This document shows positions 1 to 64,000 of a DNA stretch of 64,000 bases, piece after piece. The position numbers were made by a program, and so were the translations under genes. The stretch comes from Owenia fusiformis. Lineage: Eukaryota > Annelida > Polychaeta > Sabellida > Oweniidae. The stretch lies in NCBI GenBank assembly GCA_903813345.2, contig CAIIXF020000001.1, forward strand, positions 42,687,366 to 42,751,365, in the 5' to 3' direction. The notes below the pieces were generated by a model. The model was not told where the DNA came from and searched no databases. It saw only the letters and a program-made list of their open reading frames with translations. Positions within the stretch are counted from its first letter, which is position 1, and the number at the start of each line of letters is the position of its first letter.

Positions 1-101
1 GTAGGGAATATGCCTCTATCAATTAAAGCATCACATCGAAGTGTATGGAATTTAGTTTGTATCAAAATTGGACAATACACGATCCATGTGAAAAGTCGAA
101 C

Positions 102-206
102 CATATGATGCGACACTCTAACTATATGATTCGAAACTCGCATCATAATATGCGAAATACGCATCATTATATGCGAAACTCGCATGATCGTATGCGATTT
201 TCAATC
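102..206. repeat. 21-bp tandem repeat
   Basis: About five imperfect copies of a 21-base unit, built around ATGCGAAACTCGCATCAT, lie just left of the first transposable element. Each unit holds a short GCGA...TCGC dyad. The period is a multiple of three, so one frame stays open and reads as a repeating seven-residue pattern (MRNSHHx). Nothing else suggests that it is translated. Confidence 0.7.
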
Positions 207-234
207 TATGTTATAGCAACAGTTGATTGTCTTA

Positions 235-1568
235 CCCTACTATCACACCAAACAAGTTCTCATTACGTTCTCAAAAACGGGCTTCAACTGTGTAAGAACG
301 GACTGGACCTACTAAGAACCGTTTGGGATCTATTAACAAACTTCATCGAACGTACTCGAACGGGTAGGTCCTCTAGAACTTAGACAATGCTCAAAATGTT
401 CTCGTGGTCGTCACGTTCTACAATTAGAACGAGTGACAACGTACTAACGACGAGCTGGACGTACTACGAACGGAACCGTCGTACTTCAATCCTACTAGGG
501 ACGTTTTAACAACGAGTTGAATTGTCTGAGGACGTGTTGAGAACGAGGTAGAACTAATTGCAAACGGGTTTAAACTGATTGAGAACGTATTTAACACTGC
601 TTATGAACGAGTTAGCAAAAATATAGCTATCACACCAAACAAGTTGCCACTGCGTTCTTCAAAACTGTGCGCGAACGGAATGAACGTAGCTGCAACTTTC
701 TAAGGTCTATTTACGAACTTTATGATCGTTCTCAGACGGGAATGTGATTTTAGAATTTTGAATCGATATGGCGACCATAACGTTCTGCAATCAGGTCATG
801 TTGACCTTCTAGACTAAGGGACGCGTTCTACTACGTTGCACACCGACGTGGTGCGACCTGAACGAACTGCGAACGAGAAGGACGTATTGAAGACTGTTTA
901 AAGGGTTCCGATAAGCTTCCCGTATAAAAACAATATGGCGGCTCCTGGATCAGTCCATTTTTAAGAAATAAGGGGAGTTCTGTAAAATCCAGTTTATTGA
1001 AATTGTCTTTGAGATAAAGTAATCCGTTTATAATGATTTTGAAAACGTTATCCATAGAGTGATTGCGTTCAAAGAATACAACAGCCAATATAAATCCTTG
1101 TATTAGAACTGCTTTGTTTCGTTTGTAGGATATTTCATATGCCAAGCTGTGTGCTATTACGTTATGGGGAAATTTAGATGTCAATTTTTCCTTATTATAC
1201 ACAAATAGACGATCCTGAAACTTCACCCATAAATGTGGAATTGATTTGTCAAAATAAAAATCACCCTTTTATAAATGTGTGACGATTTATAATATACTTA
1301 TGCTATATAACAGTTAGAGGTGTTGACACAACGACCTCGAGCCTGTGAACCCTTGAGTATTATTCCGGGATCGGGCCTTTTATACTAAACGGTGAGCAAC
1401 ACCAGAAACGAGCGTTCGATTTGCTAAACGATATGCGTCACCCTTTAAGAACGAAGAAGCTAATTATTTCAGACATATTTCCCGACCACAGCCAGATTGA
1501 GCCCGTTTTACGACGTTTTCGTAGGACTGGCAAGAACGGGTAAGAACGAGTTTGGTGTGATAGGGGGG
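235..1568 (+). mobile_element. non-autonomous DNA element with piggyBac-like ends (copy 1)
   Basis: The left end reads CCCTACTATCACACC directly after TTA (232-234). The right end is the complementary GGTGTGATAGGGGGG directly before TTA (1569-1571). A CCC-starting terminus next to TTA(A) is characteristic of piggyBac-type elements, so that superfamily is my inference. The first ~670 bases are crowded with GAACG/CGTTC words and contain an internal repeat of the terminus near 629. The middle (about 905-1440) is unlike copy 2 and includes an open - strand frame at 831-1226 of unknown relationship. I see no transposase catalytic motif, so the element is probably non-autonomous. Confidence 0.6.
831..1226 (-). 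CDS. open frame inside the piggyBac-like element, unknown
   Basis: A 131-codon open frame whose first ~95 codons come from the element's unique centre and whose last ~30 run into its inverted-repeat arm. The product would be Lys/Phe/Leu-rich. I recognise no transposase, chromodomain or zinc-finger motif. It could be a remnant of a captured host or transposase exon, or chance. No splice or promoter evidence supports translation. Confidence 0.15.
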   Translation of the reverse strand: MKFQDRLFVYNKEKLTSKFPHNVIAHSLAYEISYKRNKAVLIQGFILAVVFFERNHSMDNVFKIIINGLLYLKDNFNKLDFTELPLFLKNGLIQEPPYCFYTGSLSEPFKQSSIRPSRSQFVQVAPRRCAT

Positions 1569-1754
1569 TTACATCCTGGTTTTCACAATACGGCGCCCTC
1601 CATAGAATTTCAAAAGTAACGCGAGATTTTGAACAAAATCGCGAACAAAATCTCTAGAAACCAATCTGTGCTACATCAAGTGTGCAAACTCGAACCGTCG
1701 GAACCGTGTATGAAATCACACGGATTGTGTATGTATTCTGCTAGACGCTATTTA
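1569..1754. other. spacer between two piggyBac-like elements
   Basis: About 186 bases separate the right end of copy 1 from the left end of copy 2, with TTA at both junctions. No gene is visible. It is the expected host DNA if two elements inserted close together. Confidence 0.5.
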
Positions 1755-2543
1755 CCCACCTATCACACCAGACCAGTCCTACGAAAACGTTGTAAAACGG
1801 GCTCAATCTGGCTGTGGTCGGGAAATATGTCTAAAATAATTAGCTACTTTGTTCATAAACAGTCTTCAATACGTTCATCTCATTCGCAGTTCGTTCAGGT
1901 CGCACCACGTCGGTGTGCAACGTCGTATAACGCGTCCCTTAGTCCAGAAGGTCATCATGACCTGATTACAGAACGGTATGTTCGCCATCGTATTTTGAAT
2001 CGATTCAAAGTTCTAATTCACATTCCCCGTCCGGGAAAGTCCATGAAGTTCGTAAACAGACCGTAGAACGTTGTAGCTACGTTCATTCCGTTCGCACACA
2101 GTTTAAAACCAGTTTTGAAGAACGCAGTGGCAACTTCTTAAGTGTAATAGCTATATTTTTGCTAACTCGTTCATAAGCAGTCTTCAATACGTTCTTAATC
2201 AGTTTAAACCCGTTTGCAATTAGTTCTACCTCGTTCTCAATACGTCCTCAGACAGTTCATCTCGTTGTAAAAACGTCCCTAGTAGGATTGAAATACGACG
2301 GTTCCGTTCGTATTACGTCCAGCTCGTCGTTAGTACGTTGTCACTCGTTCTAATTGTAGAACGTGACGACCACGAGAACATTTTGAGCATGTTCTATGTT
2401 CTAGAGGACCTACCCGTTCGAGTACGTTCAATGAAGTTTGTAAATAGACCCCAAACGGTTCTAAGTACGTCCAGTCCGTTCGTACACAGTTGAATCCCGT
2501 TTTCGAGAACGTAGTGAGAACTAGTTTGGGTGTGATAGTAGGG
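1755..2543 (-). mobile_element. non-autonomous DNA element with piggyBac-like ends (copy 2, inverted)
   Basis: It begins CCCACCTATCACACC after TTA (1752-1754) and ends GGTGTGATAGTAGGG before TTAA (2544-2547). Read on the - strand it aligns with copy 1: 1860-2543 is the reverse complement of about 235-900, and 1755-1860 of about 1445-1568. It lacks copy 1's central ~0.5 kb. It therefore looks like an internally deleted, oppositely oriented family member. Confidence 0.6.
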
Positions 2544-2547
2544 TTAA

Positions 2548-4117
2548 TATGTAAGAGATATCACATTAGTATAAGATGTCCAATTTTGATACAATTTTAG
2601 CACCATAGAAGTGTAGTAGAAACTAGCCCGTGAAAATTCGAACAAACGAAGGTGGTAAGTAAGAGACGTAATCATGTCTAAAGCTCTGGGGATTTCCCTC
2701 CTCTTCTCTGTCCGCATCCAATGATTTTAAAGCAACAAGATAGATGCGAGATTCGAGCCAGGAAGCATCAATATTCATGTGTAAGCTTCCAGAGAAATGT
2801 TAGTCGTTAGGGCACGTCATCAATCACAATTTTTCAATTGTTTGACGGAGATCTTAAGACTTGGATCAATGATATAATACATAATTCTAATGATGCGCTT
2901 ACTTTGCTGTTTCATTGTTTTCCGAGATATTCATACCTTTTTGTACGAAGTCTTAGGACTAAAAAGGATGTTTTAATGGGCACTTCACTGCCGTGGTAAC
3001 AGAAACCTTTTAGCAATGTCTCGGAGGCTACAATGGAAAATTGAGATGATAAATGGGAGACTTACATCTTGGACGTTTAAGTGGACAGATCGAATCTTTC
3101 CAATTTGCGAGTTAGAAAATTAGCAAATACAATGATCCAAGAATATATTTACACAATACATTCGAAAGAATCACCCAGTCTCGTTTCATCAAACAAACAC
3201 GGTAAATCAAGACAAATATTTTGATATCGACAGAGCTATTTGGTCTCTCAATTTAGTCAAGTCCGAATTATTTTTTCATTTGTCTAACGCTAATTAAGAA
3301 AGGGATAACACGATTTGAGCAACGACATTATTGAGTAAATCCATCTCCCAATGGGCTTGGAATCAAGTCAAGAATTATAGTCATTATACCATTCTTTATA
3401 GCCTTAACAACACACAGTGCATAGCATATCAGACCTACTTTATCATAGACAATTGATTTCCACTCTTTCCTAACCGAAAGTGAGTTCGAATCGCTGATTT
3501 TTGTGTACTTAAGATCAATAATTCTCAAATCGGCAAGGTGTTTTTATTAATTAATGTATATTGTATTGATTATCACATCATAAGCCACTTTCTGTATAGC
3601 GGCAATGGAGGACAGAAATATCCAAGAAGTAACTTAAAGAAGAAAATGGAAATATATCATATACCGATACAGATTCAATCAGCTACTCTAATCCTATAAT
3701 TCCTATATCATCAATAAAATCTTCTCCGTTAATAGCCTCGAGTGGTCAGAAAACTATTATAAAACATGAATGGATATAGATATTAAGGCGAGTGATATAT
3801 TGGTTTGTCTTCATGCTCATTAATATGCTCAATCCTCGCTTCTCGTGCATCTTTTAGCAAGGCAAGGTTCTCAGGGTTTGTCAAATCCGATGGCTTGTTC
3901 TGGGTTATGAACATGTTCATATGATTGTTTGATATTGTTATCGTAATCGCGTTTTTCCTGGTGTTTCCACTCTAGATCCTCGTCTAGTTCCCGATTCATT
4001 ATTATGCATATGTGCTAAGCTTTGTTTTACTTCAAAACAAAGTGTGTAGACAATGGAAGAGATAAATTATATGCTTGTCAATTTTGTATTCTAAGAGGTT
4101 TTATTTTATATCTCCAG
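2548..4117. other. intergenic / 5' flank of the GPCR gene
   Basis: AT-rich DNA with no coding region that I can support. A non-coding first exon of the GPCR must lie here or further left, because the GPCR exon starts at a splice acceptor. The open frame at 3328-3528 (-) has no recognisable domain. Confidence 0.5.
4105..4117 (+). promoter_or_regulatory. splice acceptor before the GPCR coding exon
   Basis: A pyrimidine-rich tract ending TCTCCAG lies eight bases before the ATG at 4126. It implies at least one upstream 5'-UTR exon and decides the start choice. Confidence 0.6.
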
Positions 4118-4125
4118 GTTTCAAC

Positions 4126-5418
4126 ATGGATGAGGGCGAAAAGTTTGATGTAAGCAAGCCTATAGGAATGGAGCTTATGGATAATGCGACCAATATCAAC
4201 ACTTCATCTGGAGGCTCATCTGCAACGCGTGCAGAGTCCGAGGATCAACCTTCCCAGATTGAGATTCACGCCATCATGGCAATGCTGGTGTTTTTCAGTA
4301 TCATTGGTGTTACTGGAAACTCATTGGTCGTCTATGTCTACTCCAGAAAGAGGGATAAACTTACATCTACTATATTCATATTGACACTGGCGATAACTGA
4401 TTTGATGGTCAGCCTTGTAACAATTCCATATACAATTGTCATGGAGTACTTAAGATTTGAAATTGGCGATTTCGATTTTCTCTGCAAACTGTATCATTTT
4501 TTGATAACATGTACAGTACCATTTGCTGCGCTGATCATGGTTGCGATTGCGATCGACCGCTACTTTTGTATTTGTCATCCATTCTTACATGCCATGACTG
4601 CGTTCAGGGCAAAGGTGATCATAATCTGTTTTGCCACACTGGCATGTACCCTCGGTACGTTTACATCGCTGTTTTATGGAGTTTACGAGAAAAAAATCGT
4701 CAACTCAACCATGGTATCGTATGTAAATAGTTCGCAATTGGAAGGCGAATCAACCAGAAACATCTCATCAGCAACATATACTGTTCTTAATAATGCTTTA
4801 TTGACTACCGAAAGTAGCATTAAACAAACGGAAAACATAACATATACGGGGGTTTGTGCGCCCAGTTTTATATTGCTCGACGACTCAGCAAGAAGGGTCT
4901 ACCAGAAGATCAGTGCATCAATATTTCTCATAAGTTTCATCATGGTGGTAGTTTTATATGTAATGATCTACCATTCTGTTCTTGCGAGACGAAGTAAACG
5001 GCTGAAACAGCGTGGAGAGGAGGGTAAATCGATGAATCTCCATGTACCCGATGCTAACTCTGAAGAGACGCAGCTCACCTCTACAAATGGACACCATCTT
5101 CATGCTACAACAAACGGCTCCACGTGTAAGAAAAAGCAATCAAAGGCCGAAAAGATACGTCTAAGAAGAAAGTCAACACTTAAAGACAAGGCAGTTATTG
5201 CCAATCTAAAGACAGCAATAATGTTATTCGTCGTCACCCTTGTATTTATTGTGTTCTTTCTTCCCGCGTGGCTCATCGCGCTGCATATCATCCCATTCAA
5301 TATAATCGTTTTCTACATGTACTTTGCCTACAATGTGGCCAACCCTATTATCTATTCATTTATGAATGTCAACTTCAGAGACGACCTTAAGCTCATATTT
5401 AACTGCAAGAAACGTTGA
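4126..5418 (+). CDS. class A (rhodopsin-like) G protein-coupled receptor
   Basis: A 430-residue seven-helix receptor at the plasma membrane, expected to signal through heterotrimeric G proteins. Landmarks: helix 1 with GN at 64-65; helix 2 LAITD, Asp92 (2.50); Cys120 at the top of helix 3; DRY at 144-146; long second extracellular loop (~187-255) with Cys244 and several N-glycosylation sites (NST, NSS, NIS, NIT); long basic third intracellular loop (~286-356); helix 6 FFLP in place of the usual CWxP; helix 7 NPIIY (406-410); very short tail. The N-terminus has further NxS/T sites and no signal peptide. I chose the ATG at 4126 because a good acceptor (polypyrimidine then AG at 4116-4117) separates it from the upstream in-frame ATG at 4075, which is probably intronic. 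The ligand is unknown. It resembles the peptide/amine-like orphan receptors expanded in lophotrochozoans. Confidence 0.9.
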   Translation: MDEGEKFDVSKPIGMELMDNATNINTSSGGSSATRAESEDQPSQIEIHAIMAMLVFFSIIGVTGNSLVVYVYSRKRDKLTSTIFILTLAITDLMVSLVTIPYTIVMEYLRFEIGDFDFLCKLYHFLITCTVPFAALIMVAIAIDRYFCICHPFLHAMTAFRAKVIIICFATLACTLGTFTSLFYGVYEKKIVNSTMVSYVNSSQLEGESTRNISSATYTVLNNALLTTESSIKQTENITYTGVCAPSFILLDDSARRVYQKISASIFLISFIMVVVLYVMIYHSVLARRSKRLKQRGEEGKSMNLHVPDANSEETQLTSTNGHHLHATTNGSTCKKKQSKAEKIRLRRKSTLKDKAVIANLKTAIMLFVVTLVFIVFFLPAWLIALHIIPFNIIVFYMYFAYNVANPIIYSFMNVNFRDDLKLIFNCKKR

Positions 5419-6303
5419 CTCAATATCGGGTGACCCATTGGGAATAGGAATGACAGATGAGTTAAAACTACAAACAACGATGATACGATAGGAAACAATA
5501 ACGTATATGGCTTCAAATTATTATTGGTGAATATGATTCTATAACATAAGATGTGATGCAGACAACTTCGGCAAAACATAACTCAGAAGACATCTAACGA
5601 CAATCTAGGAAGTGTGAAGATTTGATAATCATATAATAATGAGGCTTACGGTCGGAGAGTCGGTAAGATGAAAATTCACTCTAAAGTGTACAAAAATACA
5701 GGGTACATCAACCATGCAGTAGGTACATGAGTTCCCGTCATGGCACGTTTCTCTTCAGGAATCCGTCGAGAAGAAGTGGAAATAGTCTTAAGTAGGAACA
5801 TGAATTCCCTTCATGGCACGTGTCTCTTCAGGCATCCGTTGAGAAGTGGAAATAGTCTTATTAAATTATTTCATTTCAGGTAAAAGATGCCTTCAAACGT
5901 GAAACTACAGAAAGTCTGTACTTTTAAGAACGATATGTAAAAATCAGCGTGACTGAAATCCTAAATGAAGTCTGTTCACTGACTCTACCTAGCATCGATA
6001 CAAACTTAACCATATAAATACAGCAATATATCGACTAGTAAATATGAATAACATATAGCATCATTTGAAAGTGAACAGCTAGGGAATTAATGCAACTTCT
6101 TAGTTTGGCCAAAGTGTTGTCATAAATACAAATGGCTGATATATGAAAAAGGCAGATAGAGGAAGCTAATGTGTACAATGATCTATCAACGGAGTTGAAT
6201 AAGTATCGAGCTCAACAGACCGATGTCGTTATACTTGATGGCATAGCTGCCTCAGGACGTCATTAACTTATAACGTACAATAATAGTGGTTGATGTAATA
6301 TCT
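5419..6303. other. 3' flank of the GPCR gene
   Basis: Presumed 3' UTR and intergenic DNA. No further gene is visible. It contains the tandem duplication at 5718-5860. Confidence 0.5.
5718..5860. repeat. two-copy tandem duplication (~70 bp)
   Basis: Two adjacent copies (5718-5790 and 5791-5860) each begin AGTAGG, contain TCATGGCACGT and end GTGGAAATAGTCTTA. They differ at a handful of positions plus one 3-base indel. Confidence 0.85.
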
Positions 6304-7999
6304 ATATCAGTGTTACCACGGGGGATAAGCAAAACGAGGGCGAAGCCACGGACTGCGACTCGCGTAACTTTACACCGCAGCCCAGCGCCAAAATGGAGGG
6401 ACATCCGGCAGTGCCTTCTGCTTCTTCCGACAAAATAGAGAAATCAAGGTATTTTAAATGCTATCGTAGTGTCTAATCGGTGATCAAAATATTACTCTGT
6501 ATCTACTGTTGGTCTGTAGATAAGAAAATAAGCAGTTGTCCAGATCAAGCTAAAACAGTAGCAAAGTTCTGATTTTACCTGTAAAATATGTGCATATTAT
6601 TTAATTTACTATACATTTGAAAGGAGTTTTAACACGTTTCTGATATCTAAAGGTTAGTTGAGGCTCCGAGTATAATTCGTGAAAATGATTTGATAATAGA
6701 ATGTGTTCATGAGGAGAAAATTAGATTTAAACTGCGCATTCATAGTGGACGCAGTCCAGTAAACAAAGCTATTTCAACAACGCAACACAGCCTCCATTGA
6801 TATTCTAAGGAACGCAGTCCAGCCGCGAACACGAAATAAATAAGATAGTGTAAACTATATTCCTACGCTATTATTGTTTCAGGAAAAGAAAGTCAGCATC
6901 CAGATTATCATTCAAAGTTACGTTGATTAACATATATCTATTACCTGAATCAATGTCCCAAATTGCTATATTGTATCGTCTAAGAGTAAGACCTAGAAAT
7001 ATGGCAATTCAATAGCGTATTTGGCAGAACAGTCGAGCGCAAGATGACAACGTAATATGTTTATTACAAACCAATTTGTGGATAGGGTTAAATATATAGA
7101 TAATTGGATAGTGGTGAGACTTTTTATAAGAAGTAGAAATGCGAAACAATTAACTTTTTGATGATGCAATAAAAGCTGTTGGGGAAGGGTACATTAACTA
7201 GTATTTAAGATATCAGGAAAATATCAAATAATTGGAGAGTTGGTGAGTTAATGTAATTTTGGATGCTCTTTCCAACAGTCCATCAATATTGCTAGCTACC
7301 ATAAATTCATGATTTCAGCTGTATTTGACAGCTTGTATATATTTGCAGAATGGATTGAGACACGATGTAGGTCTATTAGAATAGCCCTTTATATTCAATT
7401 TTGTCCAAAGTTGCTCCATTTCGGCCACACCTGTACACACATTGTGCTATCTACCTTTGGCTGTGATTGCGTTCAGCTTCAGATATAAGCAACACTGATT
7501 CGCGGACTGCGTTGGGCAGATGGATGGACTGCGACTATTATAAATTCCAATTTTCTATGTAATTGTACGTTTTCCGCTTACCAAATATCACACGAAGATG
7601 TAATTGTAACAACAGAACATGAATAATTATATTAATTCGATGTCATTTCTGATTCCTTTGTTTAAATCGGTACATTAGGGACAAATATTGACAAAATTAC
7701 ATTTTTTGTGGCAGATTTCGAATTCATTCGTGTTCATGCTAAACTATTGGACAGCCGAGCACCAAGAATGCCATTGCAGGTGGAGTATGAATATGTTGAT
7801 CACCGACTGGAACATACTAGCTATTCTGTAGAATATCCAAACCAATAATCTACCCCAAATCCTAACATGCCTTCCAAATTAAGTTTGGACTTACCGCCAT
7901 TGTTCAGCTATAATGCGTTGTAACCTCGTTTTGAATTACGCGAGTCGCAGTCCGTGGCTTCGCCCTCGTTTTGCTTATCCCCCGTGGTTACACTGATAC
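6304..7999. mobile_element. DNA element with ~57-bp terminal inverted repeats
   Basis: Both ends carry, in opposite orientation, ATCAGTGT(T/A)ACCACGG followed by GGATAAGCAAAACGAGG and GACTGCGACTCGCGTAA. The arms (about 6304-6367 and 7935-7999) are nearly identical over almost 60 bases, and their GC content contrasts with the AT-rich interior. The words GACTGCG / CGCAGTCC recur inside (near 6755, 6810, 7508, 7535), like degenerate subterminal motifs. No transposase frame is visible, so it is non-autonomous. The superfamily is not identified. Confidence 0.75.
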
Positions 8000-8123
8000 C
8001 CATATTCTCATGTTTAAGGTCCCATGAACGGTTTAACATTACACAATACTTTACGTTACTTCATTAGCATGTCTGTATGCCGAATGCTGGTCAATCGCTT
8101 ATCAACATCATTTTAGCTACCAC

Positions 8124-8606
8124 CCCGGGCTAGGGGACAGAGGGGCAAGACGGACACCCTAAGAGCTTTACAGCTTGTAAAGATATTTTGCTAGGATTTC
8201 TGTCCGCTGAACCCATGTTTATCGAAACAAGGAACATTGGTTCTCTGAGATACAGTGGTATTGATTTTGAAATGAATTTTTGAATTTCTATTTATAAGCC
8301 TCTCACTTTTGAGAAAAATGATTTTGTGTGGTCATGGGGCAAGAAGGGACCCCCGTGAAGCAAAAAGGGTCGTTCTATCAGAAACCGTCTTTGAATTTTA
8401 CCAAAGTCTAATAGAAGTGGGGCAAGAAGGGTCACTTTTTGGGGGAAGTGCCGCCGATTGAATCTGGCGCCTAAATGAAACAAAATAAACGGCGAATGAG
8501 GTCAGTGCCATGATAATCCCATGTCAGAATATAATATCAGACTATATATACTTGGTGGTCCGTCATGCCCCAGGAATCCTTCTTACCCCGCTGTCCCCTA
8601 CCCCAT
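8124..8606. mobile_element. short DNA element with ~30-bp terminal inverted repeats
   Basis: The left end contains GGCTAGGGGACAGAGGGGCA. The right end is the inverse complement of a close variant (GGGTAGGGGACAGCGGGGTA). The same GGGGCAAGAAGGG word recurs internally near 8336 and 8418. The open - strand frame at 8292-8483 is translated repeat and is not called as a gene. Confidence 0.6.
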
Positions 8607-10290
8607 TTGCGACAGAAGTGAACGAAAATCAACCTGGATGTAATCATGAATCGTAATTACTATACATCATAAACTTTCAAGTGAAAGAATCAATCATATC
8701 AACAATTTTAGTTATAACTTATTACATTCAACAAATAGATTGTATTGCCACTACTTGTTAAGATGATTCAATTCTAGCTCTTTTACCTACATCTGGTATA
8801 AGATAAAATGTTATTTTAAAGGCTTCGTTACTGAATAAGATGCACTTAGGTTTTCGTCAAATGATTATCTCGTAGCAACAGAGGTTTAAGTGGAAATGCA
8901 TAGCCCAGTTTCCAGGAAGTCTTTTAAAATGGTAATTCCCTTAAGATCGTACACACATTTGGTTTGCTATTGAGGATAGACGCATCCATATAAAAGGCAC
9001 TGTTATGAGAATCACACTTAACCGATATTAGGATTGATGTAACAGGTGGCAGTAAAGGAAAAATAAATAATACAAGAGTAGGTTTAACCAATTACAAGAA
9101 CGGTCTGTAATTGAAGTATACAAATTTCATTTTACTAATCAATAGTTATTTTTAAATGTCTGGATTTTACTTAACCAAGGATATCAACTTTCATAAAGAA
9201 ATGTACACTGGACCAAGTTGATGATATAAGATCTGGGCATTAGCCTATATCGTGTAAATATTGTAATGTATAACCATCCGACATATAATATATTTGTCTG
9301 CACGCATCATGTACATATTGACTGCTTATAACAATAGGTAATGTATCTGCGAATGGCAGTCCATATACATGTACTTATTGTAAATGAAATGTGTATATCT
9401 GAATTGCACAAAATACACTTAACAAACTGGTATGGTATGATACTGCTATAAATTATATAACCATGACAACACGAAATCGAAAAAATAAACATGTTTCACA
9501 CTTACAATAACCGATGAAGCAATTAAGGAGAATGCACGTTTCACTAAATAGATATATTTGTATCAGACAAATATAACAATATAGTTAATTACTAAAATAT
9601 TTTCTTTGATGTATTGTGCTTGAGTAAAACTAGCATATTAACAGTCTTATTGTATAGATACAGATACAAAGATCCAAATCCAAATCCAACGATACAGGTG
9701 AATGATGGGATTATATTTAATACGAAAGAAATGATATATCCAATACATATAGACTGTCGTTCAACTGTGTACTTAATTGGAAACAATGTGTATACAAATA
9801 GAATGATTGACGGACATGCCGATAAGGATAAAAAACATGTGTTCAGTTCCTCGAGATGCCGTGAACTGCATCTTCATTCGCACTCTCGGTCTTCTCTGTG
9901 ACCGAAAGGGACCGAGTGAACGATGGTGAACTATTCATTGCATATTTGAAATGTGGTACAAGTTCCTGTCAAGTTACAAACCTGTTTTTAATGAAATCAT
10001 ATTTTATTGAACACTAAATGTGCATGTTAAATTTAAAATCACCTTATACGTACATGATACGCTTACAAAAATTATACGATTGAATTAAATTAATAGAAAG
10101 AGGAAGTATTGCAAGGGGTGGGAACGCGCAGAGTGTTTTCGTTGAGTACAACAGGAAAGTACAAAAACTGGGTAGTTTTACTTCGTTGTCTGTGAACGTT
10201 TTTAATACCGCCATACCTACCAAATGCTCATTACGCTCTCAGTACATCGAGGTAACGTTCAATTGTTACATATTGGCACCCAAAACTTTA
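8607..10290. other. no gene recognised
   Basis: AT-rich DNA. Open frames near 9307-9901 overlap each other on both strands and show no domain, splice or codon signal. A weak GC-richer imperfect dyad (CACTCTCGGTC...GACCGAGTG) lies near 9880-9918. Confidence 0.4.
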
Positions 10291-10370
10291 GTTTTTCAAT
10301 AATGTGGGGTTAACTACGGAATGTACAAAATAACAATATTTCTTTGGTTAACCCCACATTCTAGAAAAAC
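10291..10370. repeat. 80-bp hairpin with AATGTGGGGTTAAC arms
   Basis: Arms at 10291-10314 and 10347-10370 are inverse complements over about 24 bases (core AATGTGGGGTTAAC) around a 32-base AT-rich loop. It may be a tiny MITE or a fold-back remnant. Related GTGGGGT words recur to about 10630. Confidence 0.65.
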
Positions 10371-10784
10371 AAGATGGATGGCTGTCAATTTACATCGATT
10401 GAATATTTCCCCGATGTGACTGGAACGTGATTAGGGTGTTGTCAGATAAAGGATACAGTACAACCGGTCTACAGACTACCAAATAAAACTACACCTACCT
10501 GCTTCACGAACGGAAATACGCGTTTCCTCCCCTTGAATTAATTAGAGTCTAAATCAAAAACTATTGATCCATAGGTGGGGTATGGAGATTAGTTGTAAGA
10601 ATGAGTGGGGTTGTCACATATGTGGGGTATGTGCACCTCAACTTAACCTAGCTTTAATGAAAATACGGCTAAGTATGATAAAGATAGTTATGATTTTAAG
10701 CCCAATGCCAGATTTGTGAGGTATCGCGTGGTTCCGCCATTGAAGCGCCACACAACTGACAGGTCAGCTATGCTTGTACCGCAG

Positions 10785-10869
10785 AAGACATAGAATGATC
10801 ATCGATATAATACCTCACTATTATTACGTAAACGGAACCGGGTATTATATTGATGATTCTATGTCGTCT
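10785..10869. repeat. 85-bp hairpin / short MITE-like inverted repeat
   Basis: Arms at 10785-10814 and 10841-10869 are complementary over ~29 bases (AAGACATAGAATGATCATCG against its inverse, with few mismatches) and enclose a ~26-base loop. No coding capacity. Confidence 0.7.
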
Positions 10870-11703
10870 GAACTATTTGTTCGCAAACCTTTAGGTTTTC
10901 TTAAACATATGATACTGACACACGTTAGTGATAAAAAAAAATGACATGGCAATTCTGCCCACAACTGGTGGAATAAGGAAAGGATAAGGAAAATCGAGGT
11001 TCCGACATTTTGTTACCGAAACGGATCCGTTTCCATAACTTGTTTGAAGAGTGCAGTACCAGTGTTTATGGTACATCTTGGGATAAAGTCGCGACACATT
11101 TATGTAAAAGATATGTGAACAATATATGTGATATGACTTGTAATAAACTCAATGTTTACATGCTACCACAATCATGTCACGTCTACGGTATTTTCAAACG
11201 TATTTTCAAAAGACAAATAATAAAGTTTCGTGTAACCTCTTTTATTTGACTTTATTGATAAGGTTAAGACAAGATGTATTTTCAAAGTCAAAATAATTGT
11301 ACATAATAATTGGCTTTTAGAGGAAATTATTTGTTTTGTCAGATGTATTTGAAGTTAAGTTTATGAAGAAAATTGAACTTAACCAATTTAGCAATGTTCA
11401 AGCATTCGATAATGTTATCTAAGTTAGTTATAGTGTGAAGACGAGCATTCAATATCCTGTTTTCCAATATAATTTGGTACCGAAATGTTTTTTCCATTAC
11501 CAGTGCTGGTACTTTTTTTCATATGTGTCATTTTTGATATTGTTTGACGAAGTACTATCAGCATTTTCTTGTAACCCTTAGATATGATAACATCATTTTT
11601 ATTGTATAGAAAGTAACGTTTAATAAACAAATGAGAGAAATGAAACCGCAAGGTCTGTACGAGTAAGGTAATGGCCCCCTTTTTACCTTGATTGTTTACT
11701 CAA
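10870..11703. other. no gene recognised
   Basis: AT-rich intergenic DNA. Short open frames on both strands overlap one another and have no recognisable domain. Confidence 0.4.
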
Positions 11704-12206
11704 CAAGGCATTAACATGACAAAATGTCACCACCTAGGTGCTTAAATCTATTTAAAGTCATATTTGAACTTCTGAGAACTTGTAGATGCTTTGGAAAAAA
11801 GATCAATTTGAAGCATGTTGAAAAAAGGCCTTTTGACCTTTTTTGACCTTGAAAATGTCATTGAAGGTCAAATCTCAAATCCAGAAGTCAAAGTCAGATT
11901 TGAGCTTCTGAGTACTTGTAAATGATTTTTATAAAAAAGTTTAGTCAATTTGAAGCAAGTTGAAAAAATACCTTTTTGAACTTTTTTGACCTTGAGAAGA
12001 ACATTTAAGGTCATATCCCAAGTCAGATTTGAACTTCTGTAGATGAACTTGTAGATGATTTAGAAAAAATGAAGTTGGTTTAAACAGTATTTGTTAAGTT
12101 ATTGGAAGTTGAAAGAATTTGTTACAGACGCCAACCGCCATCCGCCGTCACAAAAAACGGAGACCATAATAATGATTAGTCACCACTTTTTGAGTGGTGA
12201 CACAAT
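11704..12206 (+). repeat. dispersed repeat family (CAAGGCATTRACATG), copy with internal tandem array
   Basis: It starts CAAGGCATTAACATGACAAA, then TGTCACCACCTAG, and closes with a GTCACCACTTTTTGAGTGGTGAC hairpin-like end. Between them lie roughly three units of a ~125-base tandem containing TCAGATTTGAACTTCTGA, then a CCTTTTTGACC block, then GAAGGTCA. Related copies lie at 48368-48598 and 58139-58286. The repeated short TGTCACCAC at both ends, inverted, suggests a non-autonomous DNA element. Confidence 0.65.
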
Positions 12207-12289
12207 GAATAGAACCAACTTATTTTGTGTAAGTTTGTCAGTACAATATAAAGAAGAAAAAACATTTAGACACAATTAGCCATTTTATC

Positions 12290-12472
12290 GTATGATCTCT
12301 AAAATGAAGCCCTCTGATTGGTCAGTTCTTGTACTGTACCAATCTGTATTGCTACTGAGATTTTCCCCTCCGTATCAATATTTTCTGTATTGCTACGGAG
12401 ATGATCAATCCCGTACCAATACAGGGTGACAGGTTCATGTGACGTCATCTAAAGGTCAGACGAGTTTCCAAT
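12290..12472 (+). promoter_or_regulatory. putative promoter / 5' leader of the Crypton-like gene
   Basis: It lies directly before the ATG at 12473. It contains a palindromic CRE-type TGACGTCA at 12440-12447 and two copies of a ~40-base repeat beginning CTGTATTGCTAC (about 12344 and 12386). The inverted CCGTACCAATACAGG follows at about 12411-12425. The binding factor is inferred from consensus only. Confidence 0.4.
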
Positions 12473-13511
12473 ATGGCTGAGTGTCGACATGATCAACAAG
12501 TGAAACGTAGGTTTATGGATTTATCTTCAGCAGATATCGAAGAAAAGAGATTAAAATACGTGCCTAAGAATACTTTAGCCAGTAATAAAAAAAGCGGAAA
12601 GTTGTTAGAAGCTTTCGTAACTCACAAAAACCTGTGGAAAGCCGACGTCAACGAGGACAATCATGACTTTTCCAAATTTTCTGCCAAAGAACTTGACACA
12701 ATTCTTGGTGAATTTTACCTATCTGTCAGAAAGGAAGATGGGGACATGTACAAGGTATCAAGCTTAGAAAATCTCCGTAATGGAATTAACCGATTTTTGC
12801 AATCGCCACCATACAATGTGAAATTTGACATTGTGAAGTCATCGGAATTCCAGAACTCCAACAAGTTCTTCAAAAGTGCCGTCCAAGAACTCAAGGCGGA
12901 AGGACTTGGTTCAACCGACCATTTTCCAGATATAACCCAAGAAGATATTGAAAAAATGTATGAAGACATACATATGGATCCAAACAATCCTTGTGGATTA
13001 TACAATAAAGTTCACTTTGAGATTCGACTCTATTTTTGTCGCAGAGGACTTGAGAATATCACTGACATGACAACAGATACTTTTCGTGTTTGTAAGGATG
13101 AAAATGGAATGGAATATGTTATAAAAACTAAAGATGAGTTGACTAAAAATCATCGTGAGAAACAGAAAGAACTAGTTACAGGTATTATGCCAGCTAATGG
13201 TAATGAAAAATGCCCGGTTAAGTCATTTAAGAAATATGTGTCGAAGCTGTCAAAAACCAACGACAAAAATAAGGGACGATTATGGCGATATCCTATAAAA
13301 ACCACCAATTTTGACTTTGACAACCCTGATGAGCATATGAAGTGGTATACTGATAGACCAGTGGGTGTGAATTCCATAAAACAGTTCATGCCAAACATGT
13401 CGAAGATGTGTGAACTCAGCAAAAATTACACTAATCACAGTATAAGAGTTACTGGCTGTACAATATTGAGTAAAACAGGATATAACAATGCACAGATAAT
13501 GTCTGTAACAG
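12473..13511 (+). CDS. Crypton-like gene, exon 1
   Basis: Encodes residues 1-346 plus the first base of Gly347, covering the core-binding region and the catalytic domain up to HxxR. The donor ACAG|GTGAGG follows GTA ACA. Reading through it meets a stop within five codons, which supports splicing here. Confidence 0.85.
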
Positions 13512-15152
13512 GTGAGGAAGCTGCATAATGCTTTTTTAGATATTAGAGGTATTAATTCCTATGTAATACTTCTGAATTTTTTTGTCCTTAGATGTAAATG
13601 TAATTCTTATCATAGTTTAGAGAGATTTCAATCTTAAGACTGCAAACATTTTCGTATGATATAAATTTGATGGTTAACAGAAGTGTGGGTATTTTGTGAG
13701 TGTATGCTACAAGTGGGCGAAGCGAATTAGCTTTGAGCACGGGTCATCTCTTCAAGAAAATTTGAAAATGAGCTTGCATTTGAAACATACTTGGGCATTA
13801 AAGTACAAGATTCTGACTAATATAGATCAATAAAATGTAAATTAGGCCCCCTATTGGCCATTTTTTCAGAATATCCAGTATTTTTAAAGTGTAGAGAAAT
13901 TCAATATAAAAAATTCACTTTTTTTCTAATCTTTGAGAGTACGCCTTGCGTTTGATGCGTACATGACTATGCCATTGGTAAATGTCAATTCTCTGTATTA
14001 AGCAATCATGATTTTGTCTTTCCAGGACACAGAAGTACTGCCAGTCTACCACTGTATCAGAGGGTGTCAGTTGATGAGAAGATCTCCATGGGGAAATCAA
14101 TCAGTGCTGCACTGGGAAGTTGCAAACCAGATACCAACAGCACCATGCAGTTAGACCTATCTTTTGATGACAATGGTAAGTAAATTCATTGGCCCAGCAG
14201 TATTTTGAAATATTACTCACAGTAACTTGAGTTTGACATTTTGGAATGTTTTTTCAATTAGTACAGTAGTCAGTCACAAAGATGAATTGCTTATGACATC
14301 CTGATATTCATAAACCTAATATTTTTTGAAGTGTTCTTTATACTTCCAGACCATTAATTATTGCTATAATTGTATAACATCAGTTTTCATATTTTCTTGC
14401 TTAATGAATATTGATTGTGAGCTAATTTCAATTTGATCAAAGTTTGTATTCCAAAAACTTCTTTTGGTTGTTTTCAGATCTAACAGATGTACTTCAACTA
14501 CAAGGAGCCTCATCTGATGAGCCATTTACAACAATTGATCAGCAAGTAGCCAAGACTAGTACACTGGATCAAGGATACTCTAACTTTGACCTGGATTCAG
14601 TGTTACAAGGTAATGTGTATTGAGTGACGAGATTTAACACAGATAGCCTAATGTCAGAACATTTATTCTTAGAAGCGTTTGATATTAAACAGAAACAACA
14701 ACAGTTTTCTAATCAAGGAAATGTGTTGAAAACCTCTTTAATTTTCCTATTCTAGCCTATGATTTAAGCTAATGAATGAATATACAATGAACAATACAAT
14801 AAATCATTCGATTCAATGTAGTAGACATTGAAACATAGGATTTGCTGGTGAATATTGTTTTTTCAAAATCATCTTGTTTTAATGACCCAACATAGTGATT
14901 TGCTGTATTCCAGAGCCTTTTAATGACACAGATGACTTCCTGTTGTCCCAAACATCGACAAAGATTGCCACAGTAACAACTACAGTACATGGAACAAAGT
15001 CTCCCAAGTTACCTCCACTTGCTGCTGAGACAAAGTCACCTAAACAGATTATCTCTGATCGAAGGTCCCCGAAAGTACCTCTTGGATCTGTTGGATCAGG
15101 ACTTTTCAATAACTGTAACATTCAAAACTTGAATGTATATTGGAAGAATTAA
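12473..15152 (+). CDS. Crypton-type tyrosine recombinase (DUF3504) family gene, four exons
   Basis: Spliced protein of 519 residues. The N-terminal half (~66-150) is a helical core-binding-like domain with the FYLSVRKEDGDMY...SLENLRNGINRFL pattern. The catalytic-like domain (~155-365) has the first arginine in YFCRRGLEN (Arg190/191), HSIR at 322-325, TGHRS at 346-350 and the nucleophile candidate Tyr357 in LYQR. These match the R, HxxR, H/W and Y set of tyrosine recombinases seen in Crypton transposons and host genes derived from them. Residues ~366-519 are acidic and low-complexity, ending in an FNNCNIQNLNV segment. Introns have proper GT/AG ends with all junctions in phase 1. There is no GCR1 or other recognised DNA-binding domain and no flanking element ends, so a domesticated nuclear DNA-binding or regulatory protein is the likely interpretation. 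A still-mobile Crypton is the alternative. Confidence 0.85.
14026..14175 (+). CDS. Crypton-like gene, exon 2
   Basis: Acceptor TTTCCAG|GA and donor AATG|GTAAGT. It completes the TGHRS box and supplies the candidate catalytic tyrosine (LPLYQRVS). It continues into a Ser/Lys-rich linker ending LDLSFDDN. Confidence 0.85.
14478..14609 (+). CDS. Crypton-like gene, exon 3
   Basis: Acceptor TTTTCAG|AT and donor CAAG|GTAATG, with phase 1 at both ends. Encodes an acidic stretch (DLTDVLQLQGASSDEP and following) of low complexity and no recognised domain. Confidence 0.75.
14914..15152 (+). CDS. Crypton-like gene, terminal exon
   Basis: Acceptor TATTCCAG|AG. Encodes 79 codons including the TAA at 15150-15152. 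The Thr/Lys/Pro-rich tail carries two TKSPK motifs and ends FNNCNIQNLNVYWKN. Confidence 0.75.
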
Positions 15153-16640
15153 TTCTTCTTGAAATGAGAGTGTGGAACTAGTATTCACACAACACGTTGA
15201 GAAAGTTTAAAATGACTCTTGTTCCATGTAGTTGAAACCTTTAAAATGTATTACATTTGTTCTTATTCTAGTCATAGTATTTTCTAATCTTAATATTATG
15301 GAACATTTTATTTGTAAAAATACAAAAATATTGTTTCTAGTCAATACAGAACCATTGTCTGTACATCTTGCCTTATGTTCAGTTTATTATACTAGAGACT
15401 TTATGCTGTCATTCCTCTCCAAAACCTGTTTAAATACATATATATTGTATTTCATTCATGAAAAAAAGTGGCTACATTGAATTAATGGTTTTAGAGCAAG
15501 TCGCAATATTTCCCAGGAAGATGGGGATTATCTCCCTAAGTAAAATGTATTGGCCTAAGATCACACGATAAAAACGTTTCGTCTCGTGCCAATACGAAAT
15601 TTCTCGAGCACAATATATCCTGTATTGCACTTCAAATCATTCAATAACTTATATTATTTTCTCATTAATTATTCAGTTTGGTAAGGAGGACGACGAGATT
15701 GAATATTTCAGTGTAGTTTTCTTGCCCTGTCTAGTTTAAGGCATGTGATTAGAATTCAATACCAGTCTTATTTTTCAAAAGAAAATACCAGCCTTATGAA
15801 ATACTGATTTCAAAAATATTCAAAATAGTTACCTTTGTCGCCAGAATATTTTATTATTCATTAAGTACAGTACAACTCTCACTTATCGTGTGCATTCAAC
15901 TTTATGCAACAATAAGGCTCTCTTGATATACTTATGGTAGTCAACCACATATACATGTATGTGTCTTCAACCCTAGTTCTAAATTAGAAAAAACATGGAC
16001 GATAAAGTATTTTTCAAATACTAGTACACGTGTGATTGCACCTGCGTCTTGATTCATTAGCTTATGGTTATTTATTCTACTCCGTTTATCTACCGATAAA
16101 TTAAAATTCGAGACTCTGTGTTGTATTACACATCCATACTCATTTATGGTATATGATTCTTATTGAATTGTAACCAAAATGCATATGAGAGAATGGTGTT
16201 CGATCACTGAATAAAACCTAAACATAAGTAAATGTTTGCAAGCTGGCTCTTGACTTTAAGTCTTATTTTCACATAGTAAACAATATTCAAAAAGTGTACA
16301 AATATGTAATTTTACTATGTAAGAAATATAATTACTAAAACATGTGTGAGCAATTCAATCAACATGGAGTTTGTTAGCTTTTTCGGATACAACACATTAT
16401 TTTCACATTTTCTGGGATCCACCAGGGATAGGGCTGAAGCAATAGACATAATAGGATTATACGTGATCACTAAATATCCCAATGTAAACATGTGATTGCA
16501 TTGTATTGAGGCGAGTGCAAGAATGGTATCTGTAAAACATGAAATAAAATTTTATCAGAGAAGACATTTATTTTACAATTTGAAAACCAACTATTTTTAA
16601 ACAAGACTAACAGTGATAAATATCGCGCTTTGAAGAGAGG
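15153..16640. other. 3' flank of the Crypton-like gene; no further gene
   Basis: Presumed 3' UTR followed by AT-rich DNA. AATAAA words lie at about 16212 and 16541, but I cannot assign a polyadenylation site. The open frame at 15232-15480 lacks any recognisable domain. Confidence 0.4.
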
Positions 16641-16750
16641 AAATGGTCGCCATGTAATTTTGCCACGACGCCCAAAACCTAATCACACCCCATGTATAGT
16701 CTGTCACGTGACTTTATGGATGACGTTGGGTCAGGACAGTCAGATCTTTT

Positions 16751-17060
16751 ACCATGAGTACTTTTTCAATTTAATATGACATTTCTCATTAATACAATAT
16801 GTTTTCTGTCAAGTAAAGTCCGAAGGATATTATAAATATCAATCGAACGATTCGAAAAACTGAATAGGGACCTTATGTCAACATTTTTATCAAAATGATG
16901 AACCTATTTACACAAAAGAAGATCTTTTTCTAAATTTTATCGCTCGGAAAGATTATTCAACATGGGATATAAAACTCTTTCAAAAGTAGAATGGTACAGA
17001 AAGTCTAATTTGAAGATTAAAAATTATGCTGAAAACAATGGATAGCACGAGTTTTCCCTA
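16751..17060 (+). repeat. dispersed ~320-bp repeat, copy A
   Basis: Begins ACCATGAGTACTTT and ends ATAGCACGAGTTTTCCCTA. It matches 18351-18680 in the same orientation over its full length with scattered substitutions and small gaps (for example ATATCAATCGAACGATTCGA versus ATATCAATCGAACAATTCGA). Confidence 0.75.
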
Positions 17061-17169
17061 TGGTAAAATAACAAATGTTATTTTTAAGTTTGTCGCATTT
17101 CAATACCAACCTCCTTGTTAATACAGTGCAGAGGAAACATTTGATTATTTAGATTGAGAAAAACAAGAT

Positions 17170-17243
17170 CCACTGTATTTATGGCCTCCAGAAAGTACTC
17201 ATGGTGAAAAATATGACTGTTCAAAATCACTTGCCATACTGTA
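17170..17243 (-). repeat. inverted partial copy of the ~320-bp repeat
   Basis: The reverse complement starts CAGTATGGCAAGTGATTTT and runs through CATGAGTACTTTCTGG to AATACAGTGG. It matches 18314-18384. It lies between the two direct copies. Confidence 0.65.
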
Positions 17244-17829
17244 AAAATTTCAAGTTGGACGGACAAGCGTATAGAGGAGTTCCCACATAGCTTTGAAATC
17301 TCGCTAATTCTCGTTTTTCATGAGATTTTAAGAGATTTGCACTTTTAACCTCTGCCGACTAACTTTTCTTTTTAATAGCATATTTGAAACCAGTGAAAAG
17401 TTTTCCACAACAATAACTTTGATTTATACAGTTATGCCATTCAATAACATGACTTTCTTAAAAACTTGGGCCAAATCTCCACTGATGCAATGCTAAGATT
17501 TTTTTAAAACCTTGGTTTATTCGTTTGAAAATCAAAAATGTTATGATTAATCACAACAGGTACATTGACGGGGTCATCCCAAACTCGGATGAAGAAATTA
17601 GACAGATTCAAACATCAATTTCTGATAGAAACTGAAATCAAGTGACTATTGCAAGCTTTTAACATTGAAGTGAATGACAGTCTGGCCCAAGCAAAATGAA
17701 GAAAGACAATGGTGACATATTTTATTTCAGCTTTATTCAGCTACTTTGTAGAATATAGAAACTATACAGGGTGGTCGGAAAAAATGGGACACTCGTATTT
17801 CAAAAATAAATATTGCTGGCAGCATGCGC

Positions 17830-17990
17830 TTACATGCCTTAGACCTAACCCTAATCAGATCTTGGCACTCGTCTGCTCTTGCCTTGGAATTTTGATGACA
17901 AGATTTACTTTATATGGCCACCCATCCGCACGCCCGTACGTCCATCAGCACAAGATGACGACATTATAGGCCTAGCACTTTTTCCAACTA
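17830..17990 (-). repeat. dispersed repeat family (AATCTTGTCATC...GATCTGATTAGG), copy 1
   Basis: Read on the - strand it contains AAAAAGTGCTA, a GC-rich GGGCGTGCGG core, ATCTTGTCATCAAAATTCC and CCAAGATCTGATTAGG. Related copies lie near 58428-58578, 61000-61060 and 62069-62155. The open frame 17709-17969 is translated repeat. Class unknown, possibly a SINE or MITE. Confidence 0.6.
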
Positions 17991-18313
17991 GTTAGACACT
18001 CAACGTTGGTTTATTTTTTGAATTGAATATATTTATAGAAAATATTGACATAGAAATGATAATTTGAATGATCTTTTTCAAAAAAAATGTTTACACCCTA
18101 AATGAAGTCACTTGAGGTGCAAAATCGTTTAAGGTCTAAAACATTTAAGTGGCACATTAGATATGACATTTCATTATTATTGAAATAGTGTATCCTTTGT
18201 TCAATCTTCGCAATGGTGTTAAAAAGATAATAAATATGTAACGCACTGTAAAGTGGAATATTTGATGATTAAAATGTCAACATTTATTTGAAAATGGAGG
18301 GAAAGGTCCATGT

Positions 18314-18680
18314 GCAGTATGGCAAGTGATTTTAGAAAGTCACATCTTTAACCATGAATACTTTCTGGGCATGAATACAGTGGTTTTTATTAAAACAATA
18401 TGTTTTCTTTCAAGTGAAGTGCCCATGATGATAAAAATATCAATCGAACAATTCGAAAAAATATGAATAGGGACCCCATGTCAATATTTTTTGTTGAACA
18501 ATGTTGAACCTATTTACTCAAAAGAGGATTTTTCTGGTTTTTATTGCATGAAAAGATTATTCATCAAGGGGTTTAAAACTTCTTCAAAAGTAGAATGGTA
18601 TTGAAAGGTTAGTTTTGAAGATATCAATTTTCGATGACCAAAGTTATGCTGAAGACAATGGATAGCACGAGTTTTCCCTA
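18314..18680 (+). repeat. dispersed ~320-bp repeat, copy B
   Basis: Second direct copy. It shares CAATATGTTTTCTTTCAAGT and the terminal GATAGCACGAGTTTTCCCTA with copy A, and its first ~70 bases with the inverted partial copy. Confidence 0.75.
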
Positions 18681-18689
18681 GATATACTG

Positions 18690-20885
18690 AGACGTCATCC
18701 CTACGTCATTTTGACACAATAATTTCTCACGTTTTATAAAATTGCTTAACGTCGTATTAATAAATGATTAGATTGTTCTTGGAATAGTATTCCTTGGATT
18801 GTTACATATGTTAACTAACTCGTGTTATTCGTCGGTTTTCCTTGGAATAAAATCTTGGAATAAGATCCCAAAATATATTTTCTTCATCCTAGTGTCGGAG
18901 CAACGAGATGTAAATGAAAAGTTCTCAAAATAACGAGATAGAAAGTATGTCAATAAAAAACACCGTCGGCTACAAAAATGTAAAATTAAATATTCTCAAC
19001 TCGACTCTGTGTCCATCACTGCCCTTTCAAAGCACAATCACCAGGCAAAGCCAGTGAATTCCAATGAATTACATGTGAAAACTATTAGCGTATTGTAATT
19101 GCTATTTGATTGCATTACATTCCAAACGAGATTGAAATGCAAACTTACGGGCAGCTGCTCAAAGGCGGATGTAATTCCTTGATTACCAACTAACACTTGA
19201 TTACAATTTCATATAAATATATATATATATATATATTATTGCAGTTGATTGCATCTTGGAATGATGCTACTCGTTTGTGATAACACATTCCTTGCATAAA
19301 CGTGTGTAGACTGGCTGAATGACTACTTTGCGATTGCTTCATACAAATTGCTTTCGGCATTCCAAGGAAATGCCCATGGTAACCCCTGAATTAAATCAGA
19401 GTCTAAGTAGAGCCATAATTCTTTCCAACACCTCTCTAATTAATGTTGTTATATTTATTCTATCTGCAGATGAATCAAATTGGCAAATATTGATGAAAAA
19501 TCAAGATTTGCTCTTCCTCTTGGCAAATTAATATTTATGAAGATATGATGAATGAAATTGTTTACTTGGCTAATGAAACTGCAGATTTCTTAATGTTGAA
19601 ACTAAAAGACAAGTCTCTCTTCTAAAATTCTTGAATGATTTCGTCATGAATGATGAATTAATTTGCTTACTCGTCATAAGAATTAAAAAGTCGTAGACAT
19701 GCCGTAGCGTCAAACTTGCTGCACAGTCGCCGTATGGTCGACTTGCGGCTGTCTTGGATTATTCGTCAAATATCTTAGGGACACCTCAAGGCGTCCATGC
19801 GTCACTTCTTCAAAGGTCGGATGACAGTAACATGTTTTCTGTCGCCACAAAATTCAAAATACGCTGTGCAGCAACCACAGCATATGTGACTGCTAAAGTA
19901 TGAGACCGTGGAAATGCTATGTAGTGGCCGTAGATTTGCTATTGACCAATTGACCTCCAGAAACTATAGATACTAATAAGTTGCTGCTGTATAATCTCAA
20001 GCAAATAACGAAACATGTCTAAAACAAATGTTACCACTAAGGTCAACAAAAAGGTTGATTTTTGAGTTGAATGGTGAGATTTTTTCCTAAATGCAATATG
20101 TCACAAGGATTGTTTTCTCTTCTGGACTCCATTTGCTAAATTGAGAATGGAGGTATAAGACGAATAGTTTTAATTTTTTAAAGGGGCCAAAATATTTTCC
20201 TAACATTTTTAAAAGATACTCCTCTGGGATTTTCAAAAATAGTTTAGCCCTCCCTTGTAATTTTCCTCCGCCTCTGCTATCACACCGTGTAGACATCCAC
20301 ATGTCTACGTTATACTATTAGTCGATCAGTCTCAAAACGTTTTAAACGTAACAACCTAGATGGTGTAAAAGTTGATAAAGATACCGTGTTGAATTGTAGT
20401 CCAACGGGATGCAGTGATGAAGTTACCCCAGGCCTCTTCCATTATTCATTCTGATGGTTTCACAACACTCAATAGTTCTAATTGGTTAAATAAGACTTCT
20501 TTTGGGATGCCCAGAGACAGGATTCTAACCTGGAAATGGTTGTCAGAACTAATATGTTTCGTGCTGGCCGACAACACAATAAGTCGATAATTACTTTAAA
20601 GATGAGTTATCGTAGGGGTGGATCAGTAGATATGGAAGGGGTAAATGGAGATGGTGTGAAACCTCGAACTCTCGCCAGAACGTTTATTTAGAAGCAAAGT
20701 AATCTAGTTTTTATTCTATCATAATCAGAGCCCAAAATGATTTTTTTTGAAAAAAACTTCAAGTTTGCAACAACCTGTGATACTAGTCTCATACTCTTTG
20801 GTGCATAGTCGTCCAATAACAGCAATACACAATTGAATTTTATAAGTTGCGAATCGACAATGCCAATGAATATGCATGACGATTG
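18690..20885. other. no gene recognised; contains a (TA)n microsatellite
   Basis: AT-rich DNA. A short (TA)n run lies at about 19216-19238. Short open frames near 19319-19531 and 20087-20302 show no domain or splice support. Confidence 0.45.
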
Positions 20886-23455
20886 TTTCAACCGATATGT
20901 CGTCGCGTGAGAATAACTTTGTACTAACTGCCATTTTCAAAAAAATTGAGATAGACATGGAATTTTACTATTTGAAACACAGGCTTTTATCTCAGATACA
21001 TGCCCCATCTCAATTCCCTCTCATTAAGCTAGAATTCAGTGTGAAATTGTACCATCTCCAGACAAACAGCTTATTTCTAATTTCAAATTGTCATATCTGA
21101 TATCAACTGTTTCAACCAATCAACTCTCTAAGAATTGGTCATGTGACTTGCAAAACTTGGAGTTATAACAATCTTATATTAAAACGAGGTATGCCAATAT
21201 GCATGTTATTGTATCTAGAATGAAATAATGTTTTGTAACACAATACCATGCCAGTTTGCATGCCTGGCCTTTCATGTTTTAGTTTTAGAACTATTACAAG
21301 GAGATCAAAAAAATAAAATGATACAGTATGTGTAATCCCATGCATATTCAAATTATATGCCCTCAATTACTCTTTGTATTATGGATGTTCATTGGATTAT
21401 TCATGGCCACATGATATGAAATAGAATTACTTATTTCCTCGAAAACCTAAATCCTTGCTACCAGGGAAGATGAAAAGTACAAATGACCAGTTAATTAGAT
21501 CATGTGAGCAGTCAAAAGTACCCTTTATCTTCCCTGCTACCAGGTCTTATGTTGAAAATGAAAGACTACTTATTTGTTTCTTCAAATAGAGTACATAATA
21601 ATAGGTTATATACTAGATATAGTAATCAAAACAAATAGTAACTGTCATATTTTGCACTACATTGCTCAAAGGCAATCACTGTCTGTATACTATTGAAATC
21701 TCTTTCAAAATGATGTTTTATAGTTTGTGGAAAAAAGCTAAATCTATTTAAACTAGCTTTAACTTTAACTGACCATACACTATATCAATAAGGAGTTATC
21801 TTTATGTTAGTATAGTCCCTCAAAACACTTATTTTATTGTCTCTTCATCTATGATTTACTTTGCGCTTTTCACTGAACATCTGGGATCTTTTTAGTTATT
21901 TTATTACTAGTATGTTTTTCAGATTTGTCCTTTCTTTTGCATTTTTGGGATCACTGTTTTTAGATCATTTACATTTCATTTTGGAAAAGTAACAAATTGG
22001 TCCAATTTCTTTACAAAGAGCCACTCTTAGTCTCCACTTCTACAATTGCTTCAATTCCCAATTGTACTCCACAGAGTAGCAAACAACAGAAAATGAATGG
22101 ATAATGATAGCTGCATCCCAAATAACAAAATGTGATTACCTAAATCGAGGTTTCATCACTTTCATTAATCTAAAATGAATTAGAAATTATTTTTCTATCT
22201 TCAAAGGACGATTCTCGGTTGGGAGAACGAAGTTCATCAATCTAAATGAGCATTATCCCTGCTTCGGACAAATTTGATTTTTTCACCTAATATAGATTTG
22301 AATGTCTTCTTTTGAATAGTCATAATTTAGTTTGGGTAATATTTCTAGATGTTTCACAAAAAAATATTAGCGCAGTACACTGATGAACTTTTTTCCCCAA
22401 ATCGAGACTTGTATTTTATTGAATCGGTCTAATTGAGCGTTATCCCTGCTTCAGACCAATTTGTTATTTTTACATCTTGTAGATTTAAATGTCCTCTTTT
22501 GAATATTCATAATTTAATTTGGGTAATATTTCTATATTTTTCATGAAAAAATTATTAGCCCAGAAGACTGTTCTCCAAACCGAGAATCGTCCTTTCGTCC
22601 ATGTGCATGTAATAAAAATTGGTTATGTCTTAGGCCCTAAGGATCTGAAACCTGCTGGTCAAAATGGAATTACGGACCAGTTGCAATGTTATTCTCCTAT
22701 ACCCAGTGAAAAAATCAACTGGTCTATATCAAAAATATAATGACCAGCGGACCGGCCCTTAGGGGCTACATTGTAATGTGCTGGGAGGTTTAGGCTACAG
22801 GGTTTATACCGAGGGAAATATGTGGGGGACCGTATTGGCATCATTGGTTTCAATGCATTGTACTTCTGCCTTAGTTTCAAAGGCAATAAATTCTTTTTGA
22901 AGGGTGTCCTGAGATTCCAAAATTAAGAAATAATTGTACTTATTTGAGAAATTGATTTTAAAGTTTTATAAATTGAATTTTCTTTATTTTATTAAATAAT
23001 ATTCTTTGGTTTTTGAAGATTTTTTTACAAAGCAAAACATTATTTTACATTCTAGATACAATAACATGCATATTGGCATACTTTGTTTTAATATAAGATT
23101 GTTATAACTCCAAGTTTTGCAAGTCACATGACCAATTCTTAGAGAGTTGATTGGTTGAAACAGTTGATATCAGATATGACAATTTGAAATTAGAAATAAG
23201 CTGTTATTCCGGTGGGAAATTGTATCAACTCCATTTCCATAGTTTTAAAAAAGGATCTTGTAAATTGTTTCAAGGTATGATATTTCATATAAGATATCTC
23301 TAGGGTGAGACCAGGTGACATACAAAAAATCAAGTTTCACATAGCAATACTAAGTAAGATACAGACCTCTAAACTTTCAAACCTTGATTTCTCAGTTCCG
23401 TAAAAATGTGAGATAGTACAAAGTTATTCTCATGCGACGATGTATCAACTTGAAT
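20886..23455. mobile_element. 2.6-kb inverted-repeat element with a nested MITE
   Basis: A left arm (~20886-21240) and a right arm (~23028-23455) are inverse complements. The inner ~175 bases are closest (GCAAAACTTGGAGTTATAAC and its complement; ATGCATATTGGCAT). The outer parts are more diverged but still align through TGAGAATAACTTTGTACT. The interior holds a second dyad around ACCAGGGAAGAT (21468-21542) and the nested element at 22203-22595. I see no transposase frame. It could be a long-TIR non-autonomous transposon or an inverted duplication. Confidence 0.65.
22203..22595 (+). mobile_element. 393-bp MITE, copy 1
   Basis: TIRs of 26 bases start AAAGGACGATTCTCGGTT(T/G)G and end with the inverse complement at 22570-22595. 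The body contains two ~165-base direct repeats, each with GAGC(A/G)TTATCCCTGCTTC then TTTGGGTAATATTTCT. It is nearly identical in sequence and equal in length to 44591-44983. No target-site duplication is evident at either copy. Confidence 0.85.
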
Positions 23456-23484
23456 AAAGTTTATATCATTCAAAATATAGATAT

Positions 23485-23769
23485 TCACGTATATAAATTA
23501 ATATCTGTGGGGTATAGTACTTTTGTCTGAGTAGCTGTCACATTAGCCATGAGGGCTCCGCCACCGGGTTGCTTATTTTGGGCATTGATTCTTTGACGAT
23601 GGGGGATATCTTGCCGTAAACTTTGTTTTGCCCACCGTGTATCCATGTCGTGCCTTTTGTATATAGTATTCGCACTTTGGCGAACGTAGGGCCCACATGG
23701 CATCATGGCGACAGCTTCATTATGAAGCCATTTTCTTTTTTTATGAAGCCATTTTCTTTTTTCTTTCAA
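23485..23769 (-). pseudogene. fragment resembling IS1182-type transposase
   Basis: A 94-codon - strand frame whose C-terminal third reads RQRINAQNKQPGGGALM and then VTATQTKVLYPTDINL. That resembles the segment around the first catalytic Asp of bacterial IS1182/IS4-like transposases (pattern DATxxPxDIxYPTDxxLL). Here an Asn stands where the Asp is expected, and the frame stops right after YPTDINLYT. The N-terminal KRKWLHKKRKWLHNE comes from a 22-base tandem (plus strand ATGAAGCCATTTTCTTTTTT twice, 23714-23760). Base composition is more GC-rich than the flanks. The assignment rests on remembered family motifs, so it is tentative. Chance or another eukaryotic element is possible. Confidence 0.35.
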
Positions 23770-25699
23770 TATTTAACCTGGATTTTCTTAAACATTAACG
23801 CCTCAGTGTTTGGCCCTTATTGATTTCTTTGTGAAGTTCAATCTCTCACTGTCAAGAAAATAAGTCATTTTTCTTAATTAAATGTATTGAGTGGACTGAT
23901 TGTAAAGCTATTGAAGATTTAACATCTTAGGAGGAACGATTGTGGAAAGATCACAGTTCAACCCTGTGGCTTAAGACAAGTCTCTTCGAATTAATATAAC
24001 ATGTTTTCAATTTGCAGTGTTATTCACAATGTTAAACCAGGTGGGAATTTATGACTAAAATAAATCTGAGCGCATTCAAGATGCAGAAATGGGATTTAAA
24101 AAACATCTTACGTTGTTTTATTGAATGTAATTTCCATCAAATAACTGGCATATGGTGACATTTGATACCAAACTATTACTATACTAGTAAAACAATCGTA
24201 AAAGGAAGCGAATGGTAATTAAGACATGGTATAATAATTCTTTCTCAAGAGAATGAGCAACGACCAAACTATCATTGTACTTGAAAGACGAAATCCTGCC
24301 ATAACTTGCCATATTGGTTGGTTGGATCAAAGATATCCCGATTGCTAATGCTTTGTCTGGCAGATGATAGAACATTCTTTTCCAGAAAAATAGCAACTTG
24401 CTTTGAAAAAGTGACCCCCTTTCTTATGTTATATTATGACAATGTATCATTATTACCTCCATAGATAAAATATACAACAATAATATTAATGTTTGAGTGA
24501 CAACATAAATATAACAGTATAAATACATTTATGTACAACTCGGATGTAAACGTACTCTTGATATGACTGTCAAGAGTGCAACCCATCTTCCCCAAGGTCG
24601 ATATAAGATAGCGCTACCACTACCTCAACGTCCCATCAATAGCCCATTTTGTACATTCTTGGAAAGTTCAATTAGCAACATGGGGGGCATAGTACTTATA
24701 AATTACTTTACAAGCGATATGATATATATACAAGTGAACAATGTGTCTATCGTATCTATTTGGTATATTTTAGTGGGGTATTTTTCGTCTTCATCACATT
24801 AGTAACATAAACATTCCAATTGTATTTTATCAAGACTATCTCGTCAATTTGACGACGTTTTTGACGTTTTGTGTTTAAACTCTTTTCAGGCAGAGATTTA
24901 CAAGGTGCAACGCATTTCAAAAAATTAAAAGTAGATCCCTTTTGGGCAGATATCTTTGAAACAAAATAACTATTCATCAAAATTAAAATTAAATAAAAAA
25001 TAGACACTTGCCTACACCCTCAATAACTTCCACGTACTCAAATTGATTGACCTGATTATAGCCAAAATACGTAAGAGTGAGATGATGACCGTATTACTTT
25101 TTCCTAGTGGTAAAGTGTGTAATAAAGACAGTATATCTCAGTGAATTTATAAATTGGAATTTCTTTCTTATTGGAAAGTTTTAAGTAATTTTATCAAAAA
25201 CAAACAAAATTAGAGCAGGGCGTCCAAGACTTTTGGACAACCCCTCGTATATTGTCAACATTTCGTAAAAACTGGGTTAATTTACACATCCAGAGTGACA
25301 CAAAAAGTGACAAAAAATACAAGCAACTAATTCTGAATGGCATTCTCAATTATGATTGAATCGTGATTATAAGTAAATACATTCTCAATTATGATGGAAT
25401 CGTGATTATAAGTAGTACATCATTTTTTAGTTTTTAGATCTAAAAACTTAATTTGTTTGCGGTAGCAGAATCATTCATGTCATTTATCTTTCATCACATC
25501 AAATAATTGAAAGTCACAGGCTACTGTCGTCATTACCGTATGTGCCATAATGTATTCATACATGGTATAATGTGTGTATTACACGTATACAGGGTGGTCC
25601 GCAACTTATTGGACGCATTTTTCACTGGGAAGTGGGAATATCTAGAGTTTTACGACACTCAAAAGCGGGTTGCAACCTGTTCATATTTACCTTGTGTGG
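23770..25699. other. no gene recognised
   Basis: AT-rich DNA with a two-copy tandem at 25341-25418 and fragments resembling common repeat ends (ACAGGGTGGTCC near 25590). No coding region is supported. Confidence 0.4.
25341..25418. repeat. 39-bp tandem duplication
   Basis: Two adjacent copies start CATTCTCAATTATGAT and share AATCGTGATTATAAGTA. They differ by a few bases. Confidence 0.9.
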
Positions 25700-25703
25700 A
25701 GGC

Positions 25704-27190
25704 AATATGCAAATTGAACCACTATAACTGTTGAAAATTCGAGTTTAACGAACTTCCTAATACCCTGCCATGTTATCTACCTCGAATTAGCCACCTGGTG
25801 GTGAAAATGGTAACTACCTACTCGCATCTGGGTAATTCTTATAATTTTGTCTAAATCTGAAAAAATCATTTTTGTATAAAGCCCATGTCATTTGAATATT
25901 ATCGCTAATAGCGATAATTTTGATAAAATCGGCCCGAAGCATATGTTTTTAAGAAAAGGCCTTAAATTTGCATAAGGCCAAAAGAAGTAGATTCTTTGTT
26001 TTGCGTCCTGGCAAAATCCAAATCATGCAAGGGTACGAGGAAACCAAACACAAACTCAAGAAAAAACTTGTTTGCTGAGACATGTATACATTTTATGGAC
26101 ATTAAAAGGGATGACATACCAATTTGCAGTGATTACAAACACATTTATATTTATATTTAAACATAGCTATTTTCAAGGGTAAAAGGGTAAAACATAAGAA
26201 AATACACAATGTACTCGTATGTCAAAGTAATCAATAACACTGTCAATTTTGACGCACATAAAATTATCCGCCATTTCGTCTGATTCTGATTGAACAAAAT
26301 GCGATGGTACATTCAGACCCTTGTGATTGCTATTTGGATGTGTTCGTTTTTTCTGATTTACTCAAAATCGTGCAAGCAAGGGGAGGCAAACAAAGAATCT
26401 ACTTCTTAAGGCCTTATCTGATAATAGCAGATAATTTTGATAATTATCAAAATTATCGCTAATAGCGATAAATGATAATTGATAATCAAATAATTGATAA
26501 TCAAATTTAACGCTAATTGATGAAAGTGAGTTTCCGCACATAAATGTTCACATGGGTTTATGGACATATGAACTAGATTTTAGCCCAGGACTCAAGGAAT
26601 TGTATCTGATGATTTAACAACGTATGAATTTTTTCAAACTTTATAATGAGTGGACGTGGCAGCACGAATACAGGCTAGGAAACAACGCATGAGTGGAATC
26701 TTCACCATTCATTGGATCATGCTTCAAACAGTATCCTTTAAAATAATGAATTTCTGCAAGGAAACTTTTCTGCAAGGGTTGGCCACTATTTGATATTCAG
26801 ACATTTAACCTGCATAAGCACCTGGCTTATTATTCCTTTTGATACTATTGATAGATTTTCACTCGACTATGAATGTGTATACATAAGTGTCAACGGGAAA
26901 ATTATAACAGAACATACCAAGAACAACACCCCATGCAGACAGATCGCCTAAAATTACATTCGTGTGATGTGAGACTCGACATTCACAAGGAAACTTGAAA
27001 TAATTACTCAGATGCGAGTAGGTAGTTACCAGTTTCGCCACCAGGTGGTTGATTCGGGGGAAATAACATGGCTGGGTATTACAAAATTCCCTTAAACTTG
27101 AATATTCATCAGTTTTAATGGTTCACTTTCATATTACCCTTATGTATGTCATAGTTATACAAATCAAAATATGTCCAGTAAAAGAAAATA
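25704..27190. mobile_element. 1.4-kb DNA element with >110-bp terminal inverted repeats
   Basis: The left arm (~25704-25860) and right arm (~26990-27130, further similarity to ~27190) are inverse complements. Both carry AGCCACCTGGTGG / CCACCAGGTGG and GTAACTACCTACTCGCATCT. A third, solo arm lies at 37963-38140 and matches the right arm outward to TTTACTGGACATATTT. The interior is occupied by a second, nested palindromic element. No transposase frame is visible. Confidence 0.75.
25905..26466. mobile_element. nested palindromic element with TTATCGCTAATAGCGATAA ends
   Basis: Lies inside the preceding element. TATCGCTAATAGCGATAA occurs at both ends, and further in AAGTAGATTCTTTG and CAAAGAATCTACTT are inverted partners, as are the nearby AAGGCC blocks. 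This gives a fold-back structure of about 560 bases. Confidence 0.65.
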
Positions 27191-30100
27191 TTATCTGCCC
27201 AACACAAGAAAAGATATTTCACTTTTTGTGGTTTACAACATGTTTCAAGTATTAATTGTATGACATACACGAGACCAACATTAATGCTAACAGGGGAAAT
27301 CAGACCTGCAAGCCTTACTATTTATACATTTTTTTCGATATGTGATGTATATTTCCTAGTTTTTCAAAGAAATCTACAAATATTTCGTTGCGGCCTTTAT
27401 TTTTACATCGTAATTTCATTCACCGCCATCACTATTCATTTTTCAAACGAGTTACATGTACCTTGAAATATCAAGACGTCGTGCTATTCTCATAATTATA
27501 GAACTCAATGTGCCTGTCATTCACAATTTTCAAAGCAGTAAAAATTAATTTGCTTCATGGGTGGGAAAGTTTTTCTAATTTCCTGGTAAATGTCGAGCCT
27601 CGCATCATACGAATGTAAATTTAGGCGATCTGACTGCATTCGGTGAACAAGAAAGCATTCAAGAGAACTACAGTCATAAGGAAAACAAATCCACACTATC
27701 CCAAAATCGTAATCCAACGTGAAAAGAAAGTGTCTAATACCCCTCCCACCATTCAAGTACCAACATCACATATCACAGATCATAACACCTTGAGGGATAT
27801 TTCATTCATACTGAAGTCATTACCCCAGTCATGTTGAAGAATAAAAAATTGATAGCCAATACTTAAAACATCAAAAATAGTTGTAGATGTTTAGTATTCA
27901 TACAGCATAGAAGCATTCAGTCTCAAATGATGTGGGACAGATTAAATCCAGTCTCGAAGTCCATAAGCGTATCAAAGGGTCAACATCCATCCGCAGAGCC
28001 ATCCCCATAATCCGTGAAACAATATTTTACAATGGTCATCAGGAGAAAACTATGGCTAGTTTTGGTCCCTATCTCTCAACCATAGCTGGGATCCACCTAA
28101 AAAGGTGAAAGAAATATGAGTTCGGTGCCAATCTTAAACAATTGCGACATATTTTTCTGCAAAGCCTAGAGAGTATTCTTAAGATTTTACAGATATAACC
28201 TTGGCCTCAGAGTTTTATCGCAAAAATATTATGTCTTGACTTAAAATCTAAACATGTTTTACATGCCTTGCTATATCTAATAAGCTGGGATGAAATTGAT
28301 GTAATCGGTTTCACTAGAATCGAAAACTAGCCCGGGTGCATTTGAGTGGTTGGATGGAATTTGACACACTTTGCCCAGCTATTTGTGAAAAATGGATAAA
28401 AAATACAAACACTCATTGCGAGAAAAAAGTGACTTGTTCCTTGTACCCCTGACAATGGGCCCCTCCCCCTGATCAATCATGCGGTGTAAAAGCGGGAAGA
28501 AACGTAAAACAAAAATGTTTCCTCATCAGAATAATACCAAAGTTCGGAAGATGCCTTTCTTGAATAAAATAACCAATTGCCCTTTGAAAGAATATGTGTT
28601 ATGTATGGCATTAACTTAAAAGCTTTACAGGACGAAATACTTAAAGGAAATACATCAAACAAGTTGTCAGGCACTAAAAAGAGTTTTTAGTATAAAGTTT
28701 ATGTGACACAAGGGGATAAGACGTCCTCACTGTTGTTTAAAGGAACAATTGATGTTTCCCAAGAGTGAGACACAGGATTAATTTGTCTCTGGAATCATAA
28801 CATTTCCCATTATCTTAATTTTATTGTTTTCTGGAATAGACCCAGTTTTGCATTCATCACCATATATCAGCGAATGACACTCTATCTAGTTGTGTTCTTT
28901 CAACCAAGACAAGTTAAATCAGTTAAATGTGTCTAATTTGTCGTCATAAATAAACCGAGGATGATATCAAGCCTATGATGTTTCATATTCAATTTAGCAA
29001 AGTACGTCTCTGAGCATTTCCGGAACAATCTCCTATTATAGATAAACTTGATGCAGATCTAACTATGAAACATCTTCCGCGTCATTGTATCTCGTGGGTC
29101 AAAATAAAATTACATTATTTCCCAATCAACTTATACACTTATAGTGTTATAGTGTTAATTTTCGTGCGATCCAATATCATAGAATGAGCAATTCATTATT
29201 TTTCCTGTGTTTATTGTCTTCATTAGTCAACTCAGTGCTTTTCTTATTCTTATACTATTGTGTTTTATTGAAGGGCACATAAAGCACGTAACCCATATAG
29301 ATTGATCTTCATAAGATTGTAAGCAATCCGCAACGTTCACCGATTTGGAAAATGACAACAATAAAACTTAACATTTGTCGTTTGCGCCATAATATTAATT
29401 TGATCCTGCGGCAAATAGGAATGCCAAGCCTTCTTAAACATAAGATAATTTGTATTATGACACATATAGATGTGCGTCTTAATTTAATGATGATTGTTCC
29501 TCGGGCTGTGCGCTAGACATAACCAACCATTTTCCCGATGGATATTTCAGCGGTCATTTCGACCAGAGAAAATAAGGACTATCAATCCGGGGGTTCATGA
29601 ATTGCTAGTTTATTTAAAAGGAGACCTTGATATAAAATACCTTTTCAGGTTGGTGAAAACCTAGAACCATTGGAAATTGATAGCAAACGACAGACTAAGT
29701 CTGGAGATAACGCGCTAAGCAATTAAGAATGGTTGACGACCTGCGTCTGATTAAATACGCCACTGACTTTCAAATGTAATTATATATGATAACTTCTGAC
29801 AACCATTTATCAAAGTCCATAATTGTAAGCCTGTATGTTTCATCCCCTAAAGCCTACTGAAGAAGCATTGCAGAATTTAATGGCTTTCAATGCGGAATTA
29901 AACGTCACTATAGGATAGATGATAATATTGAATAACAATAAATGAGTTTAATCTTGGTGTCACTTTCTTAATCTTACTCGAGTAAAGTTATTACAACAGT
30001 TTGTCTCAAGGGATGTGGTTCAGGAATTCAAAATTGGAATCACTATTGAATAAGTTGACTAGTAACCCTACCAACTAATGATTGATTCTAACAGTTGAAC

Positions 30101-31437
30101 AACGTTTATAACTTATATAGGAGAAAATATATGTTATAATACAGTTTTTTAGCTATGTCAATTCCAAATAGTTCTAAAAAGGCCCCATGTAAAGTTCAAA
30201 AATTTGTTTCTTCATCCAGATACTATCAAAATAAAAATAGTATAAAACAAAGCAATATTATGTGTGGCCTATCTTAGTCAAAACGAAATAAAAATAGAAT
30301 AAAACAAAGCAATATTATGTGTGGCCTATCTTAGTCAAAACGAAATAAAAATAGAATAAAACAAAGCAATATTATGTGTGGCCTATCTTAGTCAAAATGA
30401 TGTTTTCAAATCGTCAAAGTTGCAAATTGTCTGAATCATTATGGCCCCCTGTAAAGAATGAGATAACTATTACAAAAAGCAAACAAATTATATTTTCTGT
30501 ACTGTCATAGAAAATCAAATTGATGGTCAAAATTAGCAGATTGACTTTGTATTTTCAAACTCTCTTACTTCATTGAATTATCACAGCTGATTATAATAAT
30601 AGCCACAAGTGAAGAAACTTGCATTTCCCTGGGAATTAGCAGTCTACAGAGAGAAGGCAGCTGTTCTACTGCACTGGATAAAATGTTCATTTTTATTTCA
30701 TCTATAATCACAACATTAAAATAAGAATTGGTACTATGATCATATAGAGTCAATTCATCATTTCGCAGAAAGACAATGCATTTGGATGACTGCAATTTTT
30801 AAGTAGGATTTTTGCTAAGAACCATTCCATTTTAATCAATAGGTGTGAAGTACACATACCAGTATATGGATAGAAAGGAAGCCTCAACACAACTTAGTTT
30901 ATATCTATCACAAATTCATTTTCAAAAATGACTGTTAGTTCTGCACCAAGTGCTCATGCTATCTGCACCGAGTTTCTTTTGTGGATCCATTCTGCATAGG
31001 GTGTTTATATCAGAACTCCCTCATTAATCATAAAAATAATCAATTACCACTTAAGATAAAAATGTCAGTTAAAAAATGATTATAACATTTATTCTGTATA
31101 AAAATGACTGAGCTGAAGATAATTTGGTATAAATACAAAATACAACATCCTCTTGTTCTGTTAATCAAAAGAACTCATTCATTTCTGTCAGACATTTATA
31201 ACAATATAAATTCTAAGGAATATATATTTAACACAAATTGACAGTGTACAATCATTATTTCCTGATAAGTTTAGAAAATGTTTTATAAATGTATAAAATA
31301 TTGTAGAAACAAACCTACCAACGCCTGGTAAATACAAAATGAAAAATATAGTTTGACAGTATATGACGCTAAATTTTAATTCATAAGATGCAAAATCATT
31401 TAGTTAACTACATGTATATACTAAATACAGTAAAACC
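27191..31437. other. no gene recognised; 3' side of PLEKHM2
   Basis: Long AT-rich stretch holding the 57-bp triplicate at 30228-30398. Open frames (27260-27466, 27517-27837, 28477-28674, 30565-30795) show no recognisable domain. Confidence 0.45.
30228..30398. repeat. 57-bp tandem repeat, three near-identical copies
   Basis: Copies at 30228-30284, 30285-30341 and 30342-30398 each contain ACAAAGCAATATTATGTGTG and end TAGTCAAAA. Only one to three differences separate copies, so the expansion is recent or homogenised. Confidence 0.95.
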
Positions 31438-31614
31438 TGTCTTAGTGAACACCCCTCTCTCTCTCTAGTGAACACTAGTCTCTAGTGGACACCCTTCCTT
31501 CACACATACTCTACTGACTTCTTGATAAATTACCATCTATTAAATAGTTAACACCTACCAGCACTGTATATTTCTTCTAAGCAAAAAAATGTTCAATATG
31601 CATAGGTTTTACTC
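31438..31614. mobile_element. 177-bp TA-flanked MITE (CAGTAAAACCTGT), copy 1
   Basis: The left end TA|CAGTAAAACCTGTC starts at 31438. The right end AGGTTTTACTC|TA is its diverged inverse. TA on both sides and the CAGTAAAACC terminus fit Tc1/mariner- or pogo-type MITEs (family inference). Interior words TAGTGAACAC / TAGTGGACAC recur. A same-size relative is at 55658-55835. Confidence 0.6.
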
Positions 31615-31616
31615 TA

Positions 31617-32909
31617 TTTGATTGGTTGTGCAGTAGTAAACTACATGTATGTGTAGTATTTACTGTATTTATACATGCATGTGCATTTCTTTACTCTGTA
31701 TATGTATCATTCTTAAGTATATGTAAGTGTGGAAGTTAATAACATGTTTGTGCAGTAGTAAACTACATTTACATTTGGTAGTTAACAACATATCGTATAT
31801 GTGGTAAGTATCTTAACAAATACATACAGTTTATGTATAGTCATAATATTGTAAGTAATACAGTTAGGGATATCTAATATCGCTTCGATGACAGGCACTA
31901 CATACAATCGATTAACAGGCTTATATCTAATTGAGCTAAAAATCTTACTGCACTAATACAATTACATGTCAATATTTAAATAAATAACAGGCCAATATTC
32001 AATTAAATAACAGGTAGTTATTCCATTAATTTAAAGGTCAGTATTGCACATACAGGCCAATATTTAATGGATTTAAAACTGAAATAGGGAGTAAGTTCCA
32101 ACAATGTCAATACTTTTACAGTTTTGGAAAAGCAAAGTTATGATTTACCCTAACCCCGCCCCCATTCCAGACCCCCCCCCCCCACCCTGATATAACCAAA
32201 TTTGAAAATATTGATTTTAACTTGCAATCAACTAAATTCTTAAAAGTCAAAACCCTTCACTTATGAAATCATCATTTAACCAGGCCTCCCTTAAAGGGGC
32301 AACAAGGTATGTAGAGAGAAAATAGGAAATTCTTCTGAGCTATCACGGCAACATTTGGCTTAACATCTTCTTTGACTTTGACATACCTAATTTCTTAAAA
32401 TGTATGGATAAACTATCAATTTCAGCATTAAGAAGTGTAAATTCAGAAAAGGGGAAATCCACTTTTAAGATCCATCATATTTCAAGAGGAATATCAGCTG
32501 AAATAATTTTTTATCTGGGGGGTTTCTTTGTACCAGTAGATAATAAAAATAGATGTAAGTCTTGATGAAATATCCAAACTATATTTTGACACTAGGCGAT
32601 GATTGTTGAATGGCCCCTCTGTACTAATTGTTGCACCTTTAAAAAATTATCTTTGTTCTTTCACAACTATTGACAATTGGACACCATCCCCTTCAGTTCA
32701 ATATTTAATCAGATTATAAGCAATCATTCTATTGAGTTACAGCAAGGTCAATATCCACTTAAGTTCCACACTATGCTGTACATCAATGTTCTACATAAGG
32801 CTAGTCATTCATCAGTCTATGTTCATTGTAAGGCCTGATCATTATATTCGAATGCAACATCTGCTTCCAGGTATTTGTTTCACCCCTTGTCATTATGCCA
32901 GAGCCCATC
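31617..32909 (-). other. presumed 3' UTR and downstream flank of PLEKHM2
   Basis: Follows the stop at 32910-32912 on the - strand. It includes a run of 12 C at 32172-32183. A possible AATAAA on the - strand sits near 31089-31094, but no polyadenylation site can be assigned. Confidence 0.4.
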
Positions 32910-33029
32910 CTAAAATGTCTTAAGAGCTTGTGCAATATCACCATAGATGAGTTGTCGTATTTGTTTGACTTGTTCCCGACACTGTTTCTGCACTGAGATA
33001 TCACACAGTTGAGTTACAGGCACTGCAAC
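32910..33029 (-). CDS. PLEKHM2: PLEKHM2 terminal exon
   Basis: Acceptor TATTCTTTCAG|GTT, 39 codons and TAG at 32912-32910. VAVPVTQLCD through IAQALKTF aligns with the helical end of the vertebrate protein (VDLPHTAIQE...) but stops about 15 residues sooner. Confidence 0.85.
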   Translation of the reverse strand, partial: VAVPVTQLCDISVQKQCREQVKQIRQLIYGDIAQALKTF

Positions 33030-36000
33030 CTGAAAGAATAACCACAAATAATCTCATAATTCATGGAATGAGTCGAAGATCAAGAGCAAAATTGCATCAA
33101 CAGTTCTATTAATAGCGAAGCATGTTAATTTTGGTTAATTTTTATTTTGTTTAAATTATCATGTGTAAAACCATGGGCTTTCAACTCATGGTAAAGCCCA
33201 TGGTAAAACTGTCAATAATTTCACCATTTGATGATGTATAATATATCGTTTTTGAAAGACTGAAAAAAACTAGCAAGATCAGTTTGATCATATGATATTT
33301 GTGTATTCTCATCATTTAAATATGTCTGACTTCCCTTGAAGTTGCATAGGTAGCTAATGCCAAACATATAATAGTAAACAAACAAAAAATGCATGATCTC
33401 TATTAAGCTAGACCTAGTTGATCTTGAGTCATTGGTTCTGGTTGATGAAAAATATCAATTTCACTTTTTAATTGAGATACAATATTGCTAATCTTCAGTA
33501 TTCAGTATTGCAATTCAGGTCTATATTTCACAGTGCATATGGCATGTTCTCTGTATTATATTCTGAATGTGCATATATGTAATCTGTCAAATGCACAGTA
33601 TTATATTAAAAGGGATGGTCTAAATATGTTACACTCTCTAGTCTCAAGGTCATCCTTTCCTACCACATTCACAAATTCTTTTAATGCTGAAACTTGATTA
33701 TAACCTCAAATGTTAGTCCAGCAAGGTATCATTGTTTGAATGAACCCTCATGTAATATGTTTTAACATAACAGTGTACATCTAAATATCCGGAGTAATAT
33801 TGTAATGCTTTTTTATGGATAATTAGATCAGATCTCATACTAATACTTTCTAAGGGGTCTGGCATGGTCTGTAGTTTGTTAATGTTGCCCTTTGATCTCT
33901 ATCCTTAGGGTGAATAGATTATAAAGTGCAATGAGTTGGATTCAATGATAGAATCAAAGCATGAAATGATTCCCAATGATTTTAAACAATACATTTTGAC
34001 CTCCTTTCTAATTATACCCTGCTTGCAGAGTCTAGTTAAACTACACGAAGACGAAGCTCTCTTTTAATGAATGCAAGGGGTATTCTAATTAGTGAAAGCA
34101 GTTGAAAAATATCTTAGATTCCTGCCATTTAACACAGCATTCCAGCATGTTGCATTGAGATAATGTATCATGCATCCATAAAACATAAACAAAATAAAAA
34201 ATCAAATATTTCTTTGCATTAAAAACATATTAATATTGTAATTTTATGTATAAGGCAACATACTAAAATGGCAGCCATTTTGAAACCAGATTCCGAAATT
34301 AATTCATGAACAGAGCAGAAGGGCATATAAGCATAACATATAAACAATATCGGACAAAGGGTATTTGAATTATTGCCTGGACAGATGAACATGTGATGAA
34401 CATGTGGATTGACATGTGGATGGGCACATGTACAGATGGATGGATCAAGGCACTCGCGGTATCTCTCAAATTTTGCTGGATGTGATAATTATAATATAGT
34501 TATTGCTTATTATTCTGAAATATGAATGCATGACCCTTTACTTTGTTCCATTTATTGGCTTCATGTATCAGGTGACATTCATTAAGATTGGCTTTGTTGG
34601 ATAACTTGGTAAATGTAAATGTTCAATATTACTAACAAGATTACTCAGTACTCAAATACAGCCACAGACGACCTAAATATCAAAAATCAACCTATATCAG
34701 GTATACAAAGCGAAATGCACACCTTTAATTGAAACCAGTTCAATCTGCCTTGAAAGCTATATTTGGTAAATGAAACATAGAAGAGCATTTAATGAGACAA
34801 CAGTTGATGAGCAAAGCCGGGTGGCAAAGCCCAGACTAATGTTCAAATCAATTGATCCGCACACAGTTTCCTGTCACATGTTTCCTAAAGCAAGAAATCT
34901 AAATTATACAAATCATCACTGACGGATTGAAAGCTTTAAAGAGCTTCAACAACCAGATTTATATCTATTTATAGAAAAGATTCTAATGCGGGAGAATTTA
35001 GATTTGATGCATTTAAGCAAATCGAAGTTATTACTTAAAATGACACCTCAGATGAAGTTGACTTTAGATTCTCGGGTAGCCATGACAACCATCGACACTA
35101 TCAATGTGAATGTCACAAGATTTATGAATATGTAACCGCAAGCCTAACTCTTTGAATAATAGCTTATTCATTAGTTCACTTAACAATGTACAATGTATTT
35201 CAAGGTACAAAATGTAATTCTTCGAACTCTTAAATTTTCTCGTTTTAAAGCAATTTTACCTCATTGGAACTCAAACAAAAATATCATAAACCATGAAAAC
35301 CAAAAACCTAATAAAAAAAGATTGTCTGATAAACAGTATGTGGTAAAAGTAAAAAGGTAAATCTGAATATAACTTTATTCACTGTAATGAGTGACACTGT
35401 ACCTCAAATACAATTATGTCACATTGTCCCAAGAGCAGTGAGATATGATTAAAACAAATTCTTGATTTGAGCAGAGTGAACACTTTTTCTTTGATCAACT
35501 GATTTTAAGTATTATCCAAATGGCAAACATCCATATCATCTGTGGCAATCGCGTCACTCATTTCAATCATGCTTACAATTACTCGAAAGTCACTTTGACG
35601 AGCTTAACTCGCAGACACTTAGCAATATGACATTATTCAAATTCAAAAACACCCTGAAGAATTTGTATCTTATTACATAACACATGACTGCTTTTAATAA
35701 GAACAGTAAAGCAATCTCTACGGGAGACTGCAGAGATAACAACCCATAATGTAAAATCACAGAAACTGAGCAACATAGATGCCTGAAGACATCCATATAC
35801 TAAAGGGATAATTATGTTTAATAACCTATATGGAATATATGATGGATGGACAGCTGTCATATTTATTGATATAGGTGCCATAAATCCCAGAGAGTATCAG
35901 GTTACTTTATCATTTATTAATATGTTCCATGACGTTAATCTAATGTGATAAATGCATTCATGTTCGTGTTTTACTACTCTTTATTCATTTTCATTATGAT

Positions 36001-39000
36001 TTGAGTTGGATATTGTATTATTTTCTCATTTAAAACAATAGGACTATATTCAGTAGGCTGGGTTATTATATAGAGAAACATTTTGTAACGATTGTCAAAC
36101 TGTGAAATACAGTGTATCTGAGGGATAAGTATATCTTAAAGGAATTGTATGCGATAAAAATGACAAAATATTGCTTCTGGAACAAGATCAAATGACTTTT
36201 ACATATTCTTTACCCTACCTATTTTGTAATTTAACAATCAACACAAGTTTACATACAAGGAATTCATAAAAATATTTTTTGATCGATAAAATTGTGGATT
36301 ATAAAACCGGAAATCATAAATCATAAAATCTTGGTCTTAATTCCTTAAATATAACGCCCATGTATCTCAGGAACTATCAGAAACGCTGTGTCTTGTTTTC
36401 AAAGTGATCACAGTGCAAGGTATCTGAGAATGCACTGTGCTTTGAGATTCTGTGTCCATATATCTGGGAATGTACCATGCCTTGGAATACTGTACCCATT
36501 CAAATGCTGTGCCCATGTACCTAATCATGTACTATACTATAAAATGCTGTGCCTATATATCTATTATCTAAGCATATAATGTGCTCTGAAATGCCGTTCC
36601 TATGTATCTAAGCATGAACTGTTGCTGGAAATGCATCTCAGCCTGTACTTTAGTTGAAAATGCTGCGCCTATGTATCTAAACATGAACTGTACCTTGAAG
36701 AGATGTTCCTATGTATCTAAGGATGTAATATTCTTTGAAATGCTTTACTCACGTTTCTGAGATTGTACTTTGAAACAATGTGCCTCTGTATGTATGCAAA
36801 GGGTATGTAAGCATGTACTGTACTCTGAAATGCTCTGCCTATGTATCCAAGTATTTAAGTTTGTGCAATACTTTGAAGTGCTGTTCCCATGTATTTGAAA
36901 TACATTACATAGAAATAATGTGCCCATGTTTCGAAGCATGTACAGTGCTTTGAAATAATGTGCCAATACATATTAGCATGTACTGCTTTTTGAAATGAGA
37001 TCATGTATCTATTCATATACAGTACCTTAAAATGCTCTGCCCATGTCTCTGAAAGGGTCTGAGTAAATCTGTTTCTTTCTTCCTGACAGTTGAAGTAAAC
37101 AACCCACTGTTCTTTACTCACGGAGCTATCGCTAGATTCAAAATCCTGAAAACAGACAACAAAGTTTTTCTAAAATAATATATTTGAATTGATTCTAATA
37201 TTAAAATAGGAAGGTATGACTGTTGGATTAAAGACAGGACACTTTTGTTTTGAAAATGATGTATCATGGCATCACCATCTTCTGCTATCCCCACAGTTCA
37301 TTCAACAATATCATTACCTTGTTCTATGGTTAATTCATTCGCTTAATATTCACCTACGTAGTTATCAAAAGGATCAAAATGAGATATTATGATAAACAAT
37401 GTGAAAAACAATGTCCTATTTATCAGAATTTGACAAACTATCAGCACACACAACACTTCCTCACATCATCAATCTCGCTTACCTTTAGATAAATAAACGT
37501 TTGTTTTCATTGATATCGCATGATATTTAGTGTTTTTCATAATATTTGTTTGGCGGCGAATGACCTTTTGAGTAAGGATATATCATGAGGAGTAGCATGA
37601 CGAGTGATATCAATTTCATCTATAAATGATGGTATATTGTACATTACTTTTGTCCTTTAATTGTAAGACGTGCTCTACAAAACGTCATAACTATCTTCTT
37701 ATCATTCATCAACACCTATTAATGTATCTATTCGTGTACATGCTATGAAACCCTTTGCCATTGTTATTAATGCATGTGACAATGGAGGCACATGCGGCCT
37801 GTCATGTATTACTATGTGTACAGAATTCGGATCGATTTCATAACAACAGATTACAGAAAATAGTAAAACAATAATAATGACATTTTCAATGTTGTTGTCG
37901 ATCAAGGTCATAGTCAAATATCGAGTTGGAACCCTGGGAACCAATCCTCCTTGTGGATCGACTGATAATATTTCCTTTTACTGGACATATTTGTATCAGA
38001 CACACAAGGGAAAATTGATCCTCTTACACTGATGAATATTCAAGTTTAAGGGAACTTCCTACTATATCTGTCATGTGATCTGACCCGAATTAGCCATCTG
38101 TTGGGGAAACTGTTAACTACCAACTGACATCTAGGTTTAAAAATATCATCTGGCAAGATTAACTTGAAAGGTTAACTTGAAAAGGTTGTCTTGACCGCCT
38201 TATTTCAAAGGAACAATACTTGACAGGCTTGACAGTTTAAGACCAAACACGGTTCACTTAATAATGTTAACTTAAGAAGGTTACTGTGTTCTGTGTTATT
38301 CAGATTGCCCAACAGGACAGTTTAATTAATTATATTTAAGCCCCCTGCACACCTTAATGTCATAAAAACCATGACAGATCATGGCAATGTAGATTTACTA
38401 CCAGCCCATACATCATAATTCTTATTTAAAAATGATGTAATTAGTTTTACCTTAAGCCGACGTTTGAAGACAAATTAGGGTGACCCCCCAGTGCTCTTTA
38501 TCCCACATGGAGAAAGCAGTGAACATATTACTAATTTGGATGAGTCAAAATTGTGTAAACTGGAGAGAGGAAATTACAAGCTGTAAAGGAGACACGTGAA
38601 GGCTGTGATTGATGCCTTCTATATATGGAAGTGTCTTAGTGTATCCGTGAGTGTAAAGTGTTACTAGATAATAAATTTTTGATATGCACGATTGGTTATA
38701 AAATGTTCATTCAACTTGGAGCAATGATTTAAGGGTGCAATTTCTAAACTATATGTTAGGTATTCTATTTTCTTTGTTGGTGATTCAGATTCGGGGACTT
38801 TATACTTCACAATTTGGCAAACAAACCATCGAGTAGCACAGGGAAATCATTTATTTTACATTGAGTCAATTACCATGAATCAATGTCAAGGGGTATTGTA
38901 CTACATATATTAGTGTCATGTTCCTCATCTGATGCATTCCAGCATGTCCTATGATGCTATTTAAGGTCAATGTGATCTTCAAAGTGATTTAGATAGAGAC

Positions 39001-42000
39001 TTCCTAATACTCTTTGGCTCATCAACATTGTCTTTTACAGGGGAATGAGCAAGAGAGTGGCAGAATAATTTACAATTTACGGTAAAGTGTGAGTTTGACG
39101 AACCCTAAATGATCTTAAGCATCACAGGCTTAAGTATAAAAATGTCAGTATAACACAACTAATGAATTCTATCGTCTTGATACACATTGTACAAAATTGA
39201 ATGTTGAAAAGTTTTAATATAAATCTGAATTTTGATATAACGTAGGTATAAATACCATAATCCAACACAAAATGAGACCATTACGACAAATAATTTTATC
39301 AACTATGAAATTCTTATATGAGGGGTGATCAATAAGTATAAATGAACGCTTTTTTACACAAATGTTTTTTATAGATCAATCTCTTTGATTTTTTTCCAGT
39401 GATACATTATTCAATTACCTATCAACTCTGATGATTTGAAGACAAAATATGTAATATATCTTTATTTCTTTGAATATAGGTACCCTGGAAGCGGCATCAT
39501 ATCACACATTCTGAAGCTATTTTATCTCATTTAACATGCAATGCAGTTAAATGCAGGTTGAACGAAACAAAGCATGATGGTAATTAATTTCACCATTTCA
39601 ATATGCAATAATTGATTTGGGATATTTTGTAATCACTATGTGCCATTCATGCCACCTTCATTCTACAGGGCTCTCTACATAGGTTCCATCAAGTCCTACA
39701 CACTTCCTCATCGTCCTCTTAACCCAAGATTGAAAGACATGGCAGAGTTCATTTTCTGACATGGTAGCAAGCTGCAGTTACACAGCTTGCTTTACTTCAT
39801 CAAACCTGTCACTGAACCTGCATCCTTTCTCTATAGAAATAAGTAGTATAGAAATAAATAAGTCATAAATAAATAAGTAGGTGTCAAACATTTTGCAGAG
39901 TTATATGGAACCTCACACTATAATCATGTGAAAACCCACAAGGCATCTACATAACAAATGTGACCATCTGGTTACACATAATTAGTCAAAAATGCGTAAC
40001 AATTTGTTACAGACTCTGATTGTCTAGTGCCATTCAGCAAACACTTGAATTGAAAAAACACTTGAATTGAATGTTGACCAATGACCATCAGTAACAAAAT
40101 GTGGAGCCTTTAACAAATAACAACAATATGGTACGACTTAATAGGTTGGAGACTTCAGAAGAGTTTCCCGTAGGTGACCATTATAACATTTTACCCTGTA
40201 TCTCATTAACGGTTAGCATCCAAGCCTAGTGCAACATACCACAGTGTTCGGGAGACTTGCCTAGCCTGCTATAACAAACTTGCCATGGGCTGTCCGCCGA
40301 ATTTTTGAGATAAATTCACCAAGGTCAAAATCACTCCACTGCTAACTTAAAATAAGATTTCCAACTCGACTTTGACATGTTTTTAGCTAAATTAGGACCT
40401 ACTGTATGAATATTGAGCCCCAATTCACTTATCAAACACCAGATGGCGCTCTGATGAGGTAGGGAAGGAAAAAAATGACTTTTTGTACAGAAAAACAAAT
40501 CACTAACGATAACTGCTAGTATCCTTACACAGGACTATATTCTTAATGGTAACATAATGGATCAGTACATGCTGTTGGGCTAGATGAGTATTTCCTGTAT
40601 TGACTATCTGAACAATCAATGGACAGTGAGGAGTGAACGACCCCTCCATCCCCCCACCTTCCCTCTTGACCAGGCTGGGATGAAGTAAGGGGGTGTGTAG
40701 CACTCTAACGTATGCCTAGGAATTAACTTACGAGTATGACATATGTAGCTGCACCCGTATCCTGGAGTAGCTGAGAGACATCTGTGACATCAGCACTTCC
40801 TAAGGTACGGAAGAAGTGGGTCTGAGGGTCTTCATGACACATCAAGATCTTAGAATTGGTTAATACCAGACAACATGCCATACACTCATTGTTTTTCTTC
40901 TCAATCTGGAACATACATACATACATATAGTTGGTCAAGACAATACAAAATGTCATACACACATTTATGAAACTTTATGTGGGGTCATTGTGTACTTGTG
41001 ATGCTACATATTTGAATAAATAACCTTATAATTTATATTTTATATGGTTTTTGATGCGTTTTCTCAATGATAACATGCACAAAAATTGAATAATAATACA
41101 TTTGTGGTAAACCTTTGTCTCATCTTACTGACATGTATAGTAATCCCCAAACTAAATTAGAATTAGTTATCTAATATCAGGGCTGAACAATTTTTTTTTA
41201 TTAATAGACATAATACAAGAAAATACACCATAATTGATATTTGTCAAAGTGATCAAAATCTCCAGATGCTGAAATATGGACTATAAATACCAAAGGTAAT
41301 TTCCATATCTACATAGGAGACTAATGAATCAAAAATAATTTTCCTGGAACTATGTAGTATATGGCAGGAAACAATCTTGAAGGAAATCTATGCAGCCAAT
41401 TCCCACAACCACCTGTGTATGATCTTTTGGTTTTAGTCCTGTATGATTTATTTTAAGCTCTATATATGATTTAACACTGTGTGAAAAAATCTACTAATGA
41501 TGCTGATCTGTCATGTTGTTTCAGATACATTTTTAGGGCCGCCTTTCTAATACACACTGTACATATTACAAAAAATGGCACAATTCTGTGGGCTCCTGTG
41601 GTGACAAAACATAGACAGACAAACAGATGCATGGATGAATGGAAAGATGGACAGACAGATGGATGGACAGACAGACATATCAAGTGAGCAATCCCATAGA
41701 CACACCATGAGAGCCAATAATGAGCGTACATTAATTAACCTTAAGAGGTTTGAAAAACATTTATGCTTGTTACTATTCAAGACATCTGTACTATTATAAA
41801 ATATTCATTCAATAAGTAACCTAAACCAGATCTGTTCAAAAACTATGAAATGAACGTCATTATGTACAGAAATAAGCCAAGAGGGATGGGAAAGGAATTA
41901 ATATTTCAGTTATGATAAATTGGTTTAATTTTCAATGCATTCAAGGTGCTCAAGAGTACATCCTGTTGTTTCTCAATGGAATCATATCTTACTTGATGTA

Positions 42001-45000
42001 AAATGATGGTTTAAATTAAACCACATAATGATTTTTCTGTATGGTTTGGTGAAATTGTGTAGAATTTACGAATTTTGCATTTCCATTAAATATATTTAAT
42101 ATTTGGGCATGTGCTTTTCCATTCCTTAACAATTCTATTCTTATATTACAATTTCTCATTTTTTTAAAAAAAAACTTCATTATACATTATTTAAAGGTTT
42201 ACTACTTTTGGCCCTAATTGTTGGCTTTTGTTTCTAGAAGTATTGCACATTGGGGACCTACCAGGTGTTGGTTGCTTCAGATTATTTTCTGAATTATTCA
42301 CCCCTAGGGGTTATGTAAAGCACATGTTTGTAAAATTAGACAACCAATTATTGTCATGCAATGGTTTATCTAGGGTTCATTTTTTAAACTTTTGATTCAG
42401 AAATGAAACTTAAAGTAATTAAGTCAAGTTTACATTCAAAATTACATAAAATGGTTCAGTTCAAAATATAATCTGAAAAAATGTCATGTAGGCCTCTAGA
42501 AGAATATTGGATGCTTTGATCTAGTAATGTTCACAAAGGGAATAGAAGTCAAGTTTCTCCTTTACTTGTATGTTTAGCATGATTTTGGGGGATATTGACC
42601 AGTTGTTGAGGATTTTTACTTTACCCTTAAATGGCAAAGGAAAATCCTATAATATCTAAAGAAGAGGCTGGTGGATACAGGAGGTTTTAGATGACGCCAC
42701 GCACAGCTACAATCTCCGAGCCTTTCGTCCATTGCAATCCCTTCCTCCTGTGCCTTACCTCATGCAGTTTTAAATTCGCGAAATTTACCCTTCTAAATAT
42801 TTTGACCTGCTTCTTTGCGTTTGCTACTGATTTTATTCGTTATATCTTATAAAATGTTTATTTCTAATATAGAAAGAATTCATTCATAAGAAAAATATTA
42901 GTAATTCGTAACAAACTGTTAAAAATGAAAACTTAGGAATTTGCAAGGACTTCCGATCAGAAATTGTTTATTCAAACCATTGCTATGCAGTTTGTTTTGA
43001 AGTGACGTCATCCCCATATTCGTAATTTTCATTGTCTAATAAATGAAAACCACATGTCGGTGTGATGTTTTAATCGATAAAATTGAATTTTTTACATATT
43101 TCTCTATCTTGTTACTAGATAACAAGTTATGATATTGGTGAACTCGCTAGAAATTAACATAATATTATTTGAAGCATTTTCAGAAAATTTTGACACCGCT
43201 ATCTTGAAAACGTGTAGTAATTTTGATTCCAGTGATTATCTATCTTGACATTTTACAATTTGTTGCTCCGCGGAGATTTTTACCTAAAAACACATCAAAT
43301 ACAACGTAGATTACCAATTTCGATGGTAAAATCATTTGTTAACGTTATAATATATGTTATATTAAAGTTTCGGGGTTGTTGCTAAAGTATTACAGATCGT
43401 ACTAATTTCTGAAGCTTTCTAAGATCGTGCCCCGGAAATCTTAGGACTATTTTAACAATGTCAGAGAGGTAGTGAAGGTACGCAACAAACGAAATGAATT
43501 TTGAGAATGGCACAGCTAAATAAATGTTTTATTCAAACGTCAGAACAATTTAATGGTGGAAACCTTCAACACTTATGCATATTTCTGATGATGCATTCTA
43601 ACGTTTACATTATTTTGCAATTGCCATAACTTGTCAATCTTAATGACAAAATATAGGAGAACTTATTGTATGCCAAATTCATCAAGACATGAAGATTGAT
43701 GACATGGAGAAGTTCCAAAGTCAGATTTATTACCATATATATAACAGCAATTTTTCACCCTTTGAATAATTTTCCAAAAAGTTAATTCAAGACAATTACA
43801 TTGAACCTCCAGACATCATATATCAATGTAAAGTACATTATGAAAGAGAAAAATTGCCAATGACTATTACATCCCATCAATTACATAGGAACACATAGTA
43901 TATGTCATTCTGCTAGAACCATACAAAGTAAATTGAAGTCATTAATTATATATTGCACCTGATCTATATTTTTATCAATACAAGTGCAATGTATTTCCTC
44001 ATTGATCTTCTTATTGTAAATATATTGTTTCCTTAATTGTGATAATAAATCTGATATCTATATTTGAGTAGAAAAGGAAGTCGAAGAAATCTAAGACTAA
44101 GACGTTACATCTGCCCTCGTGTCTAGTCTGCCTCTGGGCCTTATCATTCAGTTTGGCCAACAAAATAATTCTCAAATCAGTAACGTTTTGTAATATACAA
44201 AATGATGCTTAGAAATATATTAAGTGACTCCACTAATATACTAAACATGTAGGTAAGTGAAAATCATTTTTGTTCATTAATACCCTTTTATTGATTAATA
44301 CTTTTCTTGAAATAATAAATTCCTTCCTGTTTTGTTAATGTTTATATAAAATCATTTGTTAATAGAAAAATAATCATAAATAAATAGTGCCATGGGTGCC
44401 GGGCTCACATGGTGAAAATGCATTCAAAAGACCAATAAGAGTGGTGGCCATTTTAAAATCATATACAATAGTTCGCTAAAATTCAAGACATAATTGTTAA
44501 TCTTTACAGTTAGCTGCTTGTAGAATTTCAAGCGAATCAATGTAATACTTTTGGTGGCAGCCATTATGAATCCGTGTGACATGTTTGTCCAAAGGACGAT
44601 TCTCGGTTTGGAGAACGAAGTTCATCAATCTAAATGAGCATTATCCCTGCTTCGGACAAATTTGATTTTTTACATAATATAGATTTGAATGTCTTCTTTT
44701 GAATAATCATAATTTAATTTGGGTAATATTTCTGGATTTTTCGCAAAAAAATATTAGCGCAGTACACTGATGAACTTCTTTCCCCAAATCGAGACTTGTA
44801 TTTTATTGAATCGGTCTAATTGAGCATTATCCCTGCTTCAGACCAATTTGTTATTTTTACATCTTGTAGATTTAAATGTCCTCTTTTGAATATTCATAGT
44901 TTAATTTGGGTAATATTTCTATATTTTTCATGAAAAAAATTATTAGCCCAGGAGACTGTTCTCCAAACCGAGAATCGTCCTTTGTAAACATCAACTTAAC

Positions 45001-48000
45001 ATATAAGATAGCTGTACAATTTCAAGTGTGTAAATTGAATGCTTTTGAAGTTATGACCAAAAAGAGGTGAAAAAATGGCAGCCAATATTTTAACTTTGTC
45101 AATGATTTGAAGTAGAGGATTACAAATGAGCCACAAATGTGTTGACAGACAGACGGACAGAAAGACACAGAAAGACACGGACAGATAGCTTGTAACATAC
45201 ACCGGACAGACACAGACAGATGTATTGTAACATACAGACAGACAGACAGACAAGTGGGTGATTACAATAGCTCATCCATGTGAGCTAATAAAAAATAATG
45301 CAAATATGACACTTATATGACACTTGATATGACACTTTATCAGGAACTGTCACAAAATTACACCCAACACACTTCATTTTTAACAAAACCATTTGTTAAT
45401 GGAATGATTATCAAAAAAATGACGCAAATATGATGCATATATGACTTCTAATCAAGGTATTGTCAACAAATTACACCCAACACACTTCATTTTTTACAAA
45501 ATCATTTGTTAATAGAATGATTATCATAAAAATGACATAAATATGACACGTATATGACAGATAAGGTAGTGTCACTCTTCTTAGCATCAAATATTCTGAT
45601 ATGATAAAAAATTCCGCTATCAATTTCATATTAGCATATTGTTGAGACACTTTTAGCTCTTCAATCAAAATTTATTCTACTTTGGAAAAATGACTTTGAC
45701 AAATTATATGTAATTATTGGTAATTTTTCATAGGAATTGGAAATTAATACTAAATGATACCATTATATCTGCATTGAATCTGATCGTATCCCACTGAACA
45801 TTAATTGCTTTTGAGTTTATGAAAACCAAAATAGATCCCACCACATGAACAAGCTCGTGTTTACCATTTAATTATCGTTAATGTTTACACTGTAGATTAT
45901 CAAAGGGGTTTGGTGCTTAAGTTGCTCTTGTATTAAGGCAATAAATTGCGTTTTGAAAAGTAGAATGTCTGCATGCAATGGCATAAAATGACCCCCCCCC
46001 TCCAATATCCACCTTCATATCAATCGCAACTTACATGTTTTTGTGCAACAGCCTGACATAGGTTCATTAGCCACTGCTGTATATCGTCACCATTGGCTGC
46101 TGCAAGTACGAGAATGTTCCCATTGGACAGAATCACTTCAAACGAATGATCACGATCTGACTGTGTACTTCTCCTGCATCCTAGGCATTCTTCACCTCTA
46201 CAATATGGATTTACATTAACATGAACAATGTACAACAATATATCTGTGGTTGTGTAATCGAGATATATATATTTATATCTATTTACGAGATTGCAGAGTA
46301 CTGAATAAAATATCTCGAAAAATGTCCATCATTTAATATTTTTGTATTTTTTACATCATGTATGTATGCAATTAATAATGTTCATTTTAATGCCAAACTT
46401 GAATGACCAATGTTACATTATACATTATATTATAGTTGAGTTATGGCTGCTATATTAACGTGGACTATTGTAAAATGTTGGCAACTACAGATATACATTT
46501 CTATAATAATTAAGCAATTTTATAAAGCAATTGTCATCCATAGTGGTTGTAATTTTGGGAACTGTTCTTTGAATGTTATGTCATGGTATGGGATATTTGG
46601 GCTTGTTTTTAGTTGTACTTTTCAATGTTACTTTTTGTACCTGTGTAAATGTGTTTAGTCTTTTACCCTTACGTCCTGTGCCTAGATATTCATTCTTCGA
46701 ATGAGAAAAGTAAAGCGTAGAGATGGGCAATAACTTGAAAATGAATGTGTCATTTAGAACTGCCTCACTAAAATGTTCACATTTAGGCCTATGCGCTAAT
46801 ATATATTTATAGGGTTATTCACATTTAGAGCTTTTTGTTTTACGTCCTTTTCATTCGGTCAATATAACAAAGTATGAATCAATACATGATTTAAGTAAAC
46901 AAAAACTAATTCTTTTAAGTGGCACAAATGACTAGGAGGACATTATTTATGATCAGACTGCACCTTTAGACAATATGATTGAATCTAGAAATAAAATAAT
47001 AACGTATCTGTTAATATCTCACTTTGGTAAATGGATTTAAGTAGGCTTTTATCATAGAAGTGAGGCCTCAGATAACAAAGTTATTACCTCAGATTTCCTT
47101 AGTGCCAATTATTGGCAGCACAAGAAGCGGAAAAATAAAATAACTCATTCCAAGCCCTTTGATCCTCGTAATTAACAATGGTCCTGTTCATCATATTCAA
47201 CACACTTTCATGTATCAAATTTCCTTTTATTGGTCCCAACTTACGATAAAATGACATCATGAGCATGTTTCAAATACAAATAAATAGAAAGATGGGTAAT
47301 TTATGATGAATAAATGCAAAGTATTAATTAATATCAGGAGACTACAGTCTGCAACAATAGCTCCTGTCTTGGAGGGATGCTCTTTAACTATGATCTACAT
47401 CAATAATCTGCAAAATGCTGATAAACCCATTTTAAGCAGATATGTAGTTTAAAAGTGATAGAATTTGAATAGAAACTTATGCCATCAAGTGACCAATGCC
47501 ATTAAGCAAGAAGCCCAAGGTATGCACTGTGACTAGGGTGGTTCTGAAAATGTTAACAATTTAGAGTTTAATGGTACAACTGGTAAATCACTATGATGAT
47601 AATAATGTATTAATAATTATGGGGGAGGGGATATATGGATAATATATGATAACAGGTGCTGTGAATGCCCTCATTATGAGCAAGGGGTTTGTAGTCACTG
47701 GTATGTTTTCCAGCTAATCCAAAAAAATCTTTGGACATATCTAGATTGTAGGGAACTAGTGTGAAACAGCCTGACCACTTTGTGGCACGATGCCTTCTCC
47801 AAATGATTTGGCTTATTTTTCCAGGTCAAAATGGAGATAATAATAGAGAAATGGATGCAGTTGTAGAACATTCCAAAAATGACTTCCATGACCCACCCCG
47901 AGTCCTTGTTCAAACTTATGACTCACCCCAAATGTACAGCTAATATTGGAGACTGGGTGCTGTTTGCATCTGTATATTGGAATAAAGTCCCATTTCTGGA

Positions 48001-51000
48001 AATATAAGAAAACACAGCATCATAAAAATTTACAGTCTGTTTTTAAATGACTGATATTTTTACTTTTTCATTAAGGCACTAGTATATCTCAACACAGTTA
48101 CTCAAAATTGCAAGGTGGTGGAACTTGGATTCAAAAAGACCCTACTCTACTTAAGTACTCCACTCTCCTAAAGATGATCACTTGCTTCCCACTAAATTCT
48201 ACAAGTCATAATTGCTGTTAACAGCTAGTTTTTGCCTAACTACTTACTCATTCTTGTTAATGAGATATTAATGAAAGTGAAAATTAATTTTAGAATATTG
48301 CCGCCACAACCCACAATCCACAATCAAAAGCAATAATTCATCAACTACACATCCTACACATAAGAGACAAGGCATTGACATGACAATATGTCACCACCTA
48401 GTTGCTCACAATATTGTTAGTTCAATCTTAAGTCAGATTTGAATTCCTGAAAACGTATATGATTTTGAAAAAAAAATTCGAAGCAAGTTGAAAAAATACC
48501 TTTTTGACCTTAAAAAGGTCATTGTAAAGGTCAAATTTTTTTTTTACCTTGAGATCACCAACCGCTGTCACAAAAATGGAGACCATAATAATCTGATTGT
48601 AGTGGTATAATATTTATTTTCGAAAGCTTTCAAGCCCCCATACAAAATTTGAAAATACAGTTTAATCAATCAAATATTACTTTTCATGACTTGAAAAACC
48701 ATTTGAGACATTTTTTGAATGAGATTCAATGAAGCATTTTGATAATATTGTGTAAGACTATAATATACAAGTATAGGTCAAAATGGTTTTAACTTTATCG
48801 GATAAAAGTTCCCTCAGTTAAGTTACCTATTGGAAGCAAATTAACCTCCAGATAACATGACTTTTAGCCTACCACATGTCACCGTACAACAGGAGGTCAA
48901 CAATGGAGCAGGGTCACCCCAATATATCAGGCTTCAATAAGGCCATTATATAAGACAAAATGGTTATTACTTCTCAAAATAAACCATATTTAAATATTAA
49001 AACAATAAAAATCAAAATTTACTCAAGAACTGATTACCGTTGGATGCTGAAAGCCCAACTGTTTCCAATGTCTCTCCAGAGGCTGAATAAACAATGTTAT
49101 AGGTGTTAAAAATATCCCCTTTTAAAAACAGGAAAAGTCAGTATGTGTCTGTAACTACTTATCTCAGTGAATTATACTGCAATTATATTCCATATTGCCT
49201 TATAATTCACCAAAGAGGGTCCTCCGACCTTGCAAACAATATATAATGTCATTTGAGTCTATTTCTTGTCTATTTACCCCCAAAGGATTTTAATAATAGC
49301 AGGTCCAGGTTTTCTGGGATAGAATGAACTATCCCTACCCTGAATTGTACAAATTGATATTAATCTTTCAAGTAGTTTTACTGGTAAGTGCAGAAAGTCA
49401 AAAATAGAGAATTTTCTGAATTCGTTAAATAGGGTTACCATAATTCAAGATGGTATTAATAGAAGTGTTTATAAACTAGAAAACAGTAACTCCACAGAGT
49501 AGTAAATCCCACCGAACTCAATATGTTTAGATAAAAAGTGTCCATCTTGAAATTTTCTTCTTGAACAGAGCTTCTTTGTCCCTAGGTATCAGCATATAAA
49601 ATTTGAACCAAATCAGTAACCTGGTATTTGGGTAATTAAAGATTACATTTTAAACGACAAACAGTGGCCACTTTAATAGCGGCGTTTTTGAAAATTTCTT
49701 CTTGGATTGTTATTCAATTTAACTGTTATTCAAGGTGAGTGTCAATCAACTATTTTTCTTATTGCATGAGCATCTCTTTCAGCCATTTTTGTTTTTCCGC
49801 TATTTTTCCCATTCCTAACATATCTAAAAGTGATCGTCATGACATTTGCTACGAAGCATCATTGAAATCTATCAGTGTGAATTCATGTCAAATCAACCTG
49901 TTAGATAGATGAACGTAACCAGATACGAGGCAGATACGTGACAATCGCAGATGTTTTCTGCAGATTACATTAATTAATCAATGACATGGTAATCAATTAT
50001 ATAATCAATTATGTATTATGTATTCTGCTCACCAAATATCCATTGTATGTAGAGAAAACACAAAGATCTGAAATATTTATTGTTTTTCTTCAAATTTGAA
50101 TGAGAATTAAGTGCAGACCATAATGATTATCCTAATAAATGAAGTTTGATAGGGATAGATTGACATTCTCTGTCCATCTACCCATTCGTCTCTCCATCCA
50201 TTCGTCAATCCATCCCCAAGTCTATCTGTATATAGAAACACTAGAGCATAACTAAAATACTAAGTAGGCCTAGTCATATTTTCTTAATATTTGGTTGGAA
50301 GATGTAAAGGGCACCAAAATAGTCGACAGAAAATAGAGAATATAAAGACTTCAAAGAATGCGGTATAGATGATGCAGGATGTTATATGGATTCTGTATGC
50401 CACAGGGTAAAGATAAAAGATAGTTTTAAGTCACATGGGCCAATCAGATTGCTTGAAATGTCATCATCATTGAATATTATGTTTGACATCTAATGCGTTC
50501 AATAGTAAAATGATATATAAATACTGTATTCTCTCCAATAAACGCACAGTGTGTTAACCAAATTATCCTGAAGATGTCTCAAATGACAAAATCCCCGGGA
50601 TTTGTGAAAAAAAAGTTTGGACAATAATAGGGTGTTCCATGATTTTCCTCTTTAAAACTGGACTCACTCCAACTAGATAACATAGTATCATACCTTGATG
50701 TTTTCCTCATGCATTTATCAATCTGCTGAATGTGTTTCCGTGGGTTAATTGGCATATAATATGCATCAATATTGATGATAAACATCCACTCCAATTGCTC
50801 CGAGCAGGCGCCATTTTGGAAATTGACACCGATACCTGAGTCAAAATCTAAAGGCTTCTTGTGTCTAAATGGTCTTCATAGTCGGGGAAAATATGTTTTA
50901 TATCCATATAATGCTACTAAACATTTATAAACGATTCAAAAAGGCAGAAGAATATTTATAGATCGGAACTCCCATGATGCACTGCGGGCACTGCAAGTTT

Positions 51001-54000
51001 GAGTAATGGCGACAGGCCCGAATTAACATTCATTTTAGCTTTTAACTCATCACTGTAAGGTTATCATGAACGTAGTTATAGCTTGGTTCTATCTATAGCA
51101 GTAAGTGAATAATTCAATATTACCCTATTATCGCTCGCTCGAATAAATTATATTTTTTCTTGATTTTTGTTTTTCAAATTGCCAGTCTTTCTTGGAAAAG
51201 TCGGGTGTGCATTTATTAGAGATAATACGGTATCATCAATGATATTAGGTAACACTTTTCTCTAAACATACCGTATGTTTATTTATAATGATTAAAACAA
51301 AACGCAATCTCTATTATTTCATTTCCTCAGAGATGTAAATGATATCATGTTCTTAAAAATGATCCTATTATTGTATTGCAACACAATGACTGCAAATAAC
51401 TAAATGCACTTAGGGTCAATCTGTGCTATTTCACTGCTGAAAGTGGATGATATAACAAAGAGAATCGGTCCTGGAAATGCCATCTTTCAATATGGTGGGA
51501 TAGGACAGCCTTCAAATGAAAGCAACCATCCAATAAAATAACACCCCAAAATAAAAGGACAGTCTCCAATTGAAAGAAATGAATTCACATCAGGGAAAAA
51601 CCTTAATACACGTACGTCACTAACACTTTAACAACATAAATTCCAATACATTTAATTCATATCCCTAATGATGATTACAAGTAAGGTTAATCAAAACTCA
51701 TAATCTCTCTATAAACTTTAAGCTTATACGCCTGAGTCAATATGATCAGGGAATTAGATTTCCGATAAAACATGATTTATAATTTAAGATACACATAATG
51801 TGTTAAAAATCTATTTTCCCGTATTAATAAGCTTTTATAATTCGACTATGTCATATATATGGTATATGGATCCCCCCGGACATAATTGTACAACACAAGC
51901 ACAAAAGACAGTAGTAAGTAATCCATACAAATACAGCCTTTTAAGCCTAATATAAAATAGGTTTATGAATTCTCACTAATCACTTGATCTGTAAGTCCTC
52001 CTAGATTCTGATACGAGTCACATCCTTCTTCTTTTACAAAAAACATGCTCTGATATTATGAGATATATTCCTTAATATAGGCACATCTGATGGGGAAAGT
52101 TATTAAGTGTGATGGTTCTAATGTAATTACTACCCTTAATGGTCATACATTATATAATAGGCATTGTTTTCTCTTGTCACTGTCGCTTGATATTCAAACA
52201 GACATAGGTGATAATCATCACAGGTTTAATAATGACCACAAAGATGAAATATAAGCCAAAATGAAATATCTCAAAACACCTCTTTAGGCTCTCTTGGATC
52301 ACAATGTAATTCATTTTTATCATGATGGTCCACCACCACCGTAATCTACTTTAAAATTTCCAAACATATTGAAAAATCTGTAGAATGTTTGCAAAAATTC
52401 CCTCTTTATTACTTGTACCAACAGAACAAACTTATATAAGTCTTCGATTTGTGCTGTAAAAATTACGTTTGGAAAAATAAATATAAACTTAGCAAAAGAA
52501 ATGATTGTCCTCCTCTGCTAACAGATCACTCCTGATGAATAAGCCTTATATACTGGTACAAGTAGAATTTTACATAACTAACTTGTCTAAATAGATCAAT
52601 TCATTAAATTAGGATGATTTGGAAAGATTTCATGATTTTTCATAACTTTTGAAAACATGTGCTATCACAAATCATGTACTTGTATGTACTACTGTGTCTT
52701 ATGTGCTTGCTCTTTACAATTATGTGTGGAGTGGTCTATGTACCATATCTCAATTAACCCTGACATAGTCTACTTACAAAGTTCTGTCCAGACATAACTC
52801 AAGTTTATCAAGTCGCAACAAGTAGATTCATGTGGGAGAGTGTTGTTAGAACCCATTTTCAATAGTAAGAATATGGGTTCTTAAATAGAATATTAAAGCT
52901 TAACGAAGGCCTTTTTGAAAATTTTCGTTAGCTCTAAGATGAGGGAAACCCTAGAGCTTAGAGATGACAGACATAATTATGTCTCTTGCTTACCATGTTT
53001 GTTTGTCCAAATTCTCACCAACTAGTTTCTGAAAACAACACATCGTTGTGATGTTTTAATCGATGTTAGCATATTCCTAACATCTTTCTTTATCTTCGTG
53101 TGAAATAACAAGCTATGATGTTGGTAAACACGCCAGAAATTAACATACATGTAATGCTATTCGAGGCGAAAATTAATGAAACTGACCACGAAATGACCTC
53201 ATTTGTCTATTGATTCGACCAATCAGCGATGATGTCTTCTCAATACACATTTACATTACAGACATATGTTTTAATTCTCTGAACCCTGGGGTTTCCTCCT
53301 CCTCTTGTTATATTAGCTCAAAAAGAGGTTTGGAAAGACAGTGATGAAATGATCTCAGTACTTAGTATCGAGATTCCAATGGGCTCACTGTAAAGTGGCT
53401 ACTTCCAGTAAGATGAATGGTAGTAATCATCCCCTGACAACAGGGCTCCAAAATCCAAAAGAAGGAGGATTGAGCTCTTAAGCTCTTAATTGCATCATGT
53501 GAGAAAATATACAAAAAATTCATTTGAATGGCCACCTAATAATCCCATAAAAACTAATCAGTCCTTGATACTAGGAATATCTCTGAAAATTTCAAATCAA
53601 AAAGTAGAGGTATATACAGATAGGTAGATAGATTTGTCATTCCCTGGCCATTTGGGCATTTCCATAAACATTTCAAAGCACACTGAGAAGGTAGTTTGTG
53701 AGCCATCAGAAGAAGTGAGTTAAGCTCCCACAATTCTTTCATATTCTATCATATTCCGGGATTCCCCATTATATGACGTACAATCAAATTGCAGGATGTG
53801 ATCACGTGAACAATCATGAGCACGTGCTCATTCATTGAAATCGTGGAAATGGCGTTTATTTAAGTTTAACATCATTTCAACATCATCATTTCAAAACTAC
53901 GGTAATACTTTTGAAGTTACTCGATCCAAACTTGGAGGGAATACTCATAAAACAACAGCAAACTTTGTGAGACCCATTTCAATGGCAAATGAGGCCTGTT

Positions 54001-57000
54001 TATAAAATTGGTCATCGAACGTGCCAAATACTACAGGTCATATTTGCGAAATCTCCCCCCCCCCTGATGAGCCATTGAGTATGTTGACACTTTTTAATTA
54101 AACCACACTCATTTATTTTGTTAGGAGTGTCTCATCAGGTTGCACATAATCTATTGTTAATTACTTAACTGTCCACCTTAACATTCTAACGTGTAATGTT
54201 ATAGTTCCAATGTAATTCCCTGGTAAAGAATGATTGATATACACACCTTAATTCAAAGTACCCTGGCTTCCACTTGGATTTGTTAGCTATAAAAGAGTTG
54301 GCCTGCACAGTTTTGTGTAGTAGTATTCCTGAATGGTTGGATGTATTATATCTTTCTGGCTGCAGGTCCTGCCAATGGACTAGACTATAGCTCTTCAAAG
54401 ACACCTCATTCAACTGCAAATAATAAAATATAAGGTTATTCACTTGGTGGGATTGGATATAGGTTTATTCTCTGGGATAATATTCTAATATCTCCTAATT
54501 AAACTGAAAACATTACTATTCATATGTATAGTAAACTAACTATCAACAATAGAACTATTTCAACATAAGTACTAATAACAATTTACTAATTACATTTACT
54601 AATCTACTTAGAGGGGCTAGATATGGGTTATATTCTCAGGGACAAGATATTTCCCGAGGACCCAACATACTACAGGGACTGTTCAGTAGCATAGCCATGC
54701 TGTAACATAATATACAATTCTCCTGCAGCCTCCTTGCATCTGACCTGGTATTTGTCAAAAACAAATGTCCACCTAAGCAACCATGCATTATCACTTCAAA
54801 AGTCAGATGGTAAGTTTTCTGTTTCCACAAATTAAAATACAAATATGCAAAATCATTATTTCTTAACTTACAGTTCCCCAAAATGAAATTAATCACATTT
54901 GAATTTTTGGCACAATGCTTTTGAAAATGATCTATGTGGTAATTCGGGATAATTAAAACGGGTGCTTGAAATCAAAAATTAGCGTAGGAAATGTTCTGTG
55001 CTGCGCTCCTCAAATCGCTTATGACACGTGACTTTGTCAAAGATTCTTAAATCACATTGAACATATTTTCATTTTGTACTCAGTGTAAGTTGAGTTTCAT
55101 TGCATAGAACAAAGTTATAACGCATTACTCTTCAATAATCAAAAAGGAAATTGATTCAGTTAGCTGACTTATATAGATTAAAAAATTGTTTACCAAGTAA
55201 TTTTTCCTTTTTCCTGTTATGAGCGGATATTAAATATGGTAAGATGTAAGCTAATAAGCCAGACCTTGTGGTTTAAGTGCATATGCTTCAGGACCTTCAT
55301 GTTTACATACTTTGAATGAGGTAAAAAATGACAATAGCTTTTTTTAATATCAGGTATGTAGAAAAACTGACACTCGAGGGGATCATTTATCCAACCACCA
55401 ACATCTTAGGTCAGTAGAGACGTGATCCAATTCCATTTATCACATCTGTGAGAATATTCTGCAGTTACTATATATACAAATACCTCTTACTTAAATAGAT
55501 TCTACTACATTATTCGTAAAAGTTTCCTCACACCACCCAGAAAAATCTGACCCATATTTTCTTGAAAAGTAAGCTTTTCAAGATTCTTCATCAAAATATA
55601 ACAATAATTTTCTAGAAACTGGCAATGTTTTTCTTATATTTTAAGCAAATGCACATACAGTAAAACCTGTAGAGTGGAACACCTCTGTAAGCGGAACACC
55701 TCCATAAGTAGAACACTTTTCAAAGACCCATAACCTATTGACTTATTGTTAAATGAACCTCTCTAGGTGGAACACCTCCCAAATGAAACACTTTTTAGAG
55801 GAACTGAAGGTGTTCAACATAGACAGCTTTTACTGTATTAGGCAATGTTTGTAAAGCAGAATTGGCTATTTTGAGATCCCTTGGAAGTTTTGGTTAGCCT
55901 GTTCATTAAGGCTGGCTGAGGGCATGTACATTTAAAGTATATAATTGGAAATAAATTGTACAGAGATTAAATGAAATATATTCAATTATCAATGTCTGTC
56001 AACTGAATTAATATAAGAAGTTAATCCAAATAGAACGAGGTCTTACCTCTGTTTTTATACAAGGACAGAATAATGTTTTCTGTGACTTAGCGATAAGATA
56101 TAACAAATGAACAATTATTAGCTCATGGCTTCATATCAACTGTTCCTGCCAAAATGCATTGATTAAAAACAAGAATATCGCCTTTCAGGTAAAACATATG
56201 ACAAGACTGAGTGAAAAGCTGACTAATCCAGTATCTTATAAATGTTGTCCATAAGGGAATATTAAAGATAATGGCCCTTAAAGTGGATATCGGGAAATGA
56301 AGGATATCACGAAAGGATTTTGTAAGTCTTTTATGTACTGTCCCCCTCTACTAACACACATTACCTGAGAATAATTAATTCAGAAAGATTTCCAATTTCT
56401 GTGATAAATTTCTGAGTGACCTTGTTTGAGCCAAGATCGCAGAGGAATTAATCTGAGGAAGTGGCCACAAATTGACTTTGAATGTATATCTGCACCGACC
56501 AACTTTATTATAAATTCTATGGAGGATTCATGATATCTAGGTTTACTGTGTTCATCAGAATGGATTCTTTGAGCAGAATCTTTATTGGTTGTCAAGCTTT
56601 AAAATACTGCATTATGTAACTCATATATAAGACATTAATGATGGTCAAACATTTCTCTCAAACAGGGACTGGGTTGCACAGGTTTTTAGAAAATTGTTAT
56701 TTGTTTTAGATGTCAATATTACCATGTGATTGCATCTCAGGTATTTTGAATAAAACATAAAGCTAAGATTTCCCTCAGTCTAGCTGTACTATTCTATGTT
56801 ATATTACCCATTCAGTATCTGCATTTTTTTCATTTTTTATATTTTTACAGATTTTTTATGAAACTTTCAGCATATGTTCCATATACATATATCTTGAGTA
56901 TACATCAATATAAATATAATATAATCTTATAAGGAAGTGAACTTTTGGTTGCCATGGCAACAGCGAGACTTGGTTCCATGGAGCACCTTAAAAATTCAAT

Positions 57001-57370
57001 GCAGGAAACATGTATTGAATGAAAAAAGCTTAATATGTTTTTTGAAGATGCTATTTGTTTAAAATGTGTTGTCATAATAACAAACTAGTGATGTAATAGT
57101 GCCAACAGGTGAATGAACTCACTGTGCTGTCAACACCATCTGTCAAAATAGGCTCACTCTCTTCACTAAAATTTTGGTTGAGCAGTTGTTTCCAACAGTG
57201 GAGCAAAATGGTGAATGAACTTATCAAAGAGCAGAGACTTTGCATTAAAATCTGTGTAAGACAAGGAAAAGACTTAAAGGACACCGTAAGAACATGTAAA
57301 GCAACATATGAAGACACTTGTTGCATTATCTCATGATAAGAAGCTGGTTCAACAAGTTCAATATAGGTAT
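32910..57370 (-). CDS. PLEKHM2: PLEKHM2 (SKIP) orthologue, last eight exons
   Basis: PLEKHM2 is a cytosolic adaptor that links Arl8 on lysosomes to kinesin-1 for outward transport. The eight exons give 365 C-terminal residues. From the N side: a region like that preceding the vertebrate PH domain (VEPASYHEI...EPILTDG); a bridge with YSLVHWQD (vertebrate YGLVHWED); a PH domain starting HSGILLHKT and continuing WKPGYFEL, NGTLFQY and GEECLGCRRS, ending at QQWLMNLCQAVAQ; then the PLEKHM2-specific tail CCLVLTNSKILMCHED and FFRTLGSADVTDVS, a WVVYFNC block, and the end at ALKTF. All junctions are GT/AG and phases agree. Introns are 1-6 kb. The RUN domain and acidic middle would lie beyond the right edge, or in exons I failed to find in 57.4-64 kb. 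The match is from family knowledge without alignment software. Confidence 0.88.
33171..33203. repeat. 11-bp stem hairpin in the last PLEKHM2 intron
   Basis: CCATGGGCTTT (33171-33181) and AAAGCCCATGG (33193-33203) are perfect inverse complements around an 11-base loop, about 140 bases upstream of the terminal exon in transcript direction. Function unknown. Confidence 0.75.
33204..36356 (-). other. PLEKHM2 last intron, unremarkable part
   Basis: AT-rich intronic DNA. No further exon, RNA gene or element recognised. A short GATG/CATGTG-rich stretch lies at about 34385-34445. Confidence 0.5.
36357..37057 (-). repeat. degenerate ~40-bp tandem array (about 17 units) reaching into a coding exon
   Basis: On the + strand each unit resembles GCCTATGTATCTAAGCATGT plus ACTGTACTTTGAAATGCTGT. 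Anchor words occur at roughly 36357, 36419, 36457, 36512, 36551, 36598, 36630, 36668, 36709, 36746, 36782, 36837, 36886, 36924, 36961, 37001 and 37040, so spacing is mostly 36-41 with a few longer steps. The final unit spans the PLEKHM2 exon end and its donor. The open - strand frames 36745-36966 and 36855-37121 repeat an ETWA(E/H) motif because they translate the array. Confidence 0.85.
37026..37145 (-). CDS. PLEKHM2: PLEKHM2 exon ending in the tandem array
   Basis: Acceptor GTTTTCAG|GAT and donor AAG|GTACTG, 40 codons, phase 0. Encodes DFESSDSSVSKEQWVVYFNC through LSETWAEHFK, corresponding to vertebrate WVIYLSC...NSGWKTIYQ. The last ~30 bases of the exon and the donor itself are a unit of the 40-bp tandem array that fills the adjoining intron. 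Confidence 0.88.
37963..38140 (-). mobile_element. solo arm of the 25.7-27.2 kb TIR element
   Basis: Shares TTTACTGGACATATTT, GATGAATATTCAAGTTTAAG, CCGAATTAGCCA and GTTAACTACC with the arms at 25704-27190. It matches the right arm best, in reverse orientation. No partner arm is visible nearby. Confidence 0.7.
39310..39833 (-). mobile_element. mariner-like element remnant
   Basis: On the - strand, 39833-39658 reads as the end of a mariner transposase: FDEVKQAV, an in-frame stop, LQLATMSENELCHVFQSWV, then KCVGLDGTYVE and a stop. This is the usual C-terminal pattern (EVKxAV...FxxWxxRxxKCVxxxGxYxE). At 39319-39338 the + strand has GAGGGGTGATCAATAAGT, a typical mariner-type terminus. The catalytic part is missing and the reading frame is broken. 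Confidence 0.75.
40732..40905 (-). CDS. PLEKHM2: PLEKHM2 exon, CCLVLT/CHED block
   Basis: Acceptor GTTCCAG|ATT and donor CTC|GTAAGT, 58 codons, phase 0 at both ends. CCLVLTNSKILMCHEDPQTH followed by FFRTLGSADVTDVS closely matches the vertebrate tail downstream of the PH domain. Confidence 0.93.
41612..41720. repeat. ACAG/GATG short tandem array with conserved flank
   Basis: GACAGACAGATGGATGGACA-type array followed by TATCAAGTGAGCAATCCCAT and ATGAGAGCCAATAA. A comparable array plus flank is at 45126-45295. Open frames here (41471-41780) are translated simple repeat. Confidence 0.7.
43030..43185 (+). repeat. dispersed repeat, copy 1 (TGTGATGTTTTAATCGAT)
   Basis: Matches 53035-53175 in the same orientation: TGTGATGTTTTAATCGAT, ATAACAAG(T/C)TATGAT(A/G)TTGGT and CGC(T/C)AGAAATTAACAT. 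Class unknown. A palindromic CRE-type TGACGTCA sits just before it at 43003-43010. Confidence 0.6.
44591..44983 (+). mobile_element. 393-bp MITE, copy 2
   Basis: Same 26-base TIRs (AAAGGACGATTCTCGGTTTG ... inverse complement) and the same internal direct repeats as 22203-22595. It differs by only scattered substitutions and single-base indels. It lies in a PLEKHM2 intron. Confidence 0.9.
45126..45295. repeat. ACAG tandem array with conserved TAGCTCA...GAGCTAAT flank
   Basis: Blocks of (GACA)n interrupted twice by TTGTAACATACA, then ATTACAATAGCTCATCCATG and TGAGCTAAT. The flanking dyad beside a simple array is like interspersed repeats known from mollusc genomes (family-level impression). Confidence 0.65.
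45331..45555. repeat. 112-bp tandem duplication
   Basis: Copies at 45331-45442 and 45443-45555 share AATTACACCCAACACACTTC and ATTTGTTAATRGAATGATTA. A partial third relative, AAAATCATTTGTTAATAGAA, is at about 44348. Confidence 0.85.
46035..46197 (-). CDS. PLEKHM2: PLEKHM2 exon, C-terminal half of PH domain
   Basis: Acceptor ATTGTAG|A and donor CAT|GTAAGT. Encodes GEECLGCRRSTQSDRDHSFE through QQWLMNLCQAVAQKH. The vertebrate counterpart is GEQCGGCRR...WMQHLCQAVSK. The tryptophan of the PH C-terminal helix is present. Confidence 0.93.
46198..47926 (-). other. PLEKHM2 intron
   Basis: AT-rich. An exon-like segment near 47005-47048 was considered and rejected. No other feature. Confidence 0.5.
47927..47995 (-). 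CDS. PLEKHM2: PLEKHM2 exon, PH strands 3-4
   Basis: A 69-base exon with a classic acceptor (TATATTTCCAG|A) and strong donor (TTGGG|GTGAGT). It reads NGTLFQYTDAN then PILAVHLG, matching vertebrate NGILYQYPDR and PLLSVNMG. It starts at codon position 3 and ends after position 2, exactly as the neighbours require. A longer open frame on the opposite strand overlaps it. Confidence 0.9.
48368..48598 (+). repeat. dispersed repeat family (CAAGGCATTRACATG), copy 2
   Basis: Starts CAAGGCATTGACATGACAAT, contains one TCAGATTTGAATTCCTGA...CCTTTTTGACC unit and the GGAGACCATAATAAT end block shared with 11704-12206. Confidence 0.7.
50803..51015. promoter_or_regulatory. possible promoter-like patch (YY1- and ZNF143-like words)
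   Basis: In an AT-rich intron, GGCGCCATTTTGG (50808-50820) resembles a YY1 site. AACTCCCATGATGCACTGCG (50967-50986) resembles the ZNF143/Staf consensus found at animal promoters. An ATGGCGACA follows at about 51006. No exon can be attached to it, and it may be a repeat fragment. Confidence 0.25.
53035..53175 (+). repeat. dispersed repeat, copy 2 (TGTGATGTTTTAATCGAT)
   Basis: Same-orientation relative of 43030-43185. See that entry for shared words. Confidence 0.6.
54247..54413 (-). CDS. PLEKHM2: PLEKHM2 exon, start of PH domain
   Basis: Acceptor TATTTGCAG|TTG and donor TTAAG|GTGTGT. Encodes LNEVSLKSYSLVHWQD, then the first PH strand (HSGILLHKT) and WKPGYFEL. It ends after two bases of a codon. 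Confidence 0.88.
55658..55835. mobile_element. 178-bp TA-flanked MITE (CAGTAAAACCTGT), copy 2
   Basis: TA|CAGTAAAACCTGTAGAGTGG at the left and AGCTTTTACTG|TA at the right. The interior has GTGGAACACCTC-type words repeated four or more times. Related to 31438-31614 and of equal length, in the PLEKHM2 intron between the PH-start exon and the 13-codon exon. Confidence 0.7.
56047..56085 (-). CDS. PLEKHM2: PLEKHM2 13-codon microexon
   Basis: Acceptor CGCTAAG|TCA and strong donor GAG|GTAAGA enclose 13 codons (SQKTLFCPCIKTE), phase 0 at both ends. It fills the gap between ILTDGVDST and LNEVSLKSYSLVHW, matching the length of the vertebrate protein at that point. It is supported by phase and length more than by sequence. 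Confidence 0.6.
56948..56961. promoter_or_regulatory. palindromic X-box-like motif
   Basis: GTTGCCATGGCAAC is a perfect 14-base palindrome identical to the RFX X-box consensus with no spacer. It lies in a PLEKHM2 intron 162 bases beyond the donor of the 57123-57370 exon. A single match by consensus is not proof of function. Confidence 0.35.
57123..57370 (-). CDS. PLEKHM2: PLEKHM2 exon, pre-PH region
   Basis: Acceptor ...GGTTGAG|AT and donor GACAGCACA|GTGAGT. It starts with two bases of a split codon, then 82 codons. TYIELVEPASYHEI and SEPILTDGVDST align with vertebrate YLVEEAVSYNEL and PSILTD. The - strand frame is the real one, and the opposite-strand frame at 57109-57336 is its shadow. Confidence 0.75.
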
Positions 57371-58138
57371 CTCAACCATCAAAGATAAGAAAAAAGCAGG
57401 CGAAAAGGGACAGCAATATTGAAAGCATTATGATAATTATTCAAACTACATGTATACATCCTGCAAATTTTGTCTTGTTCTGATCATTCCTGGTAATTTT
57501 AGAGCAAAAAGAAATGAATTTTTCAAATGCCCCTCGTATATTTCTTTGTGTTTTGTTTTGAAAGGTTGCGTTTCATATTTACTCTTTAAAAGAACTTTAT
57601 TTCATCTATACTCTAAAATAAGAGATATTTCTTAATCAAATCAGAAAATCATGATATTACATTTTTCTGCCCCCAAGTTTTTATTCATTTCCGATTTACT
57701 TCAATAAATGCTCTCTAGGGCCATTTAAGATTGATACCCCACATCCACTTCAAAACTGTATTATCCCCTAAAATAATCAAAAGGGTGGTGTGGTTACATA
57801 ATGTTTTCATTATAAGTCTTACAAATGTGTTAGCCAATACTGGAACTGTCTTTTTACATAAAGCTTATAGCATGATGAAGTATTCAACCTGATTTTCATT
57901 TGATAACACAGGTTAATAGCAATTCAGCCTAAAGCCTAATTCAGTCTCCGTTTTCATTTCCTACTTTAGACATTATTTTAGATATTATACTAATGGATAA
58001 AGGGATCCTATATTTTATCATATTAGGTTGGAACCTCTGACAAATGAGCTAACTCTGAGCAACATTTTCAACCGGACAACCAACCAATGTGAGCAAAAGA
58101 CTTTAACTACTCATCTACATCTACTAACTCATCTACAA

Positions 58139-58286
58139 ACAAGGCACTAACATGCAAAATGTCACCACCTGGCATTTGTTACAGACACCAAAAACTGACC
58201 ACCCAATATAGACCGCTGAACACTATCCACAAAAAAGTTAGAGACTATATCAATATGTCGCCACTTGTCTAGTGGTGGTGACATAA
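58139..58286 (+). repeat. dispersed repeat family (CAAGGCATTRACATG), copy 3
   Basis: Begins CAAGGCACTAACATGCAAAA, then TGTCACCACCTGG, and ends in a CACTTGTCTAGTGG hairpin-like block plus TGACATA. It lacks the internal tandem units. Confidence 0.6.
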
Positions 58287-58427
58287 AATTTTTTAAATAT
58301 TAAATACAATACTACATATCTTAAAAAAGGTTTTGGATACATCCAATTTTAAACACGATACCCAGTGATAAATATCACACTTTTTAGAGCAATTGGTTAC
58401 TTATATTATTGATGTAATTTAGCCATC

Positions 58428-58578
58428 ATGCCAAAAACCTAATCAGATCTTGGCAGTAGTTTGCTCTTGCATCTGTAAAAAATTCTGCTGACAAGATTCA
58501 TGTGGAGCCTGCTCACACGCCCGCGTGTCTGCCTTCAGTGCAAGACTATGGCAATATAGCACTTTTTCAAGGTACAAT
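58428..58578 (-). repeat. dispersed repeat family (AATCTTGTCATC...GATCTGATTAGG), copy 2
   Basis: On the - strand: AAAAAGTGCTATATTGCCAT, then GACACGCGGGCGTGTG, CCACATGAATCTTGTC and CCAAGATCTGATTAGG. It parallels 17830-17990. The open frame 58443-58673 is translated repeat. Confidence 0.65.
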
Positions 58579-60999
58579 AAAAACACCATCTTTGCAGTAA
58601 AGCTAAAAATTTTAGATATTGAGAATAAAGGCATAAGATAAGTGACATGAGCCCACTTTTTCCAGATTCTCACAAATTCCTCTATATGTAATACAAAACT
58701 AAGGCTCTGATTGCATTTTTCTATTTTGAGAGAGAGACCTTACATAAATCTTGGAAAGAAGGTAAACAACTAGTTGTGACCTAGCAATTACATTAGAATA
58801 CTAAAGTTCTCATTGAACTTCTTCATTGAATCGATTACTGTCTTAATGATGGTTAAGTTGCTGTTACATATATCATCAAATATGTGAGTTTACTCTGCAT
58901 CCTGATCTGAATATCGAAGTAATCTGCCTGGCTTTTATAAAAACATGTCTTCTTAAGTTTTAATTATCTTTTAATACAAATGTTATATTATGATGATCCT
59001 TTTAAACTAGCATCAGACTATTTATTAATAAGATTTGAACAAGAATGTATAAAGAGGCGCCTTAAGTATATCTTCTTTATCCGTCATGATGCGTATGCCT
59101 AAGTATTAATTTTCTAATGATATTCAACTGTCTCATTGATAGACATCTCACAGGAGAATGTGTCAAATGCAGCATCTTATACCTATTTTCTTATCAGAAT
59201 GAAATTGTGCTTTAGATTGATTATTTTCGAAAAACACATCCTACTGTGAAGAGATTGATAATACATAAGTATACACCCTATAATTAAGAAAGTAATGGAG
59301 GGTAGTGCATCATCTCTTCATTTTTAAATAAGTCAATAAAACTCAGTTATAAAACTTGAAAATAAAACTGTATAGAAAATGTAATAATAGGCGAGACAAA
59401 AAAGTGGAGAAATTGAGTGAAAGGGATAATACTATTAAATCTTTACAAGAAAAAAATGATTATGAGAATTTTGGCTAGCTACACTCAAGAATTGGTAAAA
59501 AATTGTGTTTTTCAGTCTCCTTACTCTGAATTCACTGACTCTAACTTTCAATTCTTTGAATCATTGCTCTAAGAACACTCCCAAAGGTGAGTCAATTACA
59601 TGACAGTCGTGTCTAATGATATTTTTTGATACTTTGTTGTATGGATTCTTCTTTGTACAGATGACAAGTCACAAGAAGGTTATTTATTACATTACTGGTA
59701 CTTACATTAGAAAAGTACATAAAAAACAAGAAAACAGCAACTCCAATAAGCAGCAAATCCCATCTACTTTAGTAGTTTCAAGTGATTCCTTTTGGAAATA
59801 AAGAATGTGGTAGTGCTGTCTCCTTTTGGTAACAAAAACACCCATGATGCATGCTTGTTTTTTATATGACCCAAATATTTCAAATGGTTTTCGAGTTATA
59901 GCTACAATGTTTCGTTTTTGTTCTGAAGTGGACATTTTATTTGGCGATTGTCTTGTGTTATTGTTCTATTTTCAGTCAGTCAGAGACTCTACTTCATTAT
60001 TTTAAATTTAAACCACAATTAGCTCGCAATTTTCAAATTCTAGCCAAAACTGTCCATTTTAACAGCCATTTTTAAGGAGCCAGCTTGAAATAAAGACAAA
60101 TATTTTGGCCTTTATGAATTTGAAGGCATTTTGGGAACATCATATTTAACAGAGATTATAAACCTGTAAATCCAAATATGGACCAAGCAATCAATAAGTT
60201 CTAACCAAAAATGTCAAGTTTTAAATAAAATTGGTGACCATTTTGACCTGAGTTGCCATTTTGAAAATACTGTTTCTGAACACTTCTATCTGATTTATTG
60301 CTTGGACAGACAATTGTTTGAAAAAATGAATAGAATGAGAGAAAGACAGCTTCACTATACCTGTACACAAGCCTTCTCCAGTGGGACCAACACTCTAAAT
60401 AGGGGGGTTTATGTGCTTGTTTCAAAAGAGAACATGTACATGAATGTTTGATACAAGTATAATGACCCCCAGGGATTCCTATCTCCTCTTTGTTTTTTCA
60501 AGGAAAATACGCCAAGTAGCAACTGCCAAGGAGGGAACTAGTCCCTCGAGAACCATCTACATGTCCACATGCAAGTTCGCTTGTGTTGAAATGTGTTACT
60601 CAACCTCTCTTGTATCAATTTACTTGCTTCACAATCTTAAGAATCACACAAACTTTCAACAACAAAATCAAAGTCTTAACTTGGAGTACAGTAACATGTA
60701 AATAAATCAAAGTAGACATGATAAAATGTACATTTCTTCAAACTGGCAATTTCCTTCATATCCAGTCTCAGTCAATCTAATCTTACATAATCTTGATGTT
60801 TTCGGATAATGAACAATCACCTTGCCGTTTGCTGACAATATTTCATCAACGAAATTCAAACACAATACTAAGTCCGTGAATATCAGTCAGATTAAGTAAA
60901 TAGATATATGTCTAAAGCTCATGTATTTCACGCTAGTATGTGCCACTACAAACATCAAACAAGTCAAGGATAAACCACTGATCAAAGTGTATGTTTTAC

Positions 61000-61060
61000 A
61001 TGCCCGCACAGTCATCAGCACAAGACGATAGCAATTTAGCACTTTTTGAAGTGCAATAAA
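61000..61060 (-). repeat. dispersed repeat family (AATCTTGTCATC...), fragment
   Basis: TGCCCGCACAGTCATCAGCA followed by CAAGACGATAGCAATTTAGC and ACTTTTT matches the GC core and A-rich end of the 17.9 and 58.5 kb copies. Confidence 0.5.
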
Positions 61061-62068
61061 AAGTATTTAATTGTAAATTTATGACTGCGGCCATCGTTTT
61101 TATTTCTTTTTGTAGTTTTTGAGCCACTGCTCTAACAGCAACAACATGGCCATAGACACTGGAAAAGATTTAAACTAAAACACAGTATTTTAAGGGGGCA
61201 CTGTGCATATCTGAGAAGAAAAAGGAGCAAAAATTATGGAAATATGTTACTCACACAATATTAACTGAATACTATACAAAATTTATTTTGTGTTAATAAT
61301 GAAGCAGAAAACCCACACAGAAACAGCATTAGAAGTTCAGAAATCAAAAGGTGCATGCACACTTTTCACTAAGATTTTTTGAATTCCTTTTATAGAATAG
61401 GAAACTGCTACCATACCATACCCCTAATGATATTTTCATCTGTTTTAGTATTTATTGAACAACTCTCGTAAACGTAGAACAATATAATGAAAAAATTTAA
61501 AAACTGAATTGAAGAAAAATACAATAAGTCGCAAAAGGCTGAGTGTACCAGGAACACATTGAAAATTATTAAAACACATTTCTGTCAAAATAGATGATTA
61601 CTAGAAACAAATTTTATTGTCTATAAACACTTCAGTGGGGTCATTATTATCTCATTAATGAAGATAAAGATGAGGGAAATTATCTCTCTGAATGTAAAAC
61701 AATCAATTTTGATATTTAGAGCCGAATGGTTTATAAATATTACAAAGGATTGCATAAACTACGTTAATAACAACAATTGGTTAATGTAGGAATTTAGATT
61801 CAATTATTACTCCAACAAATTTGTTGATGTCACTTTTTTCTACAGAGTGATATGTAACTAAAATGCTAAGAACCAAGGTGCCCTCTTGTAAAAATACTAT
61901 CAATATGGTAAAAGTAAGCATCGGAAAGAATGTCAGTACAAAGCATGAAACGAATGTCAGTGTATTTGTACTAAAATATCTAATGAGTGCTTATAATTTG
62001 ATTCAAACATAAAACACATAAAACATCTACTATTTTACGTTGAATAAGAAAGCATGCAGTTATTTAGA

Positions 62069-62155
62069 TAACAAGATTCATGTGGCGCCTGCCAGCCCAG
62101 ACAGATGCGTGAAAACGCAACAGCTCAAGATTACAATAGCACTTTGAAAAATTGC
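62069..62155 (-). repeat. dispersed repeat family (AATCTTGTCATC...), copy 4
   Basis: AACAAGATTCATGTGGCGCC and CAAGATTACAATAGCACTTT match the other copies. A further piece (AATCTTGTCATCAAAATCCC) is at about 62312-62331. Confidence 0.55.
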
Positions 62156-63701
62156 AATTATAATTGTTACATTTTTTGATCTGGATGTGTCACAAAGTGG
62201 TTTCTGACTCTGTCCTCGAGCTGTCAAATATTTAAATATACCAATGGTGGTGACCAAAATAATAAAAAATAAAAAGAAAGCTTGTGTGTTTGTGTGGGAG
62301 GGTACCACAAAAATCTTGTCATCAAAATCCCAGTAAAAACTTGAATTTTAAACAGATGCCAACATTTAGATTTTTTCGATAAAAAGTGTGATATTATCAC
62401 TGTGTGTTTTGTTTTTATTTGAGATCATAACACCAAATGAAAGTGAAAACCCAATAAACAAGATACTACCAAAATACTTCAGATGATAAAACAGTACTGT
62501 GTCTGCAAATGACAACAATAGGCTTATACTGTACTTTTGCTACTCCCTAAAGACTACTCCTATATTAAGTTCTTTATCCTATTAATTCCTTGAAAACTTA
62601 CAATTATACAAATAAAATCAACAACATTTTTCTGTATGAATCAGTGATTTATTTCATTCTTGTGTTAAAAATAACTTTGAATAATTCGTCAACTTGGAAA
62701 TGTTGACAATAAGCAGAAAAAAACAGATTCAAAAGTTATAAATGGGCCAATAGTTTTCAAAGGGCAATTAATCCACAATGTTACGAGTTTTGCCTGGATA
62801 TTCTGTTTACCAAATATATATTAGTGTCTTATTTTTTGCGTCTTGTCTCCTGATTAAATTCAATGTTTGCTTATTATCTGCTAGCCGGAAGCTTCTTACT
62901 TATTTTCGATATCAATGTCACCTTAACCTTCTGGAAGTTTGAAAATTATGGTTTCCTCGGTTAATGCAATGTTAGACATTGTTAGATAGAACGTTAATTA
63001 AATTATTAATGGTAATTTTCATATAGCGATGTAAATCCCTCTGAACATATGAATACCCTATGATTGTGAAAAATGTATTATAACTAAGACATGAATACCC
63101 ATGTTATGACCATCATGCCAAAATAATGAAAGTAACATCTAATTAAGAATAAGGAGTTTGACAAAACACTTCAGATCTTGAGATATTCAATATTTTCATG
63201 AGACATATGAAAGTGTTTTGGGTTTATATCCTGTCAACCTGTCATTTTTCTAATATGTGAAATAGATAGGGGACACAGGTGTTCTCTGCTGCGGGCTTGA
63301 CACAGGCTTGGTAAAGTGACACAGAAAATGTTATGGGAGAAAGGAGTACATTTACAAATTAAACGAAACACGGGTTGTTCTTGTGAAGTTTTTTAACAAC
63401 ACATTGAAAAATCTTTGAAACTCCAAGACATCATCTCATCTTTTTAAGTTCATAAGAATATAAATAAAAATAGAACTGAAAGATAAACAGACAGAACTAG
63501 CTAGTATTATGTCATTAAGGTGCCACTCATCCGCACTAACTTCCTAATCATAAAACATGCATAGCAAAAGAAAAAATAGATGGGATTGTCCTAACTAGAG
63601 CTCATCAACGAAGTATAATACAAGTACCTTCTGACTAGATAGAATTGATTATTTTAGAGGTCGGCTTTCAACCAATCCGAACTCCCCTCCACCTAGATCT
63701 T

Positions 63702-63897
63702 TCGGAATCCTGCCACCCTTTGATATATCAGGGAAACGTTGATATATTGACTAGCTTGAAAAGGTTGTATTTTAAAAATGAGTGCAGTAAGTTAATCTTG
63801 TTTTACAAGGTCTGATTTCTTCCTACAACCAATGACATCATCAATTTAGCCAATGTATCATAGTTTTCTAATATATCAAAAGGTGGCAGGATTTATT
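63702..63897. mobile_element. ~200-bp MITE
   Basis: The left end AATCCTGCCACCCTTTGATA and its inverse complement at the right (ATCAAAAGGTGGCAGGATT, about 63877-63895) form TIRs of about 27 bases. The interior is AT-rich without coding capacity. It is the last recognisable feature before the window edge. Confidence 0.65.
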
Positions 63898-64000
63898 GGA
63901 ACGTCCTGAATACATATTTCTCAATTATTGATTTTTTCTGATTCTATACCCTTTTCTAAATTTTTAAATTGCAAATATTTTTCATAATCCAAGTGAAACA

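Follow-up and report, generated by a model that had tools for sequence, protein, structure and literature searches.

The 3′ edge of a coding exon in a PLEKHM2-like gene of Owenia fusiformis belongs to a degenerate ~40-bp tandem array in the adjoining intron, and the repeat unit straddles one splice site, with coding bases on one side and intron bases on the other; this membership was strongly supported. The best explanation, to which we assign a probability of roughly three in four, is that an old PLEKHM2 exon had its 3′ edge tandemly duplicated and multiplied into the intron, where the copies decayed. The locus would then let one read how the edge of a coding exon, donor included, was amplified into the adjoining intron of a gene whose model is still open, with a hint of which array copy was the source, and it bears on intron growth, splice-site evolution, and the growth of repeats at coding edges. 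The sequence examined was a 64,000-nt window of contig CAIIXF020000001.1 (42,687,366 to 42,751,365), and positions below are numbered within that window.

The PLEKHM2-like gene spans part of the window on the minus strand, and its exon structure was read from the sequence alone, with splice sites placed by eye. The PH exon, ending near 46035 (-), matched the PLEKHM2 chains 3cxb_B (E = 1.1e-10) and 3hw2_B (E = 1.8e-10), the best two of four PDB sequences matched. This match covers only the PH exon near 46 kb, and the same search without that exon returned one unrelated chain and no PLEKHM2. By these matches the predicted PH domain is most similar to that of PLEKHM2 among PDB sequences, and the joined exons matched PF00169 (8.6e-8). 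Matches to PF22607, PF09451, PF24587, and PF16139 all fell below cut-off and were taken as noise. Most of human PLEKHM2-FS, searched by tblastn against the window, gave nothing at E <= 1, and the 5′ end of the gene may lie outside the window. An ORF at 54189-54464 (-) containing GILLHKTVQANSFIANKSKWKPGYFELR probably encodes the N-terminal half of the PLEKHM2 PH domain. The putative exons further along are a phase-0 exon at 40905..40732 (-), the array-bearing exon at 37145..37026 (-; 40 codons, DFESSDSS...LSETWAEHFK, phase 0 at both ends by sequence and translation), and a likely last coding exon at 33029..32910 (-; VAVPVTQLCD...ALKTF and a stop, phase 0). The array-bearing exon ends in LSETWAEHFK, followed by the donor AAG/GTACTG at 37025 (-), where the slash marks the exon boundary. 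Donors at 46034 and 40731 (-) are GTAAGT, and the GTACTG at the array is weak. On this exon reading the array likely sits in the last intron, with the likely acceptor ending at 33030, and not in the last-but-one intron where the earlier note had placed it.

The array runs along the minus strand from 37050 to 36426, with a 40-bp minus-strand consensus of AGATACATAGGCACAGCATTTCAAAGTACAGTACATGCTT. The unit register was first picked via a by-eye consensus from the array, and the exon was left out only afterwards. Several same-strand tandem copies are present: weight matrix and nhmmer results aligned 13 intron units within 36426..37010, starting (-) at 37010, 36973, 36933, 36896, 36848, 36793, 36758, 36718, 36678, 36609, 36562, 36522, and 36465. 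The unit at 37010 was weak (nhmmer E = 0.4), and all recognised units share the same orientation. A possible decayed end reaches 36339 (36339..36425, minus strand), with nhmmer traces at 36392..36379 (E = 6.6) and 36367..36356 (E = 2.5) that were not significant. TRF gave no row for the array, even at a score of 30. The exon-edge unit occupies 37050..37011 (-), a correction to the span of about 37019-37057 previously proposed, and consists of 25 exonic bases (the ETWAEHFK codons) and 15 intron bases that include the donor GTACTG.

Membership of the exon edge was evaluated with a weight matrix built from 12 ungapped intron units, leaving the exon unit out, and with nhmmer seeded by the same 12. 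The exon-edge unit scored 39.7 bits under the matrix, a value reached at 0/126320 positions outside 36300-37100, where the best score was 10.3 bits. The 25 exonic bases alone scored 27.2 bits, which was reached at 8/127952 window positions on both strands, namely the exon edge itself and seven array units used in the matrix. No dinucleotide shuffle of the exon reached that score (0/5000). With nhmmer, 18 minus-strand segments were found in 36339-37050 at E <= 10. Fourteen of these had E < 0.01: the 12 seeds, the exon unit (37049..37013, E = 1.8e-6), and one new unit (36499..36468, E = 0.0061). The best match outside the array within the window had E = 0.11. That the exon end looks like an adjoining minisatellite by chance would fit the modest nhmmer value for the exon stripped of its intron bases (E = 0.016), but we regard it as exceedingly improbable and rejected it on the matrix and nhmmer results, all the more as the exon unit adjoins the array close to the 40-base register.

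The homology has a sharp upstream limit at the ETWAEHFK codons, and the repeat unit is therefore about 25 exonic and 15 intronic bases. The nhmmer alignment opens with the first base of these codons (base 97 of the 120-base exon), and upstream of 37050 the exon and the unit shared 3/10 and 8/30 identities in register. The 95 upstream bases aligned locally to the array no better than shuffles (P = 0.16), while for the whole exon only 1/2000 shuffles aligned as well. For two other exon edges of the gene, the best downstream copies within 3 kb had 24/40 and 20/40 identities, versus 29/40 here.

Direction had been left open between an exon edge amplified into the intron and an intronic satellite that supplied the exon end; a test on the Trp of the exon tail favored the former and disfavored the latter. 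The best score for PF25625, the C-terminal PH domain of Nischarin, was 20.7 bits, over a join of 194 residues; its curated cut-off is 27, and we used it as a putative distant relative and not as a family assignment. In different constructs, positions 2-40 of the profile aligned with the PH and middle exons and positions 117-147 with the array-bearing exon, keeping the same order. We scored altered copies of the exon tail against this profile. The intact 100-residue construct reached 18.1 bits with the tail as its best stretch. Changing the Trp to Gly, Phe, or Leu gave 12.3, 13.2, and 12.4 bits, and shifting it by one place gave 12.5 and 14.1 bits; in all five cases the best stretch was no longer on the tail. 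When the Trp was swapped with Ser, PF25625 was no longer listed. The tail match survived Gly at each of five neighboring positions (17.6 bits for E, 17.1 for T, 17.9 for A, 16.8 for the second E, and 18.0 for the F of HF), and an array-like tail, DTWAQHFK, scored 17.6 bits. Leu to Gly just upstream of the array part lost the tail match (13.1 bits) and Phe to Gly further up kept it (15.6 bits). Replacing the tail with Gly left 11.6 bits, a construct ending before SETW was not listed at E <= 1, and W to G in the 194-residue construct lowered the score from 20.7 to 15.2 bits.

The exon tail does not match PF25625 alone and needs the neighboring exon, since the family was listed neither for a construct of just this exon and the last one (E <= 1) nor for a 45-residue tail piece (E <= 10). 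The exon alone was modelled as a helix at residues 11-38, its last ten with a mean pLDDT of 94, in a model made without an alignment that also turned an expected strand into helix. The predicted exon Trp aligns, below the cut-off, with a position kept by the Nischarin C-terminal PH family. Because this separate family keeps a Trp where the exon has ETW, the exon end is probably older than the array and would later have been amplified into the intron. We infer that the exon copy was the source, as its Trp would lie in the last helix of the PH-like domain and is the one kept by the separate family.

The opposite order has an intronic satellite arising first and its adjoining unit being captured, when a mutation made AAG/GT and the exon gained ETWAEHFK. 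It would suit an exon unit that is no closer to the array than the units are to each other (66% identity to the intron units, versus a mean of 63% among the 13) and a majority unit, AAA/GTACAG, that is one step from AAG/GTAC. We consider this order unlikely: the captured Trp would happen to fall where the Nischarin PH family keeps one, without the captured piece the helix would end early, the exon frame of the majority unit is broken by a TAG stop, and nhmmer detected no unit copies elsewhere in the window. Changes at donor position -1 are needed in either direction because most intron units have A there and the exon has G. If the exon edge was the source, as we favor, a short tandem duplication across the donor would have copied the last 25 exon bases (ETWAEHFK) with the first 15 intron bases, and slippage or unequal exchange would then have multiplied the 40-bp unit into the intron. 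The upstream-most donor presumably stayed in use with its codons under selection, while downstream copies would have lost most of their donors as well as the frame (TGG to TAG in the middle group). Today the array most likely only lengthens the intron.

In the exon register, the TGG position was a stop in 7/13 intron units (5 TAG, 2 TGA) and open in the other 6/13, which include ETWAHYFY (36933) and NTWEQHFK (36896). TGG itself was kept at the Trp place in 4/13 units, two near each end, with the five TAG units between. Decayed frames had been said to read ETWA(E/H), which applies to a single in-frame unit, that at 36933. The exon frame continues open into the array for 56 codons before a stop (36855..37025, minus strand), and 3.1% of 20000 random minus-strand starts were open as long. 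A tree of the 14 units was nearly star-like (12.6% internal length, support 23 to 78), with the exon unit as the second-shortest tip (0.10). Identity to the exon unit showed no age gradient with position along the array (Spearman -0.15, P = 0.62). The exon end and first units did not stand out in RNA folding (z = -1.47; 18/200 shuffles as good). In a search for relatives, pattern matches numbered 2 in viral contigs and 20 in prokaryotic contigs, none of which was confirmed.

GTAC words were about six-fold enriched in the array, with 12 in 36340-37050 including the real donor versus 2.8 per kb elsewhere in the window; several were the second GTAC of the same unit. GT occurred in the donor register in 6/13 intron units, and GTAC in the exact register in 3/13, or 5/13 allowing small shifts. 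The earlier note's "some 16 donor-like copies" was therefore too many. Scored with a donor table, donor-like sites per kb in the array versus the whole minus strand were 15.1/19.5, 7.6/10.8, 3.0/5.4, and 1.5/2.1 at four thresholds. The real donor at 37025 (-) scored 4.14 with this table. Two array sites scored higher, and both come after an in-frame stop: AAC/GTGAGT at 36752 (-; 7.61), outside the unit register, and AAG/GTACAG at 36693 (36688..36696, minus strand; 4.95), which is the only register-equivalent site above the real donor and is out of frame with stops before it. Within the 56-codon open stretch, the phase-0 GT sites at 36983 and 36908 scored -0.12 and 0.71.

The proposed retained donors and in-frame extensions are both weakly supported: the GTAC words are enriched but donor-like sites by score are not, stops stand at the TGG place in 7/13 intron units, and the phase-0 scores are low. 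It is improbable that the array is kept for splicing, with spare donors behind a weak real donor that buffer or vary the exon end. The low score of the real donor beside the two higher sites, the GTAC enrichment, and the open read-through (P = 0.03) would fit such a role, but at each of the four thresholds donor-like sites were sparser in the array than along the minus strand as a whole, and both stronger sites lie past the stop. Use of array donors in splicing is argued against by these scores, and we hold it very doubtful that some units still splice to yield PLEKHM2 forms whose C-termini are lengthened or truncated and shift with copy number.

The anatomy of the array is not unprecedented. 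Two sources on human CBS describe a 31-bp VNTR, c.1444_1467+7(16_21), with 24 exonic and 7 intronic bases across a donor in 16 to 21 copies (PMC2630376), placed at exon 13-intron 13 (PMC1395315). CBS units differ from each other by single bases and keep a constant length of 31 bp, and their number varies between people. Like the CBS repeat, the PLEKHM2-like array has a unit that spans coding and intron bases across the donor. Unlike it, the Owenia unit is about 40 bp (25 + 15), has 63% mean identity, and lies in another gene. Given that identity versus the single-base differences in CBS, the array is much older, and it shares the CBS anatomy in a more decayed state. Alternative splicing was reportedly described in a 2001 CBS paper by Lievers. 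The Owenia locus would show a possible fate of CBS-like exon-boundary repeats, in which decay of the additional donors leaves an intron of ordinary appearance.

Intron gain by tandem duplication has been described for ATP2A1, fission yeast introns with 24-bp exonic repeats, and potato RdRp (PMC4974935). Those cases resemble this one in that part of an exon, splice signal included, has been copied in tandem and now lies within an intron. They differ in outcome: a new intron forms there, whereas here an intron with a distant acceptor was apparently lengthened at its donor side. An intron bounded by duplicated GT and AG was rejected for this locus, as the likely acceptor at 33030, read by eye, is >3 kb beyond the array. 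Ordinary intronic minisatellites share the unit size, the same-strand tandem arrangement, and the decay, but in them the coding exon edge is not itself a unit. No title returned from the literature searched, which was mostly outside subscription papers, describes this locus.

The window also held a second, shorter array at 30229-30397, beyond the likely last exon of the gene, in which a 57-bp AT-rich unit occurs three times at 99% identity; it is young, in contrast with the old ~40-bp PLEKHM2 array. A single-exon rhodopsin-family receptor ORF occurred at 4066-5415 (+; PF00001, 3.5e-28). DUF3504-type domains derive from Crypton-type transposons, and a 361-aa ORF at 12443-13525 (+) matched DUF3504 (3.4e-8) along with a sub-threshold match to QRICH1.
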